Positions 1-64,000 of a stretch of 64,000 nucleotides of DNA are shown piece by piece (within the stretch, counting starts at the first letter, position 1; every line of letters begins with the position of its first letter). Origin of the DNA: Erinaceus europaeus (lineage: Eukaryota > Chordata > Mammalia > Eulipotyphla > Erinaceidae); assembly GCF_950295315.1 (NCBI RefSeq), contig NC_080171.1:113156093-113220092 (forward strand), written 5' to 3'. The notes below the pieces were generated by a model. It was given only the letters and a program-made list of their open reading frames with translations. It was not told the DNA's origin and did not search any database. The position numbers and the translations under genes are program-made.

Positions 1-194
1 TTATGTAATAGGAAAGAGAGAAATTGAGAGATGAAGGAGTGATAGGGAAGGAAAGAGAGACACCTGGAAACCTCCTTCACTACTCACTCATCACCACTGC
101 AGGTGGGGCGCTGGAGCTCGAACTCAGGTTCTTGCTTGGGTCCTTGCACTTAGTACTACATGTGCTTAACTGGGTATAACACACCCAGCCCCAA
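1..194 (-). mobile_element. SINE family B, cut by the window edge
   Basis: Minus-strand body (accactgcaggtggggcg, gtgcttaactgggtataac). The 3' tail lies left of position 1. Confidence 0.7.
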
Positions 195-367
195 TTTTTT
201 TTTTTTAGTATTGTCTATTAGTTACACACTTTCCAACAGCCTCTGAGAAGCGTGCTAGCACTCCCGTTTTACATGTGAGAAACTGAGATGGTGAATTCTC
301 TCTAAATCAAAGACTAGCCCCAAAGAGTCTACCCCATCCTCTCTATTCATCAAAGGAATACGCACCT

Positions 368-618
368 GGGGAGTTGGGTGGTAGTGCAGCGGGTTAAGCG
401 CACGTGTCACAAAGTGAAAGGACCAACAAAGGGTAACGAAAGGATCCCAGTTCAAGCCCACGCCTCCCCACCTGCAGGGGAGTCGCTTCACAACCGGTCA
501 AGCCGGTCTGCAGGTGTCTGTCTTTCTCTCCCCCTCTCTGTCTTCCCCTCCTCTCCCCATTTCTCTCTGCCCTTTCCAACAACGACAAGAATAACTACAA
601 CAATAAAACAAACAACAA
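368..618 (+). mobile_element. SINE family A
   Basis: The head carries a tRNA-like box A (tagtgcagcgggttaagc) and a box B-like gttcaagccc, then the pyrimidine body and an aacaacgacaagaata tail. It is the first of three same-strand copies in a row. Confidence 0.9.
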
Positions 619-858
619 GGGGGAGTCAGGCAGTAGCGCAGCGGGTTAAGCTCATGTGGTGCAAAGCTCAAGGAGCGGCCTAAGGATCGAGTTTGAGCCC
701 CTGACTCCCCACCTGCAGGGGTTCGCTCCGCAGGCAGTGAAGCAGGTCTGCAGGTGTCTGTCTCTCCTCTGTCTCCCCCTCCTCTTTCCATTTCTCTCTG
801 TCCTATTCAACAATAAAACAAGGGCAACAAAAGGGAACAAATAAATATTTCTTTAAAA
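619..858 (+). mobile_element. SINE family A
   Basis: Starts gggagtcaggcagtagcgca directly at the tail of the previous copy; ends aacaaataaatattt. Confidence 0.9.
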
Positions 859-868
859 ACACACACCT

Positions 869-1130
869 GGGAGTCCGGCAGTGGCGCAGTGGGTTAAGCA
901 CTTGTGGTGCAAAGCTCACAGAACAGCGTAAGGATCCCGGTTCAAGCTCCTTCACAGGCCTTGAAGCAGGTCTGCAGGTGTCTGTCTTTCACTCCCCCTC
1001 TCTGTCTTCCCCTCCTCTCTTCATTTCTCTCTGTCCTATCCAACAACGACCTCAGTTAACAACAACAATAAGATCTACAACATTAAAACAAGGGCAACGA
1101 AAGGAAACAAATAAATAAAGATTTTTTTAA
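869..1130 (+). mobile_element. SINE family A, partly deleted
   Basis: The head is normal, but about 30 bp around ccccacctgcagggg are missing (gttcaagctccttcacaggcc). Confidence 0.85.
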
Positions 1131-1209
1131 AAAAAGATTCTACCTTTAAAAAAAAAACACCACCTATGAAAATGTGCAAAACGAAGAGTTATACGTTATG
1201 AAAAACTAC

Positions 1210-1500
1210 CGGGGGCGGGGAGGGGGGTGGTAGGAAGATGGTGGCGCACCTGGTCAAGCACTACCCGCAAGGAACCGCATAGGAATCTGGGTTCGAGCCC
1301 CCGGCTCCCCACCCACAGCTCGGATGCTTCACAAGCGGCAAAGTAGGTCTGCAAGGGTCTAACCTTCTCTCTCCCTGTCTATCTGCCCCTCCTCTCTCAA
1401 TTTCTCTCTGTCTTATCCAATAAAATGGGGGGGGGGGAATACCCTCCAGGAGCAGTGGATTCGTAGTACTGGCACCGAGCTCCAGTGATTACAAACTCCA
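1210..1500 (+). mobile_element. SINE family B-long
   Basis: The head gatggtggcgcacctggtca and pyrimidine body are followed, after a G run, by the 3' module ccctccaggagcagtggatt. Diverged. Confidence 0.75.
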
Positions 1501-1867
1501 CTGGTGAGTGAGTCGACAGCAGCCTGGATGGGCACAGAGTTCCACGTTGTGCAGGACTCTGCCAAGCAAGTGACTCTCCACTGGAGGGGGCGGATCTGGT
1601 GCACAGAGGGCTTGGAAAAAGGAAAGTGAGTGGCCGTCTGTGTGAATGCTTCTGCAAATCGACTAAATGAAATGTCCGCAAATTTGATACTAAAGCTCGT
1701 TAAGATAGTCATAAACACGGCCTAATGAGATTTTTCCCTCAAGTAGACAAGGGTAATTCAAATTAGGATATCTGCTAATTTAATTCACCTTATTAATAAG
1801 TCAGAGAAGAAAACAACAGCTAATTGTCTGTGAAGAAGCTAAAATAGCATGTTTTCTTTCTTTCTTT
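1501..1867. other. Unique sequence
   Basis: I see no gene, repeat family or regulatory motif here. Short overlapping frames exist but look random. Confidence 0.5.
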
Positions 1868-2158
1868 ATTTATTTATAACGTAAAAAAGTAGTAAATACT
1901 GACAAAACAATAGGATATGGGGGATAAAATTCCATACAGTTGCCACCACCAGAACTCCGTATCCTGCCCCCTCCCTTGAAAGCTTTCCTGTTCTTTATCC
2001 CTCTGGGAGTATAGACCCAGGGTCATTATGAGATGCAGAAGGTGGAAGGTCTGGCTTCTGTAATTGCTTCTCCACTGAACATGGGTGTTGACAGGTTGAT
2101 CTATACTCCCAGCCTGTCTCTCTCTTTCCCTAGTAGGGACAGGGCTCCAGAGAGATGG
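1868..2158 (-). mobile_element. Family E repeat (LINE-3'-end-like)
   Basis: Minus-strand copy of the A-tailed repeat also seen at 6.0, 6.95, 27.6 and 56.8 kb. Shared landmarks are agaagccagaccttccacct and ggtggtgggaa. The tail (tttatttataacg on plus) lies at 1868. Confidence 0.7.
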
Positions 2159-2159
2159 G

Positions 2160-2295
2160 GTTCCAGGGTACACTGGATTATGGATTGGACTCCCAAGCAT
2201 GAGGTCCTGAGTTCAATCCCTGGCAGCACATGTACCAGAGTGATGTCTGGTTCTTTCTCTCCTCCTATCTTTCTAATAAATTTTTTTTAATCTAA
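2160..2295 (+). mobile_element. SINE family C
   Basis: Body with catgaggtcctgagttcaat and acatgtaccagagtgatgtc, A/T tail. Abuts the 5' end of a family E copy. Confidence 0.85.
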
Positions 2296-2394
2296 AAAAG
2301 GAGGCAACAAAAGGCAGTAAATTAATTAATTGATTAATTATTTTTTTTAAAGACATTGAAAGAAAAGTTAATTCTTTAAAAAGATAAATGAAAG

Positions 2395-2750
2395 TGAAGA
2401 GCTGTCAGCTAGGATAAAGAAAAAGGAGAGAAAATTCTAATTAATAGAAATTAAAGGGGAATCATTACAACAGCACCACAGAAATACAAAGATCTAAGAA
2501 ACTCCTATAAACATGTTTAATTGGATAATCAGACTAATGGGAAAATTATTAGAATCATACAATCTCCCAAGACTGAATCGGGAGAAACTAGAAAATCTAA
2601 ATGGGCAAATTACAAGCAAGTAAATTTAAAGTCAGCAAGCCTCTTCCCTTCCCCTCCCCAAAGCCCAGGACCTGATGATTTCACTAGTGAGTTCTGTCAA
2701 ACCTTTGAAGATAATGTGCTATCTAACCTTCTCAAAAGTTCAAAAAAACA
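2395..2750 (+). mobile_element. L1 ORF2 relic
   Basis: Plus-strand translation includes SPGPDDFTSEFCQTFEDNVL, a decayed form of the conserved L1 SPGPDGFT(A/S)EFYQ motif upstream of the reverse transcriptase core. Upstream pieces also follow L1 but with stops. Only about 350 bp remains. Confidence 0.75.
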
Positions 2751-2827
2751 AAAAACAAAAAAAAGGAAGATGCAATGCTTCAAAACACATTTTATGGGGA
2801 CAATATTGCAATTCAATATTTAATATA

Positions 2828-3345
2828 TGGGCCAGGTGGTGGTGCACCTGGTTGAGTATACATGTTATCATGCACAAGGATCCAGAGTCAAGCCCCTAAT
2901 CACCACCTGCAGGGGGAAAGCTTTTTTTTTTTTTTCAATTTCTTTTAAATATTTATTTTCCCTGTTGTTGCCCTTGTTTTTTATTATTATTATTGTTATT
3001 GTTATTGAAGTTGTAGTTGTTGGATAGGACAGAGAGAAATGGAGAGAGGAGGGGAAGACAGAGAGGGGGAGAGAAAGACAGACACCTGCAGACCTGCTTC
3101 ATCGCCTGTGAAGCGACTCCCCTGCAGGTGGGGAGCCGGGGGCTCGAACCAGGATCCTTAAACCGGTCCTTACGCTTTGCGCCACGTGCGCTTAACCGGC
3201 TGTGCTACCGCCTGACTCCCTGGGAAGCTTCTTGAATGATCAAGTAAGACTGCAGTTCTCTCTCTCTCTCTCTCTTCCTCTCTCTGTGCCTTATCCTTCT
3301 CTATTTCTGTCTCAATAAAATAAAATAAAATATCTAAATATACAA
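2828..3345 (+). mobile_element. SINE family B, split by a family A copy
   Basis: Left part 2828-2924 (gggccaggtggtggtgcacc to gggggaaagctt), right part 3219-3345 (gggaagcttcttg to caataaaataaaa). The repeated gggaaagctt / gggaagctt is the duplication of the inserted SINE. Confidence 0.82.
2925..3218 (-). mobile_element. SINE family A, nested
   Basis: Full-length minus-strand copy, from T-run to ctgactccc, inserted into a family B SINE. Confidence 0.9.
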
Positions 3346-3399
3346 GATAACTTGTCATTCTCAGCAACACACATAGAACTAAAAAAAAAAAAAAAAAGG

Positions 3400-3547
3400 A
3401 GTAGTCCAGGAGGTGGCACAGTGGATAAAGCACTTGATTCTCGACCATGAGGTCCTAAGTTCAATCTCCGGCAGCACATGTACCAGAGTGATGTCTAGTT
3501 CTTTTTCACTCTGCCTGTCTTTCTCATGAATAAATAAATAATTTCTT
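3400..3547 (+). mobile_element. SINE family C
   Basis: agtccaggaggtggcacagtg head, acatgtaccagagtgatgtc body, aataaataaataat tail. Confidence 0.88.
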
Positions 3548-3817
3548 CCTGAAGAAAAAGAAAAAAGGGCAAGTGAAATAAAATAGATGCTAAATAATGT
3601 CAATAATATGTGGAATATAGAAAAACAAAGCAAAGGAAAACCCTAAATAAGGTCTGGGCGGTGGTTCACGCAGTTAAGAACACATAGTACTGAGCACAAG
3701 GACCCCTCCAGTTCAAGCCCCCAGCTCACGACCTGCCAGAGGGATGCTTCACAAATGGCAAAGCAGGTTTGCAGGTGTCTATTTTTCTTTTTCTTTTTCT
3801 TCTTCTTCTTCTTTTTA

Positions 3818-4709
3818 AAATAATTTATTTATTTATGAGAAAGATAGGCAGAGAAAGAAAGAACCAGACATCACTTGTGGGACTATGTGAAAGCTTGGTA
3901 GAGCTTAGGGGAGCTCTCCCATCCCTGGATAGAGGTCTGGAAAGACACCCACTTGTTAGCCTCTCTCCTTATAGAGATGAGCCAAGAGGGAAAAGTCTCC
4001 CAGACTCAGTTTCTCCTTGTTAGTCTCTCAAGATCACAGAAAGCCTACAAGCCTCTCACACTTAGTTCCCCCTGCTAGTAGGCCAAATGGCTGCCTGATT
4101 GAGGATTCACTCAAAGTTCACACATCCACTTCACCTTTTGATCATAAAGGAGAACACACTCTATCACACACCTCACCAACACCAAGCAGTAAGACCCCAA
4201 ATTCTATTTCCTTGTGTCCTTTGATATCTGTGATTTACATCAATCTTTGTTTTTCTTCTTCTCTACCTCACCTTACTGGTTTAACCCCTATGCATCTCTC
4301 AAATGCCTTTGGATAATTAACTCGCCTACATCATGGAGACTGATTGTTTTGACCTTTATGTATCTCGTCAATTCTTGTCATACCAGCCCCCTACCATAGG
4401 GGCAAGCTGACCTTTAAGAAACCTGTAATTTCTGACATATGTGAAAAATGTTCTTTGTTTACCTCTCTATAAACACCTGTACTCTTCTCCCAATAAATGA
4501 ATGTTCATCCCAGAATATTACCCGATGCCTCTTTCTGAGTCGTGCGGTCCCTAGAACCAGCGAGGGTGGGTCAGAGGCTTATCCCCTGGTTGGAGCCACT
4601 CCATGTGAGCACCAGCAATCACTCTGGTACATGTGCTGCTGGAGATTGAACTCAGGACCTCACATTTGAGAGTCCAGTGCTTTATCCACTGTGCCATCTC
4701 CTGAACCAC
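3818..4709 (-). mobile_element. SINE family C, split by the solo LTR
   Basis: Left part about 3818-3875 (tail and 3' body), right part 4618-4709 (body with ctctggtacatgtgctg, to gtgccatctcctgaaccac). Removing the LTR and one copy of atcact restores a continuous SINE. The SINE is itself inserted in a family A/B-long SINE with duplication aggtgtctatttt (3773-3785) and agatgtctatttt (4710-4722). Confidence 0.85.
3876..4617 (+). mobile_element. Solo LTR of an endogenous retrovirus
   Basis: A 742-bp block starts TGTGGGAC and ends CCAGCA (TG...CA) and is flanked by a perfect 6-bp duplication, atcact, at 3870-3875 and 4618-4623. It interrupts a minus-strand family C SINE, whose two halves are intact on either side. 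A TATAAA lies at 4468-4473 and an AATAAA at 4492-4497, only about 20 bp apart, implying a short R region. The 6-bp duplication suits class II (betaretrovirus-like) elements. There is no internal retroviral sequence, so it is a solo LTR left by recombination. Plus orientation is inferred from the TATA and poly(A) signals. Confidence 0.88.
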
Positions 4710-4883
4710 AGATGTCTATTTTGCTCTCCCTCTATATCTCCCTCTTCTCTCTCAATTTCTCTCTGTTCTATCCAATAAAATGGAAAAAATGGCCTCTAGG
4801 AGCAGTGGATAGTGGATTGGTGGTGCCAGCCCCAGAGATAACCCTGGAGGAAAAAAAAAAGACTAAATAAATCCTTGGATTTT

Positions 4884-5160
4884 AAAAAAATATTTATTTA
4901 TTATTATTTATTCCCTTTTGTTGCCCTTGTTGTTGTAGTTATGATTGATGTCATCGTTGTTGGATAGGACAGAGAGAAATGGAGAGAGGAGGGGAAGACA
5001 GAGAGGGGGAGAGAAAGACTGACACGTGCAGACCTGCTTCACCGCCTGTGAAGCGACTCCCCTGCAGGTGGGGAGCCGGGGGCTCGAACCGGAATCCTTA
5101 GGCCGGTCCTTGTGCTTTGCACCATGTGCACGTAACCTGCTGCACTACCGCCTGACTCCC
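4884..5160 (-). mobile_element. SINE family A with 15-bp duplication
   Basis: Perfect target-site duplication aaatccttggatttt at 4869-4883 and 5161-5175, typical for L1-driven insertion. Confidence 0.93.
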
Positions 5161-5361
5161 AAATCCTTGGATTTTGATAGTAGGACAGAGATTGCCAGAG
5201 GAGTGTGAAACAGAGAGCAAAGGTAAATGTTTATGGAGAGTTACTGGTAATTTGTGGTAATAAACATTTAAAAATATGTTTATCTGCCTCCTGTAACATA
5301 GTGTTGTAAGCCAATTTACCTCAATTAAACAAATGTCAGGAACACTTAGAAAACAATCGTA

Positions 5362-5545
5362 AGGGGGGCCCAGGCAGTGCTGCACCTAATTAAGCTCACA
5401 CATTACAGTGCATAAGGACCCAGGAGGGAAAGCTTCACAAGTGGTGAAGGAGGGCTACAGATGTCTCTGTCTCTTACCCTCTATTTCCCTATCCCCTCTC
5501 AATTTCTCTCTAGCTCTATCCAATAAATAAACATTTTTAAAAATA
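5362..5545 (+). mobile_element. SINE family B
   Basis: Head gggcccaggcagtgctgcac, tail ccaataaataaac. Slightly deleted in the middle. Confidence 0.82.
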
Positions 5546-5614
5546 ATAATCTGTAATAGTAAACTATGTTTAGAAGAACTTTATAATTCCCAGTAGTTAA
5601 AAGATAAATAATCA

Positions 5615-5930
5615 GGGTCCAGGCAATAGTGCAGTGGGTTAAGCAAACATAGCACAAAGCACAAGGACCGGCATAAGGATCCTGGTTTGAGCCCCCGGCT
5701 CCCCACCTGCAGGGGGGTCGCTTCACAAGTGGTGAAGCAGGACTGCAAGTGTCTGTCTTTCTTCCTCTCTCAATTTCTTTCTGTCCTATCCAACAGCAAC
5801 AATAACAACAATAATAATAACCACAACAAGGATAAGCAACAAGGGCAACAAAAGGGAAAAATAGCCTCTAGGAGCAGTGGATTCGTAGAGCAGGCACTGA
5901 GTCCCAACGATAACTCTGGAGGCACAAAAA

Positions 5931-5977
<47 letters not shown>
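5615..5977 (+). mobile_element. SINE family A-long with AAAT microsatellite tail
   Basis: Family A head and body, then the 3' module agcctctaggagcagtgg ... taactctggaggc, then about eleven aaat units (5932-5976) grown from the tail. Confidence 0.88.
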
Positions 5978-5999
5978 GATAGTCAACAATTTGTTCTGC

Positions 6000-6400
6000 T
6001 TTATATCTTAATTCTTTTTCAGCCACCAGGTTCCAGGTGTTACCATGATGTCCACCTGACTTCCCTGGGCAGACAACCCAACCAATGCGTCATAGAGACC
6101 CACCTCCCCAGAGTCCCGCCCCATTAGGGAAAGAGAGAAGCAGGCTGGGAGTATGGATCGACCTGCCAACGCCCATATTCAGCAGAAGAAGCAATTACAG
6201 AAGCCAGACCTTCCACCTTCTGCACCCCATAATGACCCCGAGTCCATACTCCCAGAGGGATAAAGAATGGGAAAGCTATCAGGGGAGGAGATGGGATGTG
6301 GAGTTCTGGTGGTGGGAATTATGTGAAAATGTACTCCTCTTATCCTAAAGTCTTGTCAAACTTTCCATTTTATAAATAAAAATTTAAAAATAATTAAATA
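6000..6400 (+). mobile_element. Family E repeat
   Basis: Plus-strand copy with gcccccattaggg-like and agaagccagaccttccacct landmarks and a final taaataaaaatttaaaa tail. A shadow open frame in it has no recognisable protein. Confidence 0.72.
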
Positions 6401-6410
6401 AAAAAAGATA

Positions 6411-6612
6411 AATAGGGCTCAAGTAGTGGCTCCTTGGAGAGAGAAAAGTGTCTTACCATTGCAGGTATCAGATGCCAGATCACATGACAGAACTATGAAC
6501 AGCACAGGGGCAGGGGAGACTCCATGGAGGATGGAGTGATGCTTTGATGGCTCTCCTCTCTTAACTCTCCATCATTCCCTCTCGCTCTCTCTTTCTCAAA
6601 AAAAAAAAATGT
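6411..6612 (+). mobile_element. Unassigned SINE-like repeat
   Basis: A pyrimidine-rich 3' half and A-run (6600-6609) suggest a SINE, but the head does not match families A-D. Confidence 0.35.
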
Positions 6613-6624
6613 ATATAAATGAAA

Positions 6625-7356
6625 ATTGACAGAGACTCAGAGGTCATACAGGCTCTTATGCTAAATATATGGGCCCTAGCTCAGATTGATGGGGTCACCA
6701 TTTAATGGTACCTATATACTTTCCTCATGTCTGGAAGCTACTCTCTGTCCTTATGCACCTTTCTAGTCCTATTCTCAACTCTGATACCATCTTCTCGGGC
6801 AATATTTTTATCCCACCTGCATGTTAGCTGTAGGGCTCAGGCAAAAATTACTAAAGTCATGGACCCCTTAGAGTGTACCTAAAATAGACTTCCTAGCTTC
6901 TTCCCAAATGAAGACCCCTGATTTCATCTGCTCTATTCTTACCTTTGGGTTCCTGTTTACTAAATAATTCGTCCTGCTTTATATCTTACTGCCTTTCAGC
7001 CACCAACTTGTAAACACTACTATGATACCATCCTGACTTCCCTGGGCTGACAACCTCACCAACGTACATGTCCCAAAGTCTCACCTCCCCAGAGCCCTAC
7101 ACCACTAGGGAAAGACAGAAACAGGCTGGGGGAACTGGATCAACCTGCTAATATCCATGTTCAGCAGAGAAGCAATTACAGAAGCCAGACCTTCCACCTT
7201 CTGCATCCCCTTTGGTCTGTACTTTCAGAGGGGTAAAAATAGGGAAGCTTCCAATGGAGGGGATGGGATATAGAACTCTGGTGGTGGGCACTGTATGGAA
7301 TTGTGCCCCTGTTATCTTACAATCTTGTTAATCATTATTAAATCACTAATAAAAAA
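6625..7356 (+). mobile_element. Family E repeat, longer copy
   Basis: The part 6955-7356 aligns with the copy at 6.0 kb up to the A-rich tail (aatcactaataaaaaaaaa). The preceding 330 bp (6625-6954) is probably further 5' sequence of the same element, since no boundary is visible, but only one other copy would be needed to prove it. Confidence 0.6.
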
Positions 7357-7365
7357 AAAGTTAAG

Positions 7366-7438
7366 TCAATAACAACAATGATAATAATAACTACAACAAT
7401 AAAAAACAACAAGGGCAGCAAAAGGGAAATAAATAAAA
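7366..7438 (+). mobile_element. SINE family A tail remnant
   Basis: Only the caataacaacaatgataata tail region remains, directly before a full family A copy that probably inserted into it. Confidence 0.7.
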
Positions 7439-7441
7439 ATA

Positions 7442-7702
7442 GGGAGTCGGGCTGTAGCGCAGTGGGTTAAGCGCACGTGGCGCGAAGCGCACAGACCAGT
7501 TTAAGGATCCCGGTTCGAGCCCCCAGCTCCCCACCTGCAGGGGAGTCGCTTCACAGGCGGTGAAGCAGGTCTGCAGGTGTCTGTCTTTCTCTCCCCCTCT
7601 CTGTCTTCCCCTCCTCTCTCCATTTCTCTCTGTCCTATCCAACAACGACGACAAGAATAACTACAACAATAAAACAACAAGGGCAACAAAAGGGAATAAA
7701 GA
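7442..7702 (+). mobile_element. SINE family A, near-consensus copy
   Basis: Among the best preserved copies: box A tagcgcagtgggttaagcgc, box B-like ggttcgagccc, complete body and tail. Suggests a young insertion. Confidence 0.93.
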
Positions 7703-8157
7703 AACTTGATTTAAATGTTTAAAATAAATAAAAATAAATTTTAAAAGTTAAGTGTACTTGGAGATGACCCAGCAGTATCACACATGTGCAAAGCTCTGGA
7801 GTCACTGCCTGACACCATGTTAGAAAAGAAGAGAAAGAAAAAAAAAGCAGGAAAGAAAGAAAAAGGGGGAGGGAGGGAGAGGAAAAGCAAAAGCAAGAAT
7901 AAGGAGACCATCACCTAATCTCCTTTTCCTTTGCCCTTCCTCACTCTCTTCCCTACCCCACCCCTTTTTCCAAGCTGTTTCTCTTGGCATTCTGTTACTG
8001 AAACAGCTGCAGGGTAGCGCCATCTGAATCGTATTTGGGTTCAAAACTTATACTGCAGGAAATACAGTTGGGGATCATTAATAGAGAAAAATCTTTCCGA
8101 AAAATGATTAACTGTGAGGGAGAAAGAAAGTTCCAAGAAGACATAATGAACAGATAA
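7703..8157. other. Unique sequence
   Basis: A purine-rich patch at 7820-7910 and nothing else that I recognise. Confidence 0.5.
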
Positions 8158-8430
8158 AACAGGGCACACCCAGCTAAGCACACACAGTACTAAGCAAAAG
8201 GGCCCCATAAAAGAATCTGGCTTCGGAGCCCCCAACTTCCCACCCGCAGCGGCACAGTTCACAAGTGGCCAAGCAGATCTGCAGGTGTCTCTCTCTCTCT
8301 CCCTCTCTATCTCCCCCTCCTCTCAATTTCTCTCTATCCTATCCAATAAAATGGAAAAAAAAAATGGATTTGTAATGCCAGCACCCAGTACCAGTGATAA
8401 CCCTGGAGGCAATAAAAAAGATAAAAATCC
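8158..8430 (+). mobile_element. SINE family B-long
   Basis: Body with ccacccgcagcggcacagtt and the 3' module remnant tggatttgtaatgccagcac ... ccctggaggc. Old. Confidence 0.72.
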
Positions 8431-8455
8431 CTTTTCAAAGAATGTTCAATAATGA

Positions 8456-8672
8456 GGGGCCAAGTAGTGGTGCACCTGGTTGAGCACAGATGTTAAAATG
8501 CTCAAGGACCCAGGTTTGAGTCTCTGGTCCCCACCTTCAAGGGAGAAGCTTTGCGAGTGTTGAAGCAGGGCTGCAGGTACCTCTCTGTCTCCCTCTCTAT
8601 CTCCCCTTTCCTTCTCGATTTCTGGTTGTCTGTATCCAATAATAAATAAATAAATAAAATCTTCTTTTTAAA
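8456..8672 (+). mobile_element. SINE family B
   Basis: gggccaagtagtggtgcacc head, aataaataaataaata tail. Confidence 0.87.
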
Positions 8673-9061
8673 AAAGTATGTTCAATAATGACTTTTTGAG
8701 TGTTAGCTTTCTCTGTATGACAGCTTGGTTTGCAATGAGTAAGAAGTACATCAGAATAATTAATAAGGAAATAGCTTTATTAAAACATATATATTCTGAA
8801 ACTACATTAATAAAGGTAGTTGTGAAATCATACCGTTAAAATAAGTAGACGTCCAGAAAATGTATGAATAAACATACATGAAGAACCTGTATAAGAGAGT
8901 CTGTATACCTGTTTTGCACAGATTTCCAGTAGCTCAGTATGAACAGACTTAAGCTCATGTGGCGAAAACTACACTGTAAATCATAAAAAATAACAAGGAT
9001 ACAGGGACAAAAACGTCCTTATAAGCATGATGTCTTCCTGCCACGGCTCTCCGCTTCCACT
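8673..9061. other. Unique AT-rich sequence
   Basis: No gene or repeat recognised up to the assembly gap. Confidence 0.5.
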
Positions 9062-9261
9062 NNNNNNNNNNNNNNNNNNNNNNNNNNNNNNNNNNNNNNN
9101 NNNNNNNNNNNNNNNNNNNNNNNNNNNNNNNNNNNNNNNNNNNNNNNNNNNNNNNNNNNNNNNNNNNNNNNNNNNNNNNNNNNNNNNNNNNNNNNNNNNN
9201 NNNNNNNNNNNNNNNNNNNNNNNNNNNNNNNNNNNNNNNNNNNNNNNNNNNNNNNNNNNNN
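9062..9261. other. Assembly gap (200 N)
   Basis: An even run of 200 N, most likely a placeholder of unknown real length. It lies about 100 bp before the Vingi fragment and on the downstream side of NXNL2 exon 1, so it could hide Vingi 5' sequence or other DNA. Confidence 0.99.
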
Positions 9262-9362
9262 AACATCCCTTAGACTTTCCAGTCCTGTGCCATAAGGCAG
9301 CCCTGGTCCCCAGGGCTTGGGCCTCTTCCCTACCTCAGCACCATCAAAAAAGCACATGCTGA

Positions 9363-10333
9363 GAGAACAGCTCTCTGATATCTGATTACTGTAAAAAATG
9401 GCGACTAATCCCTAGCACTGCAAAAACGGTATCATCTGTTTTCCATCTACACCATGCCTCGGCCTCACGTGAGCTTAATGTGCAGCTTGGCGATACGAGA
9501 ATCCGGCATGAAGCCCAGCCAGTCTATCTTGGCGTTACTCTCGATCACACTCTGTCATTCCACAAACATCTCATAAAAACTGCAGCAAAGGTGGGCGCGA
9601 GGAATAACATCATTGCAAGACTGGCCAGCTCCTCATGGGGCGCGAGTGCTTCCACACTACGATCATCCTCTCTGGCATTATGCTATTCCACTGCAGAATA
9701 CTGTGCCCCAGTATGGTTCCGTAGCCCCCATGTCCACTTGGTCGATTCCAAATTATATTCCTCCATGAGGATAATTTCTGGAACCATCCATTCCACCCTG
9801 GTTCCATGGCTGCCAGTTCTTAGCAACATCGGCCTGCCAGATATTCGTCGGGATGCGGCATCATCTAAGTTCATTTCCCATGTCTACGCTCGACCGGACC
9901 TGCCAATATACGCGGATATCTTCGCCCACCCTGTCCAACGCTTGACGTCTCGTCACCCAATCTGGCCCCCTTCGCCTACACTGAACTTCTCTGTTCCAGA
10001 CTCTTGGAAACAGAGTTGGCAGTCAGCTGAGGTCAAGAACAAACACCTCATCACAGACCCCTGCGAGCGTCAACCCGGCTTTGACCTAGCACGTTATGAT
10101 TGGGCCCTCCTCAATCGCTATCGAACAGGCCATGGCCGGTGCGCCGCTATGTTCCATCGCTGGGGAGCCAGAGACGACCCGAACTGCCCCTGCGGCTCCA
10201 GACAGACTATGACCCACATAGTCAACGACTGCTACCTCTCCATATTCAAAGGAGGTCTCGAAACTTTACATCAGGCTCAACCTGACGCTGTTGACTGGCT
10301 ACGGAAGAAGGGCAAACGCTAGAAGAAGAATAG
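9363..10333 (+). mobile_element. Vingi non-LTR retrotransposon, 5'-truncated, reverse transcriptase C-terminal part
   Basis: The frame is open from 9363 to the TAG at 10320-10322, 319 codons, with no frameshift. Early residues SDYCKKWRLIPSTAKT and then YLGVTLDHTLSFHKHL match the end of the palm and the thumb region of Jockey/Ingi-type reverse transcriptases. Further on, ALCYSTAEYCAPVW is a hallmark of that group. A Cys-rich motif CPCGSRQTMTHIVNDC follows, and the protein ends in WLRKKGKR. No RNase H domain follows, as expected for Vingi. The YxDD catalytic region is missing: the copy starts after it, about 100 bp from an assembly gap. The 3' tail is gaagaagaa, not poly(A). A 7-bp agaacag at 9364-9370 and again just after the tail may be a duplication, but is weak. 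Confidence 0.85.
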
Positions 10334-10608
10334 AACAGTGACTCTTCTGTGGCACTTTGCCAGATTCACTTCCATTCTTAATTGTTCAAAGGGAAGTTCT
10401 GACAGAATCGTCAACTGGGCATATGAAAGGGGTGAGAGGAATGCTACAAGTCTCCCCCAGGAAATGCTATGCATGTCCCTATAAAGCCAACCCTGGAATT
10501 CACCTTTGCACCACCAGTACGGGGACTGTGGGGGACTGCACTTTGTAAAGGAGCTTTATTTAACCTGAATCTAGACCACAACTAGGGGGCCCCAACATGC
10601 TGATGTTT

Positions 10609-10896
10609 TTTTTAAAAAATATTTATTAACTTATTCCCTTTTGTTGCCCTTGTTGTTTTATTGTTGTAGTTATTATTGTAATTGTGATTGATGTCATTGT
10701 TGGATAGGACAGAGAGAAATGGAGAGGAGGAGAAGACAGAGAGGAGGAGAGAAAGACACCTGCAGACCTGCTTCACCGCTTGTGAAGCAACTGCCCTGCA
10801 GGTGGGGAACCAGGGCTCCAACCGGGATCCTTCCCCATCCTTGTGCTTTGCGTTGCACCACCTGCGCTTAACCCACTGTGCTACCGCCAGACTCCC
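10609..10896 (-). mobile_element. SINE family A with 15-bp duplication
   Basis: Duplication aacatgctgatgttt at 10594-10608 and 10897-10911. Confidence 0.93.
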
Positions 10897-10911
10897 AACA
10901 TGCTGATGTTT

Positions 10912-11254
10912 AAACCTGTTGTACTTCCGCTCCATCAACCCTCCAGGAAGCCCCCACACACACTCTTCCTCCCATGTCTGCCACCTCTTCCTCCACCTCC
11001 TCCTCACACCTCCATCCTACATCCTCCCCCCTCACCTGGTCCTCTGTGTGCTAAGCAAATCACCTGGTCCTCCCCACATATCCCCTGACCACAGCCAATG
11101 GGTCACTAGGGTTAATTTCTAGTTCACTCACAAACGCTGTCATCAGACAGAGATGAGTGTCCATGCCATGTCGCTTCTTTTCTACAGCTAAACGGGTCTC
11201 CTTGGAGAGAAAGGATTCCCCATTCTGCAACAGTTCAGGAACCTGTTTCCTCCC
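10912..11254. other. Unique sequence, pyrimidine-rich
   Basis: CCT-rich stretch (10950-11090). No gene recognised; NXNL2 exon 2 was specifically looked for on the minus strand and not found. Confidence 0.5.
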
Positions 11255-11557
11255 AGATTTATTTATAATATTTATTTATTGTTATTGCCACTCGGGTTGT
11301 CTCTGGGGCTCAGTGCCTACAGGAATAGACTGCTCCTGGCCGTCATCTAACTTTCTTTCTTCCTTCCTTTCCTTCTTTTCATTTGTTAGGACAGAAGAAT
11401 AGAGAGAAGTTGAGAGGGGGGGAGATGAAAGAGTAAGGCACCTGCAACACTGCTTCACCGCTTGTAAAGCACCCCCTCCCCCAGATGGGGACCCAGGGCT
11501 TTTGAACCTGAGTCCTTGTACATAGTGGGCACTCTACGAGGTGCGCCACCTAGGAGC
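11255..11557 (-). mobile_element. SINE family B-long
   Basis: Minus-strand copy: 3' module (tctctggggctcagtgccta), body, head gcgccacctaggagcc. Confidence 0.75.
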
Positions 11558-11625
11558 CGGGTTCTTGAACCCGGGTCTCTGTGCACTGTAATGTGTGCGC
11601 TTAACCAGGTGCGCCGCCACCCACC
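11558..11625 (-). mobile_element. SINE family B head fragment
   Basis: Only the first 70 bp (gtgcgcttaaccaggtgcgc) remain, abutting another B copy. Confidence 0.7.
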
Positions 11626-11760
11626 CCACCTCCTTCCACAGTCATAGGAGCAGACAAGCTCCTGTACAGTCACGACATTGCAGTCATCTCCTGTAAACAT
11701 CAGGCAGGAACATGACAGCCACCCTCTGGGCCCAGAACAGCACCCTCATCCCCAGTTGGT

Positions 11761-11974
11761 TTTTTTTTTTTAATTTTTTATTTATTTGCCTTTATTATTA
11801 GATAGAGGCAGAGAAATTGAGAGGGGATGGGGAGATAGAGAGAGATGGAAAGAGACAGAGAGATAGCAGCAGCCCTGCTTCACCACTAGTGAAGCTTCCC
11901 CCCTACAGGCGGGAACCCGGATCCCTGTGCACTGTGACATGTGCGCTTAACCAGGTGCACCACCGCCCGGCCCC
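11761..11974 (-). mobile_element. SINE family B
   Basis: T-run, body, head ccaggtgcaccaccgcccgg. About 370 bp downstream of the NXNL2 donor, in intron 1. Confidence 0.88.
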
Positions 11975-12344
11975 TCGCCCCCAGTTCCGACGGGACGGGC
12001 ACTCCACCCTCCCTTCTCCTGCTCTGCAGACTCGGCTTGTGGAGGCGATTTCTCCCTGTGCCTCATCCTGGTCACTGACCGGTAGGACGACTCCCCGAGG
12101 CGGGCCAGCGGGGCTGCGGGTCCCATTGCAGATGTGGGTGTCATTTGGAGCCAATAGACAGCACCAGAGCTTTAGGGAAAATGAAGATTCCCGGAGCCCC
12201 AGACCTTGGAAGGCGGTTGCTCCCCGCCTCCCGCCCTCCCGGCTACCAGGTCCCCGGCGGGAAGCCAAAGCGGAGGCTGGAGACAGGGTGGGCGGGACGG
12301 GGTGCGGGGTCCCAAGGGCGCGGGCGGCACCGGGGCGCACTCAC

Positions 12345-12646
12345 TGGCGGTAGGGGTCGTGGAAGGGCAGCGCCAGCCAGGCGCCGTGCAGCTCCCGCAT
12401 GAAGTCCCGCATCTCCTGGGCGCTGCCGTCGGCCGACACGAAGACCACCTCGAAGGGCGCGGGGGGCCGGCCCTCGGCCACCAGCTCGGTGTAGAAGGCG
12501 CAGAGCAACGGCGTGAAGTCGCGGGAGGGCGCGCAGCGGCGGGCGGCGAAGTACAGCGCCACCACCTTGTTCTGCAGCGCCGCCTCCGCCTCCACCGCCG
12601 CGCCGTCGCGGGTCAGCAGGTGGCGGCCGCCCAGCACGTCCGCCAT
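12345..12646 (-). CDS. NXNL2: NXNL2 exon 1 (nucleoredoxin-like 2, RdCVF2; residues 1-100)
   Basis: The exon encodes the first two thirds of a thioredoxin-like protein known as rod-derived cone viability factor 2, a trophic and redox factor of photoreceptors and olfactory neurons. The start ATG at 12644-12646 has a strong GCCATGG context. The protein begins MADVLGGRHLLTRDG and keeps ALQNKVVALYFAARRCAPSR, with CAPS at residues 38-41 in place of the classical CxxC. It ends LALPFHDPYR plus a split codon. The donor gtgagt follows at 12344-12339. Human NXNL2 also breaks after residue 100. The open frame extends upstream of 12646, but only from a GTG, so I keep the ATG. GC content is very high, fitting the CpG island. 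Exon 2 (KRYNVTAIPK in human) was not found in the window. Confidence 0.93.
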
Positions 12647-12835
12647 GGCCCGGCGTCCCCCTGCGGGCACTCGGGGTGAGGTCCCCCCGGCCTTCCTCTC
12701 CACCGGAGGTGCTCAGGACCCGGCGGCCCAGCAGCTTCCAAAAGCGGAGGCGTCCGCACCTGGCGGGCTGAGAGAGTTCGGTGGAGCCGGCGGGGCCAGA
12801 TGCCACCGCAGGGACTAGGACGCCAGCTGCCTGGG

Positions 12836-12945
12836 GGGAGCCCCGCCCCCTATCCGGCCACGCCCCGCCCCCTATCCGGCCACGCCACGCCCCTTATCCG
12901 GCCCCGCCCCCTATCCGGCCACGCCACGCCCCCAACCGGCCCCAC
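12836..12945. repeat. GC-box minisatellite in the NXNL2 promoter
   Basis: About four to five imperfect tandem copies of a unit of roughly 18-22 bp built from gccccgccccctatccggcc. Each copy carries a candidate Sp1-type GC box. Copies differ by short insertions such as acgcc. It lies 190-300 bp upstream of the NXNL2 start codon. Confidence 0.85.
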
Positions 12946-13367
12946 CATCCTTGCAGAGGCCCAGCCACCCCCATGCCGGGGGCCAGCCCACCGCGCCCTG
13001 GTCCCTCCCTGCGCCCCAGCACCCCGCGAGCAGTCCCCCTCGACCCCCGGGCGCGCCCCATCCCTGACCCCTCTCCAAGAGCTGGGGGATGCGGGCTAGG
13101 GAGGGGATCCTAGGGGCGCTTGGTCCTAGAGGGGGCGTGGGCCAGGCGCTGGGGAGACCCGGACTCCGCCCTGGTTGGCAGGGTCCTTCGAGGTCAAAGA
13201 GAAAGTGAAGGCGGTTTTCGAACATTTAAACTAGGGAATCCGAAGATTTCTGCGCCCGGCTCTGTCTGTCACAGGCCCTGGGGACTCTGCCAGGAACCAC
13301 AGTTCCAGCTTGCGGTCGGGGATCCAGAGGAGGGGCGCGTGGGAAGCTGAATGGAAAGAAAAAAAAA

Positions 13368-13571
13368 AACTTTCTCTAATCTTTATTTATTTTGGATAGA
13401 GACAGAGAGAAACTGAGAGGGGAGGGAAAGAATAAGGGAGACAGAGAGACAGCTGCAGCCTTGCTTCACCACTAGTGAAACTTTCCCATTGCAGGTGGGG
13501 ACCAGGGACTTGAACCCCGGTCCTAGTGCACTGTAATGTGTGCGCTTAGCCAGGTGCCCACTGCCTGGACC
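13368..13571 (-). mobile_element. SINE family B
   Basis: Minus-strand copy ending tagccaggtgcccactgcct, followed directly by a long pyrimidine tract. Confidence 0.85.
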
Positions 13572-13800
13572 CTCTCTCTCTCCCTCCCTCCCCATTCTCT
13601 CCATCTCTCTCTCTCTCCCCATCTTCCACTCCCTCTCTCCTCCCTCTCTTCCCCTCCCTCTCCCTCCCCTCTCCTCTCCCTCTCTCCTCCCTCTCTTCCC
13701 CTCCCTCTCCCTCCCCTCTTCTCTCCCTCCCCTCTTCTCTCCCTCTCCTCCTTTCTCCCCTCCCTCTCCCTCTCCCCTTTTCTCTCCCCCCCTTTCTCTG
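13572..13800. repeat. Polypyrimidine tract (CT-rich)
   Basis: About 230 bases of C and T almost without interruption, in cctctcc-type units. The opposite strand yields long artificial open frames rich in Arg, Glu and Gly that are not genes. Confidence 0.92.
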
Positions 13801-13904
13801 CCCACAAACAAACACACACACAACAGTAGTTAGTTGGTCGAGATAATGTAATGTTCTGAAGCAACAGTTCAGGGATTGGAAATGTTTAAATTCTTGAGGC
13901 CTGT

Positions 13905-13947
13905 CACCACCACCACCACCACCACCACCACCACCACCACCACCACC
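13905..13947. repeat. (CAC)14 microsatellite
   Basis: Uninterrupted cac triplets about 1.25 kb upstream of NXNL2. Confidence 0.95.
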
Positions 13948-14394
13948 TTTTCCCGAATCCCCGCTCCCGGCTCGGGGTCCTCGGCCCTCAGCCCTCGGAG
14001 GTTGTGAGAAAGGCAGCAAGGTGGAGACACGCAGAGGCCCTGGTCGGTGAGGAGCCGCCTCCTGGACCTCCCGCCTCCCTTTAAATGAAGAGAACGCTGG
14101 TTACTAGCAGCTCAACTGGCCTGCGACAGTGGCCGCACTAAGAGGAAGTTCTGTCGCAGGATATGCCATTCCACAGCATGCTGCCAAAGCCTCTGCTCTC
14201 TTGGGAGATTAGGGGTGGGGATCTGTAAATTAATGGGGGTGGGAGGAGGAGAGCGACAGAGACTGTGAGCAGTATAAATCTTAAATGTAGAGAGTCCCCT
14301 GACCCCTGACTTGTTAAAAAAAACAGAAAGATGAATGGGATGTAGCTAAACTCCCAACATGAACATAAGCTGTCGTTTAATGTTTGTCTCTTCA
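13948..14394. other. Unique sequence upstream of NXNL2
   Basis: Moderately GC-rich at first, then ordinary. No exon recognised. Confidence 0.45.
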
Positions 14395-14682
14395 TTTATT
14401 TTTTCTTTCTTTATTTTTTAATTAATTAGTTTATTTTTGCCTCTAGGATTATCACTGGTGCAAGCACTATACATTCACTGCTCCTGGCAGCCACTTTTTC
14501 CATTTTATTGGATAGAGATAGAGAGAAATTGAGAGACATGGGTAGATAGAGAGAGAGAGAGACAGAGAGACACATGCAACCCTGTTTCACCACTTGTGGG
14601 TGGGGACCAGGGGCTTGAACCTGGCTCCTTGAGCATTGTAGTATGTGCGCTTAACCAGGTGCGCCACCACCTGGCGCCCTGC
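14395..14682 (-). mobile_element. SINE family B-long
   Basis: 3' module (gcctctaggattatcactgg), body, head aaccaggtgcgccaccacct. Confidence 0.85.
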
Positions 14683-15476
14683 CTTTTTAGCTTTTACCAT
14701 TACAGTGAACAAAGTAAAGAACATCGGGGTGGGGCTGGAGTAGTGCCACCCACTCACTGGAGGATTCCCATTATTTAAGTGCTGCCTGCCAGGGGTATAC
14801 TGGGGGCCCCTGGGAGTCGGTTTCTGGGAGATCAGTCCACTCAGAAACCAAAGAAGTGGGCAGCCCACCCCCTCCCCCAGAAGCTAGAGGAGAACTATCC
14901 TCCTCACAGGGGACCTTCCTCCTGTGGCCATTTTGAGCCCAAGTACAGGAGGGGACCCTGCTCTCCAGAGCCTCCTCACATCTCAGGGGACACAGCAGAC
15001 CTTGGAATACTCTCTTACCCTCTGGCTATAGTTCCTTCAACCAATCTTCCAGGTCCCCCCTTGAAATGAGCAGACCCCTCCCACTGACAACTCTCCACAG
15101 GGAGGAGGAGGTGGTGACAGCAGTCCTGAGAGCCGGAAAGAGATGGTCACTCTCCCCTGCCTCTGCTGAAGCCAAGTCTCCTACATGTTCCACTCCATCC
15201 AGCATGGAAGAAGCTACAGATGGAGCCCTGGAGATAGGATTAGGTGTCTCCTGGTCTCAGCTGGGACATGCAGGTCATCCCATGACAAAACTTCTTCTGG
15301 GACACATGCTAATCAGCTTTACATGTCTTTATAGCCACAGTTAAGCTGGACACTGAGATGGCTCCCATGAGGGTGACCTAGGGCCCGCCTTCTCTTCCTG
15401 AGACCTCTCAACTCTGACCACCTCCATAAAATAGTTTACAACATCCATTATACCCCATGTCCTCACCTGCATTTAA
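14683..15476. other. Unique sequence
   Basis: Two adjacent plus-strand frames (14779-15069, 15066-15344) show no homology or codon pattern that I recognise. No repeat seen. Confidence 0.45.
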
Positions 15477-15490
15477 GGGAAGTGATTTCT

Positions 15491-15770
15491 TCTTTTTTAA
15501 AAAATATTTATTTATTTATTCCCTTTTTGTTGCCCTTGTTTTATTGTTGTAGTTATTATTGTTGTCTGTCTTCATTGTTGGATAGAACAGAGAGAAATGG
15601 AGAGAGGAGGGGAAGACAGAGAAGGGGAGAGAAAGACAGACACCTGCTTCACCGCCTGTGAAGTGGCTCCCCTGCAGGTGGGGAGCCGGGGGCTCATACC
15701 AGGATCCTTATGCCGGTCCTTGCGCTTTGCGCCACACGTGCTTAATCCACTGCGCTACAGCCTGACTCCC
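15491..15770 (-). mobile_element. SINE family A with 14-bp duplication
   Basis: Duplication gggaagtgatttct at 15477-15490 and 15771-15784. About 10 bp of the body are deleted (cacctgcttcaccg). Confidence 0.92.
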
Positions 15771-15815
15771 GGGAAGTGATTTCTGTATTTCTTCCTATCT
15801 GGCAATGATGATTCT

Positions 15816-16009
15816 TTTTTATTGTTGTTTATTTATTTTGGATAGAGACAGAAATTGAAAGGGGAGGGGGAGATAGAGGGAATGAGACAGAGAGACACCT
15901 GCAGCCCTGCTTCACCACTTATGAAGCTTTCCCCCTGCAAATGGGGACCAGGGGCTTAAACTTGAGTCCTTGTGCACTGCACTATAATGTATGCACTTAA
16001 TCTGGCCCT
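15816..16009 (-). mobile_element. SINE family B with duplication
   Basis: Duplication ggcaatgatgattct (15801-15815) and ggcaatggtgattct (16010-16024), one mismatch. Confidence 0.88.
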
Positions 16010-16024
16010 GGCAATGGTGATTCT

Positions 16025-17279
16025 AACAGTGCCCCTTCAAGCAGATATCAGAGAGAGAGAGAGAGAGAGTATGTGTGTGTGCATTCTCTTCTTGGCTTGT
16101 CCTTGAGTTCCACCCTCATCCTGCAAAGAATCCTGCTAATTCCTGTTATCCTTGAACACACCACCCCATGCTGCCCTTAGCAAAACCAGCTAGCTGGCTC
16201 AGCAAGAGCTCTTTACCCTTGGTCTCCTCTTTGTGGGGGCCCAGGTCCTACCTCCCCATATCTCTTGGCCTTGAACCCTGACTTTCCTGGTTATTCAAAG
16301 GTGAGCTTCTCTTTCTCATCTCGTAATAACACTGTAATAAGTCTTAGTGTCTGCATTCCACCTCCACTGTTACCAAAGGCACCTTGGTTGGCTTAAGCCA
16401 GGACATCAACCGAAAGGCCGCATGTCCGCAGAGTTAACACAGCGGCTGGGTACCTGGGGGGCCTTTGAAGTTTCTCTGGAAAGGAGCTTGGTGACAAGAT
16501 CAGGGATGTGCCTTTTCTGTTCTTCATGCAAGCTCCCCGCTTCTAAGCAGGGGCATTTCTCATCAGAGAAGATTCACCTGAGCAGAAATATTTGAGAAAT
16601 CCCTGTTGTTGCTCGGCTGTCAGCCCAGGCGGTTGCTGACATGTGCTGCCTTGTTCTAGGGCCACAAGAGGAGTATGTGAAGAACAGGGTTCCTGTCTGG
16701 GCAACAAGATATTGACATGTGCTCTTCACTGCCAGTACATCCATATTCATTTCTCTCTGCCACCACTTATGAATATGCAAATAAGATTGTGGAAACTTTT
16801 TCTGCTCTGATCAGCACAGCAAACAAATTAGACATCCCTATGTGCAAATACAACATTCTGAATTTCCTGGTGTTAAATATTCACGCCTGAGTTATTTGTT
16901 TGATCGTGTTCAAATACGTGTTCCCAGGAATTGGTATCATGAGGTCTTCATGACTCATTTTCAAAATGGCATTTGGCCCACCACAGGACAAGGTGTTGAA
17001 GTGGGGTATGCCAATATGGGCCGTGGGGTCAAGGAAATGTCGCCCATCCAATAAACCCGTTTCCTAGAGGTGACTCTGTTTAGAAGAAGTAAAAATAGGC
17101 CTTATGTAAGACTGAGCAAATGCTCTGTGGTCCTACTAGATTCTCCCCTGATGCTTTTAGATGTTTCTAGAAGTAATTGGATTGCTCCACCAAATGAAAG
17201 AAAAAATTAAATGCAGACATGGAGAGAAGACAGCAGCATATTTTAGTCTGCTAAGGCTGTCACAGAGAAAGAGTTATTG
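16025..17279. other. Repeat-free unique stretch
   Basis: Apart from a short GA/GT run (16050-16080), 1.2 kb holds no recognised repeat, which is unusual between NXNL2 and SPIN1. No exon recognised. A conserved noncoding element is possible around 16800-17050 but unproven. Confidence 0.4.
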
Positions 17280-17281
17280 GG

Positions 17282-17445
17282 TGGTCCGGGAGGTGGCACA
17301 GTGCATAAAGCGTTGGACTCTCAGAAGTGAGGTCCTGAGTTTAATCCCTGGCAGCACATGTACCAGAGTGATGTCTGGTTCTTTCTCTCTCTCCTCTTTT
17401 TTCTTATGAATAAGTAAATAAATAAATAAATAATCTTTTTTAAAA
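17282..17445 (+). mobile_element. SINE family C
   Basis: ggtccgggaggtggcacagt head, acatgtaccagagtgatgtc, aataaataaataaata tail. Confidence 0.9.
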
Positions 17446-17458
17446 AAAGAAAAGAAAG

Positions 17459-17728
17459 AGAGTCAGGGGGTCACTCACCGGGTTAAGTGCACATGGCACA
17501 AAGCGCAAGGACCAGCATAAGGATCCCGGTTCGAGTCCCCTGCTCCCCACCTGCAGGGGAGTCGCTTCACAGGCAGTGAAGCAGGTCTGCAGGTGTCTCT
17601 CTTTCCCTCTCTCTATCTTCACCTCCTCTCTCCATTTCTCTTTGTCCGATCTAACAATGACGACATCAATAGCAACAATAATAACTACAACAAGGGCAAC
17701 AAAAGGGAATAAATAAATAAATATTTTT
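17459..17728 (+). mobile_element. SINE family A
   Basis: Head slightly changed (gagtcagggggtcactcacc); body and tail complete. Confidence 0.9.
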
Positions 17729-17739
17729 TGAAGTTATTG

Positions 17740-17930
17740 GGGCTCCAGGCTGTGGCACACATGGTTAAGCGATCACATTGCAGTGCACAAGGACCTGCGG
17801 TTCAGGCCACTGGTCCCCACCTGCAGGGGGAAAGCTTCACGAGTGGTGAAGCAGGGCTTCAGCTATCTCTGTCTCTCTCCCTCCCTTCTCAGTTTTGTCT
17901 CTACCAAATGATAAGTAAATAAATATATAT
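17740..17930 (+). mobile_element. SINE family B
   Basis: Flanked by aagttattgg repeats on both sides, its probable duplication. Confidence 0.88.
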
Positions 17931-17952
17931 TTTTTAAGTTATTGGAGGTGGG

Positions 17953-18320
17953 GGTTGGGTGGGGGAAATAGCTCATCTGGTAAGATTGAAGGGTTTGTGT
18001 GCCAGAGAGCCCCAGCACTGCTCATGCTACAGGGTCCTCTGGGGTCTCTCTCTCTCTCTCTAAAGCAATTTGTTTAAAAATGTGTTACTGGGGCTGAAGA
18101 GAGAGTATAATAGCTACACAAAAAGACCTTCATGCCTGAGGCTCCAAGATCTGGGGTGCCATCCCTGGCATGTGTTGGGGTGACATTGCCAGTGCTCTGG
18201 GAATTTTCTCAGGTATAAGGTCTTGAGTTTGATCGCTGGGAATGGGTGTGCTAGAGTGATACTCTGGTTGTCTCTCAGAAATAAATAATTAATAAACAAA
18301 CAAAGACTTAAATGCGTTAT
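17953..18320 (+). mobile_element. Two old tRNA-like SINE copies (D-like)
   Basis: 17953-18065 (gaaatagctcatctggtaag) and 18089-18310 (agtataatagctacacaaaa, ttgagtttgatcgctgg). Both are diverged; family assignment is tentative. Confidence 0.5.
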
Positions 18321-18438
18321 GAATGCCAAGTTGCATTTGCTAGCCGCTTAAAGGTCTATTGAGAAGAGGACAGGTGCGAGGAAGAGCAAGTTACTCATGT
18401 GGTAGTAATTTTGAAAAGATGGAAGCCTTGCATTTCTT

Positions 18439-18723
18439 TTTTTTTTTTATTTTCTCTTTTGTTGCCCTTGTTGAATTTTTTTTGTTGTTGTAGTTATTAT
18501 TGTTGTTACTGATGTCGTCGTTGTTAGATAGAACAGAGAGAAATGGAGAGAGGAGGGGAAGACAGAGAAGATGAGAGAAAGACAGACACCTGCAGACCTT
18601 CTTTACCGCTGTGGAGTGACTCCCCTGCAGGTGGGGAGCCAGGGGCTCGAACTGGGATCCTTATGCCTGTCCTTGTGCTTTGCACCACGTGCGCTTAACC
18701 CACTGCGCTACCGCCCGACTCCC
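18439..18723 (-). mobile_element. SINE family A with 15-bp duplication
   Basis: Duplication agccttgcatttctt at 18424-18438 and 18724-18738. Confidence 0.93.
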
Positions 18724-18902
18724 AGCCTTGCATTTCTTATCCAAGTTTGGACTCTCCCTCCCTTCTAAGTGTCATCTTTTGATACACATACTGTATATTT
18801 ATATCAACTTCCTTTGCACTGTTTACTGTTAATCTGATAAGCACTATGTAGCTGTTAACTAGTGCTTCGACAATGGGCTTCTGTGTGGTAAGGAAATGCT
18901 GG

Positions 18903-19115
18903 GTTTTTTTTTTATCTTTATTAATTTTGAATAGAGACAGAGAGAAATTGTGAGGGGAGGGGAAATAATGCAGAAGAGAGACAGAGAGACACCTGCAGAC
19001 CTGCTTCACCACTCGTCAAGCTTTCCCCTGGCAGGTGGGGACCAGGGACTTAAACCCGGATCTTTGCGCACTGTAATGTGTGCGCTTAACCAGGTGTGCC
19101 ACCGCCTGGCCTCCC
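18903..19115 (-). mobile_element. SINE family B
   Basis: T-run, body, head ccaggtgtgccaccgcctgg. Confidence 0.88.
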
Positions 19116-19479
19116 CTCCCCCTTTTTTTCCAAAAAATGTTTTCTCTCTCTTGAATAATTCAGATAGGTACACCATCTCCCTTTTTTCCTCCCATGTTAA
19201 AAATATTTCCTTTTTTTTCTTTTCCTATAATGCTCTCTCTCATGTTTTGCCACATATCCAGAAGTGGATTTGTTTTCCTTGTTTGAGCCTGATTGTGCTT
19301 CATCAACCTAGTGATTCATCTTTCACCCATTCTAGAAAATTCTCAGTCACTGACTCAGAGTTTGACCTGATTCGCATTCTCTGTCAAATAACCATCTGAG
19401 AGGAAAGAATAGACACTGGGTCTTCTCTGTCCATGTTACACATATTTTGTTTTTTGTCCCCACATGGGGTGTTTGGGAT

Positions 19480-19753
19480 TTTTTTTTCTTCCAGGGTTAT
19501 CACTGGGGCTCGGTGCCTGCACTACCAATCCACTGCTCCTGGTCACCAATTTTTCCATTTTATTGGATAGGACAGAGAGAAATTGAGAGAGGAGGGGGAA
19601 AGAGAGAGGGAACGAGTAAGATAGACACTTGCAGACCTGCTTCACTGCTTGTGAAATACACCCTGCAGGAAGGGGGGCTTGAACCTGGATCCTTATGAGG
19701 ACCCTAGCACTTTGTACCATGTGCGCTTAACTGGGTGCTACCACCCAGCCCAG
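19480..19753 (-). mobile_element. SINE A/B-long
   Basis: 3' module (ggttatcactggggctcggt), body, head taactgggtgctaccaccca. Confidence 0.82.
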
Positions 19754-20182
19754 AGCAATTTCTCAGATCTGTCTTTCCACTCATCACCTCTCTCTGGATA
19801 TATTAGCTGCATATGTCACTTTTATTTGACTTTTTACTTCAATGACTGTCTTTTCACTTCCAGAAGTACCACTGTTCCCTTCAAATCAGCTGGCATTGTT
19901 TCATTACTTTGTCCTGTTTGAAAAAAAATGGTTTTAAACATACTTTTTATACAAAGTACTTAAAATAACATCTAGTATGTTACAGTCCTATACAAGCACT
20001 AGAAACTACTGTGATGACGACTCTTTGGTTTCATTCAGATTGTTCCTATTCTCAGTGCTCCTCTGCCTCCATCCTTCGAACTCTCTTCCAAAGCAGACCG
20101 CTTCTTGGAGCCTCAGCTGAGGCTGTCAGCTCCAGGGAGTGCTTTGCAAAGGCCAGATTCCCTTCCAGATGCTTCCACATCT
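19754..20182. other. Unique sequence
   Basis: Nothing recognised up to the Vingi fragment at 20194. Confidence 0.45.
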
Positions 20183-20193
20183 GATTCTGTTGT

Positions 20194-20302
20194 TGTTCTT
20201 CTTCTAGCGTTTGCCCTTCTTCCGTAGCCAGTCAACAGCGTCAGGTTGAGCCTGATGTAAAGTTTCGAGACCTCCTTTGAATCTGGAGAGGTGGCGGTCG
20301 TT
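20194..20302 (-). mobile_element. Vingi 3' end, 5'-truncated (109 bp)
   Basis: On the minus strand the element reads from the NDRHLSRFKGG part of the ORF through WLRKKGKR, stop, and a gaagaagaaca tail. It is bounded by a perfect 11-12 bp duplication, gattctgttgt, at 20183-20193 and 20303-20313. The clean duplication and full identity in the last 60 bp point to recent insertion. Confidence 0.88.
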
Positions 20303-20552
20303 GATTCTGTTGTAAGTTACTTCTTCACACCAGAGGGCAGTGTAAATCCAGCCCCCACAGAATGCATGCAACTGCAACGGAGGATGGGATCCCTCACACC
20401 TACTGAAGTCAGGTATAAAAATAACTGCAAATGTTTGTACTGGGTTTTCAGTACATCTATCGATTCCAAGCTTAACCCTCTCCCCCAATCTTCTGGTGCT
20501 TTAAACATTTTACTACCTCTGCCCACTTCCTGGTCCTTGCCAACCTTTCTTT

Positions 20553-20843
20553 TATTTTTTTAATATTTATTTATTTATTTTTGTTGCCCTTGTTGTTTTA
20601 TTGTTGTAATTATTATTGTTGTATTGATGTTATTGTTGTGGGATAGGACATAGAGAAACAGAGAGAGGAGGGGAAGACAGAGACGGGAAAGAAAGACAGA
20701 CACCTGTAGATGACCTGCTTCACCGCCTGTGAAGTGACTCCCCTGCAGGTGGGGAGCCGGGGGCTCAAACCGGGATCCTTACACCAGTCCTTGTGCTTTG
20801 TGCCACATATGCTTAACCTGCTGTGCTACCGCCCGACTCCCAT
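20553..20843 (-). mobile_element. SINE family A with 16-bp duplication
   Basis: Duplication ttgccaacctttcttt at 20537-20552 and 20844-20859. Confidence 0.92.
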
Positions 20844-20884
20844 TTGCCAACCTTTCTTTGTGGACTGTTTTACTATAAAAAAAA

Positions 20885-21065
20885 GAATCTCCGGGGGGTG
20901 GGGGTGGGGGGGGGTGGAGGGTTTCAGCTCCTGGAACATGATGACAGAGGAGGACCTAGAGGGGTTGAATAGTTATATAGAAAATTGATAATTGTTACAC
21001 ATATACAAGCTACTGTATTTTACTATTGACTGTAAACCATTAATCCCCCCAATGAATAAGAAGAA
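20885..21065 (+). mobile_element. L1 3' UTR end
   Basis: Contains a G-rich block and then aaccattaatccccccaatg before an A-rich end. The last 90 bp resemble the 3' end of the L1 at 55.9 kb. 5' truncation is severe. Confidence 0.6.
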
Positions 21066-21109
21066 TAATAAAAAGATCTCAACTATAGACAGAACTAAAA
21101 ACAAAGAAC

Positions 21110-21285
21110 AGTTCTAGGAAAAAATAAAGTGAAACAGAGTAGGTGTGGTGAAGGGCACCCAAAGCAAAGGCCTCTGGGAAAGGAGGAAAAGGGACAGGAT
21201 GAAGGGATATTCTGATCTGGTTGTGCCTGTGCATTAAAGACTATTCTGTAAACCATTAATCCCCTGATAAAAGAAAAGAAAAATA
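21110..21285 (+). mobile_element. L1-like 3' UTR end, second copy
   Basis: Ends with gtaaaccattaatcccctga and an A-rich tail, like the neighbour at 20.9-21.06 kb, but the upstream part differs. Assigned on the shared 3' motif only. Confidence 0.45.
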
Positions 21286-21837
21286 CAGAGGTATACTGTC
21301 CTGGGAGGTGGAACAGTAAATAAATTGTTGGACTGACAAAAAAAAAAAAAAGGAAGAAAGAAAGAAAGGAAAAAAAAGAAACTCTGCTGAGATTTAGGCC
21401 CAGAACTTGTAGACTGAGCTAATTCTGGGTTGGCGCCAAAAAGCTGTTCTGCAGCTGGGTGTCATGCCTTTCATGCAGACCCCCGTTTACACTACCTCTT
21501 GTCCCAGTCAGATGCCTCAGAGACAACTTGCCCAGGCTAGTAGGCAGCATTATTTTACCTCTTGTTGAAAAATAAAACCCATCCAGTGTCCTGGCTTTGC
21601 AAAGCACTCTCTTTTACGGTTCTGGGCTTGTATAGACCAAAGTCATGTCTCTTGTGCCCTCGGAATGCTGACTTGTCTGAAGTCCTCAAGTGTAGGTTAC
21701 CCAGGTCACCGAGGCCCAGGCATTGCTAAACTTTTAGCTATTGTTTCAACATTAAAGAATTCTCCCTTCTTTGCAAGCAAGCACTGTGTTACTTTTTTTT
21801 TTCTTTTTTTTTATTCGTTCTTCCTTTCTGTTTTAAA
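21286..21837. other. Mostly unique sequence
   Basis: A family C head fragment (21298-21340, gtcctgggaggtggaacagt), then unique DNA without recognised exons. Confidence 0.45.
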
Positions 21838-22081
21838 GGTTTTTTAATATTTTATTTTTGTTGTTGTGTATTATTGATATCGTTGTTGGGTAGGACAGAG
21901 AGAAATGGAGAGAGAAGGAAAAGACAGGGGGAGAGAAAGATAGACACCTGCAGACCTGCTTCACTGCTTGTGAAGTGACCCTGCCCCCCTTCAGGTGGGG
22001 AGCCAGGGGCTCAAACTGGGATCCTTATGCCGGTCCTTGTCACCACGTGTGCTTAACCCGCTATGCTACCGCCTGACTCCC
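21838..22081 (-). mobile_element. SINE family A
   Basis: Complete minus-strand copy ending gcctgactccc. Confidence 0.88.
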
Positions 22082-22146
22082 CCTTCCTTCCTTCCTTCCT
22101 TCCTTCCTTCCTTCCTTCCTTCCTTTCCTTCTTTCTTTCTTTCTTT
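22082..22146. repeat. (TTCC)n / (TTTC)n microsatellite
   Basis: About eleven ttcc units passing into ttct units between two same-strand family A SINEs; probably grown from the tail of the right-hand one. Confidence 0.93.
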
Positions 22147-22421
22147 TTTTTAATATTTATTTATTCCTTTTGGTTGCCCTTGTTTATTGTTGTTATAGTT
22201 ATTGATGTCGTTGTTGTTGGATAAGATAGAGAGAAATGGAGAGAGGAGGGGAAGACAGAGAGGGGGAGAGAAAGAGAGACACCTGCAGACCTGCTTCACT
22301 GCCTGCCTGTGAAGTGACTCCCCTGCAGGTGGGGAGCCGGGGGCTCGAACCGGAATCCTTATAGCGGTCTTTGCGCTTTGCGCCATGTGCGCTTAACCTG
22401 CTGCAATACCACCCAACTCCC
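22147..22421 (-). mobile_element. SINE family A
   Basis: Complete minus-strand copy; the head ends ccacccaactccc. Confidence 0.9.
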
Positions 22422-22427
22422 TCTTTC

Positions 22428-22556
22428 TTTTTTACCAGAGCACTGCTCAGCTCTGGATTATGGTGGTGTGGTATGGGGGATTGAATCTGGGACTTCGGAG
22501 ACTCAGGTAGGAGAGACTCTTTACATAACCATTATGCTGTCTACTCCTGGTCCCCG
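22428..22556 (-). mobile_element. SINE family D
   Basis: accagagcactgctcagctc ... acataaccattatgctgtct. Confidence 0.85.
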
Positions 22557-22634
22557 GGTATTAATTTTCCAAGCCTTTTTTTTTTTTTACAAGATTTTAC
22601 ATTTTCCAAGCCAGTGGTTTACAAAATTCATGTA

Positions 22635-22824
22635 CTTTAAAAAAAATTATGTATTTAATTTGATAAAACAAAGAGAGAAATTGTGAACTAGGGAGAGGTA
22701 GGGAGGGAGACAGAGAAACTCCTGCAGCATTTTCCCTCTGCAGGTAGAGACCAGGGGCTTGAACCTGGTTCCTTGTGTATGGTAATATGTGCATTTAACC
22801 AGGTGTACCACCACCCGGCCCCAG
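22635..22824 (-). mobile_element. SINE family B
   Basis: Body and head ccaggtgtaccaccacccgg. Confidence 0.85.
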
Positions 22825-22871
22825 ATTCATGTACTTTTAATTCTTCTACTTTGACGAGTAGCTTTCTACAT

Positions 22872-23140
22872 TTTACTTTTTTTAGTTTATTTTCCCTTTT
22901 GTTGCCCTTGTTTTTTATTGTTGCAGTTATTATTGTTGTTATTGTTGATAGATAGGACAGAGGGAAATGGAGAGAGGAAGGGAAGACAGAGAGGGCAAGA
23001 GAAAGACAGACACCTGCAGACCCACTTCACCACCTGTGAAGTGATTCCCCTGCAGGTGGAGAGCCGGGGCTCAAACTGGAATTCTTATGCCGGTCCTTGT
23101 GCTTCGCGCCATATGCACTTAACCCACTGTGCTACTGCAC
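22872..23140 (-). mobile_element. SINE family A
   Basis: Complete except for the last few head bases, which run into actttctacac, a probable short duplication. Confidence 0.87.
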
Positions 23141-23345
23141 TTTCTACACTGCACTTTGCTACTCTCACTTTCTACATTTTATACAAGGAAGAGACATATA
23201 CTACTAGCCCTACCATACTTCCTCTTTGAAATGTTGTCACTGTTTTCAGTAAGCTTATTGAAACTCCAGGATAGAATCTTATTCTAGCTGACTTTTGTTA
23301 GGACACTTAGCCTACTCAGATTTATTATAGTAGTACACTTAATTT

Positions 23346-23481
23346 CCTTTTTTTTTTTTTTTTTTACCAGAGCAATGCTCAATTCTGATTCATGAAAGTG
23401 CTGGGGATTGAACCTTGGACCTCTGAGCCTCAAGAATGAAGGTCATTTTGCATGACTACTGTGCTCTCTCCCTGGCCCAGT
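23346..23481 (-). mobile_element. SINE family D
   Basis: T-run then accagagcaatgctcaattc; head gactactgtgctctctccct. The flanking gtacacttaa occurs on both sides. Confidence 0.83.
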
Positions 23482-24035
23482 ACACTTAACTTGCCTTCAT
23501 ATCCTAGTGAGCTGACCCCACACCCTCTGGTTCATCCTCTTCATTCTGCTTCAAAACACAAAGCATGAGTTCCACAAGAGGATCATGGCACCTCCCCACC
23601 CCTCCCAAGATTAGTAGCTTCTAACTAAGAGCCCCTCCACAGTCCCTCAAAGGCCCACAGTGTCTCCTTACCCCAGAACCTGTCAGGAGATACAGGAGGG
23701 AGAAGGATAATGCTAAGATTAGTGGAGGCTCGAGTTTTAAACTGAATGCAATCCTTAATGGACAGGAAAGAATTTAGCAAAAATTTAGTAGTGTTGAAAT
23801 AAAATAAAGGGACTTTCACCTGTTTCCACCAAGTTAGGCTCTTCAGCACTGCAAGACATCTGAGGATGGGCTTCCTCCTCAGTTCCTACCGATTCCTTCC
23901 AGGGTCAGAAGACTGTTGGTCTGACAAGAGGCACTGTGGGATCACGTCCAGTACTTACCTCCCACTTTACCACCCCTCTAGACATTTATAAAACCATTAG
24001 GTTTTAGTGAGAATGTTTAAAAATACTTATTTCAT
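23482..24035. other. Unique sequence
   Basis: No gene or repeat recognised. Confidence 0.45.
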
Positions 24036-24482
24036 GTGGTCTGGGAGGTGGCGCAGTGGATAAAGCATTGGATTCTCAAGCATGAGGTCCTGAGTTCAAT
24101 CCCCAGCCGCACATGTACCAGAGTGATATCTGGATCTTTCTCCCTCTGTCCTTATTTTATTTATTTATTTTTATTTATTCCCTTCTGTTGCCCTTGTTGT
24201 TTTATTGTTGCAGTTATTATTGTTGTTGATAATGATGTTATTGTTTTAGACAGGACAGAGAGAAATGGAGAGAGGTGAGGAAGATAGAGAGGGGGAGAGA
24301 AAGACAAGACACCTGCAGACCTGCTTCACCACCTGTGAAGGGGCTCTCCTACAGATGGGGAACTGGGGACTCGAACCGGGACCCTTGTGTCGGTCCTTGT
24401 GCTTTGTGCCACATGCGCTTAACCCGCTGTGCTACAGCCCTCCTCTCTGTTCTTTTATCTTCATGAATAAATAGAATCTTTA
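24036..24482 (+). mobile_element. SINE family C, split by a family A copy
   Basis: Left part 24036-24150, right part 24440-24482 (ttcatgaataaatagaatc). Between them lies a minus-strand family A SINE. Confidence 0.85.
24151..24439 (-). mobile_element. SINE family A, nested
   Basis: Inserted in the tail part of a family C SINE; the head ends ccgctgtgctacagcc. Confidence 0.88.
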
Positions 24483-24569
24483 AAAAAATAGTCACTCCCA
24501 AGTCCCAGATTCATGATTTCCCTGAAGCATATCTGCTGTTACCTGTTTGTTTTTTTTTTAAATATTTAT

Positions 24570-24900
24570 TTGGGGGGAGCTGGGCAGTACTGCAGTAGGT
24601 TAAGTGCACATGGCGCGAAGCACAAGGACTGGTATGAGAATTCTGGTTTGAGGCCCCAGCTTCCCACCTGCAGAGGGGTCGCTTCACAAGCGGTGAAGCA
24701 GATCTTCACGTGTCTCTCTCTCCCCTTCTCTTGCCTTCCCCTCCTCTCGATTTCTCTCTGTCCTATCCAACAACTACAGCAATAACAAGTTTAACAAAAT
24801 GGAAAAAAAAAAAGAAGAAGAAGAAGAAAGGCCTCCAGGAGCAGTGGATTGCAGGCACCAAGCCCCAGAGATAACCCTGGAGGTAAAAATAAATATAAAA
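24570..24900 (+). mobile_element. SINE family A-long
   Basis: Family A head and body, a gaagaag-rich linker, and the 3' module from gcctccag (24831) to ctggaggt (24884). Confidence 0.87.
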
Positions 24901-24911
24901 ATACTTATTTC

Positions 24912-25100
24912 TGGGGCTGGGCAGTGGCATACCCCATTTAGTGCTCACATTACAAGGACCCAGATTTCAGCCCCAGGTCCGCACCTCAGGGGGAAAGTTT
25001 CACAAATGGTGAGGCACAGCTGCGGGTACTACTCTCCTTCCCTCTCTACCTCCACCTCACTCTCCATTTCATTCTGTACTATTAGATGATAGAAAGAAAC
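24912..25100 (+). mobile_element. SINE family B
   Basis: ggggctgggcagtggcatac head; diverged body. Confidence 0.75.
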
Positions 25101-25104
25101 AAAA

Positions 25105-25255
25105 TTAGGGCAAGGGCATAGAGCATAATGTTTATACAAAGAGAGTGTCATGCCTGAGGTTCCAAAGAGCCAGGTTCAACTCCCCACAAAACTATAAGCC
25201 TGAGCTAATGAGCGCTCTGGTAAAAAAAAAAAAAAAAAAGAGAGAGAGAGAGAGA
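25105..25255 (+). mobile_element. SINE family D
   Basis: agagcataatgtttatacaa ... gagcgctctggtaaa, long A-run and GA tail. Confidence 0.82.
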
Positions 25256-25269
25256 GGAGAAAATTAAAA

Positions 25270-25478
25270 GGGGCCAGGCAGTGGCACACCTGATTAAGTA
25301 CACATATTACAATGTGCAACAACCCAGGTTCAAGCTCCTGGTCCCCACCTGCAGGGGGAAAGCTTCACAAGTGGTGAAGTAGGACTGCAGATGTCGCTCT
25401 GTCTCTTTCTGTCTTTATCTACCCTTCCCTTCTAAATTTCTCTCCATCTCTGACAAATAAATAAAAATATTTTTAGAA
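25270..25478 (+). mobile_element. SINE family B
   Basis: ggggccaggcagtggcacac head, aataaataaaaata tail. Confidence 0.88.
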
Positions 25479-25523
25479 ATTTAAAGAAAAAATGAAATTT
25501 AAAAATACCTATTTCCATACTGA

Positions 25524-25633
25524 ATTTTTTTTTTTACCAGAGTGCTTATGGTGGTGCAGGGGATTGAATCTGGGACTTGGGAGCCTCAGGAATGAGAGTC
25601 TCTTTACATAACCATTATACTGTCTACCCCCAC
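25524..25633 (-). mobile_element. SINE family D
   Basis: Flanked by ccatactgaatttt on both sides (25514-25527 and 25635-25648), its duplication. Confidence 0.87.
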
Positions 25634-25649
25634 TCCATACTGAATTTTC

Positions 25650-26435
25650 CTGAAAAAAATCTTTTGTCAGTTCAATATTATTTACCATCCTTCTTTGAAT
25701 TTCAAGTGCCACTATTGTCATTCTTTATTTCCAAGGGCTTAAACTACCAGTTTCTTTTTCAACAGATTGTTTTTGCCATTTTTTATGAGGGAGGGTTCTT
25801 CACTAGGAATATTCTTTGCTGAGTAAGCACCCAGTCACCTTTTGCTTCTATTACACCTCAGTTTTCAGGTAAGTAAGGACACCTGCATGGTAGGTTTGCT
25901 GGGATTCAGAAAAAACTAGTCCTTTTTTCTTTCTTTCTTTTTCTTTTGTTTGTTTTCTTTCAGATAAAGGCAGAGGGTATAAGAAATCACAATACAGAAG
26001 CTTCCATCAGTGCAGTTAGGGCCAGATTCAAACTTGTGTGGTACACATGGCAAAAACCATTCTACCCACGTGAGCTATTTCATCAGCCCCAACAAGCCCT
26101 TGTTTTATCATCTTGTCAGGGAAGAGAAACGGTAGAACTACTAGCAGGTGGACAGCACACTGAGTGGACCATGAGGCCCAGTCCAGTGCCCCTGAGAATT
26201 TCCACTGGAGGCCCATCCACCTCATGTGTCCCACTATGACTCTTAGCTTATTCAGCTAAAGCTCCAAACCAGGCACCCACGGCCTGGGTCTCTGGATGGG
26301 GGGAAGGTCTCCTCTCTACCTGGGCACTCCAGGGCAGCAAACCCCAGAACCATTGAGAAATATAAATGCAAGTCTCTCCCCAGATGCAGCCAGTCAGCAT
26401 TTTACTTTCCAAAAGCCTGCATGCATCTATTTTTC
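25650..26435. other. Unique sequence
   Basis: Minor T/C-rich patch near 25930; no exon or repeat recognised. Confidence 0.45.
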
Positions 26436-26439
26436 ACTC

Positions 26440-26523
26440 TTCACCTGTGCTGCTCAGCTCTGGTGGTGCCGAGATTTCATAGATCTAGGCATGAAAGTCA
26501 TTTTGCATTATCTCCCTAGCCCT
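26440..26523 (-). mobile_element. SINE family D, old fragment
   Basis: gctgctcagctctggtggtg ... cattatctccctagccc, shortened. Confidence 0.6.
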
Positions 26524-26559
26524 AAATGGACTATTCTTCTACCAGCAAGTCCTCTGTAT

Positions 26560-26745
26560 TTCATATTGTTTTACAAAATTATGAGACAACAAAGGGATAA
26601 TTCCACACTGTTCCCACCACAATTCTGTGTCCCTATTCCCTCTATTAGAAACTGCAGTAGTTCTCCCAGGGTAAGGGTTGACTGCTATTTCTCCATTTAT
26701 CTATATACTTGCCCATTTTTTGTCTATGGTCCCGCCTTCTATCCA
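26560..26745 (-). mobile_element. Family E-like 3' end
   Basis: Read on the minus strand, it has the ggtggtgggaacagtgtgga block followed by a short AT-rich end, the same 3' layout as family E, but diverged. Confidence 0.5.
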
Positions 26746-26811
26746 TATATATATATATCTACCCATATATATATATATATATATATATATATCCATATGT
26801 ATATATATATG
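26745..26811. repeat. (AT)n microsatellite
   Basis: at/ta repeats broken by cc at a few places, between a family E piece and a family A tail. Confidence 0.92.
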
Positions 26812-27057
26812 TTCCCTTTTGTTGCCCTTGTTGTTTTATTGTTGTAGTTATTATTGTTATTAATGTCATCATTGTTGGATAGGACAGAGAGAAATGGAGA
26901 GAGGAGGGGAAGACAGAGAGGGGGAGGGAAAGATAGACACCGCCTGTGAAGCGACTCCTCTGCAGGTGGGGAGCTGGGGGCTTGAACCGGGATCCTTATG
27001 CCGGTCCTTGTGCTTTGTGCCATATGTACTTAACCTGCCGTGCTACTGCCCGACTCC
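26812..27057 (-). mobile_element. SINE family A
   Basis: Minus copy with a deletion of about 22 bp (gacaccgcctgtgaagcgac). Confidence 0.9.
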
Positions 27058-27539
27058 CTTCTCTCCCTTTCTTAAGTCATACCTATTGCTACTTTTGAAT
27101 GTCCTTCCTCTTCTCCTATCTGCAGGACTAGATAGAGTTGGAGTCCAGAGCCCTCTAGTCATCTTCCCCTAACATTTGTACCGGCAAGTCTTACAGCATT
27201 CAGGGATATTACTAGGTCTAAGAGACGCCCCATGAAGAACATTCTGTTCTTGCTGCTCTTTCCCCATCCCCTATCATAGGTGTGAGCCTTCTATAGTTCA
27301 TAAAATCATCTGGCCTGGGCATGCCGAGGCAACAACACAAAGGACTTGAAATTCAATAAATCTAGCAGCTTTTTTTTTTTCATAGCAACGTTCAGTGCTG
27401 GTTTTTGATACTTTTGTATGCCCCACGGTTAGTGTTATACTCAAATGGTCACTCAGCAGAAAAAAAAGATGCCCCACCCCTGACCCATCACAACCCCACC
27501 CTCACCTCTTCATTTGCCTTTCCTCTCCTGTGTTGTCAC
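27058..27539. other. Unique sequence
   Basis: No gene recognised; possible old D-like piece near 27371-27460. Confidence 0.4.
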
Positions 27540-28022
27540 TCCTAGTCCTCAGAAATAAGACATCATGAAGAAAAACCCTGAAGATGGAGGCTTGAAGGCA
27601 GCGCCTGGCCAACTCTCCACGAAAAAGCCATTTTGAACCTGAGAATTCCAGCCACCAAGTTGCAGATGATGATAACATGATGCCAACCTTACTTCTCTGG
27701 GCAGAAAACCTAAAAATGTGTCCTGGAATCCCACCTCTCCAGGGCCCTGCCCCATTAGGGAAAGACAGAAACAGGCTGGGGGTATGGATCCACCTGCCAA
27801 AACCCATGTCCAGCAGAGAATCAACTAAAGAAGCTAGATCCCCCCCCACCTTCTACATCCCATAAAGATCTTTGGTCCATATTCCCAGAAGGATAAAGAA
27901 CAGGGAAATTTCCAATGGAGGGGATGGGACATGGGACTCTGGTAGTGAGAATTATACTGAATTGTACCCCTCTTATACCACAATTCTGTCAATCATTATT
28001 AAATCACTAATAAAAAATAAAA
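27540..28022 (+). mobile_element. Family E repeat
   Basis: Shares cccattagggaaagacagaa and the ending aatcactaataaaaaataaa with the 6.95-kb copy, and reaches further 5'. An older look: several small indels. Confidence 0.68.
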
Positions 28023-28215
28023 AACATCACAGCACATATACACTCAGGGCACATACATGCAAGGCACATGGGCACATGAATTGACAAGTCTGTGCACACA
28101 CACGCACAGTCTCAAATGCACATGTGTGCAAGCACACATACAAGTATGTAAAGACACATGTGTATACACATGTACATCTGTGTAAACATGAGCATCTATA
28201 CACACACACACACTC
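28023..28215. repeat. Cryptic CA-rich repeat
   Basis: Many acacat and cacatg units without strict periodicity; gives spurious Cys-rich frames on the minus strand. Confidence 0.75.
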
Positions 28216-28949
28216 ACAACCTCAATCCCTGGGTCTAGCAAAGAAGGAAAAATCAGATTGAATCCAAAGTATGGTGAAACTTTGTAAACTCATGAACAAA
28301 ACACGTAACTCTTTTTCTTCAGTACGATCGAGCCCTTTCAGCCTGTCTTTGCAGTGCTTGCTCTGTAAACTGCACTAGGACACTGTCTGTGGTATCTGAC
28401 TGAATGAATGGTGACCAGCTGATGGACAGGGACTAGCTCGTCAGTTTTTGGGAAGGACACACAGCCCTTACTGCCACCGTCCACTGGACAGATGTTTCAC
28501 CATTAGCATTGCATTTCTTCATCTTTAGAGTGAGACTTCTCCCATTTCAGTCTCTTTAAATTGTGGACACTCACAGAATCTTCAAAGTTTTTATCTGGTG
28601 ATAGCCAGAGCTCAGCAGAGCCTCCGTAGAGTTTGGGCCTGGATTACTACTCCCTCGTACTGAAAGAGTGTTTCTCAGAGTTGCTTAAGGTAGGGCAGCC
28701 TCAGCTCCTGTGACCTTTTCCAAAAAGCCTAGAACCTGCTCATGGGGCTGTCACCTGGGGCTGAGGGCAGAGCCAGGTCACAGCACCTAAGACAGAAGCA
28801 TAAAAAGCTTCTATCCAACAAAAGAAAACATCACCAAAATGAAAAGACACCCTACATATAAGGGGAAAAAATGCAAACCACACATCTTATAAGGAATCAG
28901 TGTCTAAAATACACAGAGAATCGAAATCAAAAATCAAACAGCAAATATC
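28216..28949. other. Unique sequence
   Basis: No repeat or exon recognised. Confidence 0.45.
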
Positions 28950-29034
28950 TAATTTAAAAAAAACAATAAAAAAATCTTAATGTATTCTTCCAAAGACATA
29001 CAGATGTCCAACCGGTACATGAAAAGATGATCAC

Positions 29035-29699
29035 TGTCACATATTGTGTCCTTTGGGAACTGGAGGTGATGATGCTTCATGAAATAAGAGATGAGAGATG
29101 GTCCGGGCAGTAGTGAAGCAGGTGAAGTGCACACAGCACGAAGCGCAAGGACCGGCGCAAGGATCCCAGTTCGAGGTCCCAGCTCCCCACCTGCAGGGGG
29201 GGTTGCTTCACAAGCGGTGAAGCAGGTCTGCAGATGTCTTTCTCACCCCTTCTCTGTCTTTGCTTCCTCTCTCAATTTCTCTGTGTCCTATCCAACAACG
29301 ACAGCAATAACAACAATAATAACAACACTGATAAGCAACAAGGGCAATAAAAGGGAAAAAAATGGCTTCCAGGAGCAGTGGATTCGTAGTGTAGGCACTG
29401 AGCCCCAGCGATAACCCTGGAAGCAAAAAAAAAAAGGATGAAAGACAACTACCAGATGGCTTCACTCACTCATATGTGGAAACTTGACATCTGATACAAA
29501 TAAACTTAAAAAAAATCATTATTAAATCACTAATAAACAAAAAACAGAAGCAAGCAAACGGTTTCCAAGACTTGTGAAAACTATTATTTTTGTGAAGTGG
29601 GAGGGTGGGAATATAGAATGTTGTTAGTGGTTGTGGTGTGGAACTATACCCTCTAATCTTACAATCTCATAACCTACTATCAATCACAAATTAAAAAAA
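29035..29699 (+). mobile_element. L1-like 3' end inserted into an older L1
   Basis: Both flanks carry aaaagatgatcac (29022-29034 and 29700-29712). The insert contains a family A-long SINE (29099-29433), sequence typical of L1 3' regions (cactcatatgtggaaacttg) and a 3' end with gtgggagggtgggaatat before an A-run. Removing it rejoins an older L1. Confidence 0.7.
29099..29433 (+). mobile_element. SINE family A-long
   Basis: Head gtccgggcagtagtgaagca, body, 3' module ggcttccaggagcagtggat ... ataaccctggaagc, A-run. Lies inside the younger L1 insert. Confidence 0.87.
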
Positions 29700-30423
29700 A
29701 AAAGATGATCACCATCACTAATCATCAGGAAAATGCAAATCAAAACCACGATTTACTAATCTGGCCAGCGCATGAAGAAAAAAGAATTCTTGTGTACTGT
29801 CAACAGGAAAATAAGTTCGTGCAGACACTGTGAAAAGCATCATCAACGAAACTAGAGAACCATCATGTGACACAGCCATTTCACTTCTATGTATTTAGTG
29901 GAGGAAAATAAAAACACTTTATTATATCTGTACTCCGGTGTTCAGCATAGTGCTATTCATGATAGCCAAGATATGCAAATGCTCTGACAGTCTGTCAAGC
30001 AACTAAAATAGGAGTCTATGTACACACAATGGAATATTATTCAGCCATATTGAAAAATGAAATTCCGCCGTATGTGATAGCAATGCATAGCCCATGAAGA
30101 CAATATTCTCAGTGAGATTAATGACAGAAGTACAAACACTGGTGGTCGGGGAGGTGGCGCAGTGGACCAAGTGGGTGCACCTCAGCTCAATAGGCTCAAA
30201 ACACTTTTCTACATGTTTGCAAACACCCGTAGCACCATATGAATAACCGACTCCTTCCAGTAATGTACTTTCCTCTATTTTCCTCGCAGGCCAGGGGATT
30301 CTTCTCAAAACCACTTAAATCCAGTATTTTTTTCAAGTATTTACAGTGAACTAGCAGTCAAAAACTCAGGACATATGATTCTTAAAATCATGATTTTAAA
30401 GGTCATACAAAATAAAGCACAGG

Positions 30424-30537
30424 TTGGGGAGGGAATAGCATAATGAGTATCTCATGCCTGAGGCTTCAAAGTCCCAGGTTCTATCCCCGACACCATCATA
30501 AGCCAGAACTGAACAGTGTTCTGGTATAAAAAACAAA
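30424..30537 (+). mobile_element. SINE family D
   Basis: gaatagcataatgagtatct ... cagtgttctggta. Confidence 0.85.
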
Positions 30538-30596
30538 ACAAATAAGAGAGTACCTCCTTTTTATGGGAAAGGAGTATAAATATTGTTGACTGTAAA

Positions 30597-30706
30597 CCCC
30601 CCCCCCCCCGCAGGTGGAGAACCGGGGACTTGAACTGGGATCCATATGCCAGTCCTCGAGCTTTGCACCATGTGCACTTAATCCACTGCACTACCACCCG
30701 ACCCTG
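30597..30706 (-). mobile_element. SINE family A, head half only
   Basis: Starts in a run of C and contains only the tRNA-like half up to ccacccgaccc. Confidence 0.8.
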
Positions 30707-31320
30707 GCAGAGAACTTTGAAGGAAAGAGAACTGTAACCATTTTGTTCTGTGCAGGATTTCAGGTAGATTATGAGAGGATTTATGTATGTCCACATTTAT
30801 AAAAAATTGGACATAAGGGTGACCTGGCTGCGACATGTCACAGGGCTGATTCGGCTGATCTGGCTGGCTGGGCAGGTGTCCCCTCCCTCCTCACTGCTCC
30901 ATGTGCCTTCCTCCTGACACTGCTGGCTCAGTGGAAGAGGACCTTTCCTGCCAAAGACCTTACCTGCCAACAGAGTCTTTGGTTGCAGGTATACCAGTAA
31001 GCTGTTCTCCCCGGCTAGAACCTCCAAACAAGCTCTTACATTTATAAAATATGCTAAAAGGGAAACATACTTTAGCAACTACATGACTAGCACTGCCGCT
31101 GAATTACGTTAGAACTGGCTTATTTATAAGCTACAGTAAAGATCTGGAAACTGTCAGCATTTGAAAGTTTAGTTACGCCTGTGTCACCTCCAGTTAATGT
31201 CAGTTTGAGAGTACACAGGCTTTTCTTCTCAACACACCCTTTAAGGAGTTCCCCATACCCCAGCAATCTTGACAGTCATATCTCTTGAGCACAGGAAAGA
31301 CTCTGTTGCAATTTATATAA
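30707..31320. other. Unique sequence
   Basis: No gene or repeat recognised. Confidence 0.45.
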
Positions 31321-31332
31321 AAGTTAATTTCA

Positions 31333-31600
31333 GGGAGTCGGGCAGTAGTGCAGCGGGTTAAGCGCACGTGGCGCAAAGTGCAAGGACCGGCGTAAGGATC
31401 CCGGTTCAAGCCCCCAGCTCCCCACCTGTAGGGGAGTCAATTCACAGGCGGTGAAGCAAGTCTGCAGTTGTCTGTCTTTCCCCCGTTTTCCCCTCCTCTC
31501 TCTATTTCTCTCTGTCCTATCCAACAATGACAACAATAATAACTACAACAATAAAACAAGGGAAACAAAAGGGAAAATAAATAAATGAAATCTTTAAAAA
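31333..31600 (+). mobile_element. SINE family A
   Basis: Near-consensus copy flanked by aaagttaatttca on both sides, its duplication. Confidence 0.93.
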
Positions 31601-31711
31601 AAGTTAATTTCACTGAAAGATGGGAGTCTCAAAGTTAATTAATGACAGATATAAAAATGATGGTGAATTTTAATACCTACCTATTTTCTCCCCTGGAAAT
31701 ATAAGCTTTTG

Positions 31712-31840
31712 AGATCTGGAGATGTGCAGTGTTTTATGCAACACACTTGCATGCTGGAAGCTTGGAGGTCCTAAGTTCAATCTCTGTAGTTCCATAAGCC
31801 AGAGCTGAACAGTGCTCTAAACACACACACACACACATAT
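31712..31840 (+). mobile_element. SINE family D
   Basis: ctaagttcaatctctgtagt ... cagtgctctaa, then an (AC)8 run. Confidence 0.72.
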
Positions 31841-31929
31841 TCAAGCAGTCAAATGATACTGCAAGCTCCAGCACCAAGTTTCATGAAAGCACCAAGGAAG
31901 CAATTAGGTGTTTATGCTTTTAAGGGCCT

Positions 31930-32308
31930 GGGTTTGAGCCCCAACTCCCCACCTGCAGGGAGTCCTCATCTCGAGTGACACAGGTCTGCAGGTCTCTTTC
32001 TCCATCTCCCCCCCCCTTTTTTAAGCATCTTATTTATTTTTCTTACCAGCGCACTGCTTAGCTCTGGCTTATAGTGGTGTGGGGGATTGAACCTGGGACT
32101 TTAGAGTCACAGGCATTCAATCACTTTGCATAACCATTATGCTATCTACCCCCACCCTCTCTGTCTTTTTCTCTATTACCATCCTCTTACTTTCTGTCCT
32201 AAAAAAAAAAAAAAAGAAAGAAACAGGGGTGGGGTGGCCGCCAGGAGCAGTGGATTTATAGCGCAGGTACCGAACCCTATGATAAACCTGGTAGCAATAA
32301 AAAAGTGA
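31930..32308 (+). mobile_element. SINE A/B-long, split by a family D copy
   Basis: Body 31930-32017 and 32155-32210, 3' module at 32238-32300 (gccaggagcagtggatttat). Confidence 0.75.
32018..32154 (-). mobile_element. SINE family D, nested
   Basis: accagcgcactgcttagctc ... cataaccattatgctatct, inside the pyrimidine body of the host SINE. Confidence 0.83.
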
Positions 32309-32499
32309 AGACAAAACACCCTGCACAGTGCACCTTCATTCATAAAGAATTAAATGTACTGTTAAAACAGAAAACGTGAAGCTCTCACTGACCTATCAAC
32401 CATGGCCATTCAACATTTTAAATATATGCTGGGAGATTCATTCCAGTTCTAAAAATATGCAGAAACTTTCCTGCCCGATGTTGAAAACCTGAAACTTTG

Positions 32500-32595
32500 C
32501 CCACCTGCAGGGGGAAAGCAAGTCGGGAAGCAGTGCTGCAGGTGTCTGTCTCTCTCTCTCTCCATCTTCTACCATATCGATTTCTGACTGTAGAG

Positions 32596-32596
<1 letters not shown>
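32500..32596 (+). mobile_element. SINE family B fragment
   Basis: Body only (cccacctgcagggggaaagc ... ctgactgtag), followed by a TG run. Confidence 0.72.

Positions 32597-32650
<54 letters not shown>
32597..32650. repeat. (TG)27 microsatellite
   Basis: Perfect tg dinucleotides. Confidence 0.98.
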
Positions 32651-32651
<1 letters not shown>

Positions 32652-33234
32652 TCTACACATTTTGCAGGAGAAGGAAACAAGCCAGAAAGCTAAGTGGCTT
32701 ACAAATTACACCAAGTAGGCAATGGGGTAAGAGCCAGTGCTCAGCAGTTTGGCACTTCCTTCGATGGTCCATTTATTCACTTTTTACATTTTTATCAATG
32801 AGAAGACCAAAGGGTCACTCTCACAATGTGTGGGGCTGAACTCAGGATCTCAAGTCCTGGCCTCTGTTCACTGTGCCACCTTCAGGGCCACTGACTGGAC
32901 TGTCCAGTGGAGAGTGCCCAGCTTCAAGTGTACAAATTCTAACAGCAGAACCAGCATCCTTCCTCTCCCCCATCACTCAGAGAGCAGTCATAGAAAAGCC
33001 AGGCCTCGTGGCAATCAAGCAGCTCTGCCGCTTACTATGCTAAAACGGTGGGACCCCCGACCTGAAGCAGGGTCACTGGCACTGGACCTTGCCTGGCACC
33101 ACAGGTGCTGGACTGGACCAACCCAAGCACACTTGACTCAGAGGGGGCAAGGTGGACTGCAAATGGAAACCCACAAAAGCCTGAGGGAGATCGGTGCAGC
33201 TCTTTCTGGAGTTCGAACAACTCCCATTCTTGGA
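32651..33234. other. Mostly unique sequence
   Basis: The plus-strand frame 32737-33279 (180 codons) is open but has no recognised similarity and runs into a SINE, so I do not call it a gene. Confidence 0.4.
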
Positions 33235-33235
33235 G

Positions 33236-33440
33236 TGGGCTTCTTAGTGGTGCACCTGGTTGAGCACACATTACCATGAGCAAGGACCAGGGTTCGAGTC
33301 CCTGGTCCCCACCTGCAGGGGGAAAGTTTTGTGAGTGGGGAAGCAGTGCTGCAGGTAACTGTTTCTCTCCCTATCTCCTCCTACCCTCTCGATTTCTGGC
33401 TGTTTCTAACCAATAAATAAAAGATAAAAAAATTTTTTTT
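33236..33440 (+). mobile_element. SINE family B
   Basis: tagtggtgcacctggttgag head, caataaataaaagataa tail. Confidence 0.87.
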
Positions 33441-33561
33441 AAAGATTTAAAAACAAATTTCAGAAAGTACTACCCCTTTAAAAACTTTGCTAGCTTTGAC
33501 AGCTCTCTCAGGACACTACACAGAAAATGGGTTCTCTTTCTCATTACATATGAGAAACAGA

Positions 33562-33755
33562 AGGGCCAGGTGGTAGTTCACCTGGTTAAGCGCACACATT
33601 GCAGTGCGCAAGGACCCAGGTTCAGGCCCCCAAACGCAGGGGGGAAAGCTTCACAAGTGGTGAAGCAGGACTGCAGGTGTCTCTCTGCCTCCTCCTGTAT
33701 TTTCCCCTCCCCTCCCAATTTGTCTCTATCCAATAATAAATAAATAATAAAAGAG
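33562..33755 (+). mobile_element. SINE family B
   Basis: gggccaggtggtagttcacc head, aataaataaataataaaag tail. Confidence 0.88.
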
Positions 33756-34398
33756 ACAAGATTACTCCAGTGTATGTGACACTAAGAATCCAACAAGAAA
33801 CCTCAGGCAAGCCAGCCCCATGCTGAGCTATTTCCCCAGCCGTGTTTTCTTTATTCTTTCTTCCCGAACACTCTTTGCTTGCTCACGAGCACTGAGTCCT
33901 GCTGGAATTCTAACGAGGAACACAAGAAACCACACACACACAGAGACCTTCCGTGACTATTTTGTTATTATACCAGAGCATTAATAGTACTTTGAAAATA
34001 GTCAAGTTGCTACCAAGAATAAAGCTTCTTCAATGAGGTTTCTTTTCCACTGTAGGGTTAAAAGTCCAATTGAGTGTAAATATGGTGTTATGAACTAACT
34101 GTGTCCTTTCAACTCCATGTGCTGCTGTCCTAACTCCCAGTACCTCAGAATTTGTTTGGAGGTAGGATCTTTCAAGTTCAGAGAGGTCACATGGGGTGAG
34201 CACAGGTCCAAACTACTCAGTGTACTTCTAAGGAAAGAGGATGAGGACAGAGACGTGAAGACACAGCAATCTCTGCTGCTCAGGTCTGCCCTACTTGTGT
34301 TACTATCACAGTCGGAGCAGAAGTATGGACTGCAGTCTTATCAGAAACAAAACAAACAGCCTAGTGGTCTATCATAAGCATTGATTAGTCATAACACG
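33756..34398. other. Unique sequence
   Basis: No gene or repeat recognised. Confidence 0.45.
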
Positions 34399-34540
34399 TC
34401 TTTTTAAAAAAAAAAAAAAAAAAAAGAACACTGCTCAGCTCTGGCTATGGTGGTCTGGGGAACTGAACTTGAGACTCCAGAGCCTCAGGCATGAGAGTCC
34501 CTTTGCATAACCACTATGCTATCTCCCCTGTCCAACACAA
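34399..34540 (-). mobile_element. SINE family D
   Basis: Long T/A run, cactgctcagctctggctat ... cataaccactatgctatctc. Confidence 0.87.
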
Positions 34541-34672
34541 CCACTTGTATCAAATTTCTTTTCATAAGACAAAGTCAGTGACTGAGACGAGTTTAATCAA
34601 TGTATGCTGACAACAAATGGACATCTGGTAACAGGGAGTATCTTCTCAGACGGGTGTGAGCTTCTCATGCAC

Positions 34673-34911
34673 TTCTTCTTCTTCTTCTAGCGTTTGCCCT
34701 TCTTCCGTAGCCAGTCAACAGTGTCAGGTTGAGCCTGATGTAAAGTTTCGAGACCTCCTTTGAATCTGGAGAGGTGGCAGTCGTTGACTATGTGGGTCAT
34801 AGTCTTGTCTGTAGCCGCAGGGGCAGTTCGGGTCGTCTCTGGCTCCCCAGCGATGGAACATAGCGGCGCACCGGCCATGACCTGTTTGATAGCGATTGAG
34901 GAGGGCCCAAT
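34673..34911 (-). mobile_element. Vingi 3' end, 5'-truncated, with one frameshift
   Basis: The minus strand reads WALLNRYQTGHGRCAAMFHR and continues to the ORF end and a (gaa)5 tail. Compared with the copy at 9.4 kb, one extra A in the gacaagact stretch (near 34807) breaks the frame between the Cys-rich motif and MTHIVNDC. The frame downstream again reaches RKKGKR and stop. No convincing target-site duplication was found. Confidence 0.85.
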
Positions 34912-35515
34912 ATGGCATACCCTCCTGAGATGCCGGTTATCGACTGGACTCCAGCCAGCTAAGTACCTCAGACATTTTAAGCTCTCCCCTGAAAGCCTGC
35001 TTTGAGAAGGACAATTTTGTTCCTCCTAGCATGACAAATCAGACTTAGAAATAGACCTCTGGCTAAAAGTATTTTATTATTTTACTACACTATTTATAAG
35101 GCAACTCAAAAACAGTTTGCTAAAGTTAGGTCTCTAGTAATTCTACACACACACACAGCACTCAGGATCAGGAACTACTTCCATTTGTTTCTCCAATGGG
35201 AACACCAGCAGCCCACCTCAGAGCCATCACACATAACAGCAATCAGATATCTCACAAATTCTTTAGGGGACAAACTCAAGGCAAAAGCTTTAAAACAATT
35301 TCCATAATCTACATTTGAGTAGAATTCAGAAAGCTTAGTCTCAACTTTAAACTGGTGATTAAACTGGTTTTGGAAGGTGTTCTTCCTGCCATGGCGATTA
35401 CCGTCTAAATTGAGACCTGGATGGCACGTGCACGTTATCTTCTACAGAGGCCATTACGTAGCTCATGCTGCAGCTCAAGTTCTTATGTTAAAGCATTAAT
35501 GTTAAATCAAGTTAA
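34912..35515. other. Unique sequence between two Vingi copies
   Basis: No gene or repeat recognised; a short (AC)6 at 35145. Confidence 0.45.
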
Positions 35516-35524
35516 AGCATTAAT

Positions 35525-35594
35525 GGGATGCATTGGATCGACCTTCTCGTGGTGCATCCCGTGAGTCCCCATTTATTGGGGAAACTGACGATCC
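35525..35594 (+). ncRNA. Candidate HDV-like self-cleaving ribozyme at the 5' end of a Vingi derivative
   Basis: The stretch folds by hand into the five-helix nested double pseudoknot of delta-like ribozymes, in the right order. P1 is GGGATGC (35525-35531) with GCATCCC (35554-35560), 7 bp. P2 is GGATCG (35535-35540) with CGATCC (35589-35594), 6 bp. P3 is ACC (35541-35543) with GGT (35551-35553), closing the 7-nt loop L3 TTCTCGT. P4 is CCCC (35567-35570) with GGGG (35578-35581). The J4/2 strand AAACTGA (35582-35588) offers a cytosine at 35585 in a CTGA context, where the catalytic C75-type residue belongs. Cleavage would fall just before G35525, exactly where the target-site duplication ends. 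Such ribozymes are known at the 5' ends of R2, L1Tc (Ingi clade) and other non-LTR elements. Activity is inferred, not shown. Confidence 0.82.
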
Positions 35595-35717
35595 TTCCTA
35601 GCCGACTGAATCCACATGGATCCCAGTCACTTTCAAAGCCAGCAACAAGCAGACATCAGGCTCAACCTGACGCTGTTGACTGGCTACGGAAGAAGGGCAA
35701 ACGCTAGAAGAAGCAGC
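35525..35717 (+). mobile_element. Non-autonomous Vingi derivative (193 bp, internally deleted)
   Basis: This compact element is flanked by a 9-bp direct repeat, agcattaat, at 35516-35524 and 35718-35726. It joins a 5' leader (ribozyme plus about 55 bp) to the last 60 bp of the Vingi ORF: from 35652 it matches the copy ending near 10333 base for base, including ggcaaacgctag and a gaagaag tail. The junction lies near 35651 (acatcaggc). Coding capacity is lost, so mobilisation would need a full Vingi in trans. Hedgehog genomes are known to contain several internally deleted Vingi families. The left flank holds a second copy of aaagcattaatg at about 35490, so the duplication call has a small ambiguity. 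Confidence 0.85.
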
Positions 35718-35727
35718 AGCATTAATG

Positions 35728-36720
35728 TTCAGTTAGAAGGAACAGGCCAGGAGAGTTCAGCCACTAGAGGACGTGCCTCTAGGTTTGAGGCCCTGTATTC
35801 AAGTTCTGATACTGCGTGAGGGCTCCACGTATGGTGAAAAATGCTTTCATCTCCCGTCTGCCAGCCCCTTCCCTCCTTGGCTCTACAAATAAAAGTATGA
35901 AAAGTGGGCCAAGTAGACCACTTAGTGGTCATACTGTGCAGATGTGAGGTCTTGAGTTTATTCCCTGGTGCAGGTGGAAGAGGAAGGGGAAAAGAAAAGG
36001 AAGAGGAGGAGGAGGAAGGGAAACAGAAAGGAGATGTACCTACAAGACAGCACAGAGCAGCCTACACACCAGACTGCAAAAACACCACTGCCAAGTGCGT
36101 AAAGTGCACTGCTCTGCCCCATGTGCAACTGGGGGTTGAATCCCACCACCACAGCATTGAAGGAAGCTTCAGTGCCGTGGTATTTCTCTCTGCCTCTATC
36201 TAAACAACCACTGGAAGGGGCCTGCACTGAGGGAACATGATCACCACTCCTTGTCCTCACTGTGAAAACTAAGCACAAAGTACTTTCAGAAAGAATCATG
36301 TGCAAGACCACAAACCTAGTTTGCTCAGTTACCAAGACCTGAAAGTTCTGATCAAAGTAAGAACACTTAAATTGCAGTTTAAAAATTTAACCAGTATGTG
36401 ACACAGGACAAATAAATTACTGTAGAAATTAGCTGTGACATGTAATATGTCCATAAGAAAGTTTTTAAACAATAATTTTAATGGCATGTGTAATGTCATT
36501 GGAAATATAAAATGGTGTTTATAATACATTCTACACAAAAAACTATTTATACACCCTTGACGTAAGTTCTCCCCAAAATAGATGGTGTCATTTATCATTC
36601 CAGGAAAAGCAACTCTGGGTTCTAATTCTTACTTTACAGAGATCTCTATGTCTTAATGAACAGTGAGAAATTTTGTTAGGCATTTTAAGTAACTACTTTT
36701 TGCTATCAATTTATGAAATA
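35728..36720. other. Mostly unique sequence
   Basis: Contains old D/C-like pieces (35750-35890, 35905-35965, 36090-36210) that are too diverged to bound. No exon recognised. Confidence 0.4.
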
Positions 36721-36905
36721 AGGGGGTTGGGCAGTATTATACCTGGTTTAGCACACACATAGCAAGGATTGGGTTCAATCCCCTGGTCCCACCTGCAGGG
36801 ATGCAGGGAAGAGAAGCTTTGTTAAGTGGTACAGAGCTGCAGGTCTCTTTCTTTCTCCCCTTCCCTCTCAATTTCTGTCTTATTAACTGAAAAAAATAAT
36901 TATAT
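36721..36905 (+). mobile_element. SINE family B, diverged
   Basis: gttgggcagtattatacctg head, cccacctgcagggatgcagg body. Confidence 0.72.
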
Positions 36906-36961
36906 TTTAGGAATTTGTAATATTTTATATAATCTTCTAAAAGATTATAAAAGTGCTCCCT

Positions 36962-37090
36962 AGGGGTTGATAAAATAGCTCACTCACTTGGGTAGTGTGC
37001 AACCCAGGTTTCAGCCCAGTCCCCACAGAACTGAAGGAAGCTTCATGCTGTGGTCTCTCGCTCCCTCCCTCTGCATTATAAAAGAAAAAA
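36962..37090 (+). mobile_element. SINE family D-like, old
   Basis: gttgataaaatagctcactc, tttcagcccagtccccac, A-run. Confidence 0.5.
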
Positions 37091-37296
37091 AACCCTTAGT
37101 AAAATCCCTCAGATTTGGGATTACTGTTACTTCCAAAAGTAATTCAAATCTAGTGCTAACATAGCAGCTTCAAGTCTGGCAGAGGATATTAGTCTTGGTG
37201 ACCTATCCTGAACCAGATACTCACCTGTCCGTGCTCACCTGTGTAGCAGAGGAATCAGTGCCTTTCTCAAATGATATGGATTAAATTAAGGAGAGT

Positions 37297-37460
37297 TGGG
37301 GGAGAGAGATAGCATAATGGTTACGCAAAAGACTTCTATACCTGAAGGTCTTAAAGTTGCAGATTCAATCAATCCCCTGAACCACCATAAACCAGAACTC
37401 AGCAGAGAGCTCTGGTAAAACAAAACAAACCAAACCAGACCAAACCAAACCAAACCAAAA
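37297..37460 (+). mobile_element. SINE family D
   Basis: agatagcataatggttacgc ... gagagctctggta, followed by an aaacc-type simple repeat. Confidence 0.86.
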
Positions 37461-37748
37461 GCAAACAGAAATTAAACAGAGCTTGAAACCAGCGTCCACC
37501 ACACTTAAGGAAGTTGTAGTGTTATGGTTGCTCCCATCTCCCTTCCCCCCCTTATCTCTAGCTGGGGGAGGGGAGGGAAGGAGAAATAAAGGAAGTTAGG
37601 AAGTTAAATATATAGATGGATCCCCCAAAAAGACACTAAATAGTTTCAAGAGTTTTTTTTTTTTTGGAGCCAGATACCATCACGTCACAGTACTGTGACA
37701 GTGTGGAGATGGACAGGTCATCTCATCTCTCTTGTGCCATAAGAGTAA

Positions 37749-37797
37749 GTGGGTATACAGGTATACTTATAGGTCTGGGGTATACCTGTAGTCCCAC
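37749..37797. other. Near-perfect hairpin of unknown origin
   Basis: gtgggtatacaggtatac (37749-37766) pairs with gtatacctgtagtcccac (37780-37797): 16 of 18 positions, with one 2x2 mismatch and a 13-nt loop. It matches no repeat family that I recognise here. Confidence 0.6.
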
Positions 37798-38409
37798 AGG
37801 ATCATCTCCTCCACTAGCTACCATCCTCTTACCAGGAGGCTACCCCACTGCTGGCCTTGTATCAACTGGGTCATGATCAGCAGGGCCAGCCTAAGAATAT
37901 GGTCAGGCCAGACACTGCAGAAGCCCCAAGGACAAGCCTACCCTCTGGGAAAGGGGGAGGGTGACCTGGTCTTAGATTGATAACCACACCCTTGAGCAAA
38001 ACTGAACAGGAAGCCTAGTACAACAAATCTAGTTAAAAATGTATAATAAACACTGCTTCTCCCTCACCCCCGACCCCACTGATCAGAATCACCAGGAAGA
38101 GAAAATGGAGCAAACACAGGTCATGACATTATTCACATCTCCATCCCGACTGTGAGACAAGAGCATTTCTCACTACAGAACCTCAACAGTGGCATCACAG
38201 GCAACATGCAAGGTGAAAACAGAGGCAAAGTATAAAATACACATCAAATTCTATTTAGAACAACTGTTGCGAGTTCAAAATTTATGATGAATTAAAATTT
38301 CTCATTAATGGCAAATCACAAACTTTAATATTTTGGATGATATATTTGAAATCAGTAATTTGCCCCTTTCCTTCAAGTATTAAGCATTGTCATTCAAAAA
38401 AATCTATTT

Positions 38410-38451
<42 letters not shown>

Positions 38452-38564
38452 GACATTTACATGTGATGAAAAGGGGAGGAAAATGAAATCTTAAAGTAAA
38501 ACATAACTTTTTTTAGAAACAGGTTGAACACATCAGAGTTTGCTCATGAGCACAAAATTTACAG
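37798..38564. other. Unique sequence past the predicted SPIN1 end
   Basis: Includes a (TA)19 microsatellite at 38412-38449. A tgtataataaacactgcttc stretch near 38040 looks LTR-like but is not enough for a call. Confidence 0.4.
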
Positions 38565-39454
38565 TCAAAAGTTGCACATAAAGGGTTTATTTTAAATGTT
38601 TTGAGGGTAGGATAGAGTTACATCATAATTATAAAAATTACTTACAGAATTAACAGGTTGATAATGTTTATACTTCTAAATGCAGAGAACAGGGAACTGT
38701 CTACACATTGTATAAAATAAAAAATAAAAAAATGAATTCAAGCTTGAAAGATGAGGTCATTTACCTAATTTTAAATGCGAACACGAAGACCTCTGAAGTC
38801 TATACGTCCATCCAAACTGCACTGAAGATGAAGAATACAACCAGCGCAGCATTTCCAAGGAACCACAGACATTTCAACCTTATTTATTTTCTGTTATAAT
38901 AGTCGTTCCAAGTTTGTCTTTGGAGAACTTTGTTTCTTTAATTTATTTTTATTATATTGTTAAGACAATCAGCTTAAGAATGTTTTCAGGCACTACAATT
39001 TGTGACAATCAAAACAGTCTTCTAATGGGTCCGCAGCATGCAGAGATTTAAGCCCAATGCACTTTGGGGTTTGGCACAAAAAACAAAAAAAGAAAGAAAA
39101 GGAAAAAGAGAGAATATAAATGAAATCTGGTTTAGAAGAAACTGTGATTGTTTACAAATGCACAGTCCCTTCGAAAGCTGTGTGACATACACGACTGAAA
39201 ACCACCTTCTGTCGGCACTACATTTGCTTCACCAGTGCATTTTTATCCTACAACCACTAAAACAGCACAGTAAGCAAATATACAGAGAACTGAAAACAAA
39301 TAAAAACAAAGATAGAAAACAAAACAAAAATCTAAATATCTTCCACATGCAGTTTTAGTTACATAGGACAGTCTACTTAGGCTAGAGCATGCAAAATAGG
39401 ATGGTCTGCTTTTTAAGGTCTTCCCTTGAAGCATCCCATGGCAGCCAGACATCA

Positions 39455-39514
<60 letters not shown>

Positions 39515-41920
39515 AATACTATAGCAGGTCAATGAGGAAGGCCAACACATTTTATACAGAGTCACGTCTTGTGTTGTCACAAGTCCCATGGTAGTTTTGG
39601 AAAATAATGCTGTATTCCTAAAACAAGGAATCAACATTTGAATATCAGAAAGAGGCAAGCAGTGCATGCAGATCTGAAACATGAGCCTAAAACGAAGCCT
39701 GAAACACTCAGCTAGGGAGCAGAAAAGTCACAGCACCACTAAATGTGGTTTAAGCCACTGGAGGAGGAAAAGAAAAAGAAAAATTAAAAAAGAGAGAATG
39801 ATAGAAATGAAGCAAAAACAGAATGAATCAGCCCTTTCCCTTCCTTCAGCCCCAAAGGCAGTAATAAATGATTAAAATAACCACATGTTGCATTCACCTA
39901 GAGATGAATAGGCAGAATGACTAAAGCTGCTAAAGGTACTTGCAGAAAGACGACAATGCAAGTCACTATGAAAATGCCAGAAATGTTTCACCCGACCCAC
40001 CCACCCTCCCCAGAATATTAGGATATTTCCAAAGAATTTGCTTTTTGGCCCAAAGTCACAGTGATATATTAGCATAATATGCCTGGACACACTCGCTCTC
40101 TAGTTCATGTGTGTCCACTGTGGGTTTGTTTGTTTTTATGTTTTTGTTTTGGGGGCTGTGGCACAGGTTAAACCTTGAGATTCATATGCAGGGATACTCA
40201 GTTGTCACCATGGAACAGGTGACGCCTGCTTGAGCACAGGATAGATAGAGTGTATCGATCTTGGTTCCACTGCAGTGCACAGCTACACACTGCAGAGAAT
40301 GAAGGTGCTATATTTATGGCAGATGGGCTGCCTTCCAAAAGCACAGAACACATGCCTTCCTAGTGGTGAAATGGGCAGTCAGAGAACCAATGGGGTGGAG
40401 GTTCTGAAACTGCAGCTCTAATATCCTAAAAGCAAAACTGAGACCACAATGGAACCACCCCCCCCACACCATACCCCCAATAACAAACCTGAAGTTTCTC
40501 ACAGTCCTCAAACTGCCAGGGCTCACCCAAAACATAATGACCAGTGGCTGTTTTGCTGCTAAACAAACCACCTTTACTCTGTACTTCAGTTAAAATGCTT
40601 GAATTCTGTGAATAAAAGCCACTGTGGGTTATATCCAGCAAGCTATGGCACGTAACTGATGAAGGCAGTCAAATGAGCCAATAAAACCATGTGCGCAGTG
40701 CATAAGCAAGAGCAAACAGCACCGCAAAAGGGTGTCACAATATTTCGGCTGTTGTTTGTCTAGACATTCCTTGGGAGAGGGGGAAACAGTTGGGGTGTGT
40801 GTGTGGGGGGGGTGAGTCACACGCTCCTCACCATGGGCACATATCAATACTAAACGCTGTTATTTTTTTAAGTGTCCCATAGAATTTGAGAAGGCAACAA
40901 AGTTATTTTGGAACTTATGTTTCTAACATTAAAGGATCATGTTTTATCAGGAACTTACCATATGCACACAAACCACTGATGCATTGCTGCCTTTAAAATC
41001 CAGATGGTTGATTTATACCCCCCCCCCCAAAAAAAAGGACCAATGTGCCACCCAAAAATACATCTAGCATTGTGTGGACTCAGTACCTGGGCTTTGCAAA
41101 AAAAAAAGGGGGGGGGGCGGGGGGGAGTATACTACTACTACTAATAAGATGTAAACAAAAATTGTACAAAGCTTATAAAGGCAGCCTTTTACCCAGATTT
41201 CTATTTTGTCAATTTGTGGTGTGGATTCATTAACTATTCACAAATGATTCATACTGGGATCTGTGTTTTAACACCTCCAAATTGGAAAGGTACTCTGAAC
41301 TTGACTTTCAAAACAAGCTGACCATCCCTATGTGCCTAAATTTAATTTTAAACAAATAGCGGTAACATAGCAAATATAACTGGCTTAGGTCAAAGCACTC
41401 CTGTTAAACTGGAAAAATTTATTTAACACTGTCCCAATCCACAAAGAAAGGACTGCCAATGGTGTGTGGGGGTGTGTGTGTGTACAGATCTATGTGTGCA
41501 CAGATACACTATGTATGTATACACACAGATATACAGATAGGTAGCTATAGATACATATATCTCAAAAAAGGCAGTAACAAAAATACCAAACTATGCTTGC
41601 ATTGTGGCATCAGGATGAGTGTTAAGAGGGAAGGGGAAGTTTTAATTAGTTTTAAATGTATGATACTAGCTGAACTTTTACCAGACTTGTCTGTAACTCC
41701 CCTCCAACAGACAGACTTCTTATAAGAGGAAGAGTGCCTACACACAATGCTGTGTTCACATAAATCTGTACTATTCAGAACAAAACCAGTTCTGCTGCAG
41801 AGATTGTGGGTTCGCAGGGACGTTTTTAAGCTTTCATTAAACTGGAAAGCAATCAAGTCTTTATGTCTACAAATTATACATTTAATAGTTCCACAAATTT
41901 GGCAAAGTTCATGATGACAT
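38565..41920 (-). other. SPIN1: SPIN1 predicted 3' untranslated region
   Basis: Minus-strand DNA downstream of the SPIN1 stop. It is AT-rich, contains no SINE, LINE or LTR copy that I can recognise, and holds only simple repeats: a (CA)27 run at 39459-39512, a short C/A run near 41020 and a G run near 41110. The end is a prediction. An AATAAA on the minus strand (tttatt at 38586-38591) is followed by T/GT-rich sequence, which suits a cleavage site near 38565. Other AATAAA candidates lie at 38883-38888 and near 38943, so shorter forms are possible. Open frames inside it show no protein similarity that I recognise. Confidence 0.6.
39459..39512. repeat. (CA)27 microsatellite in the SPIN1 3' UTR
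   Basis: Perfect ca dinucleotides; UG repeats in the transcript. Confidence 0.97.
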
Positions 41921-42154
<234 letters not shown>

Positions 42155-42461
42155 TCAAGTCAACCGTTAAGATACATACTAATTCATGTATTTTAATAAT
42201 AAAAAAAAAACTATAGCATTCTGAATTCATCTTGATGATGTAGGCCAAGAACCAGCAAGGCTTTTCTTCAAGGGCCCAGAAAAGAAACACATCAGGGTTG
42301 AGGGCAATACTCTGTGTTCCAGTGCTCTGTCAGGATAGACTTGCACACGAGAACAGGTGGGATCAAATGCCAATAAAACTGTAAGAATGGCTTTCCAACC
42401 CTTCCTAGATCTAGACATGCAAACTATTTTGAAAATTACCATAAAAAATTCCTTATAGGAG

Positions 42462-42640
42462 GCTGGGTGGGGGTGGCACACCTGGTAGAACGCATATGTT
42501 TCCCTCCCTCCCTCAGTCCACACCCTCAGAAAGAAAGCTTCATGAGTGGTGAAGCAGTGTTGTGGTGTCTATCTACCTATCTCTACCAGACCTCTCAATT
42601 TCTCTAGGTCCCTATCAATAAATAAATTTTTTTAATAAAA
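42462..42640 (+). mobile_element. SINE family B
   Basis: ggctgggtgggggtggcaca head, caataaataaattttt tail; in the intron upstream of the last SPIN1 exon. Confidence 0.82.
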
Positions 42641-42873
42641 TTTAAAAATTTAAAATTTTAAAAATAAAATTATTTCTTAAAGTCCTCTGGCTCATGTTTA
42701 ACTATAGCTTTAATTCCCAAAAGAAGACAGTAACTTAAAAAAAAAACAACCCTGAAATTGTATAACTTCTTATAAATTAGAGTCCAGGTAATATGCTAAG
42801 AAAGTAGATTTGGATTTGACAGGTGATTATTAGATATGACACCCACCAAAGGACACTAGGAAGAGAAGAAAAA

Positions 42874-43135
42874 GGGGGCTGGGGAAATAGTATAATATAT
42901 AAGACGACTTTCATTCCCAAGGTTCTGAGGCCTTGGGCTCAATCCCCAGTACCACCATAGGCCAGAGCTGAACAGTGCAAAAGAAAGAGAGAGAGAAAAA
43001 GAGAGAGAGAGGGAAGATGAGAGAGAGGAAGAGAGAGTGGGAGGGAGGGAGAGATGGAAGGAAAGAGAAAGGAAGGGAAGGGAAGGAAAAGGAGGAAGTG
43101 AAGTAAGAGGGAGAAGGGAGGAAGGAAGGCGTAGG
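42874..43135 (+). mobile_element. SINE family D with a purine-rich extension
   Basis: gaaatagtataatatataag ... agctgaacagtgc, then about 150 bases of GA-rich sequence (42980-43135). Confidence 0.78.
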
Positions 43136-44154
43136 GAGTATGGGGATATACTGCCAAACAGATAAATCTTGAAAACACAATGCTTCATTATACTGAAACT
43201 ATTGCAAAGAATCCCAAACTAATCTTTTCAAATGCAAGTAAAAGGCCAAAACAGAATGTATAAAGCAAACTGTTCCAGGGAAAGGGGTACATTTTTTTAA
43301 AATCTATGCTAAAGAGCATAATAGCTAGTGGGTTAGTTATATATTCCTAAATAAAACATTCTTTGCTCCTTCTGGCCATGTTCATTCCCTCTTGGTTGGC
43401 TATACTTCCAGACTGGCTACATGATTTCTCTGATTACTCTCTTCACAAACATCTACATTCAGACTTATAAGGGGCTTCCTGGAGGAAAGAGCACCTGAAA
43501 GACCACCTGAACGGTCTGGGGATGCCGTGAATGGACACACACACAGCTTTTCCACCCTGGAAAATAACGTGAAGCTGAGGAAATAACGGAAGGTGTAAAG
43601 CTGAAAACCTCTAAATCATGTTGTCTGATTGTAAGCACAATAGGATTTGTGCCTGACGCTCGTTAACAGCTGCTGTGACTAGTTCGGCCTACAAACAGTG
43701 AGATTCGTGTAGGACTTCATCATCAGTACAAAACCCCTAGAAAATGTATACAGATTATACAAGTAGGCATAAGATTTTTAACATTTCTGGGCTCTCACTG
43801 ACCCTTGCGCTAGACTGTGGAGGGAGTATTATTGTAGTATAGAACACTGTTGTTGCCTTACTAGTTATAACACAACAGGTGCTGAATTGTGATCCACAAC
43901 TTAAAAACACTGTAATCAAAACTTTTTTTTTACTGTAGATCATGCATGTGATTGTAAATTTGTACAGTGTTGTTATAGTAGAGAAACACACACGCCTTAA
44001 AGTTAAAAAGCAGGGCTCAAAGCTTGTTAGCTTGAGTATATTTTGATTTCTTAATTCATTTTAATAGCTATGTTTAGAAACAAAATTAAAGACCATGATT
44101 TATGAAAAAAGCCTCTATTTGCAAAATAAATAATATTTTTCTAAAATTCAATTT
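43136..44154. other. Unique SPIN1 intron sequence
   Basis: No exon or repeat recognised. Confidence 0.5.
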
Positions 44155-44156
44155 TT

Positions 44157-44482
44157 CTTTTTTTTTTTTCCTCCTCCAGGGTTAATGCTGGGGGGCTCGG
44201 TGCCTGCACCACGAATCCACTGCTCCTGGAGGCCATTTTCCCCCATTTTGTTGCTCTTGTTGTTGTTGTTACTGTTGCCATTGATGGATGTTGTTGTTAG
44301 ACAGGACAGAGAGAAATTGAGAGAGGAGGGGAGGCAAAGGGGAAGAGAAAGATAGACACCTGCTTCAATGCCCCTGAAGTGACCTCCCTGCAGGTGGGGA
44401 GCCGGGGGCTCAAACTGGGATCCTTACCTGGTCCTCGCACTTTGCACCAAGTGCCTTTAACTGGCTACGTACTGTGCGACCC
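44157..44482 (-). mobile_element. SINE family A-long
   Basis: 3' module (ctccagggttaatgctgggg ... ctcctggaggcc), tail, body, head. In sense with SPIN1. Confidence 0.87.
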
Positions 44483-44487
44483 CCCCC

Positions 44488-44614
44488 TTTTTTTTTTTTA
44501 AATGAGAGCATTTCTCAGTTCTGGCTCTGGCAGTGCTAGGGACTGCACCTGAGAGCTCTTGGGGCTCATGCAGGAGAGACATTTTGCATAAGCATTATAC
44601 TGTCTCCCAAGCCC
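44488..44614 (-). mobile_element. SINE family D
   Basis: tgagagcatttctcagttct ... agcattatactgtctcccaa, ending about 80 bp from a SPIN1 exon. Confidence 0.8.
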
Positions 44615-44683
44615 AAAATTCAACTCTTTCCCAAGCCCAAAATTCAACTCTTTTGAAAAGTCATGAAAAACCGAAACTTGTTA

Positions 44684-44974
<291 letters not shown>

Positions 44975-45337
44975 TTACTGAATGTTTACTGTGAAGACTT
45001 ACTAAAGGGAACCACCTGCAACTCTGCCCACTTGCTACATTAGCAACAGTCATCAGAGATCAGTTACAGAGAGAGAGCGACTCTTTCTTAGTTTTCTGAA
45101 CACATCTGCTCACAATGCGCCTACTGGGTACACACCACTTGTCCACACCCCCACCCCCAACTCTGTTCTCTAAGAGTAGGTGGTAATTATAAGCTTCTTC
45201 TGTTTCATCTTAGTTCATCAGAGACTACTGACTTTAAGGCTTCTTCAGTCAAGTTTTATATGTGTGTCTTAAAAAAATTTATACTTCTACTTTACTCTGT
45301 CACAGAAGTTTCCGTATCTGTTTCTGAAATTCAAAGG

Positions 45338-45565
45338 ATGGCTGGAGAGGCAGTGTAGCAGTTACTTACACACTACACTTCAACAGCTGAGGTTCAATTC
45401 TTAGTACTGCCACAAGCTGCAGCTGAGCAGTGCTCTGATGTCTTGCTCATTAATATAAATAATAATAACAACAACAGACAGGGAAGAAAGTATAATGGTT
45501 ATACAAAAGGACTCTTACTCTGAGGCTCCAAAGCTCAAGATTCAATGCCCTGTACAAGCCAGAGC
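45338..45565 (+). mobile_element. Two SINE family D copies
   Basis: 45338-45450 (cagtgtagcagttacttaca) and 45472-45565 (gtataatggttatacaaaag), both diverged. Confidence 0.7.
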
Positions 45566-45836
45566 TGAGTAGGACTCCTGAGCAGGGCTCCTGAGCAGAA
45601 ATCCTTGCCCATCCGAGTCCAGAATGTGAGTGAGTTATTTGTAAACTTCCTAGGGAGCTATTTTATACACGCCTCTATGTGTCAGTTTTCTGAACTGTGG
45701 TTTTATAAAATGTACTGATCAATTTGTGGTTTGGGGTGACTAATTTAAATGTCTACCAGGAATTTTTATAATCTAATAAAAATACCAGTAATGTAAAAAT
45801 AAGTGAAAAAAGCATCCATCTCAATAATTATTTTTA

Positions 45837-46160
<324 letters not shown>

Positions 46161-46591
46161 TCAAAAAGTATGCATTCCTAGATCCAACACAATCACTGCT
46201 AGCTGGAGTCTCTACGAGCGATCCAAACACTGTGCTAGTTACTGCTACTTCAGGCGGCTCCAGATGCTCAGTCCACAGTCATACAGTGGGGGGGAGTGTC
46301 ACACACTTAGCTACAGGGACTTCTAAGTGCTACAGCTCAACTAAGGACAGGTGGGGGCAAGCAACTACGGCCCTAATATTAAGACTCTATTTCTGTTAAT
46401 TCAATCATGCCACAGTTATCTAAGTTAATCAAAGAAAGTGAAATGCTGACCACATGAAGTCTCACGTGTATATGATTTTTGTATAATATATACCTTTTAA
46501 ATCAAAAAGTGTGTGACTATTAATTTTAACCATTATAATACCCACATGATTCTGCCTTGAAGGGCTTTACACAGCAAAACCAACCAGACAT

Positions 46592-46594
46592 TTA

Positions 46595-46623
<29 letters not shown>
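46592..46623. repeat. (GAT)n microsatellite
   Basis: About ten gat triplets at the tail of a minus-strand family C SINE. Confidence 0.93.
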
Positions 46624-46625
<2 letters not shown>

Positions 46626-46746
46626 AAGAAAGACAGGATGAGAGAGAAAGAAACAGATATCACTCTGGTACATGTGCTGGCAAGGATCAAACTCAGAACC
46701 TCATGCTTGAGTTCAGTGCTTTATCCACTGCGCCATCTCCCAGACC
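46624..46746 (-). mobile_element. SINE family C
   Basis: atcactctggtacatgtgct ... actgcgccatctcccagacc. Confidence 0.87.
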
Positions 46747-46871
46747 ACATTTAAACTTTTCTACCCACAGTCCAGGCTAACATCTCTTTGCTTTATACCA
46801 TCATTATTTCTCTCTAGTGTGTTTCTCTCCACTCCCCTCCCCCAGAGTCAAGGGCCTTGTGCATGTACATT

Positions 46872-47165
46872 TTTTTTTTTTGCCTCTAGGGTTACTGCTG
46901 GGGTTCAGTACCTGCACTATGAGTCCACTGCTCCTGGAGGCCTCTTCCCCGCCACATACACCTCATTTTATTGGAGAGGACAGAGAGAATATGAGAGGAA
47001 AGGGAAGTAGAGAGGGAGAGAAAAAGATAAGACACCTCCAGACCCATTTCACCTCATGTGAAGTGAGTGCCCCCCCCTTCCACCCCAAGGTGGAGAGTGG
47101 GGACTTGAACTGGGATCCTTGCATAGGTTCTTGAGCTTCGTATTATGAGCTTAAGCCTGACTCCC
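46872..47165 (-). mobile_element. SINE family A-long
   Basis: 3' module (gcctctagggttactgctgg ... ctcctggaggcc), body; head shortened (gagcttaagcctgactccc). Confidence 0.83.
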
Positions 47166-47477
47166 TGCATGTACCATTTCACAGCTGCTGGGCAGACTTT
47201 TCTTCCCCATTCAGATGGGGTGGTGGTGAGAGACACCACACTACTGCAACGTCCCTCAGTGCCTAGACATTGCCATAACGTGTTGAGACTTGAACCTGGA
47301 CTACACATGGCAAGGCATACATCCCACTAGGTGAGCTATCTCTTTGGATCCTGTCATGACTTCTCTAAGACATAACCTTAAACAAAAATTGACAAATAAT
47401 GTGACACTAAAAATTACGAGCACAAACCCAAACTATATCCTTTCTCTTCCTGGATTATTAACAACTATATAATCTAT

Positions 47478-47617
47478 ACAGTGAACCAGGAGGTGGTGCA
47501 GTGATAAGGTGCTGGACTCTCAAGCATGAGGTCTTAAGTTTGATCCCTGGCAGTACATGTACCAGAGTGGTATCTGGTTCTTTCTCTCTTCTTATTCCTC
47601 TCACTAATAAACAAATA

Positions 47618-47669
<52 letters not shown>
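47478..47669 (+). mobile_element. SINE family C with a TG microsatellite tail
   Basis: gaaccaggaggtggtgcagt head; the tail passes into (TG)25 at 47619-47669. Confidence 0.88.
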
Positions 47670-47672
<3 letters not shown>

Positions 47673-47789
47673 CTGTATACAATGTTTACAAATAATGCAT
47701 CTGACTTTGACATCAAGGGGAAAAAAATCTGCTTCACTAAAAATCCAGAAGCAAAGAGATAAAAACTTGATTTTAAAAACAAGCTGGAG

Positions 47790-47952
47790 TGGTCCGGGAG
47801 GTGGCGCAGTGGCTAAGGGACTAGACTCTCAAGCATGAGGTCCCGAGTTCAATTCCTGGCAGCACATGTACCAGAGTGATGTCTGGTTCTTTCTCTCTCT
47901 CTCCTATCTTCCTCATGAATAAATAAATAAAATCTTAAAAAAAAAAAAAACA
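47790..47952 (+). mobile_element. SINE family C with duplication
   Basis: Near-consensus copy; aaacaagctggag occurs just before it and just after its A-run. Confidence 0.92.
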
Positions 47953-50223
47953 AGCTGGAGACAAAAGTCACACTGGCATTTGGATGTTACTGTTTGCCAA
48001 GAATGAAAAAACTGAGACCAGAGAATGATTCTTTCTAACAACCCATGGACACACAGCTATCGATCGGTATACAGTGAATAAAAGTGAACAACACAAACTT
48101 AAAAAAAAATGTGGTGCATTTTAAAATACTTTAAATTGTAGGTAGGCCAATCTAGAAAACTTAGCAAGCTTTTGAAAGAGACACAGCTGGAACACTAGGG
48201 CCACTTGCAAAAAGCCTTAAATTAGCTAACGCAGCCCTCCACTTCACTCCACCATATGGAGACCACAGCAGTTGGTCGTGACAAATTCGGAAAAAGAAAC
48301 GAAGTGGTTTAGAAGGTTAATCCGGGCTGCTTGGAGACCTTAGCCTGCACCAAGGACTAGCTACTGAAAGTAACATCCTACAGTGAGTGGGTCCTGGGAT
48401 AAAATAATGTGAGGGAACTGCAAAACTGCCGTGGTACAGCAGCTTCACCCACAAAGGAGTCCTCACAGGAGTATGGGATAGGAGACTGGTCCCCAAAATG
48501 CACACGAGGTAGATGGACACTGCTGCTCGGGGACACGCAGGTCACAGCAGAGGACTCATACCAAGAAACATGACAGCAGAAACAAGTTGCTGCCCAAGAG
48601 AAAATATCAGCTTACCTGTGCATCTCCAACCTCTATGAATACATGTATGTACACCTCCCACCACTGGTTCTGTTTCTGAGAAAACACTACAACCAGGAAA
48701 GTTCCGTGCCAGGATCCGAGGCAGGCTGTTTTCTCCCACCTTGATTCCCACCACATCACATATAAATTCAGCTGAAGGCAGCAAAGCCACCATCTACGTA
48801 TCTCCGACATACATGAGTGGCACTCTCTGTACTGCACTGTGTTCCTGAAAAAGGAACTGTCAATTTTCCCCCTGCAGGCCCCGCCCCAAGGACACACGTC
48901 TGTCCTCTCCTGAGAGATACAATAATCTCACAAATGGCCAGTGGACATTCATTTTTAAAGTCATTTCTGCATTCTTTATTTTCCCGAATCCTTTCATTTT
49001 GATCGTACTCTTAACATTGTGCTTCTATCTTTCATTTCATTCCTGACTTTCTTCACCTGTGTACCCTCAATGAACAATGCTTCTCTGCACACAATGGAAC
49101 CTCCAATGGAAACTATCTCATTTTGATTGTGACAGTACTTGTCTGAATTTCAAAACATATTTCTTCTTACTTTTTCCTACTAAAACTTTGAAAACCTATA
49201 TTCAAGCAAGAACAAAAGCAAACAAATTCTCAAAGGAAGTATTTTTAAATTGAACTCCTTGGCATAGGTAACTCCGAGATTTTCAACTCCCAAGCTGTCA
49301 TTTTGTTTTCATTCCACAACTATCTTCATTCCTCATTCAGGAGGAAAAAGAAAAGAAAAAAAAAAAAAAAAAGAACAGTGCTCACTTAAGGTTTACAAAA
49401 GTAGATTCTTTGGAGGCTGAAGAAAATCTGACTTATTTACAATGTGAAAATATTAAAATTGATTCTTGAAGTTTATTTCTAGACAGAATTTGTCTCTAAT
49501 GCCAATGTAACAGAAATGCGTACAATGACCAGTATTTATTGCGTTTCTCTGGATACAGGACTGTAACACATGAATCAGCTCAGGGTAAACTTGGAGGCAC
49601 TTCTGGTGAAGGGACAAGGGTTTAGTATTACACCTATTTAACCAGGAATAAAAAGGCAGAGCTTTCATTGTCTCTCAGCATTTTGTTCTGTCATATCTAT
49701 TTTGCCTTTCAGATAGATCCTTCCTCCAATGAATCAGACAGGACACACACATGCAAACTCTAAATACCTGAGATCTCAAAATACTGTGCCCTCATTCCGG
49801 ACTGCTCACATACACAAGCCAGGTTCAAAGCCTTTTTCTTCTGTTATTGAGAACAAGTACACTTTAACAACAATTTTATTGTCTTCAATTTTCTGGAATT
49901 ACAGATAGCATATGCCAATTTGATCCTTGTTCCTTTGAAGGTCATTCATTTTTCTTTTCAAGTTACTTTTAAGAACTTTCCTTGTTCCCATCTTCCAATA
50001 TGTCACCAAGACTTGTGACATGTTTCTGATCATCCTTTACTAGTTGGCTGGCACACTTTAGTTGGTCAGCCTAGAGAAAGCTGTGCAAAGTTACCCATCA
50101 CACGTTTCACACCTCCCCTCCATCCCTTTTCAAACTATCGCTAGAGCAATAGCAGCATTTTTAGATCCATCCTCTACAACTTTCACTCTGTTCATCATAA
50201 GAAAATTCCTGGCTTTGTCTTTT
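47953..50223. other. Unique SPIN1 intron sequence
   Basis: 2.3 kb without a repeat family that I recognise. No exon with a usable phase and homology was found on the minus strand. Confidence 0.45.
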
Positions 50224-50462
50224 TATTGCCACCAGGGTTATCACCGGAGCTTGGTGACTGATGACAAACTCACTGCTCCTACTGGTCATTTCCCCTCCCT
50301 TCTTTTAGTAGAGACAAAAACTGAGAAAAGGGAGAGAGACGCACCTGCAGCACAGCTTCAGCATTCATGAAGCTTACCCTCTGCAGTGGGAGCCAGGGGC
50401 TTGAACCTGGGTCCTTGTTTGTGGCACCATATACTCTACGGGATGCTCCACCACCCAGCCCA
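50224..50462 (-). mobile_element. SINE A/B-long, diverged
   Basis: 3' module (accagggttatcaccggagc), body, head gctccaccacccagccc. Confidence 0.78.
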
Positions 50463-50566
50463 AACGTTGCTTGAATCGGCTTTAAATACAGGCCTGAATC
50501 TCATCCCACCCACTGGATATCTGATATAATATTTTTAATTTCTACAAATATATCCTCTTATTTTGA

Positions 50567-50645
50567 GTGTCTCTTTAAAATATGATTTTGCTTATTTATT
50601 AATGAGTATCTCTTTAAAAATATGATTTTGCTTATTTATTAATGA
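50567..50645. repeat. Tandem duplication of about 39 bp
   Basis: tctctttaaa(a)atatgattttg ... attaatga occurs twice in a row, at the tail side of a minus-strand family C SINE. Confidence 0.88.
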
Positions 50646-50762
50646 GAGAGGAGAGAAAGAGAACTAGACACTACTCTGATACATGTGCTGCTGGGGATCA
50701 AACTTGGGACTTATTCACGGAATGTCCAACACTTTATCCACTGCGCTACCCGCTGATACCTG
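50646..50762 (-). mobile_element. SINE family C
   Basis: actctgatacatgtgctgct ... ctttatccactgcgctaccc. Confidence 0.82.
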
Positions 50763-51575
50763 AGTCCTTTCAGGGCTTTTATTTACTGTTACAAGATTTG
50801 GTGCTGTCTGAATGTTGTTTTCTACGTGTCTTCTCATTGGGTGAGTTCTCGCGTGGCATCTGTCCTGTTGTCCTCAAGTACCTGATGACTCCAGGCATTT
50901 GTATTTTAGATGCAAGTCAAGATCAGATGATATCTACAGTGGCCCAAGTGAAGGGTTCCCGGTATCTGAATAGTAAGTACAGATTCTAGAAATGCAGCCT
51001 TGATTCTAGGGAAAGTAGGAGTTAGCAGGACCTGCAACAGTGGAGAGGCACTTGCTACCCAACTGACAAAGGAAGCTGGTTTCCTACTCGTCCCTTGAGT
51101 ATAAATGCAGTGCTTTTGCTGTCTCTAAGCTGAATGGGGGGCAGCCTGAAAATTCTTTCTCACAGGTATCCTTCTACAGTTCCAAGTTCCTCAACTCAGT
51201 TTGGTTTTTATATAAGTCCATGCCCACTGGTTTACATCTTGCAGAAATTTCTCAGAGTTCTGCACTATGAACTTTACATATCAACAATAACAAAAACTAA
51301 TTTTGATAAATCTTCAATCTCTCATATTCTAAATGTTAACTATCACTTTACTGGATGATAAATAAGCAGTACTCTAAACAAATACCAAGACTTTCTTCAA
51401 TTGCAAAAGTTATCTGAAATTATAGTCAAGTGCAAATAAAAGTCTTGGGAGTCAAGTAAAGTAAGTATAAAAGCAGGACAATCAGAATTAAATGTCTACC
51501 ACTGTCCTTTTTCTGACATTCAAAAGCTATTGCATGAAATAGATAGTTCCAAGAAAAAAGTATTTAAAAGTTATT
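50763..51575. other. Unique SPIN1 intron sequence
   Basis: No exon or repeat recognised. Confidence 0.45.
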
Positions 51576-51576
51576 C

Positions 51577-51845
51577 AGGGAGTCCGGTGGTAGAACAGCG
51601 GGTTAAGCGCATGGGGTGCAAAGCACATGGACCAGTATAAGGATCCCGGTTGGAGCCCCCAGCACCCTACCTGCAGGGGAGTCACTTCACGGGCAGTGAA
51701 GCAGGTCTGCAGGCGTCTATCTTTCTCTCCCCTATCTGTCTTCCCCATCTCTCTCGATTTCTATCTGTCCTAGCCAACAACAACAGCAGCAATAACAACA
51801 ATAAAACATCAAGGGCAACAAAAGGAAATTAATAATTAATTAATT
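51577..51845 (+). mobile_element. SINE family A
   Basis: Flanked by aagttattcag on both sides (before 51577 and at 51847), its duplication. Confidence 0.9.
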
Positions 51846-51862
51846 AAGTTATTCAGTTTCCA

Positions 51863-52190
51863 GGGCCAGGCGGTAGCACAGTGGGTTAAATGCACATAGT
51901 ATGAAGAACAAGGACTGCCATAAGGGTCCTGGTTTGAATCCCTGGCTCCCCACCTGGAGGGAGTCACTTCCCAGGCAGTGAAACAGGTCTGCAGGTGTCT
52001 TTCTCTCCTCTCTCTTCTCTATTTCTTTCTGTCCTGTCCAAACAACATTAGTAACAATAATAACCACAACAACAATAAAAAAAATTAAAAGGGCAATAAA
52101 AGAGGAAAAATAGCCTCCAGGAACAGTGGATTCGTGGTGCAGGCACCGAGCCCCAGCAATAACCCTGGATGCAGAAGAAATTAAAAAAAG
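51863..52190 (+). mobile_element. SINE family A-long
   Basis: Head gggccaggcggtagcacagt, body, 3' module agcctccaggaacagtggat ... ataaccctgga. The flanks carry gttattcagtttc and gttaattcagtttc. Confidence 0.87.
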
Positions 52191-53025
52191 GTTAATTCAG
52201 TTTCATTGACAATGTGGGCTGGCATCTGTTCTGAGAGTTAACAACAGCTTCTCAGTGGTTCTGATTCCATATCAAAAGTAGCACTGACTCACAACACACT
52301 TAATTTCTATGAAGCACGGTCTCAAAAAGGTAAGCTGGAATTGTAGGATGTAGAGGTGTTTTGCTCAATGCTTTAAATTTGAAAATACTTTTTTTTTCAT
52401 CAACAAAAGAAATCAAATATTAGGCCTTTCATCCTCTCAAAACTCTTACTGACATAATAAACTGATCACTGTTTTTCAGTAAACTATGTTACTTGGTTAG
52501 CCAATATTTAAGGTAAACAAACCAGCTAAATTCAATTTTCAACTATCACATTTCTACCACAAAGCAGTAAACAGCTATACTCACCTGTATGCTTTGTGAG
52601 TAATGAATTACTGACATACTCCTTGTTCTATTTAGTATTATGGCATAAGTATGTTTCCTCACTGTTTTCCAGTAGAATATTAAGGAAATACACTAATTAC
52701 GTTAAAAACAGGTTTGTTTTTGTGTGCTGCAAACTAATAAATGGAAAAGTATTTCTAGTACTTGCTCTTGGATAAGAGCTACATAGCCAACTTAATGACT
52801 GTGAGAACAGGATGGGGAAAGAAGTCAGTTTCCATCCAGATCTTTCTTTCAGGATTTCTCTTTCATGACTTCATTTATACACTATGCCCTGAGAGTATCA
52901 CAGATGTTCATAGTATATAGCAAAATACCTCCAGGGTCTTCCAAAAGATCTGTTGACAGTCACTGCCAATTAAAAGGGACTATTCTTTGACCAATAACAC
53001 TTTCTTCATTAGATGCTAGTAAGCG
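52191..53025. other. Unique SPIN1 intron sequence
   Basis: No exon or repeat recognised. Confidence 0.45.
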
Positions 53026-53180
53026 TGGTCCAGGAAGTAGCACAGTGGATAAAGCCTTATATTCTCAGCCATGAGGTCCCGAGTTCAATCCCTAGCTGCG
53101 AATGTACCAGAGTGATGTCTGGTTCTTTCTCTCCTCCTATCTTTCTCATGAATAAATAAATTCTTAAAAAAAAAAAAAAA
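53026..53180 (+). mobile_element. SINE family C
   Basis: ggtccaggaagtagcacagt head; A-run running into an L1 3' end. Confidence 0.87.
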
Positions 53181-53268
53181 GATTGTGGAAAACTGAGAAA
53201 TGTTATGCATGTACAAACTATTGTATTTACTGCTGATTGTAAAATATTAATCCCCCAATAATGAAATT
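53181..53268 (+). mobile_element. L1 3' end, short
   Basis: About 88 bp, with ttatgcatgtacaaactatt, nearly identical to the 3' end of the L1 at 55.87-55.93 kb. It sits directly after the A-tail of a family C SINE. Confidence 0.75.
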
Positions 53269-53735
53269 TTTTAAAAACCTAAAATAAAAAAAAAAGACAC
53301 TAGTTAAGTACGTTTATGGGGGGGGGTGGGGGGAAGCAGGAAGTTCAGGAAATATGATGTGGTCACTACTATGATTCTAGGACACTGCCCTGTTTCTGAA
53401 TGTTATCTCTGGCGCCTTTTAGTTCTATGCTCACAGACAAGTCATTTATCCTCTGACTATAAAAAGACTTGGGTTTCTACTGGGCAAGGGGTTTGTGAAT
53501 GACGTGAGACCACAGCAAGGGCAGGAGGAGGAAATGGCAGCCAGTCAGCCAGCCAGCCAGTGCCTGTGCCTGCTAAATGCAAAGAAAAGATACATAAAAG
53601 CACCTCTGCTTAAAGTGATGGGTCCTGCTCACTTCTAACTACACGAGAAATAGCAACACCCAGTCACCTTCCATTTGGTATCATGAAATGGAAATCTGCT
53701 ATTCCAATTAGGAAAGGATGAATAAATATTAAAGG
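53269..53735. other. Mostly unique SPIN1 intron sequence
   Basis: A G-run near 53320 and a short (cagc)n stretch at 53537-53562. Confidence 0.45.
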
Positions 53736-53995
53736 GGGGGGGGGGTCAGGCGGTAGCGCAGCAGGTTAAGCGCATGTGGTACAAAGCACAACGACCAGAG
53801 TAAGGACCCCGGTTCAAGGGGGAGTGGCTTCACCAAGTGGTGAAGCAGGTCTGCAGGTGTCTCTATCTTTCTCTCCTCCTGTCATCCCCTCCTCTCTCCA
53901 TTTCTCTCTGTCCTAAGAATGATGATATCAATAACAACAATAACTACAACAACAATAAAAAAGACAAGGGCAACAAAAGGGAAAATAAATTTAAA
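53736..53995 (+). mobile_element. SINE family A
   Basis: G-run, tcaggcggtagcgcagcagg head, tail aacaacaataaaaaag. About 35 bp are missing after gttcaag. Confidence 0.88.
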
Positions 53996-54143
53996 AAATT
54001 AGGAAAGGAAAAAAAAAAATTGACATTTACATACTAAAACAAAGGACTAGGACATTTAAATTCATCTTAGATAGCCCACCCCCCTCCTGCCAGCTCCAGG
54101 ATGCATTTTCTTTTCTTTCTTTTTAAGAGAGGTTATCTCTTTT

Positions 54144-54202
54144 TAAAATTATTTATTTATTTATTTATTCCCTTTTGTTGCCCTTGCTGTTATTGTTGTA
54201 GT
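54144..54202 (-). mobile_element. SINE family A, very short 5'-truncated insertion
   Basis: Only the tail region (ttcccttttgttgcccttgc ... gttgtag) was inserted; flanked by tccaggatgcattttc at about 54096-54111 and 54203-54219. Some extra T-rich sequence lies between the left duplication and the element. Confidence 0.75.
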
Positions 54203-54335
54203 TCCAGGATGCATTTTCAATGCAGAAGCATTTCCCAAAGCACATCGTGGGGGCCCAGGAGCCCTAGTTACCAAATGCAGGAGGAAGCACTGGTGCAGGA
54301 AACACACTCCTGGTTCCTTTTTTAAAATATGCATT

Positions 54336-54592
54336 TTTTAATATTTATTTATTTCCTTTTGTCGCCCTTGTTGTTTTATTGTTGTAGTTACTGATATCGT
54401 CGTTGTTGGATAGGACAGAGAAATTGGGGGGGGGGGAGACAGAGAGGGGGAGAGAAAGATAGACAACTGCAGACCTGCTTCACCACCTGTGAAGCGACTC
54501 CCCTGCAGGTGGGGAGCGAGGGGGGGGCGGGCTCAAACCGGGATCCTCACGCCAGTCCTTGCACTTTGCGCCACCTGCTCACTCCAGGTTTC
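54336..54592 (-). mobile_element. SINE family A
   Basis: Minus copy with G-rich expansions (54428-54437, 54522-54530); head shortened. Confidence 0.87.
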
Positions 54593-54615
54593 TATTTATT
54601 TTTAAAAACAAAGCT

Positions 54616-55935
54616 CCCCACACCTATGGACATCTAATCTTTGACAAAGGGGCTCAGACTATTAAATGGGGAAAGCAGAGTGTCTCTTCAACAAACGGTG
54701 TTGGAAACAATGGGTTGAAACATGCAGAAGAATGAAACTGAATCACTGTATTTCACCAAATACAAAAGTAAATTCCAAGTGGATCAAGGACTTGGATGTT
54801 AGACCACAAACTATCAGATACTTAGAGGAAAATATTGGCAGAACTCTTTTCCACATAAATTTTAAAGACATCTTCAATGAAACGAATCCAATTACAAGGA
54901 AGACTAAGGCAAGTATAAACCTATGGGACTACATCAAATTAAAAAGCTTCTTCACAGCAAAAGAAACCACTACCCAAACCAAGAGACCCCTCACAGAATG
55001 GGAGAAGATCTTTACATGCCATACATCAGACAAGAGTTTAATAACCAACATATATAAAGAGCTTGCCAAACTCAACAAGACAACAAATAACCCCATCCAA
55101 AAATGGGGGGAGGACATGGACAGAATATTCACCACAGAAGAGATCCAAAAGGCCGAGAAACACATGAAAAAATGCTCCAAGTCTCTGATTGTCAGAGAAA
55201 TGCAAATCAAGACAACAACGAGATATCACTTCACTCCTGTGAGAATGTCATACATCAGAAAAGGTAACAGCAGCAAATGCTGGAGAGGGTGTGGGGGTCA
55301 AAGGAACCCTCCTGCACTGCTGGTGGGAATGTCAATTGGTCCAACCTCTGTGGAGAACAGTCTGGAGAACTCTCAGAAGGCTAGAAATGGACCTACCCTA
55401 TGATCCTGCAATTCCTCTCCTGGGGATATATCCTAAGGAACCCAACACATCCATCCAAAAAGATCTGTGTACACATATGTTCTTGGCAGCACAATTTGTA
55501 ATAGCCAAAATCTGGAAGCAACCCAGGTGTCCAACAACAGATGAGCGGCTGAGCAAGTACACAATGGCATACTACTCAGCTATAAAAAATGATGACTTCA
55601 CTGTTTTCAGCCGATCTTGGATGGACCTTGAAAAAATCATGTTGAGTGAACTAAGTCAGAAACAGAAGGATGAATATGGGATGATCTCAATCTCAGGCAG
55701 AAGTTGAAAAACAAGATCAGAAAAGAAAACAGAAGTAGAACCTGAAGTGGAATTGGCGTATCACACCAAAGTAAAAGACTCTGGGGTGGGTGGGTGGAGA
55801 GAATACAGGTCCAGGAAGGATTCAGAGGACCTAGTGGGGGTTGTATTGTTATATGGGAAACTGGGGAAGGTTATGCATGTACAAACTATTGTACTTACTG
55901 TTGAATGTAAAACATTAATTCCCCAATTTAAAAAA
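54616..55935 (+). mobile_element. L1 (LINE-1), 5'-truncated, ORF2 C-terminal region with one frameshift
   Basis: This 1320-bp insertion is flanked by aaaaacaaagct at 54604-54615 and 55936-55947. Frame 1 (54666 onward) carries L1 ORF2 C-terminal sequence: RMKLNHCISP, NSKWIKDLDVRP, MQIKTTTRYHFTPVRMSYIR and CWRGCGG. After a run of five G (55293-55297) the frame shifts to GVKGTLLHCWWECQLVQPLW and then YDPAIPLLGIYP, YYSAIKNDDF and the stop at 55707. One G too many explains the break. The Cys-rich tail motif (C..C, H.C, C) is complete across the shift. A 3' UTR of about 230 bp and an A-run follow. It lies antisense in the SPIN1 intron. Confidence 0.92.
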
Positions 55936-56048
55936 AAAAACAAAGCTGAGCTAAGTAAGTGCTCCTGAGTGCATACTCTTCAGACTCATCCTAAAATCCC
56001 ACAGTCCCTATGGGTCAGAGATAATCATTGTCAAGAATCATCTCCTGG

Positions 56049-56190
56049 TGGCGTGGGAGATGGTACAGTGGTAAAGCAGTGGATTCTCAAGCATGAGGTG
56101 GCAAGTCCAACCCCTAGCATTTTACGCACTACAGTGATGCTCTGGTATTCCCACCCCATTAACTAATAAATAAATAAATAAATCTTTAAA
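56049..56190 (+). mobile_element. SINE family C, diverged
   Basis: gtgggagatggtacagtggt, tctcaagcatgaggtggcaa, aataaataaataaataaatc tail. Confidence 0.78.
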
Positions 56191-56519
56191 GAAAAAAAAA
56201 TGTCTCCCGCAAGCAGGTGTCTACCACCTCTCAGCCTCCTGGTGCCACTCAGACAGGGACAAGAGGCATGGCCATAGTCCTGGGAGCAAAGGAGAAGCGC
56301 TAAGAGTTTATTAGCGCCTTTGACTTCCCTGGAGAACCACAGTGGAAGCAGACAAGGAGACAGTAAAGCTCCAGTTCTGCTCCTCTGTATTTGGTTTCCA
56401 GAAACGTCATTTGTACAAAGGAGATTGCTGAGAATATATGTATATGTATATATATATACACATACATATACGAATATTTATATATTTTTCATAAATATTT
56501 ATTTATGAAATATATATAT

Positions 56520-56658
56520 TTAAATTTGTTTATGAGGAATGATGGAGAACAAAAGAACCAGACATCACTCTGTTACATGTGCTGCCTAGGATTGAACTCA
56601 GGACCTCATGCTTGAGTGTCCAATGCCTTATCTACTGCACCAGCTCCCAGATCACAGA
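56520..56658 (-). mobile_element. SINE family C
   Basis: ccagacatcactctgttaca ... ctgcaccagctcccagatca; preceded by an AT-rich ATATAT stretch (56440-56520). Confidence 0.84.
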
Positions 56659-56799
56659 ATTCCATTTTCTCTAATTCAACACTGTGATTTTAATTTTGAC
56701 AAGAGGAGACAAGCATCACGATGTAAAGAACTCGAGCTCACCCCAAGATTAGGCCCTGAATGGCTTCTTCACAAGACAACATTTCATTTTTCTTTCGTT

Positions 56800-57025
56800 A
56801 ATTTTTAATTTTTTTTATTTATAAAAAGGAAACACTGACAAAACCATAGGGTAAGAGGGAGACAACTCCACACAGTTCCCACCACCAGAACTCCGCATCC
56901 CATCCCCTCCCCTGATAGCTTTCCTATTCTCTGTCCCTCTGGGAGCATGGACCCAGGGTCACTGTGGGGTGCAGAAGGTGGAAGGTCTGGCTTCTGGAAT
57001 TGCTTCCCCGCTGAACACCCCTGTT
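56800..57025 (-). mobile_element. Family E repeat, 5'-truncated
   Basis: Matches the 1.87-kb copy (gaactccgcatcccatcccc, tctggcttctggaattgctt). The tail is at 56800. It is in sense with SPIN1. Confidence 0.72.
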
Positions 57026-57400
57026 TTTCTATCCATAGAGATTTGCAGCCTTCACCTGTAAAATATGTAAAGTCTTGTCCCATTTTTCATTCCACTCTTC
57101 AGATTTGCATTGAGATTAGGAAAAACAGGAAAAATAACTGACAACTTTCCCTTTAATTCCAACTTCTTTTCGTTACATATCTGAGGTCTCTGTTTTATGG
57201 GTAAGACAGGCAAGTACCCTACTACAGCACTACACCAAATTCAAGTCCCTCAACTTGCATGAGGGAGAGTCTCTCAACTTGAAAAGTTTACTAGGAATGC
57301 TTATTCTTTCTGTTGCAAGGGAAAGAAGCTAAGTGAATATATCAAAGCCAGGAGTTACTAAACAGTATTGCTTCAGGTGAGTATAATAAATGTCACTCAA
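57026..57400. other. Unique SPIN1 intron sequence
   Basis: No exon or repeat recognised. Confidence 0.45.
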
Positions 57401-57401
57401 G

Positions 57402-57535
57402 GGTAGGGGCAGGTAGCATAATGGTTCTGCAAAGAGCTTGAGGCTCCAGAGTCCCAGGTTCAATCCCTCTCACTTCCTTAAGCCAGAGCTATGCAGTGCT
57501 CTGGTAAAAAACAAAAACAAAAACCAAACAAACAA
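57402..57535 (+). mobile_element. SINE family D
   Basis: gtagcataatggttctgcaa ... cagtgctctggta, aaac-rich tail. Confidence 0.85.
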
Positions 57536-57679
57536 ACACTCAAGCTAAGTGTATTAGTAATAGGTCCAAGAGCTCAAATCCGTTAAGGTTTGAAATCTGA
57601 CACAAATGGACTTTCATTTTCATATGTTTGGAATTATGTGAAATGAACAATCCACATTACTGTTTGCACTCGTGCTATA

Positions 57680-57797
57680 CTGTTACCAGAGCACTACTCA
57701 GCTCTGGCTTTTGGGGTGCACAGGATTGAACCCAGGATCCTGGAGCCTCAAGCATGAGACTCTTTGCAAAACCACTATGCTATCTCCACCACCCCAC
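57680..57797 (-). mobile_element. SINE family D
   Basis: ccagagcactactcagctct ... aaaaccactatgctatctcc. Confidence 0.85.
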
Positions 57798-57824
57798 ATA
57801 ATATTCTATGGTCACTTATTTTTA

Positions 57825-57972
57825 TTTTTAGAATTATTTATTTATTCATGAAAAAGACAGGCGAGAGAAAGAACCAGACGTTACTCTGGTACATGTGCTG
57901 CCGGTTATTGAACTTGGGACCTCATAGCTGAGAATCCAATGCTTTATCCACCGTGGCACCTGTCAGACCACT
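57825..57972 (-). mobile_element. SINE family C
   Basis: ctctggtacatgtgctgccg ... atccaccgtggcacctgtca. The flanking tcacttattttt / ctcacttatttta repeats are its probable duplication. Confidence 0.86.
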
Positions 57973-58063
57973 GCTCACTTATTTTAAACTTTCACAAAAT
58001 ACTTTAAATGAACTTTTTGGTCTTGAAAAGTTAACATGTAACCTGCTTTAATATAGATATATA

Positions 58064-58282
58064 TGGGGGCAGGTGGTGGTGCACCAGGTTGAGTGCACAT
58101 GTTATGGTGTGCAAGGACCTAGGTTTGAGCCTCCCAGTCCCCACCTGCAGGGGGAAAGCTTCACAAGTGGTGAAGCAGTGCTGCAGGTGTCTCTCTTTCT
58201 CCCTATCAACCCCTTCCCTCTTAATTTCTGACTGTCTCTATCCAGCAAATAAAGATAAAAAATTTAAAAAAAAAAAATATAT
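58064..58282 (+). mobile_element. SINE family B
   Basis: gggggcaggtggtggtgcac head, caaataaagataaaaaattt tail. Confidence 0.88.
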
Positions 58283-58295
58283 ATATATATATGTT

Positions 58296-58573
58296 TATTT
58301 ATTTATTGCCACCAGGATCATCATAGCAGTGCCAGAACTACAAATCCACTGTTCCCAGCCATGATTTTTTCCCCTTTTTATTTTTCCTACTTTATTTGAT
58401 AGGACAGAGAAAAACTGAAAGGGGAGGGAGAGATAAATAGAGACAGACACCTGAAGACCTGCTTTACAGCCTGTGAATCCTCCCCCCTGCAAGTGGGGAG
58501 TGGGGCTCAAACCTAGGTCCTTGAGTACGGACGGCAACATGTGCACTCAACCAGGTGTGCCACTGCCTGGCTG
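58296..58573 (-). mobile_element. SINE A/B-long
   Basis: 3' module remnant (gccaccaggatcatcatagc), body, head ccaggtgtgccactgcctgg. Confidence 0.82.
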
Positions 58574-59715
58574 TAGCCCACCTTTATTATTGGCCTGTTT
58601 TAAAGGAGGTATATTACCACAGTTGTAAGAGCACCAGGCCTATCAGATTCACAGACAGAAAACTGAAATTTGAGAAACACCCATCAAACCTCAGGGGCAC
58701 AAAAGCGTACTTACCCACCTTTGCACTTTTATGTTCCACTTAATTTCTTAAGCTGAAAATCACAAATATTTACATTATGTCTCATGTATGCATTTAGGTG
58801 GGAGGGTTGTTTGGTCTAGTCACTGACAATTACAGAAAGGCACTGTTTGTTACCTCTGCAGATCTATCAATAAAGCGACAGCCAGGAGGCCACTTCCACT
58901 CTTCAACCGTGACAGTGCAGTGACCAAGGGACACTGGTCTCTCCGTAGGAGAATTTTGGGGATAAGTAGTATAATGAAGATTCGGGAAAGCAAGGAGCAA
59001 ACAGCCCCCTTCTGTGTTCAATAATCTGGGGCCAAGACTCAAATTTAGCTACACAGAGTAGTAGGCACCACCAGCATAGGTAAATACTGAGGAAACCTAC
59101 TAGATGTAACACTGCACAAGTGAGTATTGTTTAAGGTAGTATCTTAATTTTCTATGTGGACATAAGTACACGACAAACCAGAAAACTTCAGGGAAGGGGA
59201 AAAAAAGGTGGTTTTTATACTCTAGTACCCATAGAATTTAGGACTTTATACACATTTGTCACCTAAAACGCAGACCTACTTAATTACCTTTCTCTAAAGT
59301 ACAGTTCTCATTCATTTGAAAATGTCATAAAACAACAGGAATGTGCCAGCCAGCAAGGCAAGACTCAGGGACAGGGAGGGTGGAAGCTAGATCCTACGGT
59401 ATGTCTCTTCTCCAAAGGAGTAAGTAGTGAGTTTCCTGGAACCTTCAACACAGCTGGACGCCGTTCCCACCGGTCCAGCTGGGGCCCCACCCTAGTGAAC
59501 ATCACAGCCTGGGACTTTTAAAGGCTGAAGGACAGAGCCAGACTACTCAGACCAGGCTATGGGGAAGACAGCAGGCAGACACAGGGCTGCATACCATTAC
59601 CCAACCTGAAGAGGGGCTGTCCACACACTGTGTGTGCCAAGACCACCTGATTACCACAGGGGACAGGGTGACACAGAAGTAACCTTTTCCCACTACAAAC
59701 TTCAGAAGTGCTTAC

Positions 59716-59764
59716 TTGTGGGATGTCCTTTTCTTCATCATACTTGCAGACACACCAGCATGGC
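59716..59764 (-). CDS. SPIN1: SPIN1 short 5' coding exon (basic N-terminal linker)
   Basis: This 49-nt exon is too short to find by length. On the minus strand a ttgtag acceptor (59765-59770) is followed by two bases completing a Gly codon, then HAGVSASMMKKRTSH and the first two bases of a Lys codon, then a gtaagc donor (59710-59715). The split Lys (AA|A) joins correctly to the exon at 46125, giving SHKKHRSS as in human SPIN1. One residue differs from the human sequence as I recall it: Ser (AGT) replaces Asn in the VSANMM stretch. The first coding exon, starting MKTPFGKT in human, was searched for by eye up to 64000 and not found, so it lies further upstream. Confidence 0.93.
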
Positions 59765-59859
59765 CTACAAAAGAGATGAATGAAACAGGTCAATGAAACT
59801 AAAGAACAGGAAATAGATGGGGGGCGCTAAGTTCTAAAGAACTGCTATATAAAGAATGA

Positions 59860-60045
59860 AAAGAGGGTGGAGGAGATAGCATAATGGTTATGCAAACAGA
59901 CTTTCATGCCTGAAGAACCAGAAGTCCCAGGTTCAATCCTCCACACCAACATAGTCCCAGGTTCAATCCTCCACACCAACATAAGCCAGAGCTGAGCAGT
60001 GCTCTGGTGTTTCTCTCTCTCTCTGTATCTCAATAAAATATAATA
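59860..60045 (+). mobile_element. SINE family D with an internal duplication
   Basis: ggagatagcataatggttat ... gtgctctggtg. A 31-bp segment starting agtcccaggttcaatcct is present twice in tandem (about 59920-59981). Confidence 0.88.
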
Positions 60046-60060
60046 TTTAACAACAGCAAG

Positions 60061-60286
60061 AGTCAGCGGTAGCTCAGCCGGTTAAGCGCATCGACTAGTG
60101 TAAAGATCGTGGTTTGAGCCCCCAGGCCCTGACCTGCAGAGGAGTCACTTCACAGGCGGTGAAGCAGGTCTGCATGTGTCTATCTTTCTCTCCCCCTTCC
60201 TCTCTCCATTTCTCTCTGTCCTACCCAACAACGTCAACAACAATAAAACAAGGGCAACTAAAGGGAAAATAAATATTTTTAAGTAA
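60061..60286 (+). mobile_element. SINE family A
   Basis: agagtcagcggtagctcagc head with a short deletion after the A box. Confidence 0.88.
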
Positions 60287-60464
60287 CAACAAAAAAATTA
60301 AGACAATAAGCAGTCAACATTTGCGTCCTTCGCTTTTAAAAATAAGCTAAAAGGGATTCTGCAAAAGTAAAAATATAGGGGCAACAGCTCATCTTTCCAA
60401 ATCATGAAACCGAAAATATCAAGATTATGCAGACAAAAAAGCTTCAACAAAATCACCGACCAGG

Positions 60465-60735
60465 AGTTGGGTGGTAGCGCAATGTTAATTACGTGCACAT
60501 GGCACAAAGCGCAAGGGCTGGCATAAAGGCCCTGGTTCGAGCCCCTGGCTCCCCACCTGCAGGGGAGTTGCTTCACAAGCGGTGAAGCAGGTCTGCAGGT
60601 GTCTCTCTCTCTCCCCCTCTGTCTTCTCCTCCTCTCTCCATTTCTCTCTGTCCTATCCAATAACAACATTAATAACTACAACAATAAAACAACAAGGGCA
60701 ACAAAAGGGAATAAATAAGTAAATAAATATTAAAA
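60465..60735 (+). mobile_element. SINE family A
   Basis: aggagttgggtggtagcgca head, complete body and tail. Confidence 0.9.
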
Positions 60736-60911
60736 TAGTACTCTGTGGCTCAAAGGTACAGATAAGTAAAAGACAACATGGAAGGTATGGAAAGATCCAG
60801 GCACCAGGAACTCAGGCAGCACTGAACAGATCAGAAACCTCAGGCAGGCCGACACAGTCCCGGACTGTCCTGAGAAAAACCAGGGCTGTGGGCTTGCTTA
60901 CAAAGGACAGT

Positions 60912-61072
60912 CAGGGCCGGGTGTGGCACACCTGGTTGAGCATGCACATGACAGTGCACAGGACCTGGGTTCAAGCACCTGGCCCCCACCTGCAGGAGGG
61001 AAGCTTCATGAGCGATGAAGCAGTACTGCAGGTGTCTCTCTCCAAAATGCATAAATGAATAAATAAAATGGG
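60912..61072 (+). mobile_element. SINE family B
   Basis: agggccgggtgtggcacacc head; tail aaatgaataaataaaa; pyrimidine body deleted. Confidence 0.82.
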
Positions 61073-61640
61073 GTGAGGGGGACAAAGTCCATGTGGGAGC
61101 ACTGAATGAAGCTGCAACCTGAGAACAACTTAAAGATAATATGACAGGGAAACCAAAAACACTGAAGAACAGTAACAGTAACCTGCCGTTACCACTAGCC
61201 CCCACGAGAGAGGGAGAGAGACAGAGAGAGGAAAGAAAATGATAGGGGGGGTGAGGGAGAGGGGAGAACCAACACTGTTATTATATTATACTGAAAGGTA
61301 GATGCAGTGGGGAGGGTGGGAGCAGGCTGGGGATTGAGAAAGAGCTATATAAGGAGGGAGCTTCCAAGAGGATACCGAACATCTTGGGGGAGGGTCCAAA
61401 GCCTTTTTCCAAATATTAACCAGAAAGGCAAGGAAGCTTTCTAAGTTCAATTAGCCAACTATTTGAACATGTTGGACAATCAGAAATAGCCACAAAAAAG
61501 TGACAAGTAGCCCTAAGAATAAGAGCTGATATAACCTAGTTGAACAACTGTTTGCAAAACAAACCCCAGTATTTGTTAAAGAACATAAAATCCTTAATCC
61601 TCTACAACACTTTCAAATGTCCACTATCCCAACAAATTAC
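61073..61640. other. Unique SPIN1 intron sequence
   Basis: GA-rich patch at 61205-61265; no exon recognised. Confidence 0.45.
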
Positions 61641-61644
61641 CAAA

Positions 61645-61805
61645 TGGGCTGTGGAGATAGCGGAATGGTTATGCAAACAACTTCCATGCCTGAGGCTCTG
61701 AGGTGCACAGTACAACCGCCAGCATCACTATAAGTCAGAGCTGAGCAGTGCTCAGGCCAGTCTCCCCCACCCCTTTTTTACTGTATCTCTTTGATTAAAA
61801 CAACT
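61645..61805 (+). mobile_element. SINE family D
   Basis: tggagatagcggaatggtta ... gtgctcagg. Confidence 0.78.
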
Positions 61806-61967
61806 TTTAAAAAATGCTAAACATGCAGGAAAAGGTATCATAACCTTATTAACTGAATAATAATTTAATAATGTAATTAGTGGACAAAGATGCTAAGAGA
61901 AACCAACTTTTTTTTTTTGCCACCAGGGTTTCAATGCGGCACTAAAAAAAAAAAAGCGGGGGGGGGG

Positions 61968-62226
61968 TGGGGGGAGAGTCAGGCAGTAGTGGTGGTGCGA
62001 AGCACAAGGATCCCAGTTCAAGCCCCTCTCCCCACCTGCAGGGGAGTCGCTTCACAAGCGGTGAAGCAGGTCTGCAGGTGTCTGTCTTTCTCTCCCCGTC
62101 TTCCCCTCCTCTTTCCATTTCTCTCTGTCCTATCCAACAACAATGACATCAATAACAACAATAATAACTACAACAATAAAACAACAAGGACAACAAAAGG
62201 GAATAATAAATATAAAAAAATTTAAA
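61968..62226 (+). mobile_element. SINE family A with G-run head
   Basis: A G-run, then agtcaggcagtagtggtggtg (head shortened), body and complete tail. Inserted next to a 3' module remnant (gccaccagggtttcaatgcg, 61919). Confidence 0.85.
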
Positions 62227-62289
62227 AGAACTGAGTAGTGCTCTATTCCTCCCCATCATTAATAAATAAACCGTTTAAAAATTTTTAAA

Positions 62290-62470
62290 AAATGACAAAG
62301 GGCAAGAGACAAGGAGAGTCAGAGAGAGAAGGGGGAGACATCAAGACTGCTCCACAGCTCATACAATTCTTCCTTTGCATGGTGCTCCGCTATGATGGTC
62401 AGGGCTCAAACCTTTGAGCAAAGTGAAGTGTATACGTATTCTACAAGGGGAGCTATCTCCAATCACCTCA
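62290..62470 (-). mobile_element. Unassigned old SINE-like repeat
   Basis: gagtcagagagagaaggggg ... ggggagctatctccaa has a tRNA-SINE layout on the minus strand but fits none of A-D well. Confidence 0.45.
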
Positions 62471-62571
62471 TCACCCTCAAGAAAATAACTTTAAAAAGAT
62501 GTATCTTTTTAAATAGTTTTCCAGCTAATTTTGGTTAATAAGAGTATAAATGACTTAGAGATACAAATGTT

Positions 62572-62735
62572 CTCTGAGGTCCCAGGTTCAATCCCCAGCT
62601 CCACCATAAGCCAGAACTGACCAGTGTTCTGGGGTGTGTGGACGTGCGTATGCATGTGTCTGTCTCTGTCTCTCTAGGTATCTTTCCCACTGTGTCTACC
62701 CTTTCTCATTAAAATAAACTAAATAAAAATATTAA
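62572..62735 (+). mobile_element. SINE family D
   Basis: ggtcccaggttcaatcccca ... cagtgttctgggg; the head before 62570 is lost. Confidence 0.75.
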
Positions 62736-63262
62736 AAGAGAGTGAGAGATACAAATGCCCACCTCTTCAAAATGTGCTCCCCAACCAAAACACTGAAGTC
62801 CACCGAATACTTCCACCCTTCAACCCTACCCTTGTCCCCAAACCTCCCTTAATAGTCTCAATTCTGCAGACAGACACCAAAGGCTTGTCTCTTCACATCT
62901 GACTTTGCTTGTTCCCTTGTGTTTTTTGTTTTTGTTTTTCCTTCAGATGACAAGACAGAGTTATTAACTGAAAAAAGAAATAGCGTGCAAGCAGATCTTT
63001 GTAAGGTGGCCCATTCTAGGTCATGAAGGCCCAGATAGATTGTTAGGAGCAATTTCCCCACCAGCAAAGTTCACATGCATTAGAGAAATGGCAGCTTGTG
63101 AGTCAAGGTCAGACATACTGATAAATGGGAAAGGTAGTAAATCTACTTCTAAAATCCCTGGCACATTTCCAGACTTGGAGGTGTAAATAGCATGATTCAC
63201 CCCATTCCTACTGGAACTGAACCAAGTATGTGTAAACCCCCTACCCATTCACCACACACTTC
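62736..63262. other. Unique SPIN1 intron sequence
   Basis: No exon or repeat recognised. Confidence 0.45.
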
Positions 63263-63263
63263 A

Positions 63264-63411
63264 TTTTTTTTTTTTAAGATTTTACTTATTAGTGAGAAAG
63301 GAGAGAAAGAACCAGACATCACTCTGGTACATGTGCTGTCAGGGATCGAACTCAGGACCCCATGCTTGAGAGTTCAGTGCTTTATCCACTGTACCACCTC
63401 CCAGACCACCA
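63264..63411 (-). mobile_element. SINE family C
   Basis: Near-consensus; flanked by caccacacacttcatt on both sides (63250 and 63408), its duplication. Confidence 0.92.
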
Positions 63412-63667
63412 CACACTTCATTCTATTACATTCCACTTCAGGAGAGGGTACCCACAGTAGCCGCTAATCCACCACCGTGGCAGTCTGTGGCAACGGGAAC
63501 AAGCCCTGGACACCACCACATGGCCCCAACAAGCAGATGCTCTCATCCAGGAATGTACCATGGCAGAAACAAATCTTCTGTTTACCAGCCAAGAAAAGGG
63601 AAGAACTAGTAATCAAACAATCCTTAATTCTTAAAATATAAACAATTAGCAGTCAAGAAAAAGAACT
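63412..63667. other. Unique SPIN1 intron sequence
   Basis: No exon or repeat recognised. Confidence 0.45.
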
Positions 63668-64000
63668 GGGGGCTGGACGGTTATGGGCACATGGTGCAAA
63701 GCACATGCACAAAGGTAAGGGTCCCAGTTCGAACCCCTGGCTCCCCACCTGCAGGAGGGTAGGTTACTTCACAAGCGGTGAAGCAGGTCTGCAGGTGTCT
63801 ATCTTGTTCTCTCCCTCTGTCTTCCCCTCCTCTCTCGATTTCTCTCTGTGCTATCCTACAACAACAGCAGCAGCAATGAGAACAATAACAATAAATACAA
63901 CAAGGGCAACAAAAGTGGGGGGAAAATGGCCTCTAGAAGCAGTGTAGTGCAGGCACCGAGCCCCAACAATAACCCTGAAGGCACACACACACACACACAC
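63668..64000 (+). mobile_element. SINE family A-long, running to the window edge
   Basis: Body, 3' module ggcctctagaagcagtgtag ... ataaccctgaaggc, then an (AC)n run that continues past 64000. Confidence 0.86.

Follow-up and report, generated by a model that had tools for sequence, protein, structure and literature searches.

Does a short mobile-element copy in the hedgehog genome begin with a self-cleaving ribozyme? We examined a 64,000-nt stretch of the Erinaceus europaeus genome, hereafter the window, in which an initial annotation had placed an HDV-like fold at the exact 5' end of a Vingi derivative. The candidate ribozyme occupies positions 35525-35594 of the plus strand, with a predicted cut 5' of G35525. 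From its letters and from comparison with other copies, we conclude that, in both the hedgehog Vingi LINE and its short derivatives, the opening 70 nt very probably form an HDV-like self-cleaving ribozyme that releases the 5' end of the RNA.

The pairing potential of the segment from G35525 to C35594 fits the HDV-like double pseudoknot, with helices P1-P4, P2 contiguous with P3, and P3' contiguous with P1', so that P3 would stack directly on P2 and P1'. On the plus strand, P1 would join GGGATGC (35525-35531) to GCATCCC (35554-35560) over 7 bp, and P2 would join GGATCG (35535-35540) to CGATCC (35589-35594) over 6 bp. P3 (ACC/GGT, 35541-35543/35551-35553, 3 bp) encloses the L3 loop TTCTCGT (35544-35550); within this hairpin (35541-35553), U35544 (T35544 in the DNA) and G35549 are candidates for the reverse wobble, and C35546 is the P1.1 base. 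Its partner would be G35561 (C-G in 25 of 27 distinct rows of the alignment described below), giving a single P1.1 pair, as a second would be T-T. The P4 hairpin (35566-35582) has a 4-bp core (35567-35570/35578-35581), which becomes 6 bp (TCCCCA/TGGGGA, with a 5-nt loop) if T35566-A35582 and A35571-T35577 are added. In the HDV-like consensus, the catalytic C lies in J4/2 and is followed by N-R-A. Here J4/2 contains CTGA (35585-35588), with C35585 as the candidate catalytic base; these letters are identical in 32/32 aligned copies, which are ~97% alike. The initial annotation had placed all the helices in order with these lengths, had described every pair in P1, P2, P3 and P4 as Watson-Crick, and had named C35585; our check of the letters and pairs confirmed each of these points. 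Thus, those class features of HDV-like ribozymes that can be checked in a sequence are present except the second P1.1 pair and a score at the Rfam gathering level.

A descriptor scan, which the initial annotation had proposed as a check, singled out this site. The descriptor allowed G-U pairs and fixed the L3 U and C, the P1.1 G and CNRA; it was built from the HDV-like consensus with the sequence already known. It matched once across both strands of the window, at 35525, and four times in dinucleotide shuffles (434 × 63.8 kb, one strand), which corresponds to 1.4e-7 matches per base. When the core letters were left free, the window yielded 28 passing start positions on the plus strand and 22 on the minus strand, many of which formed runs with a 2-nt spacing. 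The helices are therefore unconvincing by themselves, and the core letters are required. With the P1 strands fixed and the remaining letters shuffled, the other ribozyme features arose at a frequency of 3e-5.

We also compared the site with Rfam. In a Cmscan run of 301 bases against 4227 families, HDV_ribozyme (RF00094) was the top of four matches (27.5 bits, E 0.033), and the model's first P1 position was aligned to G35525, the same register as in our fold. The score is far under the gathering value of 50 bits, a threshold that reflects curation and not a functional requirement. At gathering, Rfam reported nothing in the whole window except a 7SK match. This 7SK RNA match (87.1 bits, 30809-31106, plus strand) is perhaps a retroposed copy. 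Cmscan of eight further loci recovered RF00094 for L003, L006 and L073, with scores of 25.8-27.5 bits, and did not report it at E≤10 for the other five, L040, L044, L046, L055 and L071. A search of the 2.72-Gb assembly, in which 86 of 48,892 candidates were scored after a first-look filter, gave one place at E≤10 (32.3 bits, E 8.16), a value not significant by itself. The sequence there is a further copy of the same 5' end, whose P4 carries a deletion. A random landing on a LINE-type copy is unlikely, because such copies (5,121 × 70 nt) make up ~0.013% of the genome, although the use of the filter tempers this argument. Of 14 control genomes, four gave a match at E≤10 in the same search, and none gave one above the cut-off.

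The candidate heads a short, internally deleted Vingi derivative (35525-35717, plus strand) that consists of the 5' 128 nt and the 3' ~61 nt of the LINE, followed by a GAA/GCA tail. The 5' part corresponds to LINE copies such as L044, and the 3' part (35653-35713, +) is 98-100% identical to the 3' ends of three other copies in the window. An ATG at element nt 92 (35616-35618, +) opens the long frame in LINE copies and is a relic here. Judged by its sequence, the element has the SIDE-type architecture, that is, a 5' ribozyme-like region and a LINE 3' end joined by internal deletion. It is flanked by a target-site duplication (TSD), AGCATTAAT(G) on the 5' side (35516-35524, or 35525 with the G) and AGCATTAATG on the 3' side (35718-35727), both read on the plus strand. 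Because the duplication reads AGCATTAAT(G), G35525 can be assigned to either the target or the element. The 5' flank (35487-35525) contains the motif GTTAAAGCATTAATG two times, 24 nt apart, in addition to its copy in the 3' TSD; this is a local duplication that dates from the insertion or earlier. In L003, L006, L066 and L073, the TSD ends exactly ahead of GGG, which settles the boundary that the window copy leaves ambiguous. The coincidence of the predicted cut with the TSD boundary, as originally proposed, therefore agrees with these four copies, while in the window copy G35525 itself may belong to either side.

Comparison of copies showed that many independent insertions, both LINE-type and short, start with the candidate ribozyme. 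Forty short copies were scored from 745 candidates by a ranking on score that favors complete ends; 36 aligned from query base 1-3, and 28 of these from base 1. For the LINE type, 40 ends were scored from 2,255 candidates with a query taken from L044, whose base 1 is a T, and alignment began at query base 1 in 4, base 2 in 35 and base 3 in 1. Flanks were read for eight of these 40 ends: the element began GGGATGC in six, AGGATGC in one and CGGATGC in one, and the upstream sequence was unrelated among all eight. TSDs of 8-13 nt that ended between -1 and +2 of position 1 were found in 13 of the 29 short copies with both flanks present, compared with 0 of 812 swapped flank pairs; the remaining 16 had no such TSD. 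When the boundary was shifted upstream by at least 5 nt, no single shift gave such a TSD in more than 2 of the 29. The LINE-type copies, the deleted copies and the TSDs together support the placement of the fold at the exact 5' end of hedgehog Vingi elements.

Exact 5' ends would also be predicted by a fixed transcription start. The best-surviving alternative, although an unlikely one, is that an internal promoter sets the 5' end and that the structure is a plain P1 hairpin acting as a promoter, RNP or translation element, with a coincidental or inactive delta-like fold. A nested hairpin is indeed the predicted minimum-energy fold, at -29.9 kcal/mol versus -23.8 for the nested part of the ribozyme fold (P2 not counted); the ribozyme fold would need P2 and tertiary contacts to prevail over it. 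Moreover, in L1Tc a single 5' element acts as both promoter and ribozyme (PMC8256844). However, a P1 hairpin would leave the rest of the ribozyme to arise at the low frequency seen in the shuffles with fixed P1 strands. At least 100 copies are identical to the 70-nt LINE type (0 mismatches in all matches listed), so there is no decay in recent copies. Furthermore, among the 13 TSD-bearing copies, an extra G precedes position 1 only in L062 (another extra base is present in L060, L075 and L077). There is thus little sign of a reverse-transcribed cap, though G's of the target overlap the junction in L001, L065, L067 and L071 and could mask an extra G there.

The parent LINE is ~3.1 kb long, and the first 128 nt of the window element are its 5' end, as seen in L044, L040, L046 and L055; L044 matches this end from base 2, and L040 lacks the first 6 nt. 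Vingi clade LINEs encode an APE endonuclease and a reverse transcriptase (RT) and are not known to encode an RNase H. A 689-aa piece of L040 matched PF03372, PF14529 and PF00078 (APE endonuclease and RT); its 305-aa C-terminal piece matched no family at E≤0.1, and no RNase H match was found. This predicted domain layout is consistent with Vingi, a clade name that we take from papers citing Vingi in hedgehogs and not from a tree. Relatives, among the best 120 of 420 matches, come from turtle, eel, coelacanth, insects and metagenomes. In L046 (contig C85) and L055 (contig C99), the 5' end lies on the strand opposite the RT, resembling twin-primed LINE insertions. Besides the short element, the window contains a Vingi copy with a 319-aa RT C-terminal frame (9363-10330, +), whose start is hidden by a run of N upstream (9062-9261), and two 5'-truncated 3' pieces on the minus strand, a short one at 20196-20310 and another at 34679-34911.

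The 5' end is abundant. Genome-wide, we counted 3,893 exact matches to the 35-nt P1-P3 core, 3,989 places with ≤3 mismatches from the window 70-mer and 5,121 places with ≤3 mismatches from the LINE-type 70-mer; the reversed control gave 0 in each case. The last two sets may overlap, because the 70-mers differ at only four positions, and the ribozyme type alone says nothing of the length of the element behind it. The window type is the one found in the short copies that we compared. Three internally deleted forms with different deletion junctions all retain the candidate ribozyme; two of these junctions have a single known example, L070 for one and a copy in L004 for the other. The abundance of the window type would suit an active ribozyme that serves mainly the spread of short derivatives or host RNA processing and not the LINE's own cycle. 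We regard this as very unlikely, as LINE-type 5' ends carry the ribozyme too and their type is represented by the larger of the two sets.

Variation was examined in an alignment of 32 of 33 ribozymes over all 70 positions, L078 being omitted for its 4-nt insertion. Because the aligned copies were chosen by similarity, their likeness is weak evidence of constraint. With G35525 numbered as 1, C61 and the CNRA letters did not vary in any of the 32. Recurrent changes were T9C in J1/2 and T50C in L4; T23C in L3 occurred in all four LINE-type copies, C35T in P1, which yields a G-U pair, in three LINE-type copies, and C43A, which removes the outer P4 pair, in 13 of 27 distinct rows. Changes at CpG sites were G25A or C in L3 (5/32 copies, the reverse-wobble G being retained in 27/32), C65G or T at the end of P2 (four copies, to G in two) and G37A in P1.1 (two copies). 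We equate G25 with the conserved L3 G of R2 ribozymes, whose change to A abolished cleavage in one R2 (PMC3774820).

Across the 32 copies, pairs were retained in 204/224 cases for P1, 187/192 for P2, 95/96 for P3 and 147/160 for P4, and every ribozyme feature was intact in 12. The initial annotation had held that its proposal would fail if other Vingi 5' ends lacked these pairings or broke them without compensation. The pairings are mostly kept, and some breaks, such as C43A, stand without compensation. The compensating changes for which it had suggested a search did not appear: in 27 distinct rows of copies ~97% alike, 0 of 23 pairs were altered on both sides, and no covariation measure rose above the shuffle control. 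The relatives therefore show retention and not covariation. When the partners were slid by 1-3 columns, 25-49% of cells were paired instead of 93.4%; any structure fitted to these sequences must behave in this way. No Vingi relatives outside hedgehog were found in viral contigs by protein, core DNA or a 26-sequence alignment, nor in genome contigs by the same alignment. Functionless chance resemblance, to which the low Rfam score, the lack of covariation and the frequency of helices without core letters might point, is the least probable reading of all, given how rarely the shuffles match with core letters and that this match sits on an insertion boundary.

For a ribozyme that releases the RNA, we propose the following course. 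A copy would be transcribed within a longer RNA, and the ribozyme would fold behind the polymerase. It would cut just before G35525, with C35585 as the general acid, the role that the catalytic C has in HDV. The freed RNA would have nucleotide 1 as its very first base, with a 5'-OH. Its target-primed reverse transcription would produce an insertion with the 5' junction at nucleotide 1, again bearing a complete ribozyme. For a deletion derivative, this 5' end plus the ~61-nt 3' end accepted by the Vingi RT would be enough. In the LINE, the ATG at element nt 92 lies 21 nt downstream of the candidate ribozyme. We infer folding in the cell, cleavage, a role in retrotransposition, a 5'-OH RNA and cap-independent translation from this ATG. 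In addition, the 5' strand of P1, extended by one base of flank (35524-35533), is complementary to the start-codon region (35616-35625) at 9 of 10 nt; the two could form a switch between the ribozyme and start-site pairing, and cleavage may in this way be coupled to translation.

Kojima et al. reportedly described hedgehog Vingi-1 with its non-autonomous families in 2011, and that description is not known to include a ribozyme. Host, domain layout and internally deleted derivatives indicate that ours is the same element family. HDV-like ribozymes at the 5' end are known in R2, R4 and RTE (PMC3774820) and in L1Tc (PMC4035085), and SIDEs, consisting of a ribozyme and a 3' end, are known in Drosophila (PMC3414825). 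The R2 ribozymes have been tested experimentally and share the present arrangement, SIDEs included (PMC3414825, PMC3774820). As in the hedgehog elements, the HDV-like fold is 5'-terminal, and short internally deleted forms retain the 5' ribozyme and the 3' end; Drosophila R2 is cut at the element's 5' end. In R2 species with a cut at this end, junctions vary by microhomology and extra bases (PMC3774820), and the hedgehog junctions resemble them in having G's that overlap or a single extra base. The window P3-L3 core also agrees with two R2 catalytic-region primers at 12/13 and 11/13 nt (PMC3414825), and the LINE-type L3 has one more difference from them than the window type. In contrast, R2 is rDNA-specific and has not been found in mammals (PMC5753468), whereas Vingi, with its APE endonuclease, lies at scattered sites, is flanked by TSDs 8-13 nt long where these are seen, and numbers thousands of copies.

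The L1Tc/ingi clade is similar in that the Pr77 region of L1Tc/ingi elements and short derivatives (SIDER) carry a 5' HDV-like ribozyme; however, the host is a trypanosomatid and Pr77 doubles as a promoter (PMC4035085). The CPEB3 ribozyme is HDV-like and mammalian, but it occupies a single conserved intronic site instead of heading a mobile element (PMC8256844). In searches of the open-licence PMC literature, we found no report of a 5' HDV-like ribozyme in Vingi or in any mammalian LINE, and an earlier mention is possible; the main text of a paper on African hedgehog LINEs and SINEs (PMC12026660) mentions neither Vingi nor a ribozyme. A mammalian case of a ribozyme-headed LINE, as the sequence suggests here, would be new, the kind being already known from insect and trypanosome elements. 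The hedgehog case matters in part because R2, a well-studied LINE with a 5' ribozyme, has not been reported from mammals.

Beyond this, we put forward a broader picture that is possible but rather doubtful as a whole: a recently expanded mammalian LINE may free its RNA by a delta-type ribozyme, leaving it uncapped with a 5'-OH, translation of the ORF 21 nt behind the ribozyme may be cap-independent, and hedgehog transcripts may self-cleave in place owing to sense copies that number in the thousands. If the candidate cuts, the count of HDV-like ribozymes in the hedgehog could reach several thousand. The animal would then offer a natural mammalian system for ribozyme-dependent retrotransposition and for an uncapped LINE mRNA and its translation. 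Likewise, 5' ribozymes would extend from the L1Tc/ingi clade to Vingi, and the common descent of both ribozymes would become testable.
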